Shown here: piece after piece, positions 1 to 64,000 of the stretch
Position numbering within the stretch: the stretch's first letter is position 1
Layout: each line of letters starts with the position of its first letter
Assembly: GCA_009838465.1 (NCBI GenBank)
Contig: VXRN01000045.1
Span: 1-64,000, forward strand
DNA: 64,000 nucleotides
Origin: Dehalococcoidia bacterium
Lineage (GTDB): Bacteria > Chloroflexota > Dehalococcoidia > Lucifugimonadales > UBA1123
Direction of reading: 5' to 3'
Position numbers and translations under genes: made by a program
Notes under the pieces: generated by a model
What the model saw: only the letters and a program-made list of their open reading frames with translations
What the model was told of the DNA's origin: nothing
Database searches by the model: none

Positions 1-65
1 CTCAGTGGTAGAGCGGTCGGCTGTTAACCGATTGGTCGTAGGTTCGAATCCTACCTGCGGAGCCA
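1..65 (+). tRNA. tRNA-Asn (GTT), 5' end cut by window
   Basis: The anticodon stem GTCGG/CCGAT encloses the loop CTGTTAA, which places GTT (Asn) at positions 34-36 of the tRNA. The T arm is GTAGG-TTCGAAT-CCTAC, followed by the 3' acceptor strand CTGCGGA, discriminator G and an encoded CCA at 63-65. The 5' acceptor strand and the start of the D arm lie upstream of the window, so only the 3' part is present. Confidence 0.95.
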
Positions 66-116
66 GTTTCCTTCTGTCTTATCGACATATTTCCCACTCT
101 TCAGAAGAGGTGAAAC

Positions 117-1226
117 ATGACTACGCAGCAGCCGATTCGCATTGGACTGATTGGCGCGAACATCCACCAGGGTTGGTCGCCGAGGGCGCACTTGCCGGCG
201 CTGGCGGCGCACTCCCAATTCGAACTGGCAGCCGTCTGTACCACGCGACGGGAGTCGGCGGACGAGGCTATGGAGGCATTCGACGCGGGCAGCGCGTGGG
301 ACGACTACAACCGGATGCTGGCCGATTCCGATATAGATGCTGCTACCGTCTCGCTGCGGGTACCGATCCACTATGAGCCAACCATGGCGTCGCTACAGGC
401 TGGTAAACACACCTTCACCGAGTGGCCGCTGGGTCGCACCACATCCGAGGCCATCGAGATGGCTGACCTGGCTAGGCGGCAGGGCGTCAGGACGGCGGTG
501 GGTCTGCAAGCGCGGGCCAACCCCGCCATAATCCATCTGCGCAATCTGGTCGCCGACGGATACGTGGGCCGAGTGATGACCTGTCACGTGAGGCTGATGC
601 GAGAGGGCGTGCTGTCGCGGGTTTCAGGAAGGACTTGGCAGAGGGACAATGATCTGGGGGCAAATACCCTGACGATAGCTTGTGGGCACACCATTGACGC
701 ACTGTGCAGCGTGGTGGGCGAGTTCGCCGACGTGGCTGCCGTGGTCAGCACTCAGGCTACCACCTGGCACGAGACGGACACAGGTCGGGACCTGCCAGTG
801 ACGTCTCCGGACAACGTGCTTGTCAGCGGCAACCTTGCGAGCGGCGGTGTGGCGTCGGTGCAGATTGGCAGCACCGCCTGGGCAGGTAGCGGCTACCGGA
901 TGGAAATCTATGGCGAAGAGGGGACGCTGGTGGCGGCCTCGGTGGATTCGCCTCAATTGCAGCAGGTGAGCATCCGGGGAGCCCGGGGCGGCAGCAACGA
1001 CCTGCAAGAACTGACGCCGGAGTCGGAACTGCATCCTGCTCCTGAGATACCCGGCGGGGCGGCCTACAATGTCGGTCAGCTATACAGCCAGTTTGCGGCG
1101 TCAATCCAGGGAGATGAAAGCGCAGACCCCAGCGTTCCCGACTTCGACCACGCTGTGCGATTGCATCGCCTTATTGATGCTATTCGACAGTCCAGCGACG
1201 AAGGACGGCGGGTTGCGGTGGTCTGA
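117..1226 (+). CDS. Gfo/Idh/MocA family oxidoreductase, Gal80-like
   Basis: This 369-residue protein has an N-terminal Rossmann fold (IRIGLIGANIHQGW, residues about 6-20) followed by an alpha/beta C-terminal domain typical of Gfo/Idh/MocA sugar dehydrogenases. The N-terminus with SPRAHLPAL and the EWP motif at residues 102-104 resemble the yeast Gal80 branch. In catalytic members this motif is EKP, and its lysine takes part in hydride transfer; here that position is Trp103. The protein may therefore bind dinucleotide or sugar ligands without normal dehydrogenase chemistry, which is inference. The ATG at 117 has AGAGGTG just upstream. The gene follows the tRNA directly. Confidence 0.85.
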   Translation: MTTQQPIRIGLIGANIHQGWSPRAHLPALAAHSQFELAAVCTTRRESADEAMEAFDAGSAWDDYNRMLADSDIDAATVSLRVPIHYEPTMASLQAGKHTFTEWPLGRTTSEAIEMADLARRQGVRTAVGLQARANPAIIHLRNLVADGYVGRVMTCHVRLMREGVLSRVSGRTWQRDNDLGANTLTIACGHTIDALCSVVGEFADVAAVVSTQATTWHETDTGRDLPVTSPDNVLVSGNLASGGVASVQIGSTAWAGSGYRMEIYGEEGTLVAASVDSPQLQQVSIRGARGGSNDLQELTPESELHPAPEIPGGAAYNVGQLYSQFAASIQGDESADPSVPDFDHAVRLHRLIDAIRQSSDEGRRVAVV

Positions 1227-1241
1227 AACCGGATGCAGGGG

Positions 1242-1270
1242 TTGACGAGCATCTTCAGTGATTGCATACT
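1242..1270 (+). promoter_or_regulatory. Candidate sigma70-type promoter for the CoA-transferase
   Basis: TTGACG (1242-1247) is separated by 17 bp from CATACT (1265-1270). The -35 is close to consensus and the -10 matches 4 of 6 bases. It lies in the 178-bp gap before the double CoA-transferase gene. Confidence 0.4.
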
Positions 1271-1404
1271 CAGACTCGCCAGCCAGCGTCGGTCGCGACT
1301 AAGCAATCCCAGATCTAGTACGTTCTGCAGCTGCCTGTAAACAGAGCCGTGTACCGAAGGCATTGGCAAGGCGAGGCACGTTCAACTGAAGGTGGAGGTG
1401 AATC

Positions 1405-3876
1405 GTGGCAGGACCATGCACCGGCCTGACCATTCTGGATTTCTCCCTTGGAATGCCGGGAGCTCTCTGCACCCTGGTAATGGCCGACTACGGCGCCGAA
1501 GTAATCAAGGTCGAACCTCCCGGCGGCGACCCTTTCCGTTTTCAGCCCGCCTGGATTTCCTGGAATCGCGGAAAGAAGGGCATCGTTCTGGATCTCGGCA
1601 CGGAAGAAGGACGTGAGCAAGCCATCCGGCTCGCGGGCGAGGCTGATGTGCTGGTGGAGTCCTTCCGCCCCGGGGATATGGCCGACTGGGGATTGTCGTA
1701 TGACGACCTGTCTAATCTTTACCCGCGACTGGTGTACTGCTCGATCACGGGCTTCGGGCAAAAGGGCTCACTCTGCCGCGTAAAAGGGTACGAGGGTGTC
1801 GTTGCTGCCAAAGCGGGCCGGATGCTCAACATGCAGGGACAGCCTGACCGGGAAGGTCCGGTGTATTCCGCCGTGAACACCGGAAGCTGGCACGCCAGCC
1901 AGGCAGCGTTTCGCGGAGTAATTGGAGCCCTACGCGTACGGGACTTGTGCGGGCGTGGACAATGGGTCCAGACCAGCATCGTACAGGCGCTGGCTTCTCC
2001 TCACGACAACAATGTCGGAGACGGCGGCCTCGTGAATTTGCAGCTCCGGCGCAGGGACCCGGAGCGCTTTCCCGGCAGGCCCGGCGGCCGAGGTCTCTCC
2101 TCAATAGGATACGTTCCCGTGCGGACCAAGGACGGCGCGTGGCTCCAGCACGCCAATCAGAGGATCCCCCACATCCGTGGTCATCTCAGGGCCATTGGCC
2201 TTGGGCGCCTGCTGGAGGATGAGCGGTTCGAGAAAGTTCCCGCCATCAGCATGGAGAACAGGGAGATCCTGCGCCAGGAGATACTGAAGAAGCAGGCGGA
2301 GAAGACCGCCGACGAGTGGATGGAGATATACATCCAGGATGGCAACATCGCCGCCGAGCCATATCGCAACAGCATCCAGGCCATGGATCATCCCGCCGTG
2401 GCTTCTAACTCTTCAGTCGCAACGATCCATGATCCCAGGGTCGGACCGATGCGAACACTGGCCCCCCTGGTGGATTTCAAGGAAACACCCGGAGAACCAA
2501 GCGGCCCAGCCCCAGATGTGGGACAGCACAATTCCGAAGTGCTGGGAGGCCCGCCGCCGCAGTCCGTGTCCGCAAGTGATGGGTTGGCTGAAGATCATGA
2601 CGCCGGAAAGCCGGAGTACCCGTTGTCAGGCGTGACCATATTAGACCTAGCGACAATCCAGGCCGGGCCTTACGGCGCCTCTCTTCTGGCGGACCTCGGG
2701 GCGCGAGTAATCAAGATAGACGCCACCGACAGACGACTGGATGAGGGACGGCGTTCCACCGAACAGGCGGTGGCCGACCCGCGCACCTACGCCGGCAAGG
2801 AGTGCATCCAGATTGATCTCCAGACCCCCGAGGGTAAAGAGATCATCCATAAGCTCATCGCCAGGGCCGATGTTCTCTCGCACAACTTCCGCCTCGGCGT
2901 CCCGGAGCGTCTTGGCGTGGACTGGGAGACCTGCCGGAAGATCAATCCGCGTATGATTCATGTCTGGATGGCGGCCTATGGAGAACATGGCGAACATGCG
3001 CGCAGGCCGGGCGCCCATCCCATTCCTGGCGCTATTGTGGGCGGTTCCATGCGACAGATGGGACGGGGTATGCCCCCGCCTCCAGAACAGGTCATGGATA
3101 CAGAGCAGACCGTCGAGGCGACCCGTTGGATCATGAAGTCCAACTGGGGCCCCGACCAGAATACCTCTCCGGCCGTAGCCACGGGAATCGTCCTGGCCCT
3201 TCGGGCACGGGACTTCACTGGTAAAGGCCAGCCCGTCCATCTCAACATGCTCAACGCCAACGCCTGGACCAACGCCGATGAGTATTACGACTACGCAAAC
3301 CGTCCGCCCATCGCGATGCCCGACGAGGAGATTCATGGCCTTCACGCCCTGTACCGCCTCTACCACTGTGGCGAAGGGTGGGCATTCCTGGCCTGCCTGT
3401 TCCAGGACGAGTGGGAAACATTCTGTCGGACTGTGGGGAAGGAAGAACTTTCAGCCGACGACCGTTTCTTGACCCCCGAGGCGCGCCAGGACAATGACGA
3501 AGCGTTGGTTGCCGAGGTCTCGGCAATTCTCGCTAGGCGCACCGCTGCCGAGTGGGAAGAGATGCTGATCGAGGCTGACATTGCTTGTGTCCAGGCTGAC
3601 GAGGCCCTGGAGGGAGATTTCTACGCCGACCATCCCCACGCAAGAGCAAATCATCTGAGCGTCGAGGTGGAGCATCCGTATATCGGGAAGTACCGTCGCT
3701 ACGGCGGGTTGGTCGAATTCTCTCTGACCCCTGGAATCTACCGGACCTCCACACAGATCGGCCAGCACACCAAGCCCCTGCTTCGGGAAATCGGCTACAC
3801 CGACCCGGATATCGAGGAACTGGGAGCGCAGGGAATCGTCCAATGGGCCGACCCCTCGATAGGCGGAGAGCCATAG
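1405..3876 (+). CDS. Tandem two-domain CaiB/BaiF (class III) CoA-transferase
   Basis: The protein has 823 residues, twice the usual family length of about 400, because two complete CaiB/BaiF domains are fused (residues about 5-385 and 408-815). Each begins with the family start motif (GLTILDFS; GVTILDLA). Class III CoA-transferases move CoA between carboxylic acids through an aspartyl-CoA intermediate. In the second half the expected catalytic aspartate aligns at Asp584 (GPDQN, 15 residues before the conserved AL of ALRARDFTGKGQ). In the first half the equivalent position is Ser161 and no Asp is close, so this half is probably inactive. The start is GTG at 1405 behind GGTGGAGG. The DUF35/thiolase genes follow, suggesting acyl-CoA catabolism; the substrate is unknown. 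Confidence 0.9.
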   Translation: MAGPCTGLTILDFSLGMPGALCTLVMADYGAEVIKVEPPGGDPFRFQPAWISWNRGKKGIVLDLGTEEGREQAIRLAGEADVLVESFRPGDMADWGLSYDDLSNLYPRLVYCSITGFGQKGSLCRVKGYEGVVAAKAGRMLNMQGQPDREGPVYSAVNTGSWHASQAAFRGVIGALRVRDLCGRGQWVQTSIVQALASPHDNNVGDGGLVNLQLRRRDPERFPGRPGGRGLSSIGYVPVRTKDGAWLQHANQRIPHIRGHLRAIGLGRLLEDERFEKVPAISMENREILRQEILKKQAEKTADEWMEIYIQDGNIAAEPYRNSIQAMDHPAVASNSSVATIHDPRVGPMRTLAPLVDFKETPGEPSGPAPDVGQHNSEVLGGPPPQSVSASDGLAEDHDAGKPEYPLSGVTILDLATIQAGPYGASLLADLGARVIKIDATDRRLDEGRRSTEQAVADPRTYAGKECIQIDLQTPEGKEIIHKLIARADVLSHNFRLGVPERLGVDWETCRKINPRMIHVWMAAYGEHGEHARRPGAHPIPGAIVGGSMRQMGRGMPPPPEQVMDTEQTVEATRWIMKSNWGPDQNTSPAVATGIVLALRARDFTGKGQPVHLNMLNANAWTNADEYYDYANRPPIAMPDEEIHGLHALYRLYHCGEGWAFLACLFQDEWETFCRTVGKEELSADDRFLTPEARQDNDEALVAEVSAILARRTAAEWEEMLIEADIACVQADEALEGDFYADHPHARANHLSVEVEHPYIGKYRRYGGLVEFSLTPGIYRTSTQIGQHTKPLLREIGYTDPDIEELGAQGIVQWADPSIGGEP

Positions 3877-3948
3877 GCGAGATTATAATAAATAAGTCAG
3901 GGCAAAAGAGATCATGGCTGGCCTGCAATCATCCTGTCAGAACAAGGT

Positions 3949-3963
3949 GAAGGCTCAGCCTTC
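3949..3963. promoter_or_regulatory. Short palindrome before the DUF35 gene
   Basis: GAAGGC-TCA-GCCTTC is a perfect 6-bp inverted repeat 18 bp upstream of the next ATG, partly overlapping the region ahead of the SD. It could be an operator or an mRNA hairpin. Nothing else supports a function. Confidence 0.3.
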
Positions 3964-3980
3964 CAAAGGAGGCAAGAACC

Positions 3981-4409
3981 ATGTCAACGATTCCAGGACT
4001 GCAGAGACCTGCGCCGGTTCCCAACGAATTGACGAAACCTTTCTGGGACGCCTGTAACGAGCGTCGGCTGGTTCTCCAAATCTGTACTCCGTGCGAGAAG
4101 CTGCAGTACCCGCCTACCCGGAGCTGCGACGAATGTGGCCCGGCCGCCAACTTCGAGTGGAGAGAAGTGCGGGGCAGGGGACACATTGACGTGTACTTTG
4201 TGATACGCGACTCTCGCATCAAGGGCTTCCGGTCTGCCCAACCCATCAACTTCGCGGTGATAACCCTCGACGAGGACCCGGGAATCAACTTCCTGTCCAA
4301 CCTCCCAGGCACCCCGCCGGGCGAGGTTCCGGTTGGAGCGCCGGTGGAACTGATATTTGAAGAAACCAGTTCAGGCCAACTGGTCCACGAGTGGCGGGTG
4401 GTCACCTAG
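3981..4409 (+). CDS. DUF35 zinc-ribbon/OB-fold protein, thiolase partner
   Basis: This 142-residue protein has a rubredoxin-like zinc ribbon (CTPCEK...CDEC, residues about 34-53) followed by an OB-fold. This is the DUF35 architecture of small partner subunits of thiolase-like enzymes, known to be essential partners in the Ltp2 steroid side-chain aldolase and in archaeal acetoacetyl-CoA thiolase complexes. The thiolase-like gene starts about 175 bp downstream on the same strand, fitting a heteromeric complex. The ATG at 3981 is preceded by AAAGGAGG. Confidence 0.85.
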   Translation: MSTIPGLQRPAPVPNELTKPFWDACNERRLVLQICTPCEKLQYPPTRSCDECGPAANFEWREVRGRGHIDVYFVIRDSRIKGFRSAQPINFAVITLDEDPGINFLSNLPGTPPGEVPVGAPVELIFEETSSGQLVHEWRVVT

Positions 4410-4449
4410 TACCAAGTCTATATGAAAATGCCATACCTCAACCGCTAAC

Positions 4450-4480
4450 CGTCATTCCCGCGAAAGCGGCAATCCAGGGG
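4450..4480 (+). repeat. Dispersed repeat GTCATTCCCG(CGAAAG)CGG, copy 1
   Basis: The segment holds the imperfect stem CCCGC-GAAA-GCGG with the flanks GTCATT and AATCCAGG. Related copies occur at 39900-39928 and, inverted, at 53381-53410. It fills much of the gap between the DUF35 and thiolase genes. Confidence 0.7.
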
Positions 4481-4584
4481 TGGGGGGGGCAGGCTTTCAG
4501 ATGATTGAACTAGCTGGATGCTGTACTAGTCCACCTAGATTCCACGGAAACGGTCAATAACGCAGCAGCAACAAGGGAGCCGAG

Positions 4585-5880
4585 ATGGTTGGCAGCACGA
4601 GTTGGATGAGAGACCGGGAAGGGATGGGAGTCTGGGAGCACCGGGGCAAGGTCGCCGTTGTAGGTTGGGGCCAGTCCCACATGGACCGGCGCTGGGACGG
4701 AGTGGCCCTCGACAGGAGTTGCGGCGGCTTGAGCAAGGAGGCGTGCCTGAAGGCAATCGCGGACGCCGGACTGTCGCTGGACGACATTGACGGGCTTATC
4801 ACAAGCGCCGAGACCCGTGCCGAGCAGACTTGGGCGCCTCGCCCTTATTTCGACCCTCCATACGACACCGAAGACGGCCTGACCAAGGCTTCGGCGGAGT
4901 GGATGCAGAGGGAGTTGGGTTTCAAGAACATAAAGTATCTGGAGTCGGACGCGCCCTACATCGGCCCCATGATGGGCATGGCCGCGCAGGCGGTCGGCGA
5001 CGGGTTATGCGAGACCGCCCTCGTGTGGTATCCGATGGTCAATCTCTCAGGACGGTACGGGCATAACAACCCGCAGAATGTCAGCGATGAGGCCCAGGGA
5101 AACAGCGCATTTACTATTCCCTGGGGCTATCAGAGCGGGGCGATGTTCAACAACCTGGTGGTCTTCCAGCAATACTGCCAGAAGTATGGTAAGTCCCACG
5201 ACGGGCTGGCTCCCCTCTGTCTGAACCTGCGCAGAAATGGCTTGATGACGCCTTGGGGCTTTTATGCTCTGCACGAGCCCTATCAGCTCACGCATGGGGA
5301 CTACATGAACGGGCGCGTGATCGAGGAACCGCTGGTGATCTACGATTGCGACAGGCCGGTCAATACCTGCGCGGCCTTCATCTTCACTACCGCTGAGCGC
5401 GCGAAGGACCTGAGACAAAAGCCGGTGTACGTCCTTAACCACGCGCAGCAAAACAGCAGGGGCAGGAGCACCATGGCAACCCTTGATGAGCACCAGGAGG
5501 CCGTCGCCAGCCTCGCGCGCAAGATGTGGGAGGGTTCAGGGCTGGGGCCCGGGGATGTGGATATATTCAACCCATACGACGGATACCTCACGTTCACGCA
5601 GCAGTTCCTAGAGGGCTTCCAGTGGCACGGCGTCAAGTGGGGGGAGGCCCACGACTTCTACGCCGACGATATCAGGGTCGAAGGGCCGCATCCCTTCCTC
5701 TCCAGTGGCGGAAACAACGGGACGGGACGCAACCGCGCCGTCCTATATGCCGACAGTATTCAGCAGCTTCGGGGGACGGCAGGCGCGCGGCAGGTGACCG
5801 TGCGGGCGGAAACCGCGCTTGCGGGCTGCAACACACCCGACAGCAACGGCTTCATCATGCTCAGCAAGTATCCGAGCTAG
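4585..5880 (+). CDS. SCP2-type thiolase-like protein (possible Ltp2-like aldolase)
   Basis: The 431-residue protein has the thiolase fold: an N-terminal GKVAVVGWGQS strand, DAGLSLDDIDGLI, and a C-terminal core with PYDGYL (Tyr331, Asp332), a GEA turn and SSGGNNGTG. The nucleophilic Cys expected near residues 120-130 is absent (the stretch reads ESDAPYIGP), and the GGxxxxGH histidine is replaced (GTGR). Thiolase-like proteins of this kind paired with DUF35 include the Ltp2 retro-aldolases, which use tyrosines instead of cysteine. A CoA-thioester aldolase or lyase is therefore more likely than a true thiolase, by inference. The ATG at 4585 has AAGGGAG six bases upstream; the later in-frame ATGs have poorer spacing. 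Confidence 0.8.
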   Translation: MVGSTSWMRDREGMGVWEHRGKVAVVGWGQSHMDRRWDGVALDRSCGGLSKEACLKAIADAGLSLDDIDGLITSAETRAEQTWAPRPYFDPPYDTEDGLTKASAEWMQRELGFKNIKYLESDAPYIGPMMGMAAQAVGDGLCETALVWYPMVNLSGRYGHNNPQNVSDEAQGNSAFTIPWGYQSGAMFNNLVVFQQYCQKYGKSHDGLAPLCLNLRRNGLMTPWGFYALHEPYQLTHGDYMNGRVIEEPLVIYDCDRPVNTCAAFIFTTAERAKDLRQKPVYVLNHAQQNSRGRSTMATLDEHQEAVASLARKMWEGSGLGPGDVDIFNPYDGYLTFTQQFLEGFQWHGVKWGEAHDFYADDIRVEGPHPFLSSGGNNGTGRNRAVLYADSIQQLRGTAGARQVTVRAETALAGCNTPDSNGFIMLSKYPS

Positions 5881-5948
5881 AGTTCATCCCAACAGATCAT
5901 ACCCTCTTGATTCTGTTCCAATCGCTTAAGCCAGGTGGAGTTTAGAAA

Positions 5949-7562
5949 ATGGATTTCTCGAATTATGACCTCGACTACGACGCAATCGTGATCGGAGCGG
6001 GAATTGCAGGCATGTACCAGTTGTACAAACTGCGGGAACAGGGTCTGAGGGTCAGGGTCTTTGAAAGAGGGACGGGAGTGGGAGGAACCTGGTACTGGAA
6101 TCGGTATCCGGGCGCCCGGTTCGATTCGGAAAGCTATTCCTACGGATATTCCTTTTCCCAGGAAGTGCTCGACGAGTGGGACTGGTCCGAGCGTTTCGCC
6201 TCACAGCCTGAGATTCTGCGATACCTGCAATACGTAGCCGATAAATTCGATCTGCGTAAGGATATTCAGTTTTCCAGTGATGTTAAGTCTGCCGTCTATG
6301 ATGAAGAAACTCGGAGTTGGGAAATCGGATTAGGGGATGGGAATACCTACAAGAGCAGATTCCTGATTACGGGAATTGGCATCCTCTCCCAACCCGTTCT
6401 GCCGAAAATCGAGGGTATCGAATCTTTCAAGGGGCAGTCCTTTCACACCGCTCGATGGCCTCATTCCCCTGTAGATTTCGCAGACAAGAGGGTGGCGGTG
6501 ATTGGCACCGGGGCTACGGGAGTTCAGACAATCCAGGAAGTGGCAAAGAATGTCGGGCATCTCGCTGTTTTCCAGCTTCGGCCCGAGTGGTGCGCTCCCC
6601 TTCACAATTCGAAGATAGAGCCGGATGAAATGAAAGTCATCAGAGCCGGCTACGATGAAATGTTCGAGCACTGTGCCAAGACCACGGCTGCATTCATACA
6701 TGATGTCGATCCCAGGGGCGCTTTCGAGGTAACGGACAAGGAGCGGTATGAGTTCTGGGAGCAACTGTACGCCAGTCCGGGCTTTGGGATATGGCAAGGC
6801 AATTTCAAAGACATACTAACCAACCCCAAAGCCAATAAAGCCATATCTGACTTTATAGCCGCCAGGATAAGGGAGCGCGTGAACGATTCCCTCGTAGCCG
6901 AAAAGCTGATTCCAAAGGATCACGGCTTTGGGACCAAGCGCGTACCCCTGGAAACTCGCTACTACGAGTCCTACAATCAGGAAAATGTCGAACTGGTTGA
7001 CATTAGCGAAACTCCCATTGTGAGAATCACCGAGAACGGCGTTCTAACCACTGAAAGGGAGTTCGAATTCGATTTCATTATCTATGCCACGGGCTTCGAC
7101 GCTGTATTCGGCAGTTTTAGCAGGATAGACATACGCGGCGTCAATGGGCGCAGTTTGAAGCAACAGTGGGAAGAGGAACTGGCGACCTTCCTGGGGATTC
7201 AGACCAACGGCTTCCCCAATATGTTTATGATAATGGGACCCCACGCCATGGCAGGGAACAACCCGCGTTCCATTGAGTACCAGGTGAATTGGGTAACGGA
7301 GACCATAACGTACATGGACGACCGTGGCATGACCCGTGCCGAAGCCACTCTGGAAGCCCAGGAGGGCTGGCATGACTACGTCTTGGAACAGGGCAAGGAC
7401 CTGCTGAGAAACGAGGTAGATTCCTGGCAGACCGGTATCAACATCAATCTGGAGGGCAGACAGACCCGAATCACACTCATGTATGCTGGCGGTCAACCGT
7501 CGTACAGACGCCGCTGTGAAGAAGTGGCGCGGAATGGCTATAAGGAGTTGAATCTCAGGTAA
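5949..7562 (+). CDS. Baeyer-Villiger-type flavin monooxygenase
   Basis: The protein has 537 residues. An FAD-binding GAGIAG lies at residues 16-21 and an NADPH-binding GTGATG at 186-191. Between them is the type I Baeyer-Villiger fingerprint FKGQSFHTARWP at 160-171 (FxGxxxHxxxWP). Enzymes of this class insert an oxygen atom next to a ketone using NADPH and O2, giving esters or lactones. Length and motif order are normal for the cyclohexanone/phenylacetone monooxygenase group. The gene is visibly richer in A+T than its neighbours, which may mean recent transfer. It follows the thiolase by 68 bp and may belong to the same catabolic unit. Confidence 0.92.
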   Translation: MDFSNYDLDYDAIVIGAGIAGMYQLYKLREQGLRVRVFERGTGVGGTWYWNRYPGARFDSESYSYGYSFSQEVLDEWDWSERFASQPEILRYLQYVADKFDLRKDIQFSSDVKSAVYDEETRSWEIGLGDGNTYKSRFLITGIGILSQPVLPKIEGIESFKGQSFHTARWPHSPVDFADKRVAVIGTGATGVQTIQEVAKNVGHLAVFQLRPEWCAPLHNSKIEPDEMKVIRAGYDEMFEHCAKTTAAFIHDVDPRGAFEVTDKERYEFWEQLYASPGFGIWQGNFKDILTNPKANKAISDFIAARIRERVNDSLVAEKLIPKDHGFGTKRVPLETRYYESYNQENVELVDISETPIVRITENGVLTTEREFEFDFIIYATGFDAVFGSFSRIDIRGVNGRSLKQQWEEELATFLGIQTNGFPNMFMIMGPHAMAGNNPRSIEYQVNWVTETITYMDDRGMTRAEATLEAQEGWHDYVLEQGKDLLRNEVDSWQTGININLEGRQTRITLMYAGGQPSYRRRCEEVARNGYKELNLR

Positions 7563-7635
7563 GCCGGACTGCCATGAGGAAGAACGCCTACCCTTGCGGC
7601 ATACTCTCCAACCCACTAATATAATCCGCAAGATT

Positions 7636-8172
7636 ATGTCGCAGCCCAGAAACGAATTCACCAACGTCACCCAGCTCCAGGCCGAGGCATTCGGAGAGCC
7701 GGGCAATAGAACGTTCCGTATGTTTGCGCACAGCGCGAGCAGTTCCGCGTCGGTCTGGCTTGAGAAAGAAGACCTCTTTCAACTCGCCCTCGCGATCCAT
7801 CAGATCGTCAACTCCATAGCCGACGAAAAGTTGTCGCTTGCCGGCCCTCCAACCGAGCGCGAGGCCCCGGGCCTCACCAGCCTCGATTTCAAGGCAATGA
7901 ACTTGGCGCTGGGACATGATCCGAGGCGTGGACTTTTCGTCATTGACGCTTACACCGCCGACGATGGCGAAGACCCCACGATACGCATCTGGCTGGACAA
8001 GCGGCAGATGCTCGACTTTTCGGAGGAAGCAATGAGGGTCTGCGCCGCCGGGCGTCCGCTGTGTCCGCTGTGCGGCAGGCCGATTGATACTGATGGGCAT
8101 CGGTGCGCCCGACTAAACGGACACGCCAAGCTCACGCCCGAAGACCTCGCCGAAGACACCGACACCGAATAG
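7636..8172 (+). CDS. DUF3090 family protein
   Basis: The 178-residue product matches the DUF3090 family: an early GEPGNRTF motif, a middle alpha/beta region, and a C-terminal zinc-knuckle-like CPLCGRPID...H..C. The biochemical role is unknown. In Actinobacteria this family is encoded next to SCO1664-type kinase-like proteins, and the same pairing occurs here, with 32 bp between the genes. The ATG at 7636 is chosen because the family N-terminus begins near it; an in-frame TTG 42 bp upstream would add residues without similarity. Confidence 0.85.
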   Translation: MSQPRNEFTNVTQLQAEAFGEPGNRTFRMFAHSASSSASVWLEKEDLFQLALAIHQIVNSIADEKLSLAGPPTEREAPGLTSLDFKAMNLALGHDPRRGLFVIDAYTADDGEDPTIRIWLDKRQMLDFSEEAMRVCAAGRPLCPLCGRPIDTDGHRCARLNGHAKLTPEDLAEDTDTE

Positions 8173-8204
8173 CTACCTTCTGTAACCCCTCAGTCGAGGT
8201 TTCT

Positions 8205-8996
8205 TTGCCCCGCAGAAGCAGACAGAGCCTCAACGTTGTGTTTCCCGTTCCCGAAGACGCTTCTCCGGTGTCTCTCGACGAGGACGAAGTTCGGCCACTG
8301 CTGGAAGCGGGCGAGATAACGGGCGGACACAGAATGCCCTATGGGTCCAACTACACCTTCCTGGTGTGGATAGACGCCGGTCCGGGCAAGTACCTGCGCG
8401 CCATATACAAGCCGCGAGACGGCGAGCGTCCCCTCTGGGATTTCCCGCTCGGCACGCTATACCGCAGGGAACACGCCGCGTTCGTACTTAGCAGGCTTCT
8501 CGGCTGGCCTAATATCCCACTCACGCTTGTGCGCGAAGGCCCCTACGGGATTGGAATGTTCCAGAACTACGTGGACTGCGACCCCACGATAACCTACTTC
8601 GAAATGGCGCAGGACGACGAGTGCTACGAGCAACTCTGCCAGATAATGGTATTCGACCTGATTACGAACAACGCGGACCGCAAGGCCGGACACTGCCTTA
8701 TGGATGGCGACAGCCAAATATGGAGCATAGACCACGGCCTCACCTTTCACCCGTCATTCAAGCTGCGAAGCGTTATGATGGAATTCTGGGGCGAGCCGAT
8801 TCCCGACGAGATGGTGCATGACCTTGCCAGCCTGCACCAGAGACTTGAAGAGAAATCCGAAGACACAGCCCCACTTGCCGAGCATCTTGACCGGCGTGAG
8901 GTAAAGGCGCTGAAAAAGCGCATCCGGTTTCTGCTCAGAGACCGTGCTGTGCCGAATCTCGACCCCAACTACAACATCCCCTGGCCGTTCGTCTAG
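8205..8996 (+). CDS. SCO1664-family PI3/PI4-kinase-like protein
   Basis: The product (about 263 residues) has a kinase-like layout: a nucleotide loop YGSNYTFLV, a lysine strand AIYKPRDGERPLWDFP, a catalytic-loop-like NNADRKAGHCL, and IDHG in the place of the metal-binding DFG. These are typical of the SCO1664 family, related to phosphatidylinositol 3/4-kinases and HipA-like folds. The substrate is unknown. No ATG lies near the conserved start; TTG at 8205 behind CGAGGT is the best start, since the open frame further upstream overlaps the DUF3090 gene. The third actinobacterial partner, a histidine phosphatase, is not seen here. Confidence 0.8.
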   Translation: MPRRSRQSLNVVFPVPEDASPVSLDEDEVRPLLEAGEITGGHRMPYGSNYTFLVWIDAGPGKYLRAIYKPRDGERPLWDFPLGTLYRREHAAFVLSRLLGWPNIPLTLVREGPYGIGMFQNYVDCDPTITYFEMAQDDECYEQLCQIMVFDLITNNADRKAGHCLMDGDSQIWSIDHGLTFHPSFKLRSVMMEFWGEPIPDEMVHDLASLHQRLEEKSEDTAPLAEHLDRREVKALKKRIRFLLRDRAVPNLDPNYNIPWPFV

Positions 8997-9051
8997 TGTC
9001 CGAGTCTGATACACTGCGCTCATACCCAATATAGATTTAGAGGTGTCGACC

Positions 9052-10179
9052 ATGAAGATTACCGATATACAAGTAAACCAACTTAAGCCTAACGTAAACC
9101 AGGCCGCCGGAACCCCATTCGTGGGAAGACCGGGGCGTCTTATCGTCCGCGTGTTTACGGACGAGGGTATAGTCGGCATTTCCGAGGGGTCGCGCGGCCT
9201 GAGCATTTTCCGCGCCTACCTGGACGAAATTATCAACCCGCTCCTGATCGGTATGGACCCGCTCCAGCCCCGCCAGATATGGGATTTGCTCTCCCTCGGC
9301 ACAGGAGAGCGTGCTACCCGGCTGCCATCCCAGATAGTCGGCTCGATTGACGTCGCCCTCTGGGACATCATGGGAAAGGCCGCGGGTATGCCCGTGTACT
9401 CTCTACTGGGAGGGGCTGCCAGGACCGAGATTCCCCTCTACTGGAGCAGGGGCAGCGGGTGGCGCAAGTCGCCGGGAGAGATGCTGGAAGAGGTACAGGA
9501 AGGCTACGAGCGCGGCTTCCGCGCTTTCAAGATCCGCATGGACTGGCGCGACTATCGCCAGGACGCGGACCCTGAGAAGGACTTCGCCATATTCAGGGCC
9601 TGCCGCGAGTGGCTGCCCGACGACGTACCGCTTGGATTCGACGCCAACTGCGGCTACTCGGTTCCGACCGCCATCATGCAGGGTCGCCGACTTGGGGAAA
9701 TGGGGGTAGCCCACTTCGAGGAGCCGCTTCCGCAGTACGACTTCCCCGGCCTGAAGCAGGTTGTGGATGAGCTTGACTGCCCCATATCGACTGGCGAGCA
9801 GGAGACCTCGGCGTGGCGGGTCAGGGACCTGATGTTGCTCGGCAATCCTGACATCCTCCAGCCCGACATCCTTAACATAGGCGGTGTCTCGGAGATAATG
9901 CGCGTCTATGAAATGGCCGTGGCGAACAACAAGGTTATCATGCCTCACAGCCCCAACATCGGCGCCAACTCGCTCGCCAGCCTGCACGCATACAGCACGG
10001 TGACCAACGCCACTCGCCCGCACGAATTCTCCGAAGAGTTCACCGGCCCGGCCGAAGGCGTTGCGGAATTGTTCCAGGAGCCGATCATCCCGGAGAACGG
10101 CAAGATCAAGCTGGCCGACAGGCCTGGACTCGGCCTTGAACTCGATGAAAACGCGCTTGCCGCGGCCATCGTAGATTAG
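9052..10179 (+). CDS. Mandelate racemase/enolase-superfamily enzyme
   Basis: The 375-residue protein has the capping domain (MKITDIQVNQL) and the TIM barrel of the mandelate racemase group. Visible active-site residues are K160-x-R162, metal ligands Asp197 (FDANCG), Glu223 (HFEEP) and Glu249 (GEQE), and a late His299 (MPHSPN). Such enzymes abstract a proton alpha to a carboxylate; most are sugar-acid dehydratases or racemases, and the exact substrate cannot be read here. The ATG at 9052 is chosen because AGAGGTG lies six bases upstream; a GTG at 9043 overlaps that SD. A paralogue lies at 59118-60269. Confidence 0.9.
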   Translation: MKITDIQVNQLKPNVNQAAGTPFVGRPGRLIVRVFTDEGIVGISEGSRGLSIFRAYLDEIINPLLIGMDPLQPRQIWDLLSLGTGERATRLPSQIVGSIDVALWDIMGKAAGMPVYSLLGGAARTEIPLYWSRGSGWRKSPGEMLEEVQEGYERGFRAFKIRMDWRDYRQDADPEKDFAIFRACREWLPDDVPLGFDANCGYSVPTAIMQGRRLGEMGVAHFEEPLPQYDFPGLKQVVDELDCPISTGEQETSAWRVRDLMLLGNPDILQPDILNIGGVSEIMRVYEMAVANNKVIMPHSPNIGANSLASLHAYSTVTNATRPHEFSEEFTGPAEGVAELFQEPIIPENGKIKLADRPGLGLELDENALAAAIVD

Positions 10180-10216
10180 CGCCGAATCTTCCGACTGCCT
10201 CACAAGGGCAGGCAAA

Positions 10217-10260
10217 AATCCCTTCCCCCTTGACGGGGGAAGGTCAGGATGGGGGTGAAA
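10217..10260 (+). repeat. REP-like palindrome, copy 1
   Basis: CCTTCCCCC (10221-10229) pairs perfectly with GGGGGAAGG (10235-10243) around a 5-nt loop, followed by the tail AGGATGGGGGTGAA. A near-identical copy lies at 12143-12186 and a related one at 21733-21770. It sits in the 272-bp gap before the molybdoenzyme; the rest of that gap shows no clear feature. Confidence 0.85.
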
Positions 10261-10452
10261 CCGCATATTCAAACACACGGTTCTTACCAATGGCTGATGT
10301 CTTTGAGTTAGCTTTTAACCAACAAGCATCCGGGATACCGCGAGACCAACGCGGCATCCCAGAAAAACCCTATTTCATAGGGAAAAGTTGAACCCCACAC
10401 AAGTCCGACGTCATCTAATCTGCGTATATTAACGAAGTAAAGGGGGTTTGCT

Positions 10453-12132
10453 ATGAAATTACGAACTTTGGGCTTTGGCTCCCTGGTCGGCGTTATGATG
10501 GCCGCTCCGATGATCGCGATGATGTACGTCGCCCAGCATTTGGTGAAACTTTCCTTCACCCCGTTCGACCTGTTCGACTGGATAGCCCGCCTGCTGCCCG
10601 GGCCGGTAGTCACATTCGGCATAGATCGGATGGTTGACATGCTGCTTCTCTTCGGAGCGAGTGTATCCGGCACGGCCAAGACCGCCGAGCAGGGTATGGC
10701 CGTCGGACTGTTCTTCGTCGGGGTCGTAGTCGCCACGATCATCGTTTTCTGGTACGTAGAGGCGCGTGATCAAGCCGAGTGGGGCGGCCTCGGACCGTTG
10801 CTGGGCGTGATCCTCGGTATTCCAGCCGGAATTGTCACCGCCTACATCGGACAGTCCACCCTTCATCCTGCCATCAACTTCCTCTGGGTCTTCGCGTTGT
10901 TCATCACCTGGGGCAACCTGACGGTGAAGTCAGGTCGCAAACTTCTCACTGTTCCGGCCACTCCTGCGGAACTGGAGTCCGCTGAAGACGGAGAAGAAGT
11001 GCAGGAAGAGCGCTCCGTCCAGGTCATAGACAGGCGCAAGTTCCTCATTCAGATGGGCGTGGCTACCGCAACGATCACGGTAGCTGGAGCAGGACTGGGA
11101 CGCACTCTGGCGGTATCGGAGCGTGAGCGTCTGGAAAACGAACTGGCCGCAATTCAGTCCCGCCAGATGCCCGATATGCCTCCCATGATCGAGCTTCCCA
11201 ACGAGGCCGATCCGGTCAAGCCTGTGCTCGGCACGCGGCCCGAATATACCGCCGTGAGGGACCACTACCAGATCTTCATCCGCTCTCAGCCGACCATCAT
11301 TGACGGCGACACATGGGAACTCCCCATCACCGGCCTGGTGGACAATCCGGTAAACTTGACTCTGAGCGACATTCGCAACAACTACAAGCCAAGAAATGAG
11401 TTCGTCACCCTGTCCTGCATATCCAACCGCGTCGGTGGCGACCTGATAAGCACCACCTACTGGACGGGTGTCAGCGTCCAGGACATACTCGCCGAGGTAC
11501 GCCCGCAGAGCAATGCGCGGTACATGATCATCAAATCCGGGGACGGATTCTACGAGACCGTTGACCTCGACCTGATCATGTCTGACGAACGCATCATGTT
11601 CGCCTACGCTTGGGACGGCAGACCCATACCCTTCGACCACGGCTTCCCGCTCAGAATTTGGATCCCCGACCGCTTTGGCATGAAACAGCCCAAGTGGATA
11701 ACCGAAATTGAGATAGTCAAAGATTACAGAGCGGGGTACTGGGTCGAGCGCGATTGGGACGAGGACGCCATAGTCAGGGCCACTTCGGTCATAGACACCG
11801 TGGCCGTGGACTCGGTTGTCGAGAAGGACGGCCAAAAGTTCGTCCCCATCGGTGGAATCGCCTATGCTGGAGTGCGCGGCATCTCCAAAGTGGAGATTCA
11901 GGTTTACAACCGGGGCGAGTGGTACGAAGCCGAACTTCGCAAGCCTCTCTCGGAGGCAACCTGGGTCATCTGGCGCGTGGACTGGCCCTTCGAGGAGGGC
12001 AACCACGACTTCGAGGTCAGAGCCGTCGAAGCTGACGGCACTCCCCAGATAGAGGAATTCAACTCGCCAAGGCCCAGCGGAGCCACCGGCCTTCACCACA
12101 AGAGCGAGGTAATCGAGGCCAAAGATGCCTAG
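10453..12132 (+). CDS. Membrane-anchored sulfite-oxidase-family molybdoenzyme
   Basis: The 559-residue protein joins an N-terminal membrane domain (about four hydrophobic segments between residues 5 and 165) to a twin-arginine signal (DRRKFL, residues 193-198, followed by GVATATITVAGAG) and a sulfite-oxidase-type molybdopterin domain. The Mo-ligand cysteine is probably Cys322 in VTLSCISNRVGGD. The C-terminal part resembles the Mo-co dimerisation domain. The enzyme should face the outside and pass electrons to the membrane; the substrate (sulfite, sulfoxide or other) is unknown. A Tat motif after transmembrane segments implies combined Sec and Tat export, as established for some actinobacterial Rieske proteins. 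SD AAGGGGG precedes the ATG. Confidence 0.85.
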   Translation: MKLRTLGFGSLVGVMMAAPMIAMMYVAQHLVKLSFTPFDLFDWIARLLPGPVVTFGIDRMVDMLLLFGASVSGTAKTAEQGMAVGLFFVGVVVATIIVFWYVEARDQAEWGGLGPLLGVILGIPAGIVTAYIGQSTLHPAINFLWVFALFITWGNLTVKSGRKLLTVPATPAELESAEDGEEVQEERSVQVIDRRKFLIQMGVATATITVAGAGLGRTLAVSERERLENELAAIQSRQMPDMPPMIELPNEADPVKPVLGTRPEYTAVRDHYQIFIRSQPTIIDGDTWELPITGLVDNPVNLTLSDIRNNYKPRNEFVTLSCISNRVGGDLISTTYWTGVSVQDILAEVRPQSNARYMIIKSGDGFYETVDLDLIMSDERIMFAYAWDGRPIPFDHGFPLRIWIPDRFGMKQPKWITEIEIVKDYRAGYWVERDWDEDAIVRATSVIDTVAVDSVVEKDGQKFVPIGGIAYAGVRGISKVEIQVYNRGEWYEAELRKPLSEATWVIWRVDWPFEEGNHDFEVRAVEADGTPQIEEFNSPRPSGATGLHHKSEVIEAKDA

Positions 12133-12142
12133 ACCTTGCTAA

Positions 12143-12186
12143 AGTCCCTTCCCCCTCGACGGGGGAAGGTTAGGATGGGGGTGAAT
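12143..12186 (+). repeat. REP-like palindrome, copy 2
   Basis: CCTTCCCCC (12147-12155) and GGGGGAAGG (12161-12169) form a perfect 9-bp stem with loop TCGAC, then the same tail as copy 1 (AGGATGGGGGTGAA). The two copies bracket the molybdoenzyme gene in direct orientation. Confidence 0.85.
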
Positions 12187-12276
12187 GCCTACCCTCATCA
12201 AGATCTGGAGTGAGGGTGAAAGTTCACCGTTCCTACCAAGAATAGCTTCTAGTCCCCAAATTACGAGAGTCTTCGC

Positions 12277-13701
12277 ATGAACGATCTGGTCAAAATGACC
12301 GCAAGACAGGCAGTATCCGAACTGAAACGGGGCGCCGTCTCTCCATTGGAACTCATTGACGCCGCCCTTGATCGCATAGACGAGACCGGCGACGCCGTAA
12401 ACGCTCTCCCAACCGTCTGCGCCGACAGAGCTAGGGAACACGCCGCCCTTCTACCCGACCCCGACGAGTCCGACACCCCGCGCGGCTACCTACACGGCCT
12501 TCCCATAGCCATCAAGGACCTGAAAGACGTCGCCGGCGTCCGCAGCACACGCGGCTCGCCCATCTTCGCCGACCACGTACCTGCGAAATCCGACCTCCTC
12601 GTTACCAACCTGGAGGACAAGGGTGGTATCGTCCTAGCAAAGGCCAACACCCCCGAGTTCGGCGCCGGTGCGAACACCTTCAATGAGGTCTTCGGAAAGA
12701 CCCGCAATCCCTGGGACACCTCCAAGACCTGCGGAGGCTCATCCGGCGGTTCGACCACCGCGCTCGCCTCCGGCCAGATATGGCTCGCTTCAGGCAGCGA
12801 CTTCGGCGGCAGCCTCAGAATCCCGGCCAGCTTCTGCTCCGTCGTCGGTCTGCGTCCCACCCCTGGCCGCGTCGCGCACGGCCCAAGCGCCGTCCCGTTT
12901 GCCACCCTGTCCGTAGAGGGACCGATGGGCAGAAACGTCGGCGACGTCGCCCTGATGCTAGACGCCCAGGCGGGCGCATACACGGCCGACCCATTGAGCC
13001 TGCCCGCTCCCAGCCGCTCCTACGTGGACTGGGTGGACAATCCCACACCGCCCGTCAAGGTCGCCTACTCCCCGGACCTCGGTATCACCCCCGTGGACTC
13101 CGAGGTCGCCCAGATATGCCGCTCCGCCATTGACAGATTCACCGACGTCGGCGCGGAGGTCGAAGAGACCTCCCCCGACTTCACCGACGCCGAGTGGATA
13201 TTCCAGACCCTTCGCGGCGCGCAATTCGTCGCATCCTACGACTCCCTTCTCAGGGAACACCGCTCCGAACTCAAGGAAGAAGTCATCTGGAACATCGAAC
13301 ACGGCCTCGCCCTCAGTCCGCAGGACATAGCCCGCGCCGAACTCGGACGCGGAGCCATAATCAACCGCTGCGCCGACTTCTTCCGCGACTACGACGTGCT
13401 CGTCTGCCCCGCCGTCGTCGCGCCCCCCTTCGACGTGGACATCCGCTACCTCACCGAGATGGAAGGCCACACCTTCCCAACCTACATTAGCTGGCTGATA
13501 CTCACCTTCGCCCTCACCCTCACAGGCTGCCCCACGATCTCCGTCCCCTGCGGATTCACCAAGTCCGGCCTCCCCGTCGGCATCCAGGTAATGGCCCCCT
13601 GGAAAGAAGAAGGCTACCTCCTGGGCGTCTCCGCCCTCTTCGAGCATGCCGCCGCCGTCAGCCACCTCGTGCCGATACACCCTCGTTCATACCGTGGTTA
13701 G
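12277..13701 (+). CDS. Amidase signature family enzyme
   Basis: The 474-residue protein carries the amidase signature: Lys80 (AIKDLKD), GGSSGGS with the cis-serine Ser155, and the nucleophile Ser179 in GSDFGGSLRIPA. The spacings 80-155-179 (75 and 24) equal those of the Ser-Ser-Lys triad of the family. It hydrolyses an amide, probably a small aliphatic or aromatic one. No GatB or GatC partner is adjacent, so the Glu-tRNA amidotransferase role is less likely than a catabolic amidase. The ATG at 12277 has a weak SD (GAGAG). The gene follows REP copy 2. Confidence 0.9.
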   Translation: MNDLVKMTARQAVSELKRGAVSPLELIDAALDRIDETGDAVNALPTVCADRAREHAALLPDPDESDTPRGYLHGLPIAIKDLKDVAGVRSTRGSPIFADHVPAKSDLLVTNLEDKGGIVLAKANTPEFGAGANTFNEVFGKTRNPWDTSKTCGGSSGGSTTALASGQIWLASGSDFGGSLRIPASFCSVVGLRPTPGRVAHGPSAVPFATLSVEGPMGRNVGDVALMLDAQAGAYTADPLSLPAPSRSYVDWVDNPTPPVKVAYSPDLGITPVDSEVAQICRSAIDRFTDVGAEVEETSPDFTDAEWIFQTLRGAQFVASYDSLLREHRSELKEEVIWNIEHGLALSPQDIARAELGRGAIINRCADFFRDYDVLVCPAVVAPPFDVDIRYLTEMEGHTFPTYISWLILTFALTLTGCPTISVPCGFTKSGLPVGIQVMAPWKEEGYLLGVSALFEHAAAVSHLVPIHPRSYRG

Positions 13702-13764
13702 ATAGCGCGGCGATGTCCACAAGCGGCGCCCCTGCCTGATACGATATGTCTGGGAGAATGGAAT

Positions 13765-16668
13765 ATGCCTAGACATACGGAGCCGAGCGCGAACAATGCG
13801 CTGGGCAGTATTCTTCAAAGAATGATGGCCCGGTGCCGGGTACGCTCCGAAAACGTGCGCGCGATCGTGGACCGTCCGGGTCTTCAGCCCGACATCCTCA
13901 TCACCGCACCTGACCGCGCCCCGGTGGTAGTTGAAGCCGAGTACGATCCGGCACGAACTGTGGAGGAAGAGGCAAGGGACAGGCTGGGGCTTCAGGTGGT
14001 GGAGGGACGGCGGAAGATCGAGGCGGCCGTGGCGCTGAGATACCCGGAGTCCGTTGCAGAGTCCGACGACCTGTCCGCGGCGCTGTCGAAGGGAGACCTG
14101 CGTTACTGCGTGTTCACGATGTCGGACGGTGAGGTGGAACGCTTCCCCGAGTCTGGCTGGCTGGACGGGTCGGCGGGCGACCTGGCTGACCTGGTCAGGC
14201 TGGTGTCGGTTCCGCAGGAGGCCGTGGACAGGGCGGCGAACGCGCTCCAGGATGGGATAGACAGCGCGGAGGCAGTGCTGGACGAGTTGGCGATACTGAG
14301 GCCGGCGATTACCCGCTCCATCGCGGACCTGCTGGGTATGTCAGACGTTCAGCAGACACGCAGGATGTCTTGCGCGATCATCGCGAACGCGATGGTGTTC
14401 CACGAGCAGATCTCGGGGATGCACGCGGAGGTGAAGCCCCTGCGCCAGGTGTGCGGGGACAATATCGCTGACCCGCAGGAGGAGACGCTGAAAGCGTGGA
14501 CGGTGATCCTGGGAATCAACTACTGGCCTATATTCGCGATAGCGAAGGACGTGCTGGAACAGCTCCCGTCGGGCGAGGCGGCGCAGATCCTGCGGACGCT
14601 CAGGCACACCGCGCAGAGAGTTGATTCTGCGGGCGTCACCAACGCCCACGACCTGACGGGGCGAATCTTCCAGCGTCTGATTGCCGACCGCAAGTACCTC
14701 GCCACCTTCTACACTCTGCCCGCTTCCGCCGCTCTGCTGGCGCGTCTCGCGGTAGCCAAGATGGACGGCGTTGACTGGTCGGACGCCGACGCCATAGCCA
14801 ACCTGCGGATCGGCGACTTCGCCTGCGGAACAGGCGCGCTTCTATCAGCGGTTTACGACCAGGTAGCCGCGCGGCACGAGCGGGCGGGCGGCTACCCGGC
14901 AGACCTGCACAGGGCGATGATGGAGGAGGTGCTGTACGGCTGCGACGTCATGCCCTCCGCCATACACATAACCGGCTCCACGCTCTCCGGTATGCAGCCC
15001 AACATAGGCTTCGGCCAGTCCCGCCTCTATACCATGCCCTACGGACGGCAGGAAGATGGGAGTGTGAAGATAGGCTCGCTCGAACTGCTCCAGTCGTCCT
15101 CCGCACTGACGCTGTTCAACACCTCAGACCCCGCTCTGAGAACGGGCAGCGCAGGTGAGGAGACAGCGGCTCAGGTGCTGGTGGACATACCGGACGGGGG
15201 ATTCGACCTGGTGATAATGAATCCGCCGTTTACGCGAAATGTGACGCGTGAAGGCGCATACGCAGGTACAGTAAACGCGGCATTTGCAGCATTCGACGCA
15301 AGCAAGGCAGACCAGAGACAGATGGCTAAACAGATGTCCATTCTTAGCAGAGACACCTGTTACCACGGCAACGCGGGAATCGCGTCTGCATTCGCGGCCT
15401 TGGGCCATCGCAAGTTACGGCCGGGTGGGGTACTCGCACTTGTTCTGCCTTTGTCCGCGACTGGATGTCTAGCATGGCAGAAGCTAAGAGAGATGCCGGA
15501 AATCAACTACGCCGATCTGACCATATTCAGCATTGGTGCGAATGGCCGAGACATGTCGTTTTCTTCCGATACAGGGATGGGAGAGTGCTTGATAATCGGT
15601 CGAAAGATCAGTAAGCCGGGTGATCGGGCGTACAGGGGGCATTTCATCTCGTTAGAAAAACGAGCGCAGAGTTTCGTCCACGCCAGTTCAATAGCTCAAA
15701 ACGTCTCAGTGAGAAATCAGATCAGAAGAATCGAAGATGGGCCTTATGGTGGGAATACCCTGATGGCTGGTGACGACCCAATCGGGGAATCAATAACTGT
15801 TCCCTTTGCTGGGAATGGTGCGCCCTGGAGCGCAGTACGAATTTCAGACTTTTCCCTTTCACAGACAGCATACTCTATGTCGAAATCGATGCTGTGGCCT
15901 CCCGGTAGTCCAAACTTCAGTGAAATTAAGATAAGCCGACTTGGTGAAGTAGGGAAACTCGGAATGTATCACCTAGATATTATTGGGCCTCCCCCTCGCG
16001 GTCCATTCATCAAGACAACGCCCAGCCCGACTGCCACATACCCTGCTCTGTGAAATCACAACGCGAGGAATGAAACGCGGTTGGTCTGCGCTCCCGATTC
16101 TCAGTTGCGAGTTCGGCAGGGTATGGAGGAAAAGGCGGCTGAGGTTTGGGCTACGGCCAGCCATTCCCATCTGAACCTCGACTTTACATTCGGCTCTCAA
16201 CCGCTTGCAGTTGCGTTCACCGAACAGGACTCAATCGGCGGCAGGGTATGGCCTAACGTGATCTTCGATGATGAGAGGTTCGACTATGCTTTCGCAGGCT
16301 GGGGCAACAGTACGCTGGGTCTGTTGTGCTACTGGTGGCACTCGACACGCCAGCAGTCGAGCAAGGCGAGTATAACGATCCGCTCCGCCGAATCCCTGCC
16401 CGTGCTTGACTTCCGCGCTCTGAGCGACGAGCAACTTTCCACAGCCGAAGATATCTTCGATGAGTTCAGGGAGAAGGAACTGAAGCCGGCGTACATCGCG
16501 GACGCAGACCCGAACCGCGCTCTGCTGGACAAGCGGGTCGTGTGCGATCTGCTGGGATTCGGTCGGGAGACTTACGAGGCGGTGCGGCGGCTGTCCGCCA
16601 AGTGGTGCGCGGAGCCGTCGGTCCACGGAGGGAAACGGAGGCCTGCCAACGCCAGACTGATGATGTGA
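13765..16668 (+). pseudogene. Type IIG-like restriction-modification methylase, broken by in-frame TGA
   Basis: One frame runs from ATG 13765 (SD GGGAGA) to TGA 16668 and would give 967 residues, but codon 763 (16051-16053) is TGA. The text around it reads YPAL-stop-NHNAR. Family members often have LWNH at this point, so a TGG-to-TGA change is likely. The N-terminal part has a PD...EAE nuclease-like motif (residues about 45-60). The centre is an N6-adenine methylase with FACGTGALL (SAM binding) and NPPF (486-489). The region after the stop keeps conserved coding character and would be the target-recognition domain. If the stop is real, methylation and restriction are probably lost; readthrough or a base error are alternatives. 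The last third is richer in A+T. Confidence 0.85.
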
Positions 16669-16688
16669 GTAGGACTAGACTTCACGAC

Positions 16689-17177
16689 TCAGTCCTGCCT
16701 CAAATTAAACAGAACATACACCGCGAACGCTCGCTTGTCCTTGACGGCAACCCTGTTGAACCGGGTTATATTTCTAGCGGTTTCTTCGATCATCTGCATG
16801 ACATCGGAACGAGAAAAACGCGCGTCAGGATTGTAGTCAGCCGCATGGCGTTCGCGCTGCATATCAACGAAGAGTTTTCCGAAACTCCGTATTTCCCGAG
16901 GGAATCTGTTCAACATATTCTGTCTGGAACACCGATTCTTGGTCGGCCCATGTTCCAGGGCGCGATAAGTCTGACGCCACGCCCCCTGGCTTCGACTGGC
17001 GGCCGATACCCCGACCAGCGTATCGGCGCAGCAGCGAGCCAATGTATGGAACAGCGCGTAGTACGCGCAGCTGACAGCGCGCCGCAATTCGGTTTGACGA
17101 GGCCGTCCCACTCTGTCATTCAGTTCCCCAGACGCCAGATACAGGGCGATTCTTATCAAATCACGCGGATTTACCAT
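16689..17177 (-). CDS. HEPN-domain protein, possible toxin
   Basis: The 162-residue all-helical protein has two HEPN hallmarks: AYYALFHTLA (residues 39-48) and the late LFVDMQRERHAADY (102-115) with Arg108, Arg110 and His111. HEPN proteins are often RNases in toxin-antitoxin or abortive-infection systems; here the arginine and histidine are adjacent instead of in the usual R-x4-6-H, so RNase activity is uncertain. Its start overlaps the end of the upstream gene by 17 bp, indicating translational coupling. It converges on the broken methylase gene, 20 bp away. Confidence 0.7.
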   Translation of the reverse strand: MVNPRDLIRIALYLASGELNDRVGRPRQTELRRAVSCAYYALFHTLARCCADTLVGVSAASRSQGAWRQTYRALEHGPTKNRCSRQNMLNRFPREIRSFGKLFVDMQRERHAADYNPDARFSRSDVMQMIEETARNITRFNRVAVKDKRAFAVYVLFNLRQD

Positions 17178-17484
17178 ACCTGTCTGCGTAAACCTCTTCC
17201 CAGTCGGACTTTTCCACGAACGACTTGCTAGGTGGATTGAGTACTCCGAGTTCCAGCAGATATGGCGTTACGAGTTCATACAAACTCAATGTCCAATCTG
17301 GATCCAGCAACTTCTGGTCACCATCGAACACGACATATATATGCAGGTACTCATCCCCGTCGTGATCCACTTTTTGTATCACCCTGACCTGCTCGAACGC
17401 GAGACCGTCCTCATCACCGAAACGCTCTTCAAGGAGCTCCTCGACTTTTTTCGCCACTTTGTCGGGCACTGTCGCCTCTATCAC
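17161..17484 (-). CDS. Small acidic partner of the HEPN protein
   Basis: The 107-residue acidic protein has an N-terminal helix (VAKKVEELLEERFG), a two-strand core ending in LHIYVVFD, and a C-terminal PSKSFVEKSDWEE. Proteins of this shape are found next to HEPN genes in other bacteria, as I recall, but I know no characterised member. Overlap and order (upstream, small, acidic) fit an antitoxin. The start is GTG at 17484 directly after the purine-rich SD GGAGGAGGAA. A candidate promoter lies 52 bp upstream. Confidence 0.65.
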   Translation of the reverse strand: MIEATVPDKVAKKVEELLEERFGDEDGLAFEQVRVIQKVDHDGDEYLHIYVVFDGDQKLLDPDWTLSLYELVTPYLLELGVLNPPSKSFVEKSDWEEVYADRYGKSA

Positions 17485-17535
17485 TTCCTCCTCCTGCCGC
17501 GGATAAGGCTGCTACCATTCTGTCCATAGAACATA

Positions 17536-17565
17536 ATTCTACCATCCGGTTTCTGACGCCTCCAA
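17536..17565 (-). promoter_or_regulatory. Candidate promoter of the HEPN pair
   Basis: On the minus strand TTGGAG (17565-17560) and TAGAAT (17541-17536) are 18 bp apart. TAGAAT recurs as a -10 at 36831 and 42429 in this window. The remaining gap up to 17681 shows no further feature. Confidence 0.5.
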
Positions 17566-17681
17566 TCCGAAAGATAAAGCGGACTGGCGAATTGTAACCG
17601 CACAGCCGAATATCCAAAATGGCCGGCCCCCACCAAGAGGCTGGCCATTCCACTTATGCGCCGCTGTCCGCGGGTTCCCGC

Positions 17682-19238
17682 CTATCCCCCCTGCCCAATC
17701 AACTCAGATATCCGCTCCCCTATCATCATCGTCGTGACATTCGTGTTCGCCCGTATGCAGTCCGGCATGATCGAGGCGTCAACCACGCGCAGACCCTCCA
17801 GCCCATGCACCCGTCCGTGCTGGTCAACGACCGCCATCGGGTCGTCCGACGGCCCCATCTTGCACGTCGCCGAGATGTGCTGGCCCGTCGTGGCCTCGCG
17901 CATCATCCAGTTGTCCAGCGCGTCATCCGACTCAAGATCAGAGTCGAGCGGCTCGACACGCCCGGCCAGAACGTCATTGAAATCCTCATGCGCCGCCAGT
18001 TCCAGGCATTTCCGTACCCCTTCGCGCGAACGCTGTCTGTCAAACTCCTCCGCGAAGTAATTGTAATTCAGCTCCGGCTGGTCGTTGATATCATTCGAGG
18101 TCAGCCTCAGTTCGCCTGAACTCACCGCCAAGTCCAGGATTACCGACATCCGCACGCCTATCGGCTCCATCCTGTCTCCGCCCCTGTTGATCCGCTCCGT
18201 TGCGAAGTTGGTCATCGTTATCTTGATGTCGTTGCGAAGCTCCGATCCGGTCGCCGTGTACCTCAGCATTAGCTGGCTTCTCGGCTCCAGGGCCAGGCTT
18301 TCCAGGTCTATGTGCGGCTGTGTCCGCCACGTGGCCCAGACCACCGGGTGATCGCGCAGATTCTGTCCTACGCCCGGGAGTTCATGAACGACCGGGATGC
18401 CGATCTCCCGCAGGTGGTCCGCCGGACCGATCCCCGAAAGCATGAGAATCTGAGGCGAGGCAATTGCGCCCGAGCTCAGGATTACATTCTCGCCCTCCAC
18501 GACAAACTTCTCATCGCCGCTCTCCACCTCGACACCCGTCGCCCGTCCGTCTTCTACGATGACACGATGAGTAAGGCAGTCGCCCCTGACAGTAAGATTC
18601 AGCCGGTGCCTCGACATCGCCAGATAGCCAACGTTCGTGCTCCAACGTATTCCGTTCGGATTGTTGAACGGAGTCGGCCCGATTCCGGTAACGTCAGGGT
18701 GATTCTGGTCGGGCCCGTCCGGGTGTCCAGCGGCCTTGACCGCGTTGTAGAACGCGGCCTGTGCGGCTGGCCAAGTCTCCCGTCCGAAACGACGCGCGAT
18801 TATCGGTCCCTCCGTCCCGTGAAAGTCACCTCCGAAGTCCGTGTCCGTCTCCAGCCTGCGGAAGCAAGGCAGCACCTTCTCGTAACTCCACTCGTCATTG
18901 CCGAGCGAGGCCCAGGCGTCGTAGTCCTCCGGCATCCCACGCAGGAACACTTGCCCATTGATCGCGCTCGACCCGCCGGTGACCTTGCCCCTCGGCACCA
19001 TCATCGGCTCCGCCAGTTCTGTGGGCTTTCCCCAGAACTGCCAGTTGTGATCGCTCGTCATAACGTCCATGCCGGTCGCATACCCGTGCCTCACCTCTTC
19101 CGGCAGATTGTCAATCTCCGAGCCGTAGTCCGGCCCCGCCTCCAGCAGTAAGACCGACGTATTCGGGTCTTCCGAAAGCCTCGTTGCCAGTATAGATCCC
19201 GCCGATCCCGCGCCTACGATGATATAGTCGTACTTCAT
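17682..19238 (-). CDS. GMC-family FAD oxidoreductase (choline dehydrogenase-like)
   Basis: The 518-residue protein begins MKYDYIIVGAGSAGS, the FAD-binding beta-alpha-beta fold. It has the two GMC signatures (GKVTGGSSAINGQVFLRG near residue 80 and GAIASPQILMLSGIGP near 250) and a C-terminal catalytic histidine region (GQHISATCKMG). GMC enzymes oxidise primary or secondary alcohols to carbonyls; the natural substrate is not identifiable. The start is ATG 19238 with GGAGG 8 bases upstream. An open frame extends 24 codons further but has no SD and would break the family N-terminus. Confidence 0.93.
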   Translation of the reverse strand: MKYDYIIVGAGSAGSILATRLSEDPNTSVLLLEAGPDYGSEIDNLPEEVRHGYATGMDVMTSDHNWQFWGKPTELAEPMMVPRGKVTGGSSAINGQVFLRGMPEDYDAWASLGNDEWSYEKVLPCFRRLETDTDFGGDFHGTEGPIIARRFGRETWPAAQAAFYNAVKAAGHPDGPDQNHPDVTGIGPTPFNNPNGIRWSTNVGYLAMSRHRLNLTVRGDCLTHRVIVEDGRATGVEVESGDEKFVVEGENVILSSGAIASPQILMLSGIGPADHLREIGIPVVHELPGVGQNLRDHPVVWATWRTQPHIDLESLALEPRSQLMLRYTATGSELRNDIKITMTNFATERINRGGDRMEPIGVRMSVILDLAVSSGELRLTSNDINDQPELNYNYFAEEFDRQRSREGVRKCLELAAHEDFNDVLAGRVEPLDSDLESDDALDNWMMREATTGQHISATCKMGPSDDPMAVVDQHGRVHGLEGLRVVDASIMPDCIRANTNVTTMMIGERISELIGQGG

Positions 19239-19281
19239 AGTGACAGCCTCCATATCCGGTAATCTGAACCTGATTTGGCGA

Positions 19282-19310
19282 ATCCTATATCCGCAGACCA
19301 GATTCGTCAA
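19282..19310 (-). promoter_or_regulatory. Promoter of the GMC oxidoreductase gene
   Basis: On the minus strand TTGACG (19310-19305) is followed after exactly 17 bp by TAGGAT (19287-19282). The inferred start site gives a leader of about 35-40 nt before the ATG at 19238. Confidence 0.6.
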
Positions 19311-19385
19311 TGATGTTTCAGGATTGACCTCGCATTTCCCGAAGTCGCTCTCAGTTTCTTATATAACCACACAACCACGCCAATA

Positions 19386-19590
19386 TATGCTACAATCTGG
19401 GCATGAAACCAGAACATATATATAAACTAGGTATTATACAAGGCCATTGAAAGTGCGGAAGTTTTTCTCACGTAGCTTTAACGCTGGGAAAACTCTGGGC
19501 AACTCTGGATAAAACTGACACCAGCTCGCTACCAGTGCCACCCTGCTAAACGCCCAGCGTCCACCCAGCGCATTATAAACCAGAATATAT
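19386..19590 (+). repeat. Phased-array element, copy A (205 bp)
   Basis: The element begins with TATGCTACAAT (19386-19396). After about 75 bp comes a left arm with CTGG at 19484, 19495 and 19505 and CTGA at 19515 (spacings 11, 10, 10). A right arm follows with CCAG at 19521, 19532, 19554 and 19565 and CCTG at 19542 (spacings 10-12). It ends with TATAAACCAGAATATAT (19574-19590). ACGCTGGG (19481) is also an exact inverted repeat of CCCAGCGT (19553). The outer parts match copy B at 63322-63527 base for base over long stretches, while the middle differs. It lies between divergent GMC and dehydratase genes. No known family is recognised. Confidence 0.8.
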
Positions 19591-19626
19591 CACACCTTCG
19601 ACATAACCCAGAACACGGAGCGACCA

Positions 19627-21645
19627 ATGACCACCACCCGCATCAGCCCCGACCACGACACGCGCGAACTGACCACCGACGACGTCTTGGGCGGAGGCGC
19701 TCCACAGATACTCACCCACGCAAGCGGCCCCGCCGGAACGCTTCCCTTCACTGAGGACTTCCTCGTCAATGGCGCGAGCGGCGACCACTTTGGCATGACC
19801 CAGAACGCCGGCATGGGCTGGAACCCGGTCGAGCTTCTCAGAAAGCAGTTCGTCATCCTCTCCACCGCCGGCGGGCTGCGTAACCCCGACGGCTCTCCCG
19901 TCGCCCTCGGACTCCACACCGGCCACTTCGAGCTTTCCACCATGGTTCAGGCCGCCGCCCTCGAACTGCGCGAGCAGGGCGCGATTCCCTTCGCCCTCTT
20001 CTGCTCCGACCCCTGCGACGGGCGCACCCAGGGAACGACCGGCATGCTCGACTCGCTGCCATATCGCAACGACGCCGCCCAGGTCTTCAGGCGACAGGCT
20101 CGTTCGCTGCCCACCTCGCGCGGCGTCATGGGCGTCGCGTCCTGCGACAAGGGCCTGCCAGCAATGATGATGGCCGTCGCCGGAATGCGCGACACGCCGG
20201 TAGTGGTCGTACCCGGCGGCGTCACCCTCGCCCCCGAACACGGCGAGGACACCGGGATGATCCAGTCCATCGGCGCGCGTTTCGCCCAGGGCGAGGTTAC
20301 CCTCGAATACGCTCAGGACGTCGGATGCCGCGCCTGCGCCTCCCCCGGCGGCGGATGCCAGTTCCTCGGCACCGCCGGCACATCGCAGGTCGTCGCAGAG
20401 AGCTTGGGACTCGCCATAACCCACGGCGCGCTATCGCCCTCCGGCACCGGAGCCTGGCTGGACATAGCGCGTCGCTCAGCCCGTGCGCTGGTTATGTCCG
20501 AAAAGCGCGGCGTAACTTCACATGACATATTGACGGACGCTGCGTTCCAGAACGCGATGGTCGTCCACGCCGCCTGCGGAGGCTCCACCAACCTGCTGCT
20601 CCACACCCCAGCCATAGCGCACGCCGCCGGACGCACCCGCATGGGGGTAGATGACTGGAACCGGATTAACAAGGAGACTCCCCGCATAGTGGACGTGCTG
20701 CCAAACGGCCCGACCGGATACCCCACTTCCGTCCTGTATGCGTCGGGTGGAGTGCCGGAGGTGATGCTCCACCTGCGCCGCATGGGACTCCTCGATACTT
20801 CCGTCCTCACCGTCACCGGCCAGACTCTCGAAGAAAATCTGGACTGGTGGGAGGACTCCGAGCGCCGACAGGATGTCCGTCACTACCTGCGAAACGAGAC
20901 CCGCGTTGACCCCGACAACGTGATTATGACGCCGGACAAAGCGAAGGCGAACGGACTGACCAGTACGGTCTGCTTCCCCGCCGGAAATCTCGCGCCCGAA
21001 GGTTCTGTAATCAAGAGCACTGCGATAGACCCGACCGTCGTTGACGAAGACGGCGTGTATCGCAACACAGGCCCCGCTAGGGTATTCCGCTCCGAGAGGG
21101 CCGCCATAACCGCCATCAAGAGCCGCGACGACGATGAGAAGATAAAGGCCGGCGACATCATGGTCCTAACCTGTGGCGGGCCCCTCGGCACCGGCATGGA
21201 AGAGGTCTATCAGATAACCGCCGCGCTCAAGCACCTGTCCTACGGCAAGAATGTCGCTCTCATCACCGACGCCCGCTTTTCCGGCGTCTCCACAGGCGCC
21301 TGCATCGGACACGTCGGCCCGGAAGCCCTAGCGGGCGGTCCAATAGGCAAGGTCAGGGAAGGCGACGTGATAGAAATCGTCGTGGACCGCAACACCCTGG
21401 AGGGCACAATCAACCTGGTCGGCCATGACGACAACAACCTTGGCTCAGACTGGGGAGTTGCCCAACTGGACTCCCGTCCGGACCCGGACGACCTGGAACC
21501 GCACCCCAGTCTGCCGGATGACTCCAGGCTCTGGGCGGCGCTTCAGCACGCTTCGGGTGGGACCTGGGGAGGCTGCGTCTTCGACGTCGACACCATCGTC
21601 GAGACCATCGAAGCCGGAATGAAAGCGCTCGGCAGAACGGAGTAG
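19627..21645 (+). CDS. YjhG/YagF-type D-xylonate dehydratase (IlvD/EDD family)
   Basis: The 672-residue protein belongs to the IlvD/EDD dehydratases with an iron-sulfur cluster and matches the longer YjhG/YagF branch (E. coli YjhG is about 655 residues). Cysteine motifs include PCDGRTQGT (Cys130), SCDKG (Cys173), a [11 protein letters not shown] insertion and ACGGSTN (Cys317). The predicted reaction removes water from a sugar acid such as D-xylonate, giving a 2-keto-3-deoxy acid, the second step of oxidative pentose breakdown. The ATG at 19627 has SD ACGGAG. No other pentose-pathway gene is adjacent except possibly the downstream CoA-transferase subunit. Confidence 0.9.
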
Positions 21646-21732
21646 CTTAGAGACGATTGCAAATCCCCTATCCCTCAATGGGCTTACACGGGTACGCAAA
21701 TATGCAGTCAGCTATGACAGCCAATCAACAAA

Positions 21733-21770
21733 CCCCCTCTCCCTGAGGGAGAGGGCTGGGGTGAGGGTGA
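21733..21770 (+). repeat. REP-like palindrome, copy 3 (CCCTCTCCC type)
   Basis: CCCTCTCCC (21735-21743) pairs with GGGAGAGGG (21747-21755) around TGA, followed by the tail CTGGGGTGAGGGTGAA, analogous to copies 1 and 2. It lies between the dehydratase and the CoA-transferase gene and could fold in the transcript. Confidence 0.85.
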
Positions 21771-21835
21771 ACTACGGTACAGCCATTCTCCGAATACAGC
21801 ATTCCACTGAAACAAAAATTGACCCGAGGACACCA

Positions 21836-22501
21836 ATGGAAAAAGAGAGACTCGACCGCGAAATCATAGCTATGCGCGTCGCCCGCGAACTCCAGGATAG
21901 CGACATCGTGAACTTGGGCATAGGCATACCAACGCTGTGTTCCCAATTCATCCCTGAGGGACGCAGCGTCACCTACCACAGCGAGAGCGGCGTACTCGGA
22001 TACGGCCCGATGGCCGAGCCCGGTGAGGAGGACGTTGACCTCATCAACGCGGGCGGCCAGTTCCTCGCACTCAACCCGGGCATGTCCTTCTTCAACTCCG
22101 TCGAGGGATTCGCCATGATTCGCGGCGGCCACATAGACGTGGCGGTGCTGGGCGCGATGCAGGTATCCGAACGCGGCGACCTCGCCAACTGGATGCTGCC
22201 CCAGCGCGGCATCGGAAACGTCGGCGGTGCGATGGACCTCGCCGCCGGAGCACGCAGAATCATCGTCGCCATGGAACACACCGACCGCTCCGGCAGCCCC
22301 AAGATAGTGCGCGAGTGTTCCTTCCCTCTCACCGCCCCGCGATGCGTCAGCCTGATAGTGACCGACATAGCCGTGATGTCAGTGGAAGAGGTCGGTCTTA
22401 CCCTCACCGAGGTCGCTCCGGGCTGGACCGCAGACGACGTTCAGGAACTCACTGAGCCGAGCCTGACAGTCTCCCCAGACCTGCGGGACATGGGGTTGTG
22501 A
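21836..22501 (+). CDS. 3-oxoacid CoA-transferase, subunit B (orphan)
   Basis: The 221-residue protein matches the beta subunit of family I CoA-transferases (SCOT/AtoA type): an early VNLGIGIPT and the catalytic glutamate motif HSESGVLGYGP, with a C-terminal VGLTLTEVAPGWTADDVQELT. The enzyme transfers CoA between succinyl-CoA and a 3-oxoacid and normally needs an alpha subunit. No alpha-subunit gene is found on either side. The ATG at 21836 follows the SD CGAGGA; in-frame codons upstream run into the palindromic repeat, so they are not used. Confidence 0.88.
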   Translation: MEKERLDREIIAMRVARELQDSDIVNLGIGIPTLCSQFIPEGRSVTYHSESGVLGYGPMAEPGEEDVDLINAGGQFLALNPGMSFFNSVEGFAMIRGGHIDVAVLGAMQVSERGDLANWMLPQRGIGNVGGAMDLAAGARRIIVAMEHTDRSGSPKIVRECSFPLTAPRCVSLIVTDIAVMSVEEVGLTLTEVAPGWTADDVQELTEPSLTVSPDLRDMGL

Positions 22502-22526
22502 CCACCTGGCGACCCAGTACGGCCAG

Positions 22527-25500
22527 CTATGCCCAGACTATCTCGAAAGTCGAGCCCATGTCGGTCTTCTGTACCTGTATCCGCGTGTCGAACGCTTCCT
22601 TGATGCCCTCGACATGCGTAATGACGACTATCTTGTCGAAGTCGTCCTGAATGGACTGGATAGCCTCGATAAGTCGTTCCTGCCCGGATGCGTCCTGAGA
22701 GCCGAAGCCCTCGTCGATGAATAGTATGGGCAGGGGCGCGCCTGAGCGTCTAGCCAGCAATCGGGAAAGCGCGATTCGTAGAGCGAAGTTGATCCTGAAC
22801 GCCTCGCCCCCGCTGAATGTCTCATATGCCCGCGTTCCCATCTCGTCCGATATATCTATGCTCAACTCTTCGGCGCGTGCGTCCGAGCCTGAGATTCGAC
22901 GCCCCTCACTGAGCTGGAGCTTCAGCGACATCCGATTGTCGGTAAGTCGTCCCAGAAGGTCGTTGGCGTCATTCTCGATCTGGGGCAGAGCGTCCTCTAT
23001 GATCAGCGCCTGGATACCGTTCCGCCCGAAGGCGATAGACAGATCTTCGTACAACCCACGCTCTCTGATCAGTTCATCCCGCTTCTTTCCGAGTTCGGCG
23101 GCCTCCCGCGCCATTCGATCGCTCCGTTCCACGGCCTCCCTGACCACGCCAAGGCGGACTTTCGCGGCGTTCGTCTGACTCTCAAGGTCGCCGAACTTCA
23201 GGCGGATTTGGCTAAGGTTAGCGCGCGCTTCCGGTAGCTGTTCTACATCACTGGCGAGCGTCTCGCGCCGCGTGGCAAGTTCCGATACTTCTGATTCACG
23301 ATTCCGCGCGTCGGCCTCCGTCTGTTTCAGTTGGTCCCTGTCCCACTCTACCTGTTCCAGTGCAGCGTCCAACTGCTGCCGCAGCTTGTCGAAGACTATG
23401 AGGTCCATGATCCTTTCACGAACTGCATCGTGGCGGGCCGTATTATAGCCCAGTTCACCTATTTCCACTTCCAGCTTCCTCACCTGGACACGAGCTTCGT
23501 TGGAGAAGTCTCCTGTTTCCAGTGCCGAGACTATCGGGGCCAACTGGGCCTGTGCAGGCTCTATCCCGTCCCGTGCTTCAACCGCGACGCTCATCCTCTG
23601 TCTGACTTCTCGCTCCGCCTCGTCCACGTCCCTCCTGAGTTCGTCCAGGTCCTGTTGAGATGCTCTGATGTCGTCCGTAATCCTGCGATGGTCCTTGGCA
23701 AGCTCGTCCAGGTCACGAGGGTCGAAGTCTATGCTGTCCAACAACTCTCTCATCTGGTCTGCGACTCTGCGATCCTCCGGCAAGAATGTACCGTCTTTGA
23801 GAATCCGCTTGAGGTCTGTAATCTCAGACTCCAGGCTCTTAGATCTGTTTCTAGCGGACTCCGCTTCCTCGATTCTCGCGCTTAGCTGCCCTTGCTTGGT
23901 TTGAAGCTGACGCGACTCGGACTGGTATTCCGCGTTCATCTGAGAGATGGATCGGGCGAGAGGCTCGCGCTCCCGTGTGAGGGCGGAGATTTCGCTTTCG
24001 TTCTCCTGGAACTCCGTCTTGCTCCGCATACCGATCTCTTCATACTCGATTCTCAGATGCTCCCGTCCGTCGCTGTCGAGTTCCTGACCGCACAGTGGGC
24101 ACTCCAAGTCGCCACTTTCCAGCAGATCGAACTTCTGGCGAGTATCCTTCATCGTCTCACGCAACCGATCATTGTCCCCTTCGAGAACGATAACCCGCTC
24201 GTCAATTGAGCTCGCTTGCTGTCTGGCATCCTCGATTCGGCCTGCGAGCGACTCCAACCTCACTGTCTCCGCGTTCAGCGTCGCCCTCTCCTCCAGTAGT
24301 CCGGGCAGAAGCTCTGAGCGGGGACGAATCTCCTTGTCGAGCGTCGAAGTCAGACTTTCCAGTTCTGCCTCCAGCCGGCTCTTTTCGCGGAAGATTTTTG
24401 TTTCCAAGTCCAGCATCTGTTCGCGCATCGCTTCGTACTCCGCGCGATAGCCCTCCATCTGCTCCAGCTTGTGCCTGGCCTGCTTCTCCTTGAGACTAAA
24501 CTCTTCGATGCGCGCCTGGAATTCGTCTATCTTCTCCCGCCTGGGGCGCAGTTCTGTCAACAACTCTTCGAGCTTCGGTATGATGCTTGCCGCAGCTCGC
24601 ATAGACTCGATCAATTTAGTCAACTGATCGCGCTGCGTTATGAGACGCTCCCTTTCGACGGCAATATCCTGGCGGTGCGCCGCGACCAGAAGCTCGATCT
24701 CGTTCTTGGAGTTGAGAGCGCGATCCAGCCTCTCGTCCTCTTCCTGGAAGGCTGTCAGTTCCGATTTTCCTCTCTCTATTTCACGGCGTCTCAGGATCAG
24801 CGCCTCGGCCTCGATTACCCTCTCGCGGTATCGTTCTATCCTTCCGGCTGCTTCCTGCAACATCTTCTCAGCCTGGGGAAGCCGGACGGTCAATTCACCG
24901 AGTTCCTTACTCTTGTTCTCCAGTCCGGTGACGAGTCTGCTCCCATCCTCCAGCAACTTGCGTGTCTCCGAAAGCCGGGGTTCCAGGTCTGCTATCTCAC
25001 GCGCCACCTCATAGAGTGTCTCCTCAAGTGTCGCCTTTTGTTCAGCCTCGCGCTCTCGAATCTCGATGTCCGCTTCCAGTTTCTGCGTCTCAAGACGCAG
25101 TTCGCCCACCTTGTCTCTGGCGCGCTTCTCTAGGGCGTCGTAGTAAGAGAGGTCGAGTACCTCGGCAAGGATACGCTTGCGGTCTGAGGGCTTGGATGTG
25201 GTGAACCTGTCAGCGTCACCCTGACGCAGGAACGCCGTATTAACGAAAGTCTCGTGGTCCATCCGTATTCGTTCGGTAATGAGATGTTCTGTGTCCCTGA
25301 CCGTATTCCCTGTAATCGCCCGCCACTCTCCGTCGCTATTGCGGATGAAGAACTCAAGCCCGGTTCGTCCCTGCGACCTGCCTCTGGCGCGACGGCGGGC
25401 CACTCTATACCGCTCCCCTGACGACTCAAATTCCAGTTCGACCAGCATGTCGCTCTGGCCTTTATGGATCAGATCGTCGTGATTGCGGTCTCCCAGTCGT

Positions 25501-25661
25501 GAACTCCCCCATAGGGCAAATGTGATTGCGTCCAGCAGCGCGCTCTTGCCGTGTCCGTTGTCGCCGCAAAGACAGGCCAGATGAACACTCTCCAGATCAA
25601 GCGTTGGAGTGTTGTCCCTGTAACACAGAAAGTTCTTGACAGTCAGCTTTAATGGAATCAT
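22527..25661 (-). CDS. sbcC: SbcC/Rad50-like SMC ATPase
   Basis: The 1044-residue protein has the SbcC layout: an N-terminal ATPase lobe with Walker A GDNGHGKS (33-40), long coiled coils broken by a zinc hook CPLC (Cys521, Cys524) near the middle, and a C-terminal lobe with the signature TFSGGEAFRINFALR and Walker B LPILFIDEGFG. SbcC works with the nuclease SbcD (Mre11) to open DNA ends and hairpins. No sbcD lies next to it, although the two are usually neighbours. The ATG at 25661 has SD AAGGTGAT. It is convergent with the CoA-transferase gene and divergent from the NHL gene. Confidence 0.95.
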   Translation of the reverse strand: MIPLKLTVKNFLCYRDNTPTLDLESVHLACLCGDNGHGKSALLDAITFALWGSSRLGDRNHDDLIHKGQSDMLVELEFESSGERYRVARRRARGRSQGRTGLEFFIRNSDGEWRAITGNTVRDTEHLITERIRMDHETFVNTAFLRQGDADRFTTSKPSDRKRILAEVLDLSYYDALEKRARDKVGELRLETQKLEADIEIREREAEQKATLEETLYEVAREIADLEPRLSETRKLLEDGSRLVTGLENKSKELGELTVRLPQAEKMLQEAAGRIERYRERVIEAEALILRRREIERGKSELTAFQEEDERLDRALNSKNEIELLVAAHRQDIAVERERLITQRDQLTKLIESMRAAASIIPKLEELLTELRPRREKIDEFQARIEEFSLKEKQARHKLEQMEGYRAEYEAMREQMLDLETKIFREKSRLEAELESLTSTLDKEIRPRSELLPGLLEERATLNAETVRLESLAGRIEDARQQASSIDERVIVLEGDNDRLRETMKDTRQKFDLLESGDLECPLCGQELDSDGREHLRIEYEEIGMRSKTEFQENESEISALTREREPLARSISQMNAEYQSESRQLQTKQGQLSARIEEAESARNRSKSLESEITDLKRILKDGTFLPEDRRVADQMRELLDSIDFDPRDLDELAKDHRRITDDIRASQQDLDELRRDVDEAEREVRQRMSVAVEARDGIEPAQAQLAPIVSALETGDFSNEARVQVRKLEVEIGELGYNTARHDAVRERIMDLIVFDKLRQQLDAALEQVEWDRDQLKQTEADARNRESEVSELATRRETLASDVEQLPEARANLSQIRLKFGDLESQTNAAKVRLGVVREAVERSDRMAREAAELGKKRDELIRERGLYEDLSIAFGRNGIQALIIEDALPQIENDANDLLGRLTDNRMSLKLQLSEGRRISGSDARAEELSIDISDEMGTRAYETFSGGEAFRINFALRIALSRLLARRSGAPLPILFIDEGFGSQDASGQERLIEAIQSIQDDFDKIVVITHVEGIKEAFDTRIQVQKTDMGSTFEIVWA

Positions 25662-25815
25662 GTGATATCACCTTTAATGTTGCCACTCTCATTTTATTCC
25701 ACTGCCGATTAGCACGCCAGACTGTGGCGTCATTTGACCTACCGACTTTCATCGTGTACAACCTCATTAACCACAATCTCTTGAACTTCAACAATCGTCA
25801 TGGGAGGAAAAGAAC

Positions 25816-26841
25816 ATGACCACCACGCACGAAGAGAATTGGGAATATGGATTACGTTCCGAGGGACATGAAGGCGGCACGGAGGGCCCGGTAGTCCTCG
25901 GTGAGGGTGAATTCAGGTACGAGGTCTCCGGCAAAGACTGGGGCAATCTCCCCGAGGGATGGACGTACAAAGAGGCCACCTCGGTGGACGTGGATCCCAA
26001 CGACCGTGTCTATGTATTCAATCGCGGTACCTGCCCTATGATCATCTTCGACTCCGAAGGCAACATCGTGGATACCTGGGGCGAGGGTGTCTTCGCCAAC
26101 CCGCACGCCGTAACCATCGCGCCCGACGGCAACGTCTTCTGCGTGGACAACGGCGACAGCACCATCCGCAAGTTCACCGCCGACGGTAAGCTGCTGATGA
26201 CACTCGGTGTCGCGCACGAGCCTGCTCCCAAGATGAGCGGCAAGCCTTTCAACCGACCCGCTCATGTCGCTATAGACAAGCGAAACGGCGAATTCTACGT
26301 GGCCGACGGCTACTCCAACGCCCGCGTACACAAGTATTCACCGGACGGAGACTACCTCTTCTCCTGGGGCGAGTCAGGTACCGACGAGGGCGCGTTTAAC
26401 ATCGTCCACAACATCACTACCGACTCGGACGGCTGGGTTTACGTCGCAGACCGTGAGAATCACCGCATCCAGATATTCGACGACAAGGGAAAGTTCGAGA
26501 CCCAGTGGGTAAACCTGTCCCGTGCTGCCACGATCTGCATAGACGACGGTACGGGAGAGGAACTGGTTTACATCGGAGAATACTTCGCCGGCATAGCGAC
26601 CAACGATATCGGAATGGACCTCGGCCCGCGCGTTACGATTATGAACAAGAAGGGCGAAGTTCTGGCCCGAGTCGGACGCGAAAGCTACGGCGATCAGAGT
26701 GGACGATTCTACTCACCGCACGGCATTGCGGTGGACTCACGCGGCGACATCTACGTCGCCGAAGTCTCCTGGAGTGATTATGGCAGCAAGATGGAGCCCC
26801 AGCGCGAACTGCGCTCCATGCAGAAGCTGGTAAAAGTATAA
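25816..26841 (+). CDS. NHL-repeat six-bladed beta-propeller protein
   Basis: The 341-residue protein consists of NHL repeats: recurring units with NPHAVTIAPDGNVFCVDNG, RPAHVAIDKRNGEFYVADGYSN, IVHNITTDSDGWVYVADREN and SPHGIAVDSRGDIYVAE. Such propellers are binding scaffolds or, as in peptidyl-alpha-hydroxyglycine lyase, catalytic. No signal peptide is visible, so it is probably cytoplasmic. The ATG at 25816 has GGAGG eight bases upstream. It may be cotranscribed with the aminopeptidase 31 bp downstream. Confidence 0.88.
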   Translation: MTTTHEENWEYGLRSEGHEGGTEGPVVLGEGEFRYEVSGKDWGNLPEGWTYKEATSVDVDPNDRVYVFNRGTCPMIIFDSEGNIVDTWGEGVFANPHAVTIAPDGNVFCVDNGDSTIRKFTADGKLLMTLGVAHEPAPKMSGKPFNRPAHVAIDKRNGEFYVADGYSNARVHKYSPDGDYLFSWGESGTDEGAFNIVHNITTDSDGWVYVADRENHRIQIFDDKGKFETQWVNLSRAATICIDDGTGEELVYIGEYFAGIATNDIGMDLGPRVTIMNKKGEVLARVGRESYGDQSGRFYSPHGIAVDSRGDIYVAEVSWSDYGSKMEPQRELRSMQKLVKV

Positions 26842-26872
26842 GCAAGACTGTAAGGGCTCGGAGGCACAGCCA

Positions 26873-28225
26873 TTGACTACAAACACAGACACTAACAACA
26901 CGCTCACTCTTGAGCGTCTGGACGGATTCAGGGACGGCTTCGCCTCCGACCCGCGTAACCGTCTCATGCAGAACACCGTGACCCAGCGCGACGTGAACGA
27001 GGTCGCTCTCGATCGCCAAATCGCCACGGAAGCCACCCACACCTTTTCCACTCTACTTGACGAGTGGGCGACGACCGACCAGGGATTCTCCGGGCGGTGC
27101 TGGCTCTTCAGTGGACTGAACCTGTTCCGCGTGGACACGATGAATTCGCTGAACACCCGCCGCTTCGAGTACAGCCAGAGCTACATGATGTTCTGGGACA
27201 AGGTGGAGCGCGCAAATTTCATCCTGGAAGCCGTCATCGAGACTGCCGACCGCCCCACAGACGATCGCATCATCCAGCATCTGATGACCGCTCCCGTCGA
27301 GGACGCCGGGCAGTGGGATATGTTCGTCAACCTCGTGGACAAGTACGGCGTCGTGCCCAAGGAGGCCATGCCCGAGACTGAGAGTTCCGGCAACACCCGA
27401 CAGATGAATAACTCGCTCTACTACCAGGTGCGCCAGGGTGCTGCCAAAATCCGGCAGATGTACAAAGAAGAGGCCGGACTGGACGCGATGCGTCAGGCCA
27501 AGATGGACACGCTCACGACCGTCTATCGCATCCTGTGCATCCACCTCGGCAACCCGCCGTCCATAGTGGACTGGCAGTGGCGCGACCGCGACGGCAAGTT
27601 CCACCGCGACGGCGAACTTACCCCTCTCGACTTCGCGGATCGCTACATATCCACCGACTACCGCGACATGGTGTGCCTGGTGAACGACCCACGCCCCGAC
27701 CACCCCTACTTCCAGACATACACAATCTCGTACTTGGGCAACGTCGTAGGCGCGAGGTCGGTGCGCTACCTGAATGTTCCAATCGAGGTGATGAAGGACA
27801 TCACCCTACGCCAACTGCTCGACGGGCGACCTGTATGGATGGGTTGCGACACCGGCAAGCAGAACCACCGCAAGATGGGCCTCTGGGACGCCAACCTGTT
27901 CGACTACGGCGCGGTGTACGGCTCCGAGTTCGACATGGACAAGGCCACTCGCCTCGAATACGGCCAGACACAGATGACTCACGCAATGCTCTTCACCGGC
28001 GTTGACGTGGTGGAAGGTACCCCTCGACGCTGGCGCGTTGAGAATAGCTACGGCAGCGCCGTCGGCGACAAGGGTTTCTTCCTCATGAACGATTCCTGGT
28101 ACGACGAGTACATGTTCGAGATAGCCGCCCCCAGCAAGTACCTCTCACCCGACCTGCTCGCCGCCCTCGACACCGAACCCATAGCCCTGCCACCCTGGGA
28201 CCCAATGGGAGCGCTGGCGAATTAG
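26873..28225 (+). CDS. C1-family aminopeptidase (bleomycin hydrolase/PepC type)
   Basis: The 450-residue protein is a papain-like cysteine peptidase of the bleomycin hydrolase group, with the catalytic triad Cys76 (GFSGRCWLFSGLN), His370 (MTHAMLFTG) and Asn391 (RVENSYGS). Family enzymes form hexameric rings and trim amino acids from peptides in the cytoplasm. The start is TTG at 26873, supported by GGAGG at 26860-26864 and by the family N-terminus. Length is normal. Confidence 0.93.
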   Translation: MTTNTDTNNTLTLERLDGFRDGFASDPRNRLMQNTVTQRDVNEVALDRQIATEATHTFSTLLDEWATTDQGFSGRCWLFSGLNLFRVDTMNSLNTRRFEYSQSYMMFWDKVERANFILEAVIETADRPTDDRIIQHLMTAPVEDAGQWDMFVNLVDKYGVVPKEAMPETESSGNTRQMNNSLYYQVRQGAAKIRQMYKEEAGLDAMRQAKMDTLTTVYRILCIHLGNPPSIVDWQWRDRDGKFHRDGELTPLDFADRYISTDYRDMVCLVNDPRPDHPYFQTYTISYLGNVVGARSVRYLNVPIEVMKDITLRQLLDGRPVWMGCDTGKQNHRKMGLWDANLFDYGAVYGSEFDMDKATRLEYGQTQMTHAMLFTGVDVVEGTPRRWRVENSYGSAVGDKGFFLMNDSWYDEYMFEIAAPSKYLSPDLLAALDTEPIALPPWDPMGALAN

Positions 28226-28250
28226 GTCCGAACAGATAGGAAATGCACGT

Positions 28251-29189
28251 ATGGCAACGCCCGAGTTTGGCACCTTAGAGAGTGTAGATCTGCGTGAAGC
28301 CTGGCCACACGAGGCGCATAACTTCACACCTTGGCTCGCCGACAACCTTGACAGACTTGCGGACGCCATTGGCATGCCGCTTGAACCGGAAGGCACGGAA
28401 GTGCAGGTGGATCAGTTCTCGGCGGACATTTTCGCGCGCAACCCGCAGGATGACAGTTTCGTGCTGATTGAGAATCGGCTTGAAGGCTCTGACCATACCC
28501 ATCTGGGCCAGATTCTCACCTACCTTGCAGGTCTGGAAGCCCGCACGGTGATATGGGTCGCGCGCGACTTTCAGGAAGCGCATCTTTCCGCCATACGCTG
28601 GCTCAATGAAAACACGATAGACCAGTTCGCCTTCTTCGCCGTTCAAGTGATGGTCGCTAGAATAGCCGACTCGCCCTTAGCTCCAATCTTCAATGTAGTT
28701 GAGCAGCCTAATCAGTGGGACCGCCATATCCGCTCCGCATCGCAGGAAAAGCGTAGTGAACTAACCCCACTAGGACAGTTCCGTTCTGAGTTTTGGACAT
28801 ACTATGCAGAACGTTATCCTCACGATGGTGTCCGGCTAGGCTTTGCAGACGCCAATCCTGACTATATCGTTGAGAATACGGGACTCAAAGTCCGACGCTT
28901 TCTGGCTCAGAATCAGGTGGGATTGTGGATAACAACGCAAAAGAGAGCGACATGGGAAGAAAGTGATGAACTTCTAAACCCATACTTACCCGCCTTAGAA
29001 AAGGAGCTTCACGTCAACCCCAAAGAGCTCACTGACGATGAATTTGAACTTTGGGAATCCACCGCTCACAGAACTATCTTCATTAACACCAAAGATCGTA
29101 AAAATTGGAAAGAGGCAACGGACTGGCTTCATAAGCATCTAACGATCTATCTCCGCATACTCTCCGAACCAGTCGGGGACGAATCCTGA
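28251..29189 (+). CDS. DUF4268 nuclease-like protein
   Basis: The 312-residue protein has an N-terminal PD-(D/E)XK-like domain: SADIFARN, then FVLIENRLEGSDHTHLGQILTYLAG and VIWVARDFQEAHLSAIRWLNE, the pattern of DUF4268 proteins, where ENQ is usual and ENR is found here. The C-terminal half (from about residue 170) matches the DUF4268 domain. Family members occur alone or near defence genes and are predicted nucleases; the role is unknown. The gene is visibly richer in A+T than its neighbours, suggesting transfer. The stop overlaps a dispersed repeat. Confidence 0.8.
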   Translation: MATPEFGTLESVDLREAWPHEAHNFTPWLADNLDRLADAIGMPLEPEGTEVQVDQFSADIFARNPQDDSFVLIENRLEGSDHTHLGQILTYLAGLEARTVIWVARDFQEAHLSAIRWLNENTIDQFAFFAVQVMVARIADSPLAPIFNVVEQPNQWDRHIRSASQEKRSELTPLGQFRSEFWTYYAERYPHDGVRLGFADANPDYIVENTGLKVRRFLAQNQVGLWITTQKRATWEESDELLNPYLPALEKELHVNPKELTDDEFELWESTAHRTIFINTKDRKNWKEATDWLHKHLTIYLRILSEPVGDES

Positions 29190-29230
29190 AAATCCCATCA
29201 TCCCGTAAATCCTGATTCTGACAATAGGAG
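29182..29230 (+). repeat. Dispersed repeat AAATCCTGATTCTGACAAT, copy 1
   Basis: The segment ending CGTAAATCCTGATTCTGACA plus ATAGGAG recurs at 36275-36309 (with TTCAGACA). In both places the last bases AGGAG form the SD of the next gene. A related inverted copy is at 53435-53482. Confidence 0.75.
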
Positions 29231-29238
29231 CAACGACC

Positions 29239-30084
29239 ATGACCATCGGAATCTCCACCCCTCTCCCCGCATACAAGGTCAACGCCGCCTTCATGGCCTC
29301 CAAGGCCGAAGAACTCGGCTTCGAGTCCATCTGGTATGCCGAGCATCCCATCCTGCCCGTCCACTCCACCAGCCCGTTTCCAGGGTCCGAAGACGGCGTA
29401 ATCCCCTGGACATACGCCCACTTCGCCGACCCCTACATCGCGCTCGCCCAGGCGTCGGGAGCCACCAGCACCATCAAGCTCGGAACCGGCATTACCCTGA
29501 TTCCAGAGCGCAACCCGCTTGTCCTCGCCAAGGCCGTATCCACCCTTGACCTGTTCAGCGGTGGACGATTCATACTAGGCATCGGCACAGGCTGGCACCG
29601 CGAGGAAACTGAGATTATGGGCGGCGACTTCGATCACCGCTGGACACAGGCAAAGGAGTCTCTCCTCGCGCTGAAAGAGCTCTGGACAAAGGACGAAGCC
29701 GAGTTCCACGGCAACTACTACGACTTCCCGCCCGTGCAGATGTACCCCAAGCCCGCGCAGAAGCCGCACCCACCCATCCTCATTGGCGGCATGGCAAGAC
29801 GAGTGCTTCAGCGAATCGTCGAGGTTGGTGACGGCTGGCTCCCCAACCGCGTCACCCCGCAGCAGGTCGAGGATAGCCGCAAGCAGCTCGACGCCCTCGC
29901 CGAGGAACGCGGTCGCGACCCGGAATCCATAACCATCTCAGTGTATGGACAGCCGCCCGACCGTCAGAACGCACAGGACTACCTGAACGCCGGCGCGAAC
30001 AGGGTCATAGTCCGTCCTGACGTGAAAGAGACCGAAGAAGAAGTGGCCGATGAAATAGAACGAGTCGCAGAAGCGTCGCTGTAA
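29239..30084 (+). CDS. LLM-class flavin (probably F420)-dependent oxidoreductase
   Basis: The 281-residue protein has the luciferase-like TIM barrel: AEELGFESIWYAEH, IKLGTGITLIPERNPLVLAKAVSTLDLFSGGRF, and LGIGTGWHREE. The length and C-terminus are those of F420-dependent members that oxidise alcohols or reduce imines; the substrate cannot be assigned. The SD AGGAG comes from the upstream dispersed repeat. It converges on the ABC permease gene with only one base between stop codons. A second, less similar member is at 35159-36223. Confidence 0.9.
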   Translation: MTIGISTPLPAYKVNAAFMASKAEELGFESIWYAEHPILPVHSTSPFPGSEDGVIPWTYAHFADPYIALAQASGATSTIKLGTGITLIPERNPLVLAKAVSTLDLFSGGRFILGIGTGWHREETEIMGGDFDHRWTQAKESLLALKELWTKDEAEFHGNYYDFPPVQMYPKPAQKPHPPILIGGMARRVLQRIVEVGDGWLPNRVTPQQVEDSRKQLDALAEERGRDPESITISVYGQPPDRQNAQDYLNAGANRVIVRPDVKETEEEVADEIERVAEASL

Positions 30085-30085
30085 C

Positions 30086-30973
30086 CTACGTCGTGCCTCT
30101 CAGCCTGGGGTCCAGTGCGTCGCGTATGCCGTCCCCGAACAGGTTAAACGCCAATACGGTGAGAGTTATAAGGAGACCAGGGAAGGCCACCAGCCACCAC
30201 ATTGGGTAAAGTGTCGGATTCGCGTCGCCCAGCATTCGTCCCCAGGACGGCGTGGGCGGCGCGATCCCGACGCCCAGATAACTCAGAGACGCCTCTGCTA
30301 TTATCACGCCCCCTATGTCAACTGTGATCAGCACGATGAGCGGCGCTATGCACTGAGGCGCTATGTGCTTCCATACTATGCGAGCTTGCGACGCGCCGAT
30401 AGTAAGCGCCGCGTCCACGTACATACTCTCACGCACCGACAGCGCAACCGAGCGAATAACGCGGACCACTGTCGGGACGCGAGAGATGGCCAGGGCTCCG
30501 ATCACCGTCCAGAAATTGGCGCCCAGCACCAGCACCAGCAGATAAGCCAGGATCAGGCCGGGCAGAGCCAGAAGTATTTCCACGAACCTCTCGCTCAGTA
30601 GGTCGAACTTGCCGCCAACAAAGCCGCTGATGAGTCCCCACACTCCTCCGATCAGCGTGCCCACCAAAACCGAACTTACCGCTATGAACAGCGAGGCGCG
30701 CGCGCCGTAAATCAGCCTCGACGTGACGTCCCTGCCCACGATGTCGGTGCCGGTCCAGTTCTGTGAGTCCGGCGCCAGTCGCATCCTGCCCACATCTGGG
30801 GCGATAGGATCGTAGGGCGCGATAACCGGCGCGAGCGCCGCCATCGCAACGAGGACTATAATTACGAGCCCCCAGAAGGCGTGCCAAGGGCTCCTGCGCA
30901 CGAAATTACCCACGGCATCCGCGCTCTTGGACATCCTCGTCTGTGTAGCCCTCTCGGCTAGTGTTGACTCCAT
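30086..30973 (-). CDS. Peptide/nickel-type ABC transporter permease (DppC-like)
   Basis: The 295-residue inner-membrane protein has an N-terminal transmembrane helix (AFWGLVIIVLVAMAALAP), a periplasmic loop and a C-terminal permease core with the EAA-type loop (IGASQARIVWKHIAPQ). It pairs with the DppB-like permease and the lipoprotein encoded just upstream. No DppD/DppF ATPase genes are adjacent, so the importer must use ATPases from another locus. Confidence 0.9.
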   Translation of the reverse strand: MESTLAERATQTRMSKSADAVGNFVRRSPWHAFWGLVIIVLVAMAALAPVIAPYDPIAPDVGRMRLAPDSQNWTGTDIVGRDVTSRLIYGARASLFIAVSSVLVGTLIGGVWGLISGFVGGKFDLLSERFVEILLALPGLILAYLLVLVLGANFWTVIGALAISRVPTVVRVIRSVALSVRESMYVDAALTIGASQARIVWKHIAPQCIAPLIVLITVDIGGVIIAEASLSYLGVGIAPPTPSWGRMLGDANPTLYPMWWLVAFPGLLITLTVLAFNLFGDGIRDALDPRLRGTT

Positions 30974-31032
30974 GAAGTCGTTTCTCTTCTACAATTCTTT
31001 CTGTGTTTCGTTGTGGCGGTCAGCAGGCTTAA

Positions 31033-31989
31033 CTAAGAGAGTCTAATTCTCGGGTCTATCCATCCGTAAAGAAGGTCAACCACAAGGTTAACCAGCACGA
31101 ACGTCATCCCGTACAGAAGCACCAGGCTCTGCACTACGTTCATGTCGCGTTCCCACGCCGCGCTCACCATAGTCTTGCCAATACCGGGCGTGCCGAAAGC
31201 GACCTCGACTGCCACCGATCCTCCCAACGCAAAACCGAGCATCACCCCGCTGAGCGTCAGTACTGGAAGCAGTGCGTTGGGAACCGCGTGTCTCAAGATG
31301 GTCATCCTCTCGACCAATCCCTTGGACCTTGCGGTCCGAACATAGTCCTCTCTCAGCACCTCGAAGAGGGACGAACGAGCCATCCGGGCGATTATCGCTG
31401 CCATTGATGTCCCCAGCACCACCACCGGCCACACCACTATCTGGAAGTTCGTCCACGGGTCCTCCCAGAAATGGACCCCGGCAAGCGGCGGATGATACCC
31501 CCAGAAGGTGACGGTCACCAGCACTATGAGCAGTCCGAGCCAGAAATTCGGGATTGCCAGAAACAGCACGGTCGTGGTACTCACAGTAACGTCGGAAAGC
31601 GAGTGCGGTTTTAATGCGCTGATTATGCCGACGGGCAGTCCTATAATCCATGAGAACACGACCGCCAGGAACCCAATCTCCATGCTGATCAGGCCCCTGC
31701 TGCGTATCGTGTTGATGATGGGGTCGTTGCGATGGTGCGATCTGCCGAACGATCCTGTCAGCACGTCACTCACCCAGTCCCAGTATTGCAGAATGAGCGG
31801 ACGGTCAAGACCCAGGTCTGCCTTGAGACGATTGATCTCCTCGTCCGTCATGATCTGGAAGTAATCCCCGGTCATGAACGTGCCGAGAGGGTCGCCGGGC
31901 AGGATCCGCATGACCCCGAAGATCATTATAGTGAGCCCGATCAGTGTGGGAATCGCGAGGAGAATCCTGCGCGTGAGATACCTGTTCAA
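31033..31989 (-). CDS. Peptide/nickel-type ABC transporter permease (DppB-like)
   Basis: The 318-residue protein has the DppB start (NRYLTRRILLAIPTLIGLT) and about six membrane helices, with the coupling loop DYVRTARSKGLVERMTILRHAV. The TTG at 31989 (GGAG seven bases upstream) puts methionine exactly before NRYLTRR as in the family; a TTG at 32031 would add 14 residues. It forms an operon with the solute-binding protein and DppC-like genes. Confidence 0.88.
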   Translation of the reverse strand: MNRYLTRRILLAIPTLIGLTIMIFGVMRILPGDPLGTFMTGDYFQIMTDEEINRLKADLGLDRPLILQYWDWVSDVLTGSFGRSHHRNDPIINTIRSRGLISMEIGFLAVVFSWIIGLPVGIISALKPHSLSDVTVSTTTVLFLAIPNFWLGLLIVLVTVTFWGYHPPLAGVHFWEDPWTNFQIVVWPVVVLGTSMAAIIARMARSSLFEVLREDYVRTARSKGLVERMTILRHAVPNALLPVLTLSGVMLGFALGGSVAVEVAFGTPGIGKTMVSAAWERDMNVVQSLVLLYGMTFVLVNLVVDLLYGWIDPRIRLS

Positions 31990-32037
31990 GTGGGTACTCC
32001 GGGATGTATCCGGTCGAGTAAGGGCGTACAAGGAGGA

Positions 32038-32056
32038 GCAGGGCTGCGAACCCTGC
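32038..32056 (-). promoter_or_regulatory. Hairpin between binding-protein and permease genes
   Basis: GCAGGG and CCCTGC form a 6-bp stem with a 7-nt loop in the 86-bp gap after the solute-binding protein gene. Stems in this place often raise the level of binding-protein mRNA relative to permease mRNA; that function is inferred. There is no T run. Confidence 0.45.
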
Positions 32057-32117
32057 CCCTGAGTGTCATTCTAACCTGTGTTGCAAGTTACCGTGTGGGT
32101 TTCGTCGCTTCCCGTCT

Positions 32118-34058
32118 CTATCTGCGGTCCAGCCAGACGTGGTCCCACTTGTTGGTTATGTAAACACCTCTGAACTCGGTGTTGTGAGGCATATAGCCCT
32201 TAACCTCGTCGTTGTACATATGGTAGGTGATTTCCCCTGTATCCCAGGGGACCATGATCATCTCCTGAGTGAGATAGTCCGACAGTTCCTTGGAGAGAGT
32301 CATCCGCCTGTCGGGATCGAACTCCAGTTCCAGCTCCCTTATCATCATGTCGAGCTTGGGGTCATTGTAGTTGAAGATGTTGGCATTGCATGGGCCGCCA
32401 CCGCACTGCCCGAACGCGTTCTTGATGTAGTATTCGGGAGTCGGCACCCTCATGCTCGAGTTGACCTCTGGGTATATGTCGAACCTGAGCCCTCTGACAT
32501 CGTCGCCAACCACGGAAACCTCGGCAAGCCTGATTTCAGAGTTTATGTTCAGGTGTTGCTTCAACCACGCCTGTTCCAGCACTAGGACGAGTTCCCACCA
32601 TGGACCGTCTGCCCTGCCGAGCAGGTCCAGCGTCGGTATTCCCTCTCCGTTTGGATAGCCTGCCTCCACCAGCAGCTGCTGGGCTTCGGCGATGTCCTCC
32701 GGCGTGGGGCTCCGCCAGTACTTTTCCTTCCTGAGTTGCTCGGTCGAGAGTGAATACACCCCCTGTCCTTCTCCGAACCAGCCTCCCGCGAACAGCAGTG
32801 CCTGTACCTGGCTGCCGGCCTCGATGAGCGCTTCCTGGTCGAAGACCAGCGCAACGGCCTTGCGAACCCGCACATCGTCGAATGGCGGCCTTGTCAGGTT
32901 AAGCGGAATCAGGTGGTATGTAGGCCGCAGGTGTATTGCCACCTTGAATTGCGGGTCTTCGAGAAGCGTCGGAACGTCGCCCGGCGGCACGAACATACTC
33001 CAGTCAACCCGGTTCGCTGCCAGCGCGGCCGTAATCTGCGGCGTCATTAGCGGAAGCCAGATGTGCTGTATCTTGTCTATGTACGGAGCGTTGGGGTTCC
33101 AGTAATTCGGATTGGCCTCCTGGACAACGTAGTCGTCCGTTCTCTCTACCGTGATGAACGGACCAGTGCCTGAGACCTCCGTTGGGTCGGCGTCCCTCAG
33201 ATTGCCATCGTATTGGTCCAGCACCGAAGCCTGGCTTATCTTGACGCCCTGCTCCGAAGCGCCCGCCATCACCCAGCCAACGCTGCGTGGCTCCTCCATA
33301 ACGAGCTCGACCGTGTAATCGTCTGGCGTATTTATCTCCGAAACCTTGGCAGTCTGGAATATCGCCTGGTAGGCGCTTCTCAGGCCAGTGGTCTCGAACC
33401 TGTCAGGGAATATGACCCGCTCAAGAGTCCTCTTAACGTCATTAGACGTCAGTTCCGCCCCATTGTGGAACTGTACGCCCTCACGCAGATTGAATGTGTA
33501 GGTGTCCAGATTGTCATTCGCGGACCAGCTATGGGCAAGGTCGGGAACTATCGTGACGTCCGGCGTTCGTGTGTCCTTCCGCAGAAGGTTGTCGTACATC
33601 GGCGTCATCCAACCATGCCATGTGATGGATCCTGAGACATAGAAATCGAAGTGGCCCGGCGGGCCGTTGTTCGACGTAATCAGCGTGCCGCCACGGTTCG
33701 CCATCGGGTCCAGCGTCGTCATGAAGAATCTCTGATCTGCCGGGCTGGGTGTGGCGATTAGGGTCTTTGTCCGTTCGACGACCTTTTCCACCTCGATGGG
33801 GACTTCCTTGACTACTTCCTTGACCACTTCCTTCTCGACGACGACGGTCTCGCCCGGCACCTGTACCTCTCTCACCACCTCCTTCTCGACCACGACGGTC
33901 TCGCCCGGCACCTGCACCTCTTTCACCACTTCCTTCTCGATGATGACTTCCGTAGGAACCTCCCTGACCACCTCCCTCGTACATGCCAGCGCCAGGAGCA
34001 AGACAAGAATCAGTCCGGCTATGGCTGGTAATCTGAAGTATCGCAAAGTTGCTAGCAT
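32118..34058 (-). CDS. ABC transporter solute-binding lipoprotein (SBP_bac_5) with repeat stalk
   Basis: The 646-residue protein starts with a lipoprotein signal (hydrophobic residues 11-25, lipobox LALAC, lipidated Cys26). Residues 27-96 are almost only V, E, K, P and Q and include two 17-residue units of the type VQVPGETVVVEKEVVRE, encoded by a 51-bp direct repeat near 33830-33931. This looks like a rigid stalk that holds the binding domain away from the membrane. The rest is a normal family 5 peptide/oligosaccharide-binding domain. The ATG at 34058 has SD AGGGGG. Its promoter is at 34163-34191. Confidence 0.93.
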   Translation of the reverse strand: MLATLRYFRLPAIAGLILVLLLALACTREVVREVPTEVIIEKEVVKEVQVPGETVVVEKEVVREVQVPGETVVVEKEVVKEVVKEVPIEVEKVVERTKTLIATPSPADQRFFMTTLDPMANRGGTLITSNNGPPGHFDFYVSGSITWHGWMTPMYDNLLRKDTRTPDVTIVPDLAHSWSANDNLDTYTFNLREGVQFHNGAELTSNDVKRTLERVIFPDRFETTGLRSAYQAIFQTAKVSEINTPDDYTVELVMEEPRSVGWVMAGASEQGVKISQASVLDQYDGNLRDADPTEVSGTGPFITVERTDDYVVQEANPNYWNPNAPYIDKIQHIWLPLMTPQITAALAANRVDWSMFVPPGDVPTLLEDPQFKVAIHLRPTYHLIPLNLTRPPFDDVRVRKAVALVFDQEALIEAGSQVQALLFAGGWFGEGQGVYSLSTEQLRKEKYWRSPTPEDIAEAQQLLVEAGYPNGEGIPTLDLLGRADGPWWELVLVLEQAWLKQHLNINSEIRLAEVSVVGDDVRGLRFDIYPEVNSSMRVPTPEYYIKNAFGQCGGGPCNANIFNYNDPKLDMMIRELELEFDPDRRMTLSKELSDYLTQEMIMVPWDTGEITYHMYNDEVKGYMPHNTEFRGVYITNKWDHVWLDRR

Positions 34059-34162
34059 GACTGTTCCCCCTGAAGATGTTCTGCGAAAGCCCGATGGGTT
34101 GTATGTCCCGAATATCCAATAAATTGTGTGTCTGTCGTGTCTCGCCGCCAGATATTGTGTTG

Positions 34163-34191
34163 ATTAAACCATGAATCCTATCTATGGTCAA
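34163..34191 (-). promoter_or_regulatory. Promoter of the peptide-type ABC importer operon
   Basis: On the minus strand TTGACC (34191-34186) is followed after 17 bp by TTTAAT (34168-34163), a good sigma70-type pair about 105 bp before the lipoprotein ATG. Confidence 0.6.
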
Positions 34192-34344
34192 CTTTTTATG
34201 GAATCTTTATTTATGAATGAAACATCGCAATCTCTTACACAAAAGCGCCTGCTTCAGAATTCCGGAGCACCGGTGCATTCAGGGTTCAGGATCTCCGCAA
34301 ATGCGATCTCAGCTTCCATACTCCCTACCCATTCCCTCCAGTGA

Positions 34345-34554
34345 TATGCTACAATCCATTCACCACAGAACAACAGTGCTTGCATATATAGCTGAACTTA
34401 TCAATCAATTCGGACCAACGCAAAAAAAGCGCTAAACAGGTGAATACAGGTATTTGCAGGTGGGATGCAGGTACCAGATCCTACCTGAAGGCCGTTTGCA
34501 GACCACCAGCAGACCACCTGTAGCTCTGCTGCACAACTATAAATCGCGATATAT
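34345..34554 (+). repeat. Phased-array element, copy C (210 bp, CAGGT type)
   Basis: It begins with TATGCTACAAT (34345-34355). The left arm has CAGG at 34437, 34447, 34457 and 34468 (spacings 10, 10, 11). The right arm has CCTG at 34484 and 34517 and CCAG at 34506, lying on an 11-bp grid. It ends with TATAAATCGCGATATAT (34538-34554), whose core ATCGCGAT is palindromic. Boundaries, length and layout equal those of copies A and B, but the repeated motif is CAGGT/ACCTG instead of CTGGG/CCCAG. Confidence 0.75.
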
Positions 34555-34578
34555 GCCATCATCAGGATAAGGAACAAC

Positions 34579-35133
34579 ATGAAGATATTGGGAATATGCG
34601 GAAGCCTTCGGAGAGAATCATGGAACCTCAAACTGCTGCGAAATATGCTGGACAAGACCGCCGACAAAGGCGTTGAGACCGCTCTCTTCGACTTGAATGG
34701 CGTCCCCATGTTCCACCCGGATGTCGAGGCGCAGGGCATTCCCGACGAAGCCGAAACTCTGCGCGACGCCGTCCGAGAAGCCGACGCTGTGATAATCGCG
34801 TGTCCCGAGTACAACGGCTCGATGACTGCGGCGCTCAAGAACGCCCTGGAATGGCTGTCCAGGCGCGGCAACTTGCTCAACGGCAAGATATTCTTCATCA
34901 TAGGCACAGGGCCGGGGCGTTCCGCCTGCGCCAGGATGCACGTACACGCCTCTTACAGCCTGGAGTCCGAGGGCGGTTACGTCCTGCACCAGCCGCGCGT
35001 CTTGCTTCCACAGGTCGCCAACTTCATGGACGAATCGGGCAGCATAACCGATCCTGAAGTAAGCGACCTGCTCGACCAGTCCGCGGCCACGCTGGTACGC
35101 TTCACTGAGAGCCTGGCGAATATGGACAGCTAA
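34579..35133 (+). CDS. NADPH-dependent FMN reductase family protein
   Basis: The 184-residue flavodoxin-like protein has the FMN phosphate loop GSLRRESWN near the N-terminus and the family motif PEYNGSMTAALKNALEWLSR. It reduces FMN, quinones or similar acceptors with NAD(P)H. The next gene, a luciferase-like monooxygenase 25 bp downstream, may use reduced FMN made by this enzyme, a known two-component pairing; this is inference. SD AAGGA precedes the ATG. Confidence 0.88.
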   Translation: MKILGICGSLRRESWNLKLLRNMLDKTADKGVETALFDLNGVPMFHPDVEAQGIPDEAETLRDAVREADAVIIACPEYNGSMTAALKNALEWLSRRGNLLNGKIFFIIGTGPGRSACARMHVHASYSLESEGGYVLHQPRVLLPQVANFMDESGSITDPEVSDLLDQSAATLVRFTESLANMDS

Positions 35134-35158
35134 ACATAGAGAGTCAGGAGCGGAGCGC

Positions 35159-36223
35159 GTGAAATTCGGAGCATTTTGGCAGGTCCCTGGATTCGTGGAC
35201 TCGACTGTGCCACGCAAGCACTGGGAAACGATTGAGCAGATAGTCCTGGCTGATAAGCTGGGCTTCGATACGGCTTGGCTCGCTGAGTCGGTATTCTTTC
35301 CCGCTCGGCCAATGTCCAATCCCCTCATGGTCGCCTGTGCTGCGGCGCAGCATACCGAACGGATCAGATTCGGCACTCTCGCCGCTCAGTTCAACTTGCA
35401 CCATCCGCTCCACATGGCAACCCAGGCGGCCACCTGCGATATACTGACGAACGGTAGGCTCGATCTCTGCCTAGGGGGACGCTGGGGCTCTCCCGCCGGC
35501 CAGACGTTCGGACAGAGTGGCGACATAAGCGGACACGAGAGCCGAGAGCGTGTCGCCGAGGGAATCGAGTTGGTGAAGATGGCTTGGACTAGGGAGCGAG
35601 TGAACTTCCAGGGCAGGTATTGGAGCGTGAAAGACCAACCTGTTCTCCCTCATCCGCAGCAACAGCCTCACCCGCCACTTCTTCTTGCCGCCAACAGCGA
35701 CGAGACGTTTCGCTATGCCGCCGGACTCGGAATTGGAGTCATCGGCACCACTCTCAGCCAGCCGATGCCGCGCATGACTGACAGGCTGCGAGAGTTCGAG
35801 GATGCCATGCCTGCTGACGGAAGCGACCAGTCCCAACCCTTCAACGTCAACATTTCGTTCTTCGTAGCTGAGACTAGGCGGAAGGCACACGACCTCATGC
35901 GGCTGAACTGGCGCGACGACGACGTGGTGAGCACCGTCCCCGACGCCAGCGCCTCATCCGTCGGCACCTCACGGCACAGCTTCTCCAGCGGAGTCGGCGG
36001 ATGGGCGACGTGGGACTTCGACCAGGCGCTGGGCTACTCTATATACGACGACCCACAGGGCTGCATCGAGCAGTTGCGAAACCTCCGGGAACAACTGCCC
36101 GGCATGAACGAGTGTATCTTGGAGTTCAACCGGCGCGGACGCATCCCGGACGAGGAGATAAAGAAATCCCTGAGACTCTTCGCAGAGAAGGTCATGCCCG
36201 AACTAGCAAGCGAGCAGCGCTGA
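35159..36223 (+). CDS. LLM-class flavin-dependent monooxygenase
   Basis: The 354-residue protein has the bacterial-luciferase-type barrel: ADKLGFDTAWLAESVFFP, FGTLAAQFNLHHPLHMATQAATCDILTNGRLDLCLGG and a C-terminal helix bundle. Together with the FMN reductase just upstream it probably forms a two-component monooxygenase. The start is GTG at 35159, with AGGAG eight bases upstream. The substrate is unknown. Confidence 0.88.
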   Translation: MKFGAFWQVPGFVDSTVPRKHWETIEQIVLADKLGFDTAWLAESVFFPARPMSNPLMVACAAAQHTERIRFGTLAAQFNLHHPLHMATQAATCDILTNGRLDLCLGGRWGSPAGQTFGQSGDISGHESRERVAEGIELVKMAWTRERVNFQGRYWSVKDQPVLPHPQQQPHPPLLLAANSDETFRYAAGLGIGVIGTTLSQPMPRMTDRLREFEDAMPADGSDQSQPFNVNISFFVAETRRKAHDLMRLNWRDDDVVSTVPDASASSVGTSRHSFSSGVGGWATWDFDQALGYSIYDDPQGCIEQLRNLREQLPGMNECILEFNRRGRIPDEEIKKSLRLFAEKVMPELASEQR

Positions 36224-36274
36224 CCTAGATGCCTGTTTCCGGAATTCGGAGAACTGCCCCTATCTCGAACATCG

Positions 36275-36309
36275 AAAAATCTCGTAAATCCTGATTCAGA
36301 CAATAGGAG
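36275..36309 (+). repeat. Dispersed repeat AAATCCTGATTCAGACAAT, copy 2
   Basis: CGTAAATCCTGATTCAGACA followed by ATAGGAG matches copy 1 at 29182-29230 except for one position in this core. Its AGGAG again serves as the SD of the following gene. Confidence 0.75.
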
Positions 36310-36316
36310 ATCTATC

Positions 36317-36811
36317 ATGCCCGACCTGAGCTCCATGGCCGCGACTATCGGACAACTGCTGAAGGGTAGGGGTGACACTATCGCCGTATCCGAGTCTTCG
36401 TGCGGCGGCCTTCTATCCGCGTCTCTGGTAGCGATTCCGGGCGCGTCCGCCTACTATCTCGGCGGCGCCGTGGTATATACTCGCACTTCCCAAAAGGGAC
36501 TCTTGGACGTCGCCGACGAGGCTATGGAGGACATGAGAGCCAGCACAGAAGAATACGCCGCTCTCAATGCCACCACCATCCGCGAACTGCTCGGCACGAC
36601 CTGGGCCCTCAGTGAGACGGGCGCGAGCGGACCGACCGGCAATCGCTACGGTGACGCCGCCGGACACGCCTGTATAGCCGTCAGCGGCCCTGTTGAGCGC
36701 GTCATCACCGTCGAGACCGGCGACTCCGACCGCGAGGCTAACATGTGGGTCTTCGCCACCCGCGCCTTTGCCTTGCTCGAAGAGTGCATCAACGAATCAC
36801 AACCAAATTGA
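36317..36811 (+). CDS. CinA C-terminal-domain protein (PncC-like)
   Basis: The 164-residue protein corresponds to the stand-alone CinA C-terminal domain, nicotinamide-nucleotide amidohydrolase, which turns NMN into nicotinate mononucleotide. Recognisable motifs are VSESSCGGLLSASLVAIPGAS, GGAVVYTRTSQK and SETGASGPTGNRYGDAAG. The usual AESCTGG reads SESSCGG here and the last motif is also divergent, so activity on NMN is not certain. The SD AGGAG lies in the upstream repeat. Confidence 0.85.
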   Translation: MPDLSSMAATIGQLLKGRGDTIAVSESSCGGLLSASLVAIPGASAYYLGGAVVYTRTSQKGLLDVADEAMEDMRASTEEYAALNATTIRELLGTTWALSETGASGPTGNRYGDAAGHACIAVSGPVERVITVETGDSDREANMWVFATRAFALLEECINESQPN

Positions 36812-36836
36812 CCCCAGCCCCCATACATAGTAGAAT
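36808..36836 (+). promoter_or_regulatory. Promoter of the IscA-type gene
   Basis: TTGACC (36808-36813) and TAGAAT (36831-36836) are exactly 17 bp apart. The -35 overlaps the stop codon of the CinA-like gene. The leader to the ATG at 36899 is about 55 nt. Confidence 0.65.
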
Positions 36837-36898
36837 TTAGTTGACTTCCAAATTCAGTATCCGGTCACACCATTACCAGCTTCCGGGAGCATGGGACA

Positions 36899-37252
36899 AT
36901 GACAACAAAGACGATGCCTTCTCCTCTGACTATCAACATATCCGAAGAGGCCGCCGACCATGTACGCGTCTTCGCCGCCCAGTCCGGCAAGCCCGACTCC
37001 AACCTGCGCGTTGCCGTCAAGGGCGGCGGATGCGCCGGGATGACCTACGTGTTAGACCTCATAGACGAGCCTAGGGAAGACGACAAAGTGATCGAGGAAC
37101 ACGGCATGAGGCTGTACGTGGACCGTAAGTCGTACATATTTCTAGCAGGCACGATTCTCGAGTACTCAGGCGGGCTCAACGGCAAGGGCTTCGTGTTCAA
37201 CAACCCCAATGCCAAGACCACCTGCGGCTGCGGAACCTCATTCAGCGTTTAG
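36899..37252 (+). CDS. A-type iron-sulfur carrier (HesB/IscA/ErpA)
   Basis: The 117-residue protein has the three conserved cysteines of A-type carriers: Cys45 (GGGCAGM) and Cys109/Cys111 in CGCGTSF. These proteins pass iron-sulfur clusters to apoproteins. YgfZ, also linked to iron-sulfur enzymes, is encoded next to it. It has its own promoter at 36808-36836 and SD GGGAG. Confidence 0.93.
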   Translation: MTTKTMPSPLTINISEEAADHVRVFAAQSGKPDSNLRVAVKGGGCAGMTYVLDLIDEPREDDKVIEEHGMRLYVDRKSYIFLAGTILEYSGGLNGKGFVFNNPNAKTTCGCGTSFSV

Positions 37253-37281
37253 CCGCCGACACAACACTGAATACTGAACTC

Positions 37282-37307
37282 GACGCCGCGTCACTAGGCG
37301 CGGCGTC
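37282..37307 (+). terminator. Strong hairpin between IscA-type and ygfZ genes
   Basis: GACGCCGCG (37282-37290) and CGCGGCGTC (37299-37307) are a perfect 9-bp inverted repeat with an 8-nt loop, followed by TCTAATTT. It resembles a terminator with a weak T tract and would allow partial readthrough into ygfZ, which starts 22 bp later. Confidence 0.6.
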
Positions 37308-37329
37308 TCTAATTTCACGGAGAACAGCT

Positions 37330-38295
37330 GTGACTACGACCGCCGCCCCGCAATCCTTCACATCCCGCTTGCTGACAGAGATTGTCACTTTCGACATGAC
37401 TCACTTCGGAAGACTGACGGTGTCTGGCTCCGATGCGATTGACCTTCTAAATCGCCTCTCCACCAACGACCTTGAGCAACTCCAACCCGGCCAGGGAATA
37501 AGCAGCGTCCTCACGACGAACAAGGGACGAATCATAGACCTGCTTCACGTTCTCCACCGGGGCGACGACTTGCTCATCCTCACTAGTACGGGAACCCAGA
37601 CGAGGGTAGTGGAGTGGATAGACTTCTACACCTTCATCGAGGACGTCAGCGTCGAGGACATCACCGGCAAGACCTCCGAGCGCCTCTACATAGGCGAAGG
37701 GGCCGCCGAATTGCTCTCTGAGCAGGGCATTCTCCCCACCCCACTAACGGACGATCTGTCCCACATGCAGACTGAGGACGGCGAATCCCAGACAACGGTC
37801 ATACGCGCAGACATCGGCGAACTGCCCGCGTACAGGATCATTGCTCCATCAGAATCGCCTCTACCTGACTTCGGACTGAGCACGTTGGACGAAGACGAAT
37901 TCCGCTCTCTCAGAATCGAGCAGGCTATTGCCTCTTACCCCGCCGAAATGAACGAAGACCGCAACCCGCTCGAGGCTAACCTCAAGCCGCATATCAGTTT
38001 CAACAAGGGCTGCTATATTGGCCAGGAAGTTGTGGCGCGCCTCAACACCTACGACCGGGTTCAACGTTTCATGTGCCGCCTGGAGTTCGACGATGGGACA
38101 GCCGCTGAACCCGGTTCACAGATCATTGTGGACGGTAATACGGTCGGCGAGGTTACGTCGTCCGTTCCCTCTATGGCGCTGGCCTTTCTGCGAAAACGCT
38201 TCTACCAGGACGGCGCGACGGTGGAGGTAGAATCCAACGGCGCAACTCTGTCCGCAATCGTAAGAGATGTCCGTCCGCCGGAGGACGACGACTGA
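37330..38295 (+). CDS. ygfZ: YgfZ/GcvT-domain tetrahydrofolate-binding protein
   Basis: The 321-residue protein has the GcvT-like fold and the diagnostic YgfZ motif KGCYIGQE followed by VVARLNTYDRVQR. YgfZ (IBA57 in mitochondria) helps maturation or repair of certain 4Fe-4S enzymes with the help of folate, and the upstream gene encodes an A-type carrier. The start is GTG at 37330 behind CGGAG. It converges on fabL. Confidence 0.9.
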   Translation: MTTTAAPQSFTSRLLTEIVTFDMTHFGRLTVSGSDAIDLLNRLSTNDLEQLQPGQGISSVLTTNKGRIIDLLHVLHRGDDLLILTSTGTQTRVVEWIDFYTFIEDVSVEDITGKTSERLYIGEGAAELLSEQGILPTPLTDDLSHMQTEDGESQTTVIRADIGELPAYRIIAPSESPLPDFGLSTLDEDEFRSLRIEQAIASYPAEMNEDRNPLEANLKPHISFNKGCYIGQEVVARLNTYDRVQRFMCRLEFDDGTAAEPGSQIIVDGNTVGEVTSSVPSMALAFLRKRFYQDGATVEVESNGATLSAIVRDVRPPEDDD

Positions 38296-38307
38296 CGAGG
38301 GCGCGGC

Positions 38308-39060
38308 TTATCCTTCCGACCTCAGCGTCACTCCGCCGTCAACGACGATGATTTGACCGCGGATCATCTCCGCGTCCGGGGAGCACAGGAAGGCAACTGT
38401 CTTCGCGATGTCTTCGACTGTGACCATTCGCCCCACGAGCGTGTTTCTGCCCGCCTCCAGCATCTCCTCTTTGGTCGGGAAGTGATCCAGCGCGCCGGTG
38501 TCCACGTAGCCGCCGGACACCGCATTGACGGATATATTCAGCGGCGCGAGTTCGACAGCCAGATAGCGGGTTATCGCCTCAAGTGATGCCTTGGACACGC
38601 CAACCGAGAAGTACAACGGCAGCACGCGCCGCGAACCCTCGCTTGTGATGTTGACGACGTGGCCGCCGTCCCTCATCAACTTCGCAGCCTCGACAGCGCA
38701 CATCCAAGCCGCCTTCGCATTGACGCCGAGGGTCCAGTCCCAGTGCCTTGATTCCAGTTCCAGCGCGGGACGCTGCACCCCGGTAGCGGCGTTGTTCACA
38801 AGGATATCCAGTCTGCCGAATTCGGCATCAATCTCCTGGAATAAATCGGCAATCTTACTTTCGTCTCCCAAGTGTGCTCGCACTCTGAGACAATGAACAC
38901 CGAGGGACTGTATCTCTTCCTGTGTCTCACGCGCGGCTCGGTGATTGCGGAGGTAGTTGAATGCGATATCCGACCCGCGATTGGCGAATTCCAGCGCAAT
39001 TGCCCTGCCGATTCCGCGCGATCCGCCCGTCACGAGTGTGACCTTGCCGTCAAGCCTCAT
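38308..39060 (-). CDS. fabL: Enoyl-ACP reductase III (FabL-type SDR)
   Basis: The 250-residue short-chain dehydrogenase has TGGSRGIG (residues 11-18) and NNAATG, but its catalytic pair is Tyr150-x6-Lys157 in YFSVGVSKASLEAITRYLAV, the spacing of enoyl reductases and not the Y-x3-K of ordinary SDRs. The motif and NAVSGGYVDTGALDHFP closely resemble Bacillus FabL, where Tyr151 and Lys158 are used. It would carry out the last step of fatty acid elongation with NADPH. Its ATG overlaps the fabG stop (ATGA). Confidence 0.88.
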   Translation of the reverse strand: MRLDGKVTLVTGGSRGIGRAIALEFANRGSDIAFNYLRNHRAARETQEEIQSLGVHCLRVRAHLGDESKIADLFQEIDAEFGRLDILVNNAATGVQRPALELESRHWDWTLGVNAKAAWMCAVEAAKLMRDGGHVVNITSEGSRRVLPLYFSVGVSKASLEAITRYLAVELAPLNISVNAVSGGYVDTGALDHFPTKEEMLEAGRNTLVGRMVTVEDIAKTVAFLCSPDAEMIRGQIIVVDGGVTLRSEG

Positions 39061-39809
39061 ATGGCCATTCCGCCGTCTATACTGACGACCTGGCCGGTCA
39101 TGTAGCGCGCCTTCTCACTTGCGATAAACGCCACCATGTAAGCCACATCGTCAACCTCGCCAAAGTGCCCCTGTGGAATCCAGGTCATGATGCGGTCTTT
39201 CGTAGCTTGCGGCAGCACGTCCACCGTATCCGTATTTATGTAACCGGGGGTTACAGTGTTGACCGTTATGTTGCGCGAGGCCACCTCTTTCGCCAATGCC
39301 TTGGTGAACCCGATTATTCCCGCCTTGGAAGCGGAGTAATTGACCTGGCCGATGTTGCCTCGGATTCCGACCACCGAACCGATGTTGATGATGCGCCCCC
39401 ATCTCCGGCGGATCATCCCTCGCAACACCGCTCTCGTGCAGTAGAAAGTCCCATTCAGATTGGTTGTTATGACATCGTCCCAAGCCTCGTCGGACATGCG
39501 AATAAGCAGGCTGTCGCTGATGATTCCGGCGTTGTTGACCAGAATATCAATCTGACCGAACCGATCCGTTACATCGTCAACCATGTTTGAGACTTCGTCG
39601 AGACTGCTTACATCGGCCTTCACGATAAATGCCTCAACGCCCAGGTCGGTCAACTGCGTTGCGGTGTCCTCTGCCTCGGACTTCGAACTGTTATAGTTGA
39701 CCGCAACATTGACTCCCTGTTCACCGAGCTTCAGCGCCGATGCCTTGCCAATTCCCTTAGACGCGCCTGTGACCAGCGCGAATCGTCCGCTTATGTCAGA
39801 CTTGCCCAA
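39057..39809 (-). CDS. fabG: 3-oxoacyl-ACP reductase FabG
   Basis: The 250-residue SDR has TGASKGIG (14-21), NNAG (92-95) and the catalytic residues Ser145, Tyr158 and Lys162 (NYSASKAG), and is full length. It reduces 3-oxoacyl-ACP with NADPH in type II fatty acid synthesis. The start is TTG at 39809 with AGGAGG five bases before it. It overlaps fabL by 4 bp and is thus translationally coupled to it. Confidence 0.88.
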   Translation of the reverse strand: MGKSDISGRFALVTGASKGIGKASALKLGEQGVNVAVNYNSSKSEAEDTATQLTDLGVEAFIVKADVSSLDEVSNMVDDVTDRFGQIDILVNNAGIISDSLLIRMSDEAWDDVITTNLNGTFYCTRAVLRGMIRRRWGRIINIGSVVGIRGNIGQVNYSASKAGIIGFTKALAKEVASRNITVNTVTPGYINTDTVDVLPQATKDRIMTWIPQGHFGEVDDVAYMVAFIASEKARYMTGQVVSIDGGMAI

Positions 39810-39899
39810 GATTCCTCCTGCCGACTCCTGAAAACTGTTTCCTGCCTGTACGTCGATTCTATCGCATTTCGATCAATAAACTAGGCCGTGTTGACATTT

Positions 39900-39928
39900 C
39901 CCGTCATTTCCGCGAAAGCGGGAACCCC
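39900..39928 (+). repeat. Dispersed repeat GTCATTTCCG(CGAAAG)CGG, copy 2
   Basis: CCCGTCATTTCCGCGAAAGC followed by GGGAACCCC matches the repeat at 4450-4480. It lies in the 218-bp gap between plsX and fabG, which shows no other feature. Confidence 0.7.
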
Positions 39929-40027
39929 GAAGGGCTCGCCGCTCGACAACCCAGAAGCGTGGAGTGTAGCTAACGTCGCTATCGCCATGATCGTTCTTAT
40001 GCCTGAAATATCAAATGTCAACAGAAC

Positions 40028-41047
40028 CTAGGCTTCGAGCCTCGATTCCAGCTCTTCCAACTGCCGGTTCATCCGTGGAATGAAGTCGATATCTACCGCC
40101 AGCTTCGCCATGCCGATAGCGCGCTCCACGGCGTCCGCGCTCGCCGACCCATGTCCGACCACACTCACCCCGTTGACGCCCAACAGCGGCCCGCCGCCCC
40201 GAGTCTCAACCACGTTATTGATCCCGTAGAAATCATCCAGCAGAGCGTCGAGATCAGCCTCCGGTAGCTTGTCGTTCAGGCTCTCGCGCAGACGCTCGGT
40301 GAGTCGCTGTCCAAGCCCCTCGGTCAGCTTCATAACGATGTTGCCAACGAAGCCGTCACACACCACTACCTCAGCTGCCCCCTTCGGAACGTCGTTAGCC
40401 TCGATGTTCCCTATGAAGTTCAGGCCGCTTTGCTCGAACATCTCCGTAGTCTCGCTCACTTGACGATTTCCCTTGCCGGCCTCCGCACCTACGCTTAGGA
40501 GCGCGACGCGAGGATTATCGTGTCCCCAGAACGAACGGGCGAATATATCTCCAATCGCGCCGAAACTGAGCAACTGACGCGGGCGGCAATCCACGTTCGC
40601 GCCAAGGTCTAGGATGCAGGTTTCAGCCGCAATCCCAACCACCGGCCCGCCCAGGGCCGGACGCTCCACGCCTTTCGCCAGTCCGAGTATCACAGCGGCG
40701 GCGGCCATCGCTGCACCTGTGGAACCTATCGTCACGCAGGCATCTGCCATTCCGCGCTTTACGAGTCCGGTAGAAATCAGCACCGACGCTTTGGGCTTCT
40801 GGCGTAGCGCAAGGGCGGGCTGTTCTCCCTCATGTATGACTCCCTCACTGGGAATCACTCTGATTGGGAGTCGCGAGGAGTCATACTGGGATAGTTCTAC
40901 CTGTAGAGCCTCGGGGTCTCCAACGAGCAACACGTATCCCTGGCCAGTTGAAGCGAACTGCACGGCTCCCCTGACAACCTCCGAAGGCGCATGGTCGCCT
41001 CCCATGGCGTCCACGGCTATTCTCACGATTTCGTTCTCAGAAGCCAA
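40028..41047 (-). CDS. plsX: Phosphate acyltransferase PlsX
   Basis: The 339-residue protein matches PlsX: IAVDAMGGDHAPSEVVRGA near the N-terminus, SVLISTGLVKRGMADACVT, GSTGAAMAA in place of the more usual GNTGA, and a C-terminal GGGPLLGVNGVSVVGHGSA. PlsX makes acyl-phosphate from acyl-ACP for phospholipid synthesis. The start is TTG at 41047 with AAGGAG about 11 bases upstream. It lies between dehydratase genes and fabG/fabL, as in many fatty-acid clusters. Confidence 0.93.
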   Translation of the reverse strand: MASENEIVRIAVDAMGGDHAPSEVVRGAVQFASTGQGYVLLVGDPEALQVELSQYDSSRLPIRVIPSEGVIHEGEQPALALRQKPKASVLISTGLVKRGMADACVTIGSTGAAMAAAAVILGLAKGVERPALGGPVVGIAAETCILDLGANVDCRPRQLLSFGAIGDIFARSFWGHDNPRVALLSVGAEAGKGNRQVSETTEMFEQSGLNFIGNIEANDVPKGAAEVVVCDGFVGNIVMKLTEGLGQRLTERLRESLNDKLPEADLDALLDDFYGINNVVETRGGGPLLGVNGVSVVGHGSASADAVERAIGMAKLAVDIDFIPRMNRQLEELESRLEA

Positions 41048-41068
41048 CTGAGCATTCTCCTTCGATGA

Positions 41069-41482
41069 TTATTTCGAGCCTGCGGAGAGCCTTACCTCGG
41101 CTTGCCCAGCTATGGCAGTCTCTCCATCATCTTTCACAACCGATACTGTACACGAGATTCTTCTTATGCCCTCTGCCGCGTCAACACGACGGACGCTGCC
41201 CTGGGTGGTGATTCGCTGGCCCGGTTTCACAGGTGAACGAAACCTTATCTTCATACTGCCGCTCTCAGCCCAGTTTCGTCCAAAGGCCGCCGTCATCATC
41301 TCCGATATGGTCGCCGCGACCATCATGCCGTGCGCGATAGTTCCGCCGAACTGCGTGGATGCGGCGAATTCATGGTCAATGTGTATGGGATTGAAGTCGC
41401 CGGAGGCGCGGGCGTACTTCTCGATCTGATCCTGCGTGACGACCTTCTCGATAGTTGGGAGTGGGTCCCCTTTCTGCGTCAT
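41069..41482 (-). CDS. MaoC-like (R)-hydroxyacyl dehydratase, HadB-like
   Basis: The 137-residue hot-dog protein carries the hydratase-2 motif with Asp29 and His34 (GDFNPIHIDHEFA), the catalytic pair of R-specific hydratases. It lacks the long first half of eukaryotic enzymes and probably pairs with the adjacent non-catalytic homologue, as HadB pairs with HadA in mycobacteria. Start and stop overlap by four bases with the upstream gene. Confidence 0.85.
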   Translation of the reverse strand: MTQKGDPLPTIEKVVTQDQIEKYARASGDFNPIHIDHEFAASTQFGGTIAHGMMVAATISEMMTAAFGRNWAESGSMKIRFRSPVKPGQRITTQGSVRRVDAAEGIRRISCTVSVVKDDGETAIAGQAEVRLSAGSK

Positions 41483-41904
41483 TGTCCCATCTCGCGCGGA
41501 CCTAGATCGGCAGGAATCATGATCGTACTCTTGCCCTTCATGACTTCAGCATCGTTCTCACGCGATACCTTGCAATCAACGACAAGAAACCGCCAGTCGC
41601 CGCGCACCGAATTCTGAGCGAGCGTGGCCACGCAGTCCACGGACTGTCCAACGGCGACCGCGCCCGAAAACTCGAATTCCTGTCCCACGTGGAGAGTTCC
41701 ACCCGGGATTCTCAGATCTTTGACCACCCCCCTTATACTGAGAGCTGCAACCGCCATAGCGGGGACAAGTTCATGCCCTTCGGCATCGAATAAGGTCCCG
41801 CTGTCATCCTGAACGGCTTTCACAAAGTCGGAAACGAGCGCAGAATCCAGGCGATAGCTGTGGCTGGATACGATCTGACCGGCTTCCAATTGTCCGTATT
41901 CCAA
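41479..41904 (-). CDS. MaoC-like dehydratase partner subunit, HadA-like
   Basis: The 141-residue protein is a hot-dog fold of the FAS1-type/MaoC N-terminal dehydratase group (VAVGQSVDCVATLAQNSVRG region). It lacks the D-x4-H catalytic pair, so it should be the substrate-binding half of a heterodimer with the gene that overlaps its end by 4 bp. The start is TTG at 41904 with GAGGTCG before it. Confidence 0.75.
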   Translation of the reverse strand: MEYGQLEAGQIVSSHSYRLDSALVSDFVKAVQDDSGTLFDAEGHELVPAMAVAALSIRGVVKDLRIPGGTLHVGQEFEFSGAVAVGQSVDCVATLAQNSVRGDWRFLVVDCKVSRENDAEVMKGKSTIMIPADLGPREMGQ

Positions 41905-41982
41905 GGCTGTTCGACCTCTTCAAGTATGCAATTGGCAAATTCGCAAAGATTATAGTGGGATGGTGTGGCCAAAGCAAAGGAA

Positions 41983-42381
41983 CTAATCTGCCAGGCTCCG
42001 CGCTCCGCGCTGCATCTCAGCCTCCTCGATAAGCGTTTCTAAAATCACGTATGAGGTATCCTCCGAGTAGTCCAGCCTGGCGACCCCTAGTACCCGGTAG
42101 AGGACGCCGGTGGATACTCTTGCAACGACCGACTCCCCAAGGGGGGGAAGAGAGACTCCCAACGCCTTAGCGACAAATCCCCCCGCTAACATCCCGTTCG
42201 GGGTAAGAAAGCAACGGAGTAATTCCTTGTCCTGGTAGATAAGGACCAAGCCGCGCTCGTCCTGGGACAGATTCAGACGCAGATGCGCGCGAGGAGTCTC
42301 TATTAACTCATCAGCGTATTCTGTTATGTATGTATGGGTGTCTTGCAAAGTAGCCGCTCCCTCACATTCATTATAACCCAC
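41983..42381 (-). CDS. Hypothetical protein, 132 residues
   Basis: I do not recognise this protein. It is mixed alpha/beta with a central LRLNLSQDERGLVLIYQDKELLRCFLTP segment of alternating strands, a glycine-rich GMLAGGFVAKALG and an acidic C-terminus. There is no signal peptide or membrane segment. The start is GTG at 42381 close behind AGGGATAA. It is divergent from the SelA-like gene and is followed by the fatty-acid cluster in the same direction, about 80 bp away. Confidence 0.55.
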   Translation of the reverse strand: MGYNECEGAATLQDTHTYITEYADELIETPRAHLRLNLSQDERGLVLIYQDKELLRCFLTPNGMLAGGFVAKALGVSLPPLGESVVARVSTGVLYRVLGVARLDYSEDTSYVILETLIEEAEMQRGARSLAD

Positions 42382-42404
42382 TTATCCCTTACAAACCTAT
42401 TCGC

Positions 42405-42434
42405 TTGCGCGCGATACTTCAGTGTCAATAGAAT
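42405..42434 (+). promoter_or_regulatory. Candidate promoter of the SelA-like gene
   Basis: TTGCGC (42405-42410) and TAGAAT (42429-42434) are 18 bp apart. The -10 is good and the -35 weak. The leader to the ATG is about 30 nt. Confidence 0.4.
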
Positions 42435-42471
42435 GGTCTCAGCTTGGAGATGCATAAAGGAGCCGCGTCCA

Positions 42472-43593
42472 ATGACTACGATATTTGAAGAACTCGGTGT
42501 CCGTCCCGTAATCAACGCCCAAGGCAATCGTACTCTTCTTGGTGGTGGTACCCCCTCGCCAGAAGTTCGGGAGATGATGGACGCCTCAGAAGAATACTAC
42601 GTGAACCTCAGCGAACTCATGGACGCGGTGGGAGAACGGATCTCGGATATGCTGGACGTGGAGGCCGCGCTGGTCACATCCGGCTGCTCTGCTGCGCTTG
42701 CATACGCCGCGGCAGCCTGCATGACCGGGGAGGACGAAGAAAGGATCGAGCGCATCCCCGACACATCTGGTATGCCCAACGAAATCATCATTCAGCGACA
42801 ACTCCGCGTAAAGTATGACCGCTGCATGACGATTCCGGGCGGACGATTGGTGGAAATCGGCGACGACGACCGCACGACCGCGGACCAGCTCGATGAGGCG
42901 ATAGGCCCCAACACGGCGGCTATACACTACTTCGCGCCGGGCGACCAGCATCCGGGCGCGTTGCCCATTGAAGAGGTAATCGAGATTGGCCACTCGCGCG
43001 ACATTCCCATCATCGTGGATGCTGCTGGACAGGTTTATCCCACCGACCTCCTCAGCCGCTACGTGAAGATGGGTGCTGACCTGGTAGCATACGGCGCCAA
43101 GTATTTCGGCGCGGTCAACTCCAGCGGCGTCCTCACCGGACGCAAGAAGATGGTTGACATTGCCCGCGCCCACAGTTTCATCGGATTTGAGTCCTCTCCC
43201 ATACGCTCCTTCGGACGCGCAATGAAGGTTGACCGGCAAGAGGTCATCGCGGTTTACGGCGCGCTCAGAGAGTGGCTCACCATGAACCACGAGGACAGGA
43301 TTGCCATCTATGAGGCTAGGGTAGCCGCGCTTACACCGATGCTATCGGGCATAGACGGCATAACACTAGAGGATTTCGCCCCCGATGGTCCGCTGGAGGG
43401 GTTGACCGTCGTATCCGATCCCAACGTGACCGGTATGACCGGCTCGGAAATAGTAGAAGCCCTCAGAGACGGCAATCCAAGCATCTGGGTAAGGGAGAGC
43501 GATCTGGGCGACAGGTTCGCCATTCGTATGATGACGCTGAAAGAGGGCGGCGAGGAAATTATAGCCGACAGACTGAAAGAAATTCTGGGTTAG
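42472..43593 (+). CDS. SelA-like PLP-dependent enzyme
   Basis: The 373-residue protein belongs to fold type I PLP enzymes of the SelA/DgaE-like group: GVRPVINAQGNRTLLGG at the start, VTSGCSAALAYAAAAC for the phosphate, and the PLP-lysine probably Lys210 in YGAKYFGAVNSSGVLTG. It is shorter than true SelA, and no selenocysteine genes are near, so a lyase or racemase on an amino sugar acid or amino acid is more likely. The ATG at 42472 follows AAAGGAG; the open frame upstream is not used. serS starts 10 bp after its stop. Confidence 0.82.
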   Translation: MTTIFEELGVRPVINAQGNRTLLGGGTPSPEVREMMDASEEYYVNLSELMDAVGERISDMLDVEAALVTSGCSAALAYAAAACMTGEDEERIERIPDTSGMPNEIIIQRQLRVKYDRCMTIPGGRLVEIGDDDRTTADQLDEAIGPNTAAIHYFAPGDQHPGALPIEEVIEIGHSRDIPIIVDAAGQVYPTDLLSRYVKMGADLVAYGAKYFGAVNSSGVLTGRKKMVDIARAHSFIGFESSPIRSFGRAMKVDRQEVIAVYGALREWLTMNHEDRIAIYEARVAALTPMLSGIDGITLEDFAPDGPLEGLTVVSDPNVTGMTGSEIVEALRDGNPSIWVRESDLGDRFAIRMMTLKEGGEEIIADRLKEILG

Positions 43594-43603
43594 ACAATTT
43601 CTG

Positions 43604-44863
43604 ATGATCTCCATAGAGCTTATTCGACAGAACCCCGACGCAGTAAAAGAGGCCATGCGAAAGAGGGACGCTGAAGTCCCCATTGATCGGATCCTCGAAC
43701 TCGACCGGATACGACGGTCCATAATCTCCGAGACCGATACGCTAAGGGCTAGGCGGAATGAGGTCAGCCGACAAATGGGACGCTCTAAGGAACGTCCGCA
43801 GCAGCTGATAGAAGAGATGCGCAGTGTGGGTAGGCGCATCCGAGACCTCGAAGACAGTCTCAGAGATACGGATAGCGAGCTTGATTCCCTCATGCTCAAA
43901 GTCCCGAACATCCCGGACGTGACCGCTCCGGTTGGCCCCGACGAGTTGGCGAACATTGAGGTCAAGAGAGTTGGCGACCTGCCGACCTTCGACTTCGAAC
44001 CCAAGGCTCACTGGGACATTGCGGAAGCGCTGGGCATCATAGACTTCGAACGGGGCGTGCGTCTGGCGGGTTCACGCTTCTTCGTGCTCAAGGGCAATGG
44101 AGCCAAGCTTCAGCGCGCTGTCATATCATTCATGATAGACATGCACGTCGAACAGCACGGCTATACCGAGGTTTACCTGCCCTACATAGTCAACCGCGAA
44201 ACCGTTCAGGCTAGCGGACATCTTCCAGGGTTTCAGGCGGAGATGTACCACGACGAGGAGGACGACCTCTGGATGCTGCCCACCGCCGAGGCTGCTATCA
44301 CCAGCCTTCACAGGGACGAGATACTCTCCGCCGAAGACTTGCCCCTCTACTACGTGGCGCACACTCCCTGCTGGAGGCGTGAGAAGGCATCCGCCGGACG
44401 CGACACGCGCGGCATAATGAGGGTTCACCAGTTCGACAAGGTGGAGATGTATAAATTCGTTGCGCCGGAGGACTCCGCGGACGAGTTGGATTCGCTCGTG
44501 AACGCAGCCGAGGATGTCGTGAAGGCGCTCGAAATCCCGTACCGCGTTCTGGAACTCGCTACCGGCGACATGGCGACGCCCGCTGTGAAGGCGTTCGACA
44601 TAGAGATGTGGGCGCCGGGCGCGGACAGGTGGCTGGAAGTCAGCTCATGCTCCAACTGTACAGACTTCCAGTCGCGGCGCGGTAGGGTCCGCTACAGGAC
44701 CGAGCGCGGCGCGCGACCTAGACTCATCCACACCCTGAACGGATCGGGGTTGGCCCTACCCCGCGTCATAATCTCCATCCTGGAGCATTACCAACAGGCC
44801 GACGGAAGCGTGGTGATACCGGAGGCACTACGTCCCTATACGGGCTTCGACCGGATAGGCTGA
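43604..44863 (+). CDS. serS: Seryl-tRNA synthetase
   Basis: The 419-residue class II synthetase has the N-terminal coiled-coil tRNA-binding arm (residues about 25-105) and the catalytic domain with motif 2 (CWRREKASAGRDTRGIMRVHQFDKVEMY) and motif 3 (NGSGLALPRVIISILEHYQ). It charges tRNA-Ser (and tRNA-Sec). The ATG at 43604 lies 10 bp after the previous gene with only a weak SD, suggesting cotranscription and coupling. Confidence 0.97.
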   Translation: MISIELIRQNPDAVKEAMRKRDAEVPIDRILELDRIRRSIISETDTLRARRNEVSRQMGRSKERPQQLIEEMRSVGRRIRDLEDSLRDTDSELDSLMLKVPNIPDVTAPVGPDELANIEVKRVGDLPTFDFEPKAHWDIAEALGIIDFERGVRLAGSRFFVLKGNGAKLQRAVISFMIDMHVEQHGYTEVYLPYIVNRETVQASGHLPGFQAEMYHDEEDDLWMLPTAEAAITSLHRDEILSAEDLPLYYVAHTPCWRREKASAGRDTRGIMRVHQFDKVEMYKFVAPEDSADELDSLVNAAEDVVKALEIPYRVLELATGDMATPAVKAFDIEMWAPGADRWLEVSSCSNCTDFQSRRGRVRYRTERGARPRLIHTLNGSGLALPRVIISILEHYQQADGSVVIPEALRPYTGFDRIG

Positions 44864-44865
44864 AG

Positions 44866-45219
44866 CTATATATGCCCCCGGGCGCGAACCAACCGTTGGT
44901 TACCTGGATCAACTGTCAGCATCAGACGTTCAAGAGTGTACGCCCCCAGAAGGGGAGTCGCATCTTCGCCTCCGAATAGAACGACGGTAGAGACTTCCCT
45001 GCCGTCCACCCTTATGCGAGTCTCGCCCAGTCCGAAGTCCTGGGGAGTTCCATCCGCCAACTCGAATATCATGCTCTCTTCGGGTTCGACGCCGAGTTCG
45101 TCCAGCAGCGAAGCTGGAACCATCGTGAACGTCGCACCGGTGTCCACGAGCGCGTCAAGCCTCTCGAACCTTTCTCCCCAAGGATCGCCAATCTCTATTG
45201 GAACGCTGAACACACCCAT
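44866..45219 (-). CDS. Retropepsin-like aspartic protease domain protein
   Basis: The 117-residue protein has a single retropepsin-like domain with the catalytic Asp26-Thr-Gly (DALVDTGATFTMVP) and a later hydrophobic-hydrophobic-glycine LLGAYTLE. Retropepsins act as dimers. It has no membrane anchor. Bacterial homologues are mostly uncharacterised. Its stop is two bases from the serS stop and it follows the acyl-CoA ligase on the same strand. Confidence 0.85.
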   Translation of the reverse strand: MGVFSVPIEIGDPWGERFERLDALVDTGATFTMVPASLLDELGVEPEESMIFELADGTPQDFGLGETRIRVDGREVSTVVLFGGEDATPLLGAYTLERLMLTVDPGNQRLVRARGHI

Positions 45220-45237
45220 CGCTCTGATCCTCCCCGG

Positions 45238-46806
45238 TCAGCCGATCTCTTCTACCGGGTAGCTATGTTCGTCTCTCAGAACGCGCTTGAGGACCTTACC
45301 GAGGGGGTTTCGGGGCAGTTCGGACAAGACTATGACAGACTCGGGCTTCTTGAAGCTGGACATTCGCTGTCGGCAGAACTCTATCACGTCCGATTCGTCC
45401 ACTTCGCGGCCTGGCCTGGCGACTACCAGCGCTCTCACACGCTCACCCCAGTCGAGGTCCGGGACGCCGATTATGGCAGCCTCGTCTATGTCGGGATGGG
45501 AGTGGAGCACTTGCTCCACCTCTTCGGGCGAGATCATTTCACCTCCGCGCTTTATGAAGTCCCTGGCCCTTCCGGCGAGGAATATATAGCCGTCCTCGTC
45601 CATGTAGCCCAGATCGCCGGTGAAGAGCCAGCCGTTGCGGATCGTCTCAGCAGTAGCCGACTCCTGTCCCCAGTAGCCCTTCATCAACCTGTCGCCGCGC
45701 GCTACAATCTCGCCGGTCTCGCGGTCTGGGACATCCTCTCCATTCTCGTCAACGATTCGGACTTCGACGTCCGCAAGCGGCTTACCTATGGACGCCAGCC
45801 GGCGCAGCTTGCGCTCCACTTCCTCCGGGCTGCCGTTCAGAACGTGGTCTTCGGGCGGGAGCATCGTTATCGTGGCCGCCGTCTCGGTTTGTCCGAATGC
45901 GTTGATGAACTGCGCGCTCGGGAACTCGACGATCGCCCGCCTGATCACCTCGACCGGCATAGGCGCGGCTCCGTAGGTGATGACCTGAAGGCTGCTCATG
46001 TCGTGCTTGTGAAAATCTTCATGGTCCATCAGCATCTTGAGCATCGTCGGCACTACCATCGCGCGGTCCGCCCGTTCTGTCTCTACAAGTCGCATCCACT
46101 CTCTCGCCTCGAATTGTCGCTGGATTATGAGGCTGCGACCGCCGTATATAGCGCTCATCATCGCCTGCATTCCCGCTATGTGATAGAGGGGCACTGTGAG
46201 AATGTTGGACTCCTCAATCTCCGGATCGGCGGGCGAGACGTTGCTGAGAATATACGAAGAGAAGCTGTTGTGGCTGAGCATGACGCCCTTCGGGAATCCC
46301 GTGGTCCCGGCGGTGAACATCAGAACCGACAGGTCATCGTCGTTGGACAGCGGCCATAGGTCTGCCTCTTCAGAGTTCCCGATCATATCCGAGTATGAGA
46401 GCCACCCCTCTCTGGGCTCATCCATGGCGACGATATGTTCCACACTCTCCAACTGCGGCGAAATGGACTCGACCATGTCCATGTATCGACCGCCGACAAG
46501 AAGCGCCTTCGGTCCGGAGTCGTTGACCATGTAGGCGACCTCATCGGCGCGCGCGCGGAAGTTGAGCGGCACGAACACCGCGTCCAGCTTGGCGGCGGCG
46601 AAATAAGTCTCGATTACCGAGTCGGTGTTGACCTGAAGTATCGCGATTCGATCACCCGCGGAAACGCCAACAGCCCCCAACGCGGACGCCAGGCGATTGA
46701 CCCGGCTCTGCAGCTCCTCGAAGGTCGTGCGCTTACCCTCGAACACCATAGCCGTCCTATCCGGGACTATGGCTGCGGAAATCATAAGGAACTCGGACGT
46801 GTTCAT
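45238..46806 (-). CDS. Acyl-CoA synthetase (AMP-forming)
   Basis: The 522-residue protein has the adenylate-forming P-loop MFTAGTTGFPKGVMLSH, the YGAAPMP motif, the GQTE motif and GWLFTGDLGYMDEDGYIFLAGRARDFIKRGGEMISPEE, followed by the catalytic lysine region NPLGKVLKR. It activates a carboxylic acid to its CoA thioester; chain length is not predictable. ATG 46806 (MNTSEFL) is preferred because family proteins start there; an open frame extends 29 codons further. It is divergent from the ferredoxin gene. Confidence 0.92.
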   Translation of the reverse strand: MNTSEFLMISAAIVPDRTAMVFEGKRTTFEELQSRVNRLASALGAVGVSAGDRIAILQVNTDSVIETYFAAAKLDAVFVPLNFRARADEVAYMVNDSGPKALLVGGRYMDMVESISPQLESVEHIVAMDEPREGWLSYSDMIGNSEEADLWPLSNDDDLSVLMFTAGTTGFPKGVMLSHNSFSSYILSNVSPADPEIEESNILTVPLYHIAGMQAMMSAIYGGRSLIIQRQFEAREWMRLVETERADRAMVVPTMLKMLMDHEDFHKHDMSSLQVITYGAAPMPVEVIRRAIVEFPSAQFINAFGQTETAATITMLPPEDHVLNGSPEEVERKLRRLASIGKPLADVEVRIVDENGEDVPDRETGEIVARGDRLMKGYWGQESATAETIRNGWLFTGDLGYMDEDGYIFLAGRARDFIKRGGEMISPEEVEQVLHSHPDIDEAAIIGVPDLDWGERVRALVVARPGREVDESDVIEFCRQRMSSFKKPESVIVLSELPRNPLGKVLKRVLRDEHSYPVEEIG

Positions 46807-46937
46807 AGCGCTACTGTCTCTCCCTGCCAGTCTGAACAGCCATGCCGAGGCCATATCGGGGCCGTTCTGCTTCGCGGTTCTACTACATGCCAAAGCGAAG
46901 ATAACATACCACCAAACTATCGCTGAATTCCACTTGC

Positions 46938-46966
46938 TTGAAATGGCGAATGTGCCAGACTATAAT
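46938..46966 (+). promoter_or_regulatory. Strong promoter of the ferredoxin gene
   Basis: TTGAAA (46938-46943), a 17-bp spacer and a perfect TATAAT (46961-46966) form one of the best sigma70-type promoters in the window. The leader is about 65 nt. Confidence 0.8.
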
Positions 46967-47039
46967 TGTGTGGATTTTCAAGATAGCCTGTCTGCCTATG
47001 TGGGGGCAGCTGAACCCCTCGACAGGAGGATTACAAGGA

Positions 47040-47294
47040 ATGACGTATATCATCGCGGAGCCGTGCGTGGACGTGAAGGACGGGGCTTGCGTGGATGTTT
47101 GCCCGGTGGATTGCATCTACGGATTGGACGAAGACGACGACAATCAGCTTTTCATCCATCCTGAAGAGTGCATAGACTGCGCGGCGTGTGAGCCGGTCTG
47201 CCCGGTCACGGCCATCTTTGCCGAAGACGACGTGCCGCCCGAATGGGACAATTTCATTGACATAAATTACGAGTACTTCGGAATGTCCCGCTAG
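47040..47294 (+). CDS. 7Fe ferredoxin
   Basis: The 84-residue protein has the seven-iron pattern: Cys9-x7-Cys17-x3-Cys21 with Cys54 for a 3Fe-4S cluster, and Cys44-x2-Cys47-x2-Cys50 with Cys25 for a 4Fe-4S cluster. It transfers electrons in the cytoplasm. The ATG at 47040 has AGGAGG; a longer open frame upstream includes the promoter and is discarded. It is transcribed alone, between a strong promoter and an intrinsic terminator. Confidence 0.93.
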   Translation: MTYIIAEPCVDVKDGACVDVCPVDCIYGLDEDDDNQLFIHPEECIDCAACEPVCPVTAIFAEDDVPPEWDNFIDINYEYFGMSR

Positions 47295-47325
47295 ATCGGA
47301 ATCTAGAAATTGTAAGAGTTGAAGG

Positions 47326-47377
47326 TACCCTGCCATCCCTTCCCGAATCTGCGGAATGGACTGGCAGGGTATTTTTT
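47326..47377 (+). terminator. Intrinsic terminator after ferredoxin
   Basis: TACCCTGCCA (47326-47335) and TGGCAGGGTA (47362-47371) form a perfect 10-bp stem, with a smaller pairing inside the 26-nt loop, directly followed by TTTTTT (47372-47377). Confidence 0.92.
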
Positions 47378-47472
47378 GGAAGAATCAGATTGGTCGCGGG
47401 CTGGCCTCGGATTAACTGTGACGCCCGCGTCCTGCCTGAGCACACGGTATTCTACGGACAGGAGGACGATGA

Positions 47473-49746
47473 ATGGTTACTATTGAGTCAACAGCGGAGT
47501 TTGCGGCACAGACCTATGAGAAGATGGCCGAGAGGCTTGAGGTTATCAGGCGACGCCTCAATAGGCCGCTCAGCCTCGCCGAGAAAGTCCTCTTGTCGCA
47601 CCTCGATGATCCTGAGAACCAAGAGATCGTCCCGGGCGAAACCTACATCAGGGTGCGGCCCGACAGGGTGATACTCCAGGATGTTCTCGGCCAGACTGCT
47701 ATGCTACAGTTCATGCAGACGATGCGGGACAAGGTTGCAGTCCCTACGACGGTGCACTGCGACCACCTGATACAGGCTCGCGAGGAGGGCGTCCAAGACC
47801 TGCGCGAGTCCCTGGCCGAAAATGGCGAAGTATATGGATTCCTCAGATCAGCCTCCGCTCGATACGGCGTCGGATTCTGGGAGCCTGGGGCCGGCATCAT
47901 CCACCAGGTCAATCTCGAAAATTACGCCTTCCCAGGTCAGGTAATTATAGGCACCGATTCGCACACCCCCAACGCGGGCGGACTTGGAGCCTGCTCCGTG
48001 GGAGTCGGAGGTGCTGACGCTGTGGAGGTCATGGCCGGACTGCCCTGGGACGTTCTCATGCCCAAGCGAATAGGTGTTGTGCTGACAGGAGAGATGAGCG
48101 GATGGACCGCCCCCAAGGACGTGATTCTCAAGCTGGCCGGACTGCTCACTGTGTCCGGCGGCACCAACAACATCATCGAGTACCTTGGACCCGGAGCGAG
48201 CAGCTTTAGCTGCACAGGCAAAGCTACGATCACCAACATGGGCGCGGAGCTCGGCGCAACCACCTCGATGTTCCCATACGACGAGAGCATGGCCGATTAT
48301 CTCAGGGCCACGAACCGACCGTGGCTCGCCGATGCCGCCGACAAATACGCAGATATGCTATGCGCCGACCCTGAAGTCGAAGCCGACCCGGACAGTTACT
48401 TCGACCAGGTAGTCCACATTGACCTCTCGACACTCGAGCCTCACGTAGTAGGGCCCCACTCACCGGACAGAGCGCGACCGATATCCGAGATGGCAGCCGA
48501 GATCGCAGATGGCGACAACGGCTTCATTGATTCGATATCCGCTGCCCTCATCGGCTCATGCACCAACTCCTCTTATGAAGACATGAGCCGCGCCGCCGAC
48601 GTGGCCGAGCAGGCCGCCGCACATGGCATGAGGTCCGCCGTCCCGTTCATGGTCACCCCCGGCTCTGAACAGGTCAGAGCCACCATAGAACGCGACGGGC
48701 AGATGGACTCGCTGCACAAGATAGAGTCCACCGTACTTGCGAACGCCTGCGGTCCGTGCATCGGACAGTGGCGCAGGGCGCGCGACACCACTACCGAGGC
48801 GAATACGATTGTCACCTCGTACAACCGCAATTTCCCGCGCCGCAACGACGGCCAGCCGACCACGATGAACTTCATAGCCAGCCCCGAGGTAGTGACTGCA
48901 TACGCGATTGCGGGCAATCTCTCCTTCAATCCGCTGACAGATGAACTTACCGCCCCCGACGGCGAGAAGTTCAGACTGGAGCCGCCCGCGGTCGCGCCCG
49001 AAGTCCCGGAGCAAAACTTCGACTTTGGCGATACCAACTACGTAGCTCCGCCAGAAGACGGCAGCGATGTAGTAGTCGAAGTCGCGCCGGATTCACAACG
49101 CCTCCAGATAATGGAACCCTGGCCCGCATGGGATGGTGACGACTTCGAGCAGGTTCCAGTCTTGCTGAAAGTATCAGGCAAGTGCACGACCGACCACATA
49201 TCGCCGGCCGGGCCGTGGCTCTCACTGCGTGGACACCTGGACAAGTTCAGCGACAATATGTTCATGGGCGCGACTAACGCCTACACGGGAGAGGCGGGCA
49301 AGACCAAGAACCTCGAGACGGGAGAAGGAGGAGCGGCTGTTTCCAAAGTAGCCAGGGACTACAAGGCAAAGGGTCTCAAGTGGGTCGTCATCGGGGACGA
49401 TAACTACGGCGAAGGAAGCTCGCGCGAACACGCGGCGCTGTCTCCGAGGCTGCTCAATGGGGCTGCGGTCATCTCGCGCAGTTTCGCGCGGATCCACGAG
49501 ACCAACCTGAAGAAACAGGGACTTCTGGCGCTCACATTCAGCGATCCTGATGATTATGACAGGATCCGGGAAGACGACCGTGTAAGTCTGGTGGGACTGA
49601 GCGAACTCGCGCCGGGCAAGCCCGTCACCGCGGTCCTTCACCATGCCGACGGATCGGAAGAAGAGCTGAGCCTCAATCACTCGTTTGCCGAAGAGCAGCT
49701 CCAGTGGTTCCATGTCGGCTCCGCGCTGAACCTGTTCCATCAATAA
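47473..49746 (+). CDS. Aconitate hydratase
   Basis: The 757-residue protein is a mitochondrial-type aconitase: TDSHTPNAGGLG, the 4Fe-4S ligands Cys363 (GSCTNSS), Cys426 and Cys429 (ACGPCIGQW), and a C-terminal swivelling domain with GDDNYGEGSSREHAAL. It converts citrate to isocitrate in the TCA cycle. The ATG at 47473 has ACAGGAGG. It stands alone after the terminator of the ferredoxin gene. Confidence 0.96.
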   Translation: MVTIESTAEFAAQTYEKMAERLEVIRRRLNRPLSLAEKVLLSHLDDPENQEIVPGETYIRVRPDRVILQDVLGQTAMLQFMQTMRDKVAVPTTVHCDHLIQAREEGVQDLRESLAENGEVYGFLRSASARYGVGFWEPGAGIIHQVNLENYAFPGQVIIGTDSHTPNAGGLGACSVGVGGADAVEVMAGLPWDVLMPKRIGVVLTGEMSGWTAPKDVILKLAGLLTVSGGTNNIIEYLGPGASSFSCTGKATITNMGAELGATTSMFPYDESMADYLRATNRPWLADAADKYADMLCADPEVEADPDSYFDQVVHIDLSTLEPHVVGPHSPDRARPISEMAAEIADGDNGFIDSISAALIGSCTNSSYEDMSRAADVAEQAAAHGMRSAVPFMVTPGSEQVRATIERDGQMDSLHKIESTVLANACGPCIGQWRRARDTTTEANTIVTSYNRNFPRRNDGQPTTMNFIASPEVVTAYAIAGNLSFNPLTDELTAPDGEKFRLEPPAVAPEVPEQNFDFGDTNYVAPPEDGSDVVVEVAPDSQRLQIMEPWPAWDGDDFEQVPVLLKVSGKCTTDHISPAGPWLSLRGHLDKFSDNMFMGATNAYTGEAGKTKNLETGEGGAAVSKVARDYKAKGLKWVVIGDDNYGEGSSREHAALSPRLLNGAAVISRSFARIHETNLKKQGLLALTFSDPDDYDRIREDDRVSLVGLSELAPGKPVTAVLHHADGSEEELSLNHSFAEEQLQWFHVGSALNLFHQ

Positions 49747-49798
49747 TGAGCATGGGGTAAGACTGGCCTGGAAAGCAAAGAGAGACGGTAGTTCGGGA

Positions 49799-50143
49799 AT
49801 GAAGGATTGCACGTCAGCGCTATTCGAGATGTCGGGCGTGCTGGAACGCCGACAGGAATCGGGCGAACTGTATCTGGAATTCCTGAACTGCTCCACGATG
49901 AGTGTCGGAGTGTATGCGCTGGCGGCAGGTTCAACCGATCCCCAGCAACCCCATACAGAGGATGAGATATATTACATCCTAGACGGTCGAGGGCAAATCC
50001 GCGTCGGCGACGATGACTTGGACGTCAAGCCGGGCAGCGTGATATTCGTAGCCGCCGGGCAGGACCACAGATTCCACACGATCACCGAGGACCTGAGGCT
50101 ACTGGTGGTCTTCGCTCCGGCCAGAGGGACGGGAGCAAAGTAA
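49799..50143 (+). CDS. Cupin-domain protein
   Basis: The 114-residue single cupin has motif 1 (GSTDPQQPHTEDEIYYILDGRG) and motif 2 (PGSVIFVAAGQDHRFH), with metal-ligand candidates His, Glu and a late His. Function (dioxygenase, isomerase or sensor) cannot be told. The SD is weak. It may be cotranscribed with aconitase 53 bp upstream. Confidence 0.85.
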   Translation: MKDCTSALFEMSGVLERRQESGELYLEFLNCSTMSVGVYALAAGSTDPQQPHTEDEIYYILDGRGQIRVGDDDLDVKPGSVIFVAAGQDHRFHTITEDLRLLVVFAPARGTGAK

Positions 50144-50175
50144 CTCCGACCGCGCGCTGGCCTCTTGTCAACTTG

Positions 50176-50195
50176 GGGCAATTCCGCTATTGCCC
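50176..50195. terminator. Bidirectional hairpin between convergent genes
   Basis: GGGCAAT (50176-50182) and ATTGCCC (50189-50195) form a perfect 7-bp stem with a 6-nt loop between the convergent cupin and VOC genes. No T tract follows on either strand, so termination is only suggested by position. Confidence 0.5.
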
Positions 50196-50213
50196 TCGCT
50201 AACTTCACAGTAG

Positions 50214-50642
50214 TCAGTCGTCGTCCGTTCCGACCCAGCCGGATTGGGATATGTCAATCATAATCCCCTCCGGGCCGGCGTATTTTGTCTCGACATTCTG
50301 TCCGCCATGTCCGCTGCCCATCGCAGAGTGCAGAGCCTTGTTGATCTCATCTCTCGGCTCAGATCCGATGTTCTTTAACTTTACCTCAGTAGCTTCGGCG
50401 TCGTCAACCTGGAACCCGATATGATGGATGCCGGCGTATCCTACCCCGAACTCTTCGCCCGCAACGACATCGTTCTGGAAGTTCAGGATAGCCATGTTCA
50501 CGTTCCCGTCGCTCAGATAATAGCCAACGGCGTTCGCGCTCTCTACCTTGCCAACCTCTTTGAGATCGAACACGGACTTGAAGAACTCCGCCGTCTTGTC
50601 AGGGTCTTGACTCGCAATCGCAATGTGCTTGATCTTCGCCAT
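50214..50642 (-). CDS. VOC-family protein (methylmalonyl-CoA epimerase/glyoxalase-like)
   Basis: The 142-residue protein has two beta-alpha-beta-beta-beta modules: KIKHIAIASQDPDKTAEFFKSVFDL and AGIHHIGFQVDDAEATEVKLKNIG, with metal-binding His and Glu candidates. It resembles methylmalonyl-CoA epimerase and glyoxalase relatives, but the C-terminal GSGHGGQNVETKYAGPEGIMIDI does not decide between them. ATG 50642 is preceded by GAGGAGGG; an open frame 24 codons longer lacks support. Confidence 0.82.
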   Translation of the reverse strand: MAKIKHIAIASQDPDKTAEFFKSVFDLKEVGKVESANAVGYYLSDGNVNMAILNFQNDVVAGEEFGVGYAGIHHIGFQVDDAEATEVKLKNIGSEPRDEINKALHSAMGSGHGGQNVETKYAGPEGIMIDISQSGWVGTDDD

Positions 50643-50767
50643 TTTCCCTCCTCGCGCAGCCAATTCATGTGTGAGTAATGGCGACGCATTGAACACATCA
50701 TTAGACTTCTCCAAATATAGAGAGCGGCACGGATGCTGTCAAACTCGTTTGGGAATACGCCGACCGC

Positions 50768-53239
50768 CTAACTAAGTTCGCCGGGTTGGATGGACTGGTA
50801 TGCCTCCAGTCGTTTGGCCAGGGCGTGATGCTCCTCTCTTTCGAGCATCGGGTCTATATCGAGAAGGCGTATTGCCTCGCGTCGGGCGAGAGACAATGTG
50901 TCGTAGTCGGTAATCTCGGCAACTTTCAGGGTCGGTAATCCACTCTGGCGGGTGCCGAGATAGTCTCCCGGACCGCGCAGTTTCAGGTCTTCCTCGGCCA
51001 GCCGGAAGCCGTCCGAAATGTGCTCGAGCAGCTTGAGACGCCTGAGCGCCTCGGCGCCTGGGGACTCGGAAAGCAGAAGACAGTGTCCCCTATATTCGCC
51101 ACGTCCTACTCTGCCCCTGAACTGGTGCAGCTGGGACAGGCCGAATCTCTCCGCGCCGTCTATGAGCATCACCGTAGCGTTGGGCACGTCAATTCCGACC
51201 TCGACAACGGGTGTGGAGACGAGGACATCTATCTCGCGTTCCTTGAAGCTGTCCATCACGTCTTCTTTCTCGTTCAGCGACATGCGTCCATGCAGAAGGC
51301 CAACCGAGTACTCAGGGTATATCTCCTCCGAGAGGCGCGCATACTCTTCCTGCGCAGCCTTGGTTTGTATTACCTCGGATTCCTCTATCAGCGGGCATAC
51401 GACGAAAGCCTGCCTGCCCTCTCTTATCTCTTTTCTTATGAAGGCGTAAGCCGAATCGCGCCTGTCGTTCTCTATGAACCTGGTTCGGGTGGTCTGGCGA
51501 CCTGGGGGCATTTCGTCAATAACGGACACGTCCAGGTCGCCATAGACGGTCAACGACAGCGAGCGCGGTATCGGCGTCGCGCTCATGGCGAGCAGGTGCG
51601 GCCTTTCGCCCTTTTCACGCAGCGTTTGCCGTTGTCGCACACCGAACCTGTGCTGTTCGTCCACAACTGCCAGAGCCAGGTTGGGTATATCCACTCCCTC
51701 CTGGATCAGCGCGTGCGTGCCGATTACAATGTCTATCATTCCGGCAGACATCAGGCTGCGCAGGTCGTCCCGGATGCGCTTCCGGTGCGCGCCAAGCAGC
51801 AGGGCGACGACCACTTTTCGTTCGATGCCTTCTACATCGAGCCGCTGTATGTAGCCGCCAGTAGGATCATACCCGGTGCCGCTGAGCAGACCGCATATCG
51901 TGAGGAAGTGCTGCTCTGCCAGGATTTCGGTCGGCGCCATGAGCGCGGCCTGCTTGCCGTCCCGCACAACACCGAGCATAGCGGCGGTGGCCACGACTGT
52001 CTTGCCGCTGCCCACATCTCCCTGGAGCAGGCGGCTCATCGCCCTGTCTGAACGCAGGTCCGCCAGGACTTCCTGAAGCGACCTGTTCTGCGCTCCGGTC
52101 AGGTCGAACGGTAGTGAACCGAGGAAAGATTCGATCACGCCGTTGTCCACCGAAATTGGAATGCCACGATTCTCCTCCCGCCAGTCGTTCCTGCGTCTTA
52201 TGACGGACGTTTGTAGCAGGAAGAATTCGTCGAAAGCCAGCCTGCGCTTCGCAGCCTTTTCAGCGTCCCAGTCGTCGGGATAGTGAATCTGGCGCATCGC
52301 GTTGACGAGTCCTATCAGCCCGGTGCGGTGAAGCAGGTCGGCGGGCAGAAACTCATCCACGCGGTCTATCGTTGCGTCCAGGGCGCGCTTTACCAGAGAG
52401 CGGAGTACACGCTGAGACAGTCCCTGGGTGGATGGATAGACCGGCACGAGCCTGCCGGTGTGAACAAGGTTGTCTCTGTCGTCGAGAATCTCGTACTCAG
52501 GAGCTTCAAAGACGAGGTTTCCCCTGAAGACATTTACCTTGCCGCTCAGCACGACCTGTACGCCGTGCTTGATTTGATTAGCAACCCACGGGTTGTTGAA
52601 CCAGGTGGCCCTGATATTGCCGGTATCGTCACCCAGGACTGCCTGTGTGGACTTCTGCCGTCCGAGCATCGTTTGCCTGGCTTCCCAGACTGTCAGAATC
52701 GCGGTCTGGTTATCACCGGGTGTAAGCTGGGAGACGGTTCGCACACTGGTGAAGTCGTTGTGTCTGCTAGGGAAGAGGTGAATCAGGTCTCCCACGGTGT
52801 TCACATCGAGCTTGTGAAGACGGGGCAGCAGTTTCTGCCATACGCCCTTCATCAGCGTAACGTCGTCCGATAGCTCCAGCGGACGGCGTGGGGCAGGCGG
52901 CTTCCTTGGAGAGCTTTTGCGCCTAGGCGCTTGCTTCTCGGCGCGCGGGGGCGCGTTACCTGGAGCTGGTGACGCCGGCGCACTACCGCTCCTGACCGAC
53001 ACGCCGGCGTCGCGCATCCTACGCACGACACGCGTGGCCCAGTCCGACCTTTCCTCAGCGGACATCTCGGCATACCGGCTGGAACTACCGACATACGCCA
53101 CGAGATCCCCTGAAAAGCGTTGCAAGAACGCATCCAGGCCGCCAATGACGGCGCGGTCGTCGAAGCCGCGCTCTCGCTCCTGGCGGAGTATGTTGTATAG
53201 AGATGTAGCTCGTTCGGTGTCGGTCATGGCGATACTCAT
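50768..53239 (-). CDS. recG: ATP-dependent DNA helicase RecG
   Basis: The 823-residue protein has a wedge/OB domain (residues about 140-280), a helicase core with Walker A GDVGSGKT, DEQH box (VVDEQHRFG), motif III ATPIPRSL, motif VI QFRGRVGRG and the RecG C-terminal GDYLGTRQSG. An N-terminal extension of about 130 residues includes a basic, proline-rich linker (residues about 85-118). RecG remodels stalled forks and Holliday junctions. ATG 53239 has no clear SD; an in-frame ATG at 53227 is an alternative start. Confidence 0.95.
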   Translation of the reverse strand: MSIAMTDTERATSLYNILRQERERGFDDRAVIGGLDAFLQRFSGDLVAYVGSSSRYAEMSAEERSDWATRVVRRMRDAGVSVRSGSAPASPAPGNAPPRAEKQAPRRKSSPRKPPAPRRPLELSDDVTLMKGVWQKLLPRLHKLDVNTVGDLIHLFPSRHNDFTSVRTVSQLTPGDNQTAILTVWEARQTMLGRQKSTQAVLGDDTGNIRATWFNNPWVANQIKHGVQVVLSGKVNVFRGNLVFEAPEYEILDDRDNLVHTGRLVPVYPSTQGLSQRVLRSLVKRALDATIDRVDEFLPADLLHRTGLIGLVNAMRQIHYPDDWDAEKAAKRRLAFDEFFLLQTSVIRRRNDWREENRGIPISVDNGVIESFLGSLPFDLTGAQNRSLQEVLADLRSDRAMSRLLQGDVGSGKTVVATAAMLGVVRDGKQAALMAPTEILAEQHFLTICGLLSGTGYDPTGGYIQRLDVEGIERKVVVALLLGAHRKRIRDDLRSLMSAGMIDIVIGTHALIQEGVDIPNLALAVVDEQHRFGVRQRQTLREKGERPHLLAMSATPIPRSLSLTVYGDLDVSVIDEMPPGRQTTRTRFIENDRRDSAYAFIRKEIREGRQAFVVCPLIEESEVIQTKAAQEEYARLSEEIYPEYSVGLLHGRMSLNEKEDVMDSFKEREIDVLVSTPVVEVGIDVPNATVMLIDGAERFGLSQLHQFRGRVGRGEYRGHCLLLSESPGAEALRRLKLLEHISDGFRLAEEDLKLRGPGDYLGTRQSGLPTLKVAEITDYDTLSLARREAIRLLDIDPMLEREEHHALAKRLEAYQSIQPGELS

Positions 53240-53380
53240 TGTACATAGTCGTATCGCATCGGCGCGTGGTTCAAGGAGGGTCAGTTCTTAGTCTTTAGTT
53301 TTCAGTTATCAGATAGGGTCTGTGCGAAGTCGGCTGCGATTTCGTCAGTTGTTCGCGCTGGCCGTACCCCGTCCCCTCCC

Positions 53381-53410
53381 CTGGATTCCCGTTTTCACGG
53401 GAATGACGGG
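53381..53410 (-). repeat. Dispersed repeat GTCATTCCCG, copy 3 (inverted)
   Basis: CTGGATTCCCGTTTTCACGG followed by GAATGACGGG is the reverse complement of the repeat at 4450-4480 and 39900-39928, here with a perfect TTCCCGT...ACGGGAA stem. Confidence 0.75.
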
Positions 53411-53434
53411 GGTTGTGTAAAGGGCAATATAAGG

Positions 53435-53482
53435 ACTGTCTGAACTGTGATTTTTGTGATTGGGATGATGGGCAGGATTTGA
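53435..53482 (-). repeat. Dispersed repeat AAATCCTG-type, copy 3 (inverted)
   Basis: Read on the minus strand it runs from AAATCCTGCCCATCATCCC to ACAGTTCAGACAGT, related to the copies at 29182 and 36275 (ATCATCCC is shared with copy 1; TTCAGACA with copy 2). Confidence 0.55.
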
Positions 53483-53508
53483 TATGGCAGCCGTCACACA
53501 GGGCCAAA

Positions 53509-53538
53509 TTGACACCCAGCGAATCCGTAACCTAAAAT
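53509..53538 (+). promoter_or_regulatory. Strong promoter of alaS-ruvX
   Basis: A perfect TTGACA (53509-53514) is separated by 18 bp from TAAAAT (53533-53538). The start site would be near 53546, leaving an unusually long leader of about 240 nt before alaS. Confidence 0.7.
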
Positions 53539-53545
53539 CAATCTT

Positions 53546-53787
53546 GTCTTATGAGCAATCTATCCCTTACAAGCTCAGAGTGTTCTCTGATGTCATGCAG
53601 ACCTTCCCAGGTTGAGAGGTGCGCGCGGGCGGGTTCGTCTAGTACGAATTCCCGCCTTGTGGCGGCATGATCCTCGTCGCCTGCCCTGTGGGTGTGGCGT
53701 CTTACTTCGTTTTCCGAATGTTTGATTCCGTCCGTGTCGTATTGCGTCACCGGACAGACTAATCCAACGCAAGGTGAGAAATTCGAT
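53546..53787 (+). promoter_or_regulatory. Long structured alaS leader with competing hairpins
   Basis: GGCGGG-TTCGT (53628-53638) pairs with ACGAA (53644-53648) and CCCGCC (53651-53656), giving an 11-bp stem with a 2-nt bulge. The same CCGCC (53652-53656) can instead pair with GGCGG (53661-53665) over the loop TTGT, so the two structures exclude each other. No canonical T-box sequence is seen and no T tract follows. A 70-codon GTG-started open frame on the opposite strand (53538-53750) has no SD and is not called. The SD AAGGTGAG for alaS is at 53771-53778. Confidence 0.45.
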
Positions 53788-56451
53788 ATGAATCAAGAAA
53801 ACTGGACAAGCGAACGAGTGCGAGAGACGTTCCTGAGCTACTTCGAGTCGCAGGATCACAGCCGCATGGCAAGCGCCTCCCTGATTCCGGTTGGCGATCC
53901 TACCCTGCTGTTCACGAGCGCGGGCATGGTGCAGTTCAAGCACTACTTCACAGGTGAAGCCGATCCGCCTAACAAAAGGCTGACTACTTCCCAAAAGTGT
54001 TTCAGGACGCCGGACATAGAGGAGGTCGGGGACGCCACTCATAATACACTTTTCGAGATGCTGGGCAACTTCAGCATCGGTGATTACTTCAAAGAGCGGG
54101 CGGTGGACTTCGCGGTGGAGCTTATGACTGAGGGCTACGGCATTCCGCTGGAGAAGTTCGCGGCCGCCGTGCATGAGACGGACGATGAAACGCGCGAACT
54201 TTGGGTGAACAAGGGAATCCCGCGAGAGCTGGTTTACAGTTATGGCGACGATGAGAATTGGTGGGGTCCGGCGGGTGCCGAAGGCCCATGCGGGCCATGC
54301 TCCGAATTGCACTACGACTACGGCCCGGAAAACGGTTGTGGGGCAGATGACTGCATTCCGAATTGCAAGGAATACAAGGACAATGGCGAGGCATGTGACC
54401 GCTACGTGGAACTGTGGAACCTGGTGTTCATGCAGTTCTATCACCACCTCGACGGCAGTCGCACTAATCTTCCCGCCCCCAGCGTGGACACGGGCATGGG
54501 ATTCGAGCGACTGGTTCGCATACTACAAGACGTTGATACGGGCTACGAGACGGACCTGTTCACTCCGATTATTTCGAAGGTCGAGGAGATAAGCGGGCAC
54601 AGGTACGGTGATGACACCGAGTCCACATACGCAATCCGGGTGGTGGCGGAGCATGGACGTAGCGTGTCGTTTCTGGTAGCGGACGGCGTTGTACCGGGCA
54701 ACGAGGGGCGCGGGTACGTGCTGCGCCGCGTGATACGCCGCGCGATCCGGTATGCGAGACGACTTGGGATAGAAGGCAATTTCCTGGGTGAGATTGCGGA
54801 CGCGACTATCGAGAAGATGGGCGACTTGTACCCGGAGTTGGTCAACAACCGCGAGTTCATTCACACGGTACTGGGACTGGAAGAGGACAGATTCCAGCAG
54901 GCCTTCCAGAACGGCTACTCTCTGCTGACGCAGGAATTAGAAGGAGCGACCACACTTCCGGGCGAGGTGGTGTTCCGACTGTGGGACACGCATGGTTTCC
55001 CTGTGGAGATGACTAGCGAAATCGCGTCGGAACAGGGTGTCGAGGTAGATATGGAAGGGTTCGAGCGCGCGATGGCGGCGCAGCGAGAGCAGTCCCGCGC
55101 GGGAGCGCAGTTCGGCGACGACAGGGCGAAGATACGGGTTTATGAGAGCCTAGGAGTGGGCGGAACCGCGTTCCTAGGGTACGAGACGCTCAACGCTTCT
55201 TCGGTGGTTGTTGGGCTGATTGCTGACGATGAGGTAGTGGCGTCGGTCTCGGAGGGGCAGGATGTCGAGGTGGTGATGGTCGCGACGCCGTTCTACTCGG
55301 AGGGCGGCGGTCAGATCGGCGATGCGGGCGAGATAGCCGGAGCCGAGGGCAGTATTCGCGTCCACGATACGCAGGAGGTCATGCCCGGACTCACGGTGCA
55401 TTTCGGTAAAGTGGCACAGGGATCGGTAGGCATAGGCGAGACCGTTGACGCCTATGTGGACCCGATCCGGCGGGAGGATACAGCTCGCAATCACACGGCG
55501 ACTCACCTGCTTCATGCCGCATTGCGGCAGGTGCTTGGGCCGCACGTGCGGCAGGCGGGCTCGCTGGTGTCGCCGGACCGACTCCGGTTTGACTTTACCC
55601 ACGTCCAGCAGGTGACGGACGATGAGATGTGGCAGGTTCAACTCTTGGTCAACGAGAAGATAAGGCAGAACGCGCGGGTGCTGAGGGACGAGGACACTTA
55701 CCAGGAGGCGATAAGGCGAGGTGCGCTGGCTTTCTTCGGAGACCGCTATGACGAGAGAGTCCGACTGGTGGAGATAGCGAATGGGGAGACGTTCAGCTTC
55801 GAGGTTTGCGGCGGGACCCACGTTGGTCAAACCGGAGAAGTCGGCGCGGTGTACGTGCTGGGAGAGTCGAGCATCGGCGCGGGAATGCGGCGCATCGAGG
55901 CGGTCAGCGGACGGGCGGCGGAGCGCATGGTGTGGGATCGCTTCCACCGCGAGGAGCGAGTGGCGCGAACACTCCAGACTTCGACTCAGGAGGTGGAGGC
56001 CAGAGTTCGCGCGCTGATGGAAGAGAATGACTCGCTTCAGCGCGAACGCGAGGCGATGGAACGCAGGCTATCGCTGCAGTCGGCGGAAGCACTGCTCGAC
56101 TCGGTTCAGGATGTGGGTGGTGTGAAGGTGCTTTCCGTAAGAGCTACTGCGGCGAACGCGGACTCGCTGCGCGAGATGGGGGACTACCTAAGGGACAAGA
56201 TGCGGAGCGGTGTGGTGGTGCTTGGGTCGGTAATCAATGACAGGCCGATGCTGGTGTCCATGGTGACTTCCGACCTTGTCAGTGACAAGGGTCTGAACGC
56301 GGCGGACATAGCACGAACGGCGGCGCGCGCGATTGGCGGTGGCGGTGGGGGAAGACCGGAGGTCGCGCAGGCGGGCGGTCGAGATGCATCCAAGCTCGAC
56401 GACGCGCTGGCGTTGGTGCCGGGCATCGTATCCGAGAGTGCGGCGGAATGA
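53788..56451 (+). CDS. alaS: Alanyl-tRNA synthetase
   Basis: The 887-residue protein contains the class II core (RMASASLIPVGDPTLLFTSAGMVQFK; the NHTATHLLHAALRQVLG editing motif; CGGTHV) and the C-terminal DHHA1 region ending in a glycine-rich stretch. An internal zinc-binding-like segment GCGADDCIPNCKEYK lies near residue 195. It charges tRNA-Ala and clears mischarged Ser and Gly. ATG 53788 is chosen from SD AAGGTGAG; a frame extends 32 codons upstream without support. Its stop overlaps the ruvX start (ATGA). Confidence 0.96.
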   Translation: MNQENWTSERVRETFLSYFESQDHSRMASASLIPVGDPTLLFTSAGMVQFKHYFTGEADPPNKRLTTSQKCFRTPDIEEVGDATHNTLFEMLGNFSIGDYFKERAVDFAVELMTEGYGIPLEKFAAAVHETDDETRELWVNKGIPRELVYSYGDDENWWGPAGAEGPCGPCSELHYDYGPENGCGADDCIPNCKEYKDNGEACDRYVELWNLVFMQFYHHLDGSRTNLPAPSVDTGMGFERLVRILQDVDTGYETDLFTPIISKVEEISGHRYGDDTESTYAIRVVAEHGRSVSFLVADGVVPGNEGRGYVLRRVIRRAIRYARRLGIEGNFLGEIADATIEKMGDLYPELVNNREFIHTVLGLEEDRFQQAFQNGYSLLTQELEGATTLPGEVVFRLWDTHGFPVEMTSEIASEQGVEVDMEGFERAMAAQREQSRAGAQFGDDRAKIRVYESLGVGGTAFLGYETLNASSVVVGLIADDEVVASVSEGQDVEVVMVATPFYSEGGGQIGDAGEIAGAEGSIRVHDTQEVMPGLTVHFGKVAQGSVGIGETVDAYVDPIRREDTARNHTATHLLHAALRQVLGPHVRQAGSLVSPDRLRFDFTHVQQVTDDEMWQVQLLVNEKIRQNARVLRDEDTYQEAIRRGALAFFGDRYDERVRLVEIANGETFSFEVCGGTHVGQTGEVGAVYVLGESSIGAGMRRIEAVSGRAAERMVWDRFHREERVARTLQTSTQEVEARVRALMEENDSLQREREAMERRLSLQSAEALLDSVQDVGGVKVLSVRATAANADSLREMGDYLRDKMRSGVVVLGSVINDRPMLVSMVTSDLVSDKGLNAADIARTAARAIGGGGGGRPEVAQAGGRDASKLDDALALVPGIVSESAAE

Positions 56452-56855
56452 GGGTCCTTGGGCTGGACGTCGGGGACAGACGGGTCGGTCTCGCGCTCAG
56501 CGATCCGACGGGGTTCCTAGCGTCGCCGTTTGGATTCGTAGATCGGGGCCCTTCCGATCTTGCGGACATCGTACACATCGCAGCGGAGAACGAAGTTGCC
56601 GAGATAGTCGTCGGGCTGCCGCTGAGTATGTCCGGCGACTCCGGCGCCCAAGCGGGCAAGGTGCGAGGATTCATCAGGGAATTGAGGTCGCATACCGACT
56701 TGCCTATCAAGACGGTGGATGAGCGGCTGTCCACGGTGCAGGCACAGGGGATGCTTAGACAGTCGCGACGCCGCCGCAGAGACAGGGATAGGGGGCAGTT
56801 GGATGCTGCTGCTGCTGCTGTCATATTGCAGGCGTACCTGGACTACGGGGGGTGA
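56448..56855 (+). CDS. ruvX: Holliday junction resolvase-like RuvX (YqgF)
   Basis: The 135-residue RNase H-like protein starts MRVLGLDVGDRRVGLALSD with the first catalytic Asp7, has VVGLPLSMSGDSGAQ and DERLSTVQAQ, and a late LDAAAAAVILQAYLD with the last acidic residue. RuvX acts in pre-16S rRNA processing or junction resolution. It overlaps alaS by 4 bp, a common alaS-ruvX arrangement. Confidence 0.92.
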   Translation: MRVLGLDVGDRRVGLALSDPTGFLASPFGFVDRGPSDLADIVHIAAENEVAEIVVGLPLSMSGDSGAQAGKVRGFIRELRSHTDLPIKTVDERLSTVQAQGMLRQSRRRRRDRDRGQLDAAAAAVILQAYLDYGG

Positions 56856-56922
56856 GGGTGGCACCCTTTATCGCGGGTGGGATTCTGATATATTGGGAAT
56901 GGAGTTTCCTAAGGGGAATGAG

Positions 56923-57156
56923 ATGTTCAAGGAACTTGATTGCATAGTGCTTACAACCGATATTGAAAAGGAAGGTCTGAAAGCGGGCGATGGTGGCACG
57001 ATTGTGCATATGTATCCGGGTGGGGACGCCTTCATGGTGGAGTTCATGATGGGGGATGTCTATACAGTGATACTTGCTGACGTGTTGCCATCGCAGGCGC
57101 GAATTGCGACCAACGAAGATTTTACTCATACCCGTAGTGTAGATATGGCGGTTTGA
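56923..57156 (+). CDS. DUF4926 family protein
   Basis: The 77-residue protein begins MFKELDCIVLTTDIEKEGLKAGDGGTIVHMY and continues as a small beta barrel (GDAFMVEFMMGDVYTVILADVL), matching DUF4926. These short proteins have no assigned function and often occur in mobile or defence-rich regions. ATG 56923 has SD AAGGGGA; an ATG at 56899 would add eight residues without similarity. It is between ruvX and the DUF262 gene. Confidence 0.75.
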   Translation: MFKELDCIVLTTDIEKEGLKAGDGGTIVHMYPGGDAFMVEFMMGDVYTVILADVLPSQARIATNEDFTHTRSVDMAV

Positions 57157-57269
57157 GCTTAATGTCTCTAATCAACTCAACGGCCAACTTCTCAAGAACT
57201 TACGCTGGACAAGTGAACGAGCGTCGGAACGACAACCTTATTTGACAGTGAAGCCCCGAGGACTGATTC

Positions 57270-59090
57270 ATGAACGTAGCGAGTTTCGACAGTACGAAGC
57301 ATCATATTGACCAGATACTCAATGACGTGGGTAATGGAAAAACTCAATTGCCTGACTTTCAGCGAGGCTGGGTTTGGGATGACCACCACATTCGTGATCT
57401 TATAGCTAGCGTATCGTTGTCGTTTCCGATTGGAGCGGTTATGACCCTGGAAACTGGGGGTGAGGATGTCAGTTTCAAGCCGCGTCCAATCGAAGGTGCT
57501 GATGAGTTGCGTTTCACTCAGAAAGAGCCTGACACTCTTGTATTGGACGGTCAACAGCGATTGACTTCACTGTTTCAGTCCCTTAAATCGGGGGAAAAAG
57601 TAACCACACGAGATACTCGAGGAAGAAAGATAAAGCGTTGGTACTACTTGGATATAAAGAAGTGTATCGCTGCTGACTCTGACCGTGAGGATGCTGTTAT
57701 ATCAGTTCCAGAAGACCTCATGGTGAAGACATTCCGTGGGAAGGTGACTCTCGATGTATCTTCACCAGAAAGGGAATATGCCGAAGATATGTTCCCGTTG
57801 CATCAAGTATTCGATTCTTCAAAATGGAGGCGGGGTTACAATAGATATTGGAACCATGATTCCGGCAAATCTGACTTGTGGGATAATTTCGAGGATCAGG
57901 TCGTTGAAAATTTCAAGCGATATCAGGTTCCTGTGATAGAACTTGATAAGGAAACATCCAAAGAGGCTGTTTGTATTGTCTTTGAGAAGGTGAACACCGG
58001 AGGGGTGACTCTTACGGTCTTTGAACTACTCACGGCCTCTTTCGCAGCAGACGACTTTCAGCTTCGTGAAGACTGGGAAGCTAGGGAAAATCGCCTCAAG
58101 AACGCACATCCAGTATTGCGGCGAGTGGAAAGCACGCTCTTCCTGCAAGCCCTTACTTTGCTTGTCACTAAAGCTAAGGGTGGAGCGGTAAGTTGCAGAC
58201 GCAGAGATATTCTGCGACTGCAAGCGGAAGACTACGAGAGGTGGGCAGATAGAACCGAACAGGGATTTATGAAGGCAGCACGATTTCTTCATGAGCAGAA
58301 AGTCTTCAACTCTAAAGACCTGCCATATCAAACTCAGCTAGTCCCGCTCGCCGCGATTCTGGCGGATTTGGAGAGCGTCTCTGATACGGAAGGCGCTCGC
58401 CAGAAGATTGCTCGCTGGTATTGGTGCGGAGTGCTGGGTGAAATCTACGGTGGGGCCAGCGAGACTGTATTCGCTAGGGATCTACCCGAAGTGGCAAGTT
58501 GGATCCGAGGCGATGTGACCGAATTGCCTTCAAGTATTCAAGACGCGAACTTCCAAGCGGGACGCTTGCTTACACTGCGGACGCGAAATAGCGCTGCGTA
58601 CAAAGGTATCCACGCGCTACTCATGAGGGATGGCAGCCGAGATTTTCGATCTGGAGAGTCCATTGAGGCTCAGACATTCTTCGACGACAGCATTGACATA
58701 CACCACATATTTCCCCAAGTGTGGTGCAATAGGCAGGGTATAGACCGCAATATCTTCAATAGTATAGTCAACAAGACGGCGATCTCCGCGAGAACAAATC
58801 GGAGTATAGGAGGCAGGGCACCTTCCCTGTACCTAAATACTCTTCAAAGTAATGCCGATATGTCCGTCGAAGATATGGATAGGATATTAGCCTCACATCG
58901 GATCCTGGCTAAGCCGCTCCGAACCAATGACTTCAACCAGTTTTTTGCCGACCGCGCCGAGCAGTTAATCCAGAGCATTGAGTCAGCTACGGGAAAGAAC
59001 GTATCCCGTGAAGAGGACTTGTTCTGGCTGGGTGCGTCAGTCGAGGACTACGATGATGGTCCCAAGAACTGGGATGACGATGCAGATTAA
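57270..59090 (+). CDS. DUF262/HNH (GmrSD-like) protein, candidate defence gene
   Basis: The 606-residue protein has an N-terminal ParB-like DUF262 domain (LPDFQRGWVW; DGQQRLTSL with Asp93-Arg97) and FEKVNTGGVTLTVFELLTASF, typical of GmrS. A C-terminal HNH nuclease module follows with DIHHIFPQ (Asp476, His478, His479) and Asn501 in SIVNKTAIS. GmrSD proteins use NTP and cleave modified phage DNA (type IV restriction); single-chain homologues are common. The gene is clearly richer in A+T than its neighbours, indicating transfer. No partner methylase is adjacent. The ATG at 57270 has SD CGAGGA. Confidence 0.85.
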   Translation: MNVASFDSTKHHIDQILNDVGNGKTQLPDFQRGWVWDDHHIRDLIASVSLSFPIGAVMTLETGGEDVSFKPRPIEGADELRFTQKEPDTLVLDGQQRLTSLFQSLKSGEKVTTRDTRGRKIKRWYYLDIKKCIAADSDREDAVISVPEDLMVKTFRGKVTLDVSSPEREYAEDMFPLHQVFDSSKWRRGYNRYWNHDSGKSDLWDNFEDQVVENFKRYQVPVIELDKETSKEAVCIVFEKVNTGGVTLTVFELLTASFAADDFQLREDWEARENRLKNAHPVLRRVESTLFLQALTLLVTKAKGGAVSCRRRDILRLQAEDYERWADRTEQGFMKAARFLHEQKVFNSKDLPYQTQLVPLAAILADLESVSDTEGARQKIARWYWCGVLGEIYGGASETVFARDLPEVASWIRGDVTELPSSIQDANFQAGRLLTLRTRNSAAYKGIHALLMRDGSRDFRSGESIEAQTFFDDSIDIHHIFPQVWCNRQGIDRNIFNSIVNKTAISARTNRSIGGRAPSLYLNTLQSNADMSVEDMDRILASHRILAKPLRTNDFNQFFADRAEQLIQSIESATGKNVSREEDLFWLGASVEDYDDGPKNWDDDAD

Positions 59091-59117
59091 AACCCTACTC
59101 TCACTTAGGAGAACCCG

Positions 59118-60269
59118 ATGAAAATCACCGCCGTAACGCCAGTGCCCGTATCAAGTAGTACGCCTTTTGGGGCGCGGAATTATATGTTTGTGAAAGTCGA
59201 GACGGATGAGGGGATAATGGGATGGGGTGAGGCGACGTCGGGGCCTCTGGCTGTCGCCACAATGGTTGAGGAGTTCGGTCAGCAGCTCATCGGGCAGGAC
59301 CCGGGACGTATCGAGCAGCACTGGCAGACGCTGTATCACCACTTCCACGTGAGGGGCGGCGTTGTGCAAATGTCGGCTATCAGCGGTATCGAGATCGCGC
59401 TTTGGGACATCAAGGGGAAGGCGCTTGGCGTTCCGGTGTATGAACTGCTGGGCGGGCCGATGCGTGAGCGCATCTGGTGCTACGGACGCTGGGACGGCGC
59501 TACGCCAGAGGCTGCGGTTGAACGGGCGCTCAGCTTCACGGAGCAGGGCATCACTGCGCTCAAGGGCGATCCCTTCGACCATCGCGGGCTGTTCATCCCC
59601 ATTGAGGCGGAGCGAATCGCGGTGAAGAAACTGGAAGCAGTTCGCGAAGCCGTCGGGGATGACGTGGAGCTTCTGGTCGAGGTGCATGGGCGTCTCGCGC
59701 CGTCGGACGCTATCAGGATTGGCAACGCGATGGAGCCGTATCGCCCGTTCGTTTACGAGGAGCCGGTGCCTCCGCAGAACATAGACGCGCTGCAGAGAGT
59801 CGCAGAGTCGGTTAGCATCCCGATAGCGACGGGGGAGCGTCTGTACACCAAGTGGGACTACGCTGACCTGCTCAGCAGGCAGATAGTTGCGATGATCCAG
59901 CCGGATATCGTTCAGGGCGGCGGGATACTTGAGTTGAAGAAGATTGCGGCCATGGCCGAAGCTCACTACGTCGGGTTCCAGCCTCATAACCCATACGGGC
60001 CGCTCTGCACGATAGCGTCGCTGCACCTGGATGCGTGTGTGCCAAACTTCATGATCCAGGAGGGCGGGATACACCCGTGGTTCCAGGATGTGTGCTTCGA
60101 CAATTTCCCCAAGCAGAAGGACGGCTTCTTGCCACTTCCTCAGGGGCCTGGATTGGGTGTAGAAGTTGATGAAGACTGGGTGAAGGCGAATCCGTGGAGG
60201 GATAATGCGGCGGTCTGGAGAGCGGGAGACGGTTCGATAGCGTCGCGGCAGGATACGAACTGGTCGTAG
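59118..60269 (+). CDS. Enolase-superfamily sugar-acid dehydratase (DgoD-like)
   Basis: The 383-residue protein has an N-terminal cap (MKITAVTPVPV) and barrel residues Lys149 (LKGD), Glu188 with His190 (VEVHGR), Glu214 (YEEPVPP), Glu240 (TGERLY) and His290 (QPHNPYGP), the pattern of galactonate/gluconate dehydratases. It should remove water from an acid sugar to form a 2-keto-3-deoxy acid, which would fit with the xylonate-type dehydratase at 19627. The SD AGGAG is close to the ATG. It follows DUF262 by 28 bp. Confidence 0.88.
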   Translation: MKITAVTPVPVSSSTPFGARNYMFVKVETDEGIMGWGEATSGPLAVATMVEEFGQQLIGQDPGRIEQHWQTLYHHFHVRGGVVQMSAISGIEIALWDIKGKALGVPVYELLGGPMRERIWCYGRWDGATPEAAVERALSFTEQGITALKGDPFDHRGLFIPIEAERIAVKKLEAVREAVGDDVELLVEVHGRLAPSDAIRIGNAMEPYRPFVYEEPVPPQNIDALQRVAESVSIPIATGERLYTKWDYADLLSRQIVAMIQPDIVQGGGILELKKIAAMAEAHYVGFQPHNPYGPLCTIASLHLDACVPNFMIQEGGIHPWFQDVCFDNFPKQKDGFLPLPQGPGLGVEVDEDWVKANPWRDNAAVWRAGDGSIASRQDTNWS

Positions 60270-60319
60270 AGCCTAAAACCGAAAACCGAATGCTAGAAAA
60301 CTGACAGCGAAGGATTCCT

Positions 60320-61249
60320 ATGCCATACAAGCCTCATGTGTTCGCAGACAACCCGATGGACAGGGGCGACCAGCAGCGCCGCGATGAGAATTGGCTAAAG
60401 GAGAGCGCGAATGACCCTGACTCTCGCATTCTGGTGATGCCTGAGCTGGATGTTCCCATGACGGACGCTCCATCCCCGTCGTTGAGCTGGATGTCACCGA
60501 GGGATGTCCGCTGGTTCGGCATAGAAGGCAATCCGGTGTTCCTTGGTCTTATGGATGACGTGGCGCATTTCGCGGTGTACGTTCCGGCTACCAGCGGCGC
60601 TGCGGCGCTGCTGAGGGAGGATGCCTCTATACGGTTCGCGGACGCGCGTTCGGCGGCGGGATTCCTGAGCGGGCATGAGACGGGCATAGTGGCGCAGGCG
60701 CGGGCGCAGCTCGACTGGCACAATCGGCACGGATTCTGCTCGGTGTGCGGCGAGAGGACGGAGATGGGACGCGGCGGCCATGTTCGCAAGTGTCCCAGTC
60801 CCAGTTGCCTGGCCGAGCATTTTCCTCGGACCGATCCGGTAGCCATAATGCTCGTGCATGACGGGGACAAGTGTCTGCTGGGTCAGTCGCGCGGGAGACT
60901 GTCTCGGATGAGGATGTACTCGGCTCTGGCGGGATTCATGGACCAGGGGGAGTCCATTGAGGAGGCGGTGGCGAGAGAGGTGCGCGAGGAGGCCGGGATA
61001 GAGGTCAAGAATGTAAGGTACCACTCGTCTCAGCCCTGGCCGTTCCCATCGTCTCTGATGATAGGGTGTCACGCTGAGGCCGCGACGACGGACATTCGTA
61101 TAGACGCCGAGGAGATGACGGATGTCCAGTGGTTCGATAGAGAAGAGGTACTGCTCGCACTGGAGGGACGAAGCCGACGGCTTGCGGTTCCACAGCCCCT
61201 GGCGATAGCTCACCACCTGATCAAGACGTGGGCTTATGGGGAAAACTGA
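60320..61249 (+). CDS. nudC: NADH pyrophosphatase NudC
   Basis: The 309-residue protein has the zinc ribbon (CSVCGERT...CPSPSC), the Nudix box GFMDQGESIEEAVAREVREEAGI (GX5EX7REUXEEXGU) and the NudC-specific SQPWPFPSSLM. It splits NADH to NMNH and AMP and removes NAD caps from RNA. The ATG at 60320 follows GAAGGA. The 50-bp gap upstream holds a short CTAAAACCGAAAACCGAA stretch. Confidence 0.93.
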   Translation: MPYKPHVFADNPMDRGDQQRRDENWLKESANDPDSRILVMPELDVPMTDAPSPSLSWMSPRDVRWFGIEGNPVFLGLMDDVAHFAVYVPATSGAAALLREDASIRFADARSAAGFLSGHETGIVAQARAQLDWHNRHGFCSVCGERTEMGRGGHVRKCPSPSCLAEHFPRTDPVAIMLVHDGDKCLLGQSRGRLSRMRMYSALAGFMDQGESIEEAVAREVREEAGIEVKNVRYHSSQPWPFPSSLMIGCHAEAATTDIRIDAEEMTDVQWFDREEVLLALEGRSRRLAVPQPLAIAHHLIKTWAYGEN

Positions 61250-61364
61250 CGGACGAACCCTGCCGATTCATTCAATACGGCATCGAATGTCCATTGCGAA
61301 CTGTCATGTGCATTTCGCTGCTACCATTGGTGTATGAACGTAATTCCGATCGAATTGGAGGAAC

Positions 61365-62516
61365 ATGTCAATGAACATTCAGCCTTATACGGTGCATATC
61401 CCAGACGAGACTCTCGATGACCTTAGAGACAGGCTGGCGCGAACACGGTGGCCGGACGAGATCGAGGGGGCTGAGTGGGACTATGGCTCGAATCTCGCGT
61501 ATATACGCGAGTTGTGCGACTACTGGCTGAACGAATTCGACTGGCGTGAGCAGGAGCGGAAGATCAACGAGTTCGAGCACTTCCGCGCCGATGTTGACGG
61601 GCTCGGAATCCACTTCATACATGCAAAGGGTACGGGACCTAATCCTGTTCCGCTGGTCATTACGCACGGGTGGCCGAGTACGTTCGTCGAGATGCTTAAG
61701 ATAACCCCGCTTCTGAGTGATCCGGCGGGGCATGGGGCGGACGCAGCAGACTCTTTCGACGTGATTGCGCCGTCCATGCCTGGATACGGGTTCTCGGACA
61801 GGCCATCTCAGCGCGGGATGAGTCCGGGACGAATTTCAGAGTTGTGGCATACGCTTATGACCGAAGGGCTTGGTTTCGACAGTTTCGTGGCGCAGGGGGG
61901 AGACTGGGGGGCGCAGATCACTACGACGCTCGGACTGGAGTATCCCGAAACAGTGAGAGGGATACATCTTACGATGGCGTCGGGAGGCTCGCCGATACCA
62001 CCGGAGGATGACCTGTCAGAGGCGGAGAAGGAGTTCTTGGCTCATCGAGATTGGTGGCAGCAGGCGGAGGGGGCTTATGGGCACCAGCACCGCACTAAAC
62101 CGCAGACGCTATCCTACGGCCTCAATGACTCTCCTGCCGGAGTTGCGGCGTGGATAGTCGAGAAGTGGCGGACATGGAGCGACTGCGGCGGCGATGTGGA
62201 GTCACGCTTCTCCAAGGATGAGCTCCTGACCCACCTGACGGTTTACTGGGCGACACAGACAATCAGTTCGTCGGTGCGGCTGTACTACGAAAGCGGAAAG
62301 GCCCCGTCCCGACTCAGTTCGAAAAATCCGGTAACGGTGCCCACTAACTTCGCCAAGTTCCCGGTGGAGATCAGCTATCCGCCTGAGGAGTGGCTGCGCC
62401 GGTTCTACAACCTCGCTCGCTATACCGAGATGCCAAGCGGCGGGCACTTCGCCGCTGCCGAGGAGCCGGAGTTGCTGGCGCAGGATATCCGCGAGTCGTT
62501 CAGGCCGCTCAGGTAA
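61365..62516 (+). CDS. Epoxide hydrolase (EHN-type alpha/beta hydrolase)
   Basis: The 383-residue protein has the epoxide-hydrolase N-terminal region (PYTVHIPDETLDDLRDRL; WPDEIEGAEWDYG), the HGWPSTFVEM oxyanion motif and the nucleophile Asp180 in QGGDWGAQ. A late histidine (GGHFAA) completes the triad. The fold and order match microsomal/juvenile-hormone-type hydrolases that open epoxides to diols. ATG 61365 has GGAGG four bases before it. Confidence 0.93.
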   Translation: MSMNIQPYTVHIPDETLDDLRDRLARTRWPDEIEGAEWDYGSNLAYIRELCDYWLNEFDWREQERKINEFEHFRADVDGLGIHFIHAKGTGPNPVPLVITHGWPSTFVEMLKITPLLSDPAGHGADAADSFDVIAPSMPGYGFSDRPSQRGMSPGRISELWHTLMTEGLGFDSFVAQGGDWGAQITTTLGLEYPETVRGIHLTMASGGSPIPPEDDLSEAEKEFLAHRDWWQQAEGAYGHQHRTKPQTLSYGLNDSPAGVAAWIVEKWRTWSDCGGDVESRFSKDELLTHLTVYWATQTISSSVRLYYESGKAPSRLSSKNPVTVPTNFAKFPVEISYPPEEWLRRFYNLARYTEMPSGGHFAAAEEPELLAQDIRESFRPLR

Positions 62517-62537
62517 GTGCGCTTGCGGGCGCGTGGC

Positions 62538-63194
62538 TCAGAACTCCGCGCCTTCAGCTATGGCGTCGCGGGGGTCGCCTTCTATCATTTCGGGGCAGTC
62601 GGCCAGTGTGATGTCGCACATGCCACATTCGAGAGCGCTGGGGACCTTTCGCGCAGGTTCGGAGTCGGAGATGCGACGTATCAATCCGAATAGGTGGCTT
62701 CTGAAGGAATCGTCAATGGCCTCGAAGGGTATCTCGACCTCGCTGCCTTCCTTGTAAACCAGGCGTCCGTCGAATTCGACCCCCCTGAACTGGTTGACGT
62801 AGGGCAGGGCGTACATATAGATCATCACCTGAGCGTTGTCGGAGGCGCGGGGCTGACCGGTCTTGATGTCGTAGATAGTTCCGGTGGCGTCGTCGCGCAT
62901 GATCACGAGGTCGGGTTTTCCGCCAAGGACCGCGCCGGAGTTACCGCGCAGGTTGAAGTAGTTCTGGTCTTCGGACAGAACCCTGTTGCCGTCGAGTTCG
63001 AGGCCAGCCCTGACGTCGTTGAGTAGCGCGGTGTGGTTCATCTGCCAGGTTACTGCGTCGAACGGGCTGGGGGAGCGGTCGTAGTTCTTGTGGTGGGCCT
63101 TGAACCATGCGGCCCACTCGCAGGAGCGGTCGCCGACGAGGAGCTTGGACAGCCACGTTACCCAGATGTAGGGGCCCGATCTCGGTTCAGTCAT
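62538..63194 (-). CDS. Stand-alone Cas4/RecB-like PD-(D/E)XK nuclease
   Basis: The 218-residue protein has the Cas4/AddB-type layout: Cys25 (DRSCEWAAWF) and a C-terminal Cys190-Cys193-Cys200 (ECGMCDITLADC) that probably hold a 4Fe-4S cluster, and the nuclease core Asp95 (GKPD), Asp109-x-Lys111 (YDIKTG) and Gln122-x3-Tyr126. It should be a DNA exonuclease. There is no CRISPR array or other cas gene in the window. The ATG at 63194 has SD GGGAGGGG. The function could be DNA repair. Confidence 0.85.
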   Translation of the reverse strand: MTEPRSGPYIWVTWLSKLLVGDRSCEWAAWFKAHHKNYDRSPSPFDAVTWQMNHTALLNDVRAGLELDGNRVLSEDQNYFNLRGNSGAVLGGKPDLVIMRDDATGTIYDIKTGQPRASDNAQVMIYMYALPYVNQFRGVEFDGRLVYKEGSEVEIPFEAIDDSFRSHLFGLIRRISDSEPARKVPSALECGMCDITLADCPEMIEGDPRDAIAEGAEF

Positions 63195-63226
63195 TCCTCC
63201 CCCTCCCGAACATTCATTCTCTTGAG

Positions 63227-63255
63227 AGGATATAGGACTCCCGGAGTTGAATCAA
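63227..63255 (-). promoter_or_regulatory. Candidate promoter of the Cas4-like gene
   Basis: On the minus strand TTGATT (63255-63250) and TATCCT (63232-63227) are 17 bp apart, each matching 4 of 6 consensus bases, with a leader of about 30 nt. Confidence 0.45.
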
Positions 63256-63321
63256 GGGGAGCTTCTGAACCGGCAGGGCCATTTCAGGGTGGGCAGACGA
63301 TTGGGCGGTGAACTATAAATC

Positions 63322-63527
63322 ATATATTCCGGTTTATAAATGTGCTGGGAAGTGCTGGGCGCTAACTGGGAGGGTCACAGGGTTGGGCTGGGATGGTTTT
63401 CATCCAGCGTTGCCCAGAGTTTTCCCAGCGTTATAGCTACGGGAGAGAATCTCATGCAGCCTGCCTGCCTACCTCATAAATGACCGCTTATGTGTATGCC
63501 CTGAATTGATGTGGTCATTGTAGCATA
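63322..63527 (-). repeat. Phased-array element, copy B (206 bp, inverted)
   Basis: Read on the minus strand it starts with TATGCTACAAT (63527-63517) and ends with TATAAACCGGAATATAT (63338-63322). In plus coordinates CTGGG occurs at 63345, 63355, 63366 and 63388 and CAGGG at 63378; the opposite arm has CCAG at 63404, 63414 and 63425 (spacings 10-12). The outer parts are nearly identical to copy A, for example GCTGGGAAAACTCTGGGCAA, while the middle differs. Confidence 0.8.
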
Positions 63528-63560
63528 GAACGGAGCATCAGTGTAGGGGAAGGAGAAACC

Positions 63561-63608
63561 GTGAGTGACTTCGAGAAGGCCCTGCGGAATGCGCGGGCGG
63601 GCTTGTGA
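63561..63608 (+). CDS. Possible 15-codon leader ORF before pyrF
   Basis: GTG at 63561 with a strong SD (AAGGAG) opens a frame of 15 codons, MSDFEKALRNARAGL, ending 59 bp before the pyrF start. It could be a leader peptide or the remnant of a gene start. Only the SD supports it. Confidence 0.3.
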   Translation: MSDFEKALRNARAGL

Positions 63609-63667
63609 ACGTGAGCGGCGGCGGCTTACACTTTAGTCGGGTAGATATAGAGACAGAGGTGAGAGTG

Positions 63668-64000
63668 TTGTCAGTATTCGTTGATAGGCTGTACTCGGCT
63701 TCGCGAAGGAATGAGAGCCTGGTCTGCGTGGGGTTGGACCCGGACCCGGAGTTGATGCCGGTTTCGGACGTGTATGAGTTTAACAGGGCCATCGTTGACG
63801 CAACGCGGGACATGGTGTGCGCGTACAAGCCGAATTTCCCGTTCTACGAGGCTCTGGGTCTGCCCGGGCTGAGAGCACTGGAGCGGACGGTGGAGCATAT
63901 ACGAAAGGCGGCGCCGAACGCGCTGCTGATAGCGGACGGCAAGCGGGGGGATATTGGCTCGACGAACATGATGTACGCGCGGGCGTTGTTCGATACTTGG
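63668..64000 (+). CDS. pyrF: Orotidine 5'-phosphate decarboxylase PyrF (3' end beyond window)
   Basis: The 111 residues visible begin LSVFVDRLYSASRRNESL and contain VGLDPDPE, YKPNFPFYEALG and the catalytic ADGKRGDIGST of the subfamily 2 decarboxylase. It makes UMP from OMP, the last step of de novo pyrimidine synthesis. The start is TTG at 63668 (or GTG at 63665), since SD AGAGGTGAG ends at 63663 and no ATG fits. The gene runs past the end of the window. Confidence 0.9.
   Translation, partial: MSVFVDRLYSASRRNESLVCVGLDPDPELMPVSDVYEFNRAIVDATRDMVCAYKPNFPFYEALGLPGLRALERTVEHIRKAAPNALLIADGKRGDIGSTNMMYARALFDTW

Follow-up and report, generated by a model that had tools for sequence, protein, structure and literature searches.

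BldC of Streptomyces, a single-domain winged helix-turn-helix protein, was shown to bind variable numbers of direct repeats in promoters, and its footprint consists of 5-bp tracts one helical turn apart that are occupied by cooperative head-to-tail filaments (PMC5859096). Direct repeats at one-turn intervals are also bound by Apl of phage 186 (PMC7498355) and by RdfS (PMC11963761), small winged helix-turn-helix recombination directionality factors that moreover regulate promoters. Finally, the BrickBuilt MITEs of Porphyromonas gingivalis carry tandem 23-nt repeats and bidirectional promoters (PMC4596501).

The array family described here, of which literature searches returned no description, shares traits with each of these systems. 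It has in common with BldC the direct repeats one helical turn apart, the gaps between sites being 10-12 bp across 147 arrays. However, the BldC site AATTNNNNC and repeat AATTNNNN(C) (PMC5859096) are not matched by the units, whose consensus is AACKCWGGKNA-like, and in place of one direct array there are two convergent blocks with flanking AT boxes, a partly mobile dispersal and a putative binder. The one-turn direct repeats likewise recall Apl and RdfS, and an excisionase-type HTH_17 protein is encoded in both array-bearing species and in neither array-free congener; the sites of Apl and RdfS are attachment sites and phage promoters, whereas the arrays stand at scores of host promoters. Like the BrickBuilt elements, the copies are dispersed, non-autonomous and intergenic, contain internal repeats and have predicted promoter activity, yet here the promoter is oriented and the repeats form inverted blocks of phased 5-bp sites that occur in two motif classes.

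The window, i.e., the whole stretch of 64,000 nucleotides that was analysed, contains three copies named A, B and C, with the following features:

34347-34359, + strand: copy C P1, extended -10 TGCTACAAT with the CAT start-site motif at 34357-34359 (from the sequence and the 113-copy consensus)
34383-34402, + strand: copy C left AT box, degenerate; its position fits the 152-154 bp box-to-box class
34437-34472, + strand: copy C, four forward CAGGT sites at 34437, 34447, 34457 and 34468
34473-34520, + strand: copy C, inverted ACCAG/ACCTG sites, with CCWG at 34474, 34484, 34506 and 34517
34538-34555, + strand: copy C right AT box TATAAATCGCGATATATG
34579-35133, + strand: gene behind copy C, NADPH-dependent FMN reductase family protein (FMN_red PF03358, E=1.6e-37)
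19389-19396, + strand: copy A P1 -10 GCTACAAT (family consensus)
19421-19438, + strand: copy A left AT box TATAAACTAGGTATTATA, 153 bp to the right box
19484-19568, + strand: copy A array, three forward CTGGG/A and five inverted CCAG/CCTG sites
19574-19591, + strand: copy A right AT box TATAAACCAGAATATATC
19627-21645, + strand: gene behind copy A, YjhG/YagF-type dehydratase (ILVD_EDD)
63517-63524, - strand: copy B P1 -10 GCTACAAT
63475-63492, - strand: copy B left AT box CATAAGCGGTCATTTATG, 154 bp to the right box
63345-63428, - strand: copy B array, CTGGG-class sites
63321-63338, - strand: copy B right AT box TATAAACCGGAATATATG
62538-63194, - strand: gene behind copy B, PD-(D/E)XK nuclease-like protein

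Copies A and B are built from CTGGG/CCCAG units in the same layout as copy C. Chains of three CWGG spaced 10-11 bp apart number six in the window, every one of them within copies A, B and C (null mean 0.9, maximum 4); the sole chain of four belongs to copy C (null mean 0.03). The positions that a first-pass annotation had given for copy C proved exact on recheck and its listed sites are correct, with the CCAG at 34474 overlooked. Copies A and B, to which it had ascribed long identical flanks, share about 77% identity over 134 bp. It had also described boundaries and spacing as the same in all copies; the spacing is indeed equal in helical phase, whereas copy C has one extra forward unit compared to A and B, its array starting at -101 relative to the right AT box and theirs at -90. 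Apart from a tRNA gene cut by the left edge (positions 1-62; RF00005), an Rfam scan of the window returned no family at gathering score. Three 51-bp direct repeats at 33813-33965 lie within a reading frame on the - strand (32118-34058), in which they represent a repeated protein segment.

Further copies were gathered by genome searches and from the sequence stretches around the matches, the genome being queried with the window copies, with two sequence-only profiles (R1 and R2) and with a right-box pattern. This yielded, as a lower bound, 147 distinct arrays in which a right box was recognised, 86 in the window's genome (G000) and 61 in one congener (G002, the MAG CATOSI01 of an uncultured Dehalococcoidia); these copies are related by descent and hence are not independent observations. 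The right-box pattern matched 83 times in G000, 91 times in G002 and never in the two further congeners G001 and G003, the reversed-pattern controls giving 9, 3, 2 and 0 matches. Arrays were absent from G001, G003 and 246 more genomes of the order (profile R2: zero in these 248), profile R1 found nothing in the other relatives searched, and a contig scan matched the congener G002 only. In G000, several arrays lie at contig ends (C63:44, C32:12, C43:1, C31:95789 and C55:56337), suggesting that assembly may break at these repeats and that the copy number is underestimated. Scans of IMG/VR for the array types were empty except for one viral contig (IMGVR_UViG_3300009149_001477; L230, 5880-5930), in which TTATCCACA DnaA-box-like repeats at 11-bp spacing grade into GGTGATTAACA repeats; they resemble the D-type unit and are probably unrelated to it.

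From 5' to 3' the copies consist of P1, the left AT box, an A-rich stretch with TAGCTAAC, three or four forward CWGGK sites, four or five inverted sites, the right AT box and the gene. P1 has the consensus TGCTAcAAT with a conserved CAT downstream and no clear -35 consensus, based on 113 copies that match TGCTACAAT at 7 or more of its 8 positions, a score of 7 or 8 being reached by about 8% of shuffled windows. The right AT box has the consensus TATAAAN5ATATATG, and the left AT box is palindromic and similar to it. Across the 147 arrays the forward sites peak at -90/-79/-69/-58 and the inverted sites at -53/-43/-32/-20/-10 from the right box. Moreover, the distance between the two boxes falls into classes near 131, 142, 153 and 164 bp (Rayleigh R 0.77 versus a null maximum of 0.30), and this quantisation persists in a set of 34 copies whose mutual identity is below 60% (R 0.72 versus a null maximum of 0.59). 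P1 lies in the same helical phase as the left box, and orthologous copies differ in their box-to-box distance mostly by 0, about 10-12 or 22-23 bp, with few exceptions. The idea that gaps compensate each other between orthologues was dropped, as the equal totals arose from aligning windows of fixed length, and the comparison was made on the box distances themselves. Quantisation by one turn over 130-165 bp would be expected for proteins assembling on one face of B-DNA and not for an RNA stem; site spacing and box quantisation indicate a protein array that acts at the DNA level on one face.

Copies A, B and C are best read, with somewhat better than even confidence, as dispersed regulatory promoter cassettes whose built-in P1 is controlled by a putative, cooperatively binding protein and which would spread partly in a MITE-like manner, with their classes swapped in place. 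What the sequences show is the layout with its helical quantisation, the two exchangeable motif classes, the orientation toward a downstream gene, the constraint on site cores and boxes between species, the class switches at orthologues and the mobile-element ends of some copies. P1, with its extended -10 and CAT start, would be the cassette's own promoter, and the roughly eight C(A/T)GG(G/T) half-sites, a forward followed by an inverted block, would lie on one helix face between the AT boxes. We infer that the putative protein recognises the individual sites in double-stranded DNA and forms oligomers along the phased array, whose occupancy would control transcription from P1, in the simplest case as a repressor or regulated block that acts early in the transcribed region. 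CWGGT and CWGGG may be read by two related proteins or by two versions of one protein. Copies would spread partly as MITE-like insertions, and arrays that are replaceable in place would allow the motif to change while the layout stays.

Clustering of the genome-wide copies by arm motif, a check suggested by the first-pass annotation, separated two classes of the fifth motif base on a constant layout. This base is near all-or-none per copy, i.e., CWGGT or CWGGG with few copies mixed, with 73 copies having T at every or nearly every site and 52 having G at all or most of them (variance 0.213 versus a shuffled maximum of 0.055), and the bimodality persists in the 34 copies less than 60% mutually identical. 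Both classes are present in both genomes on the same layouts. The second base is a mixture of A and T within most copies in three of the four genome-class groups, whereas the CWGGG group of G002 is mostly CAGGG (mixed in 6 of 24). Furthermore, the class is switched at 6 of the 22 orthologous genes that have arrays in both species. At the orthologues L078/L181 seven of seven arms are CWGGT in one species and the other has a G-class array; the identical box distances and the agreement of the gene-proximal sequence suggest replacement in place. At L072/L123 the G002 copy bears the ends of a mobile element and appears to have inserted separately. The proposal that the motif changes while the layout stays is thus borne out. 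That different binding proteins are involved is largely supported, the switches being consistent with different specificities of a binder that is itself putative. The fifth base shifts in all arms together and the second base on single arms. Motif type does not obviously track the neighbouring genes, which are diverse.

The downstream gene is co-oriented with the cassette at 131 of the 147 arrays, an orientation taken from simple ORF calling in which individual calls may be wrong. Flanking gene pairs run in the same direction in 66 versus 11 cases and are divergent in 60 versus convergent in 4. The downstream genes, identified by Pfam or by reading sequences, include recA, nusA, tyrS, leuS, lexA, ligA and many unrelated enzymes, for which reason a regulon of one pathway was dropped. 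Among 13 orthologous pairs, recA included, between-species identity is 0.89 in the C-GG core, 0.93 in the right box and 0.85 in the P1 -10, compared to 0.75 in array spacers and 0.71 elsewhere upstream (p values of 1e-7 for the site core, 8e-8 for the right box and 0.005 for the P1 -10). At recA the cassette lies at the same place in both array species, upstream of TTTACA-N17-TATACT, which looks like the native promoter, and the cassette may hence act as an additional input rather than as the promoter; recA of the other two congeners has no cassette copy. An array at the gene behind copy C is present in the window's genome only, the orthologue in the other species being without one.

That the right box is the best conserved part, that most right boxes lie 15-200 bp ahead of the gene and that the inverted sites sit where a -35 would be are also consistent with a different arrangement, in which an activator-dependent promoter has its -10 in the right AT box and its upstream activating region in the array, TGCTACAAT being then a secondary promoter or another kind of site. 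However, the similar palindromic AT box to the left of the array suggests a protein site rather than a -10, and TGCTACAAT with its CAT resembles a standard extended -10 promoter and is likewise constrained, making this arrangement a rather doubtful, if serious, alternative to control of P1.

The cassettes might also be an inert MITE family that does the host no service, the layout and classes going back to few progenitors or the sites serving transposition only. MITE-like ends CAGGGCCTTTGCAAAGTC gave 39 matches versus 0 for the reversed control, and both inverted-repeat ends (at most 5 mismatches) are found in 17 of the 147 copies. Some copies of the A, D and G classes have clear ends, and C-type copies, including copy C, have no such pair. 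Several of the 17 two-ended copies are flanked by 9-bp target duplications and others are not. Elements with both ends measure about 283-345 bp and contain no transposase gene, and with 147 dispersed copies the family has in this respect the make-up of MITEs; no autonomous copy was seen among paired CAGGGCCTTTGCAAAGTC ends. Two array-free elements of about 120-150 bp, L041 and L050 (G000 C23 and C22), have CAGGGCCTTTGCAAAGTC ends and 9-bp target duplications (CTCTTTAGC; GAGGTCTCG) and are apparently plain MITEs with the same ends as the array copies. An in-frame reading through the right inverted repeat of the element into the start of the downstream gene (ADFAKAL) is possible at L080 (G000 C9), in this case ahead of an HTH_31-TPR protein, suggesting that insertions may add N-terminal extensions. 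The ends and duplications on a subset of copies, the shared ends of the short elements and the confinement to two species are what an inert family would show. However, recognisable ends are missing from most copies, orientation toward genes is strong, orthologous copies are constrained in their site cores and boxes and helical quantisation is kept among very divergent copies, so that inertness appears unlikely.

The first-pass annotation had also considered compensating changes in an RNA stem. In such a leader the forward and inverted arms of a P1 transcript would pair as a nested stem and so control expression. The arms do form inverted repeats and lie 3' of a P1-like promoter, the fifth base changes jointly in all of them and the folds of single copies are better than those of shuffled sequences (z -1.4 to -3.7, which is explicable by the inverted repeats alone), but a leader of this kind, while possible, is improbable, since the second base of facing arms does not correlate above shuffled in the C1 layout and is at most marginal, with few slot pairs, in the D layout (in a test that took in layouts of 61 and 19 copies), orthologous arms change on one side only (L076/L187), the covariation term of the consensus fold is unfavourable for the C-type (+0.63) and nil for the D layout (-0.01), leaving no covarying stems as in a structured leader or riboswitch, inverted sites outnumber forward ones and the 11-bp quantisation concerns distances to AT boxes outside the stems. 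A second-base correlation in the A layout was set aside as a mixing of two subfamilies.

For the regulated cassette, a candidate binder is the HTH_17 protein, which has 84 aa, is found in G000 and G002 (73% identity) and is absent from G001 and G003, with weak, partial matches elsewhere. Its gene adjoins an integrase gene in G002, and it may simply be the excisionase of that element. Its candidacy comes from co-occurrence in four genomes, and the parallel with BldC makes it worth testing.

As a tentative reading, held with less than even confidence, the family represents lineage-specific global regulation, in which a mobile, phased operator cassette stands before scores of unrelated genes, including housekeeping genes, and two filament-forming proteins that co-exist would read two mutually exclusive specificities, which replace each other at the same promoter. 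If true, the dispersal of a cassette inside one genus would have given these genomes a global architecture of promoters, with sites that are fixed in helical phase and a specificity that is free to change. Orthologous promoters that differ in class would then be a natural experiment on regulator-site switching with the assembly geometry kept, and the cassette sequence would offer a clear handle for finding the binding protein.
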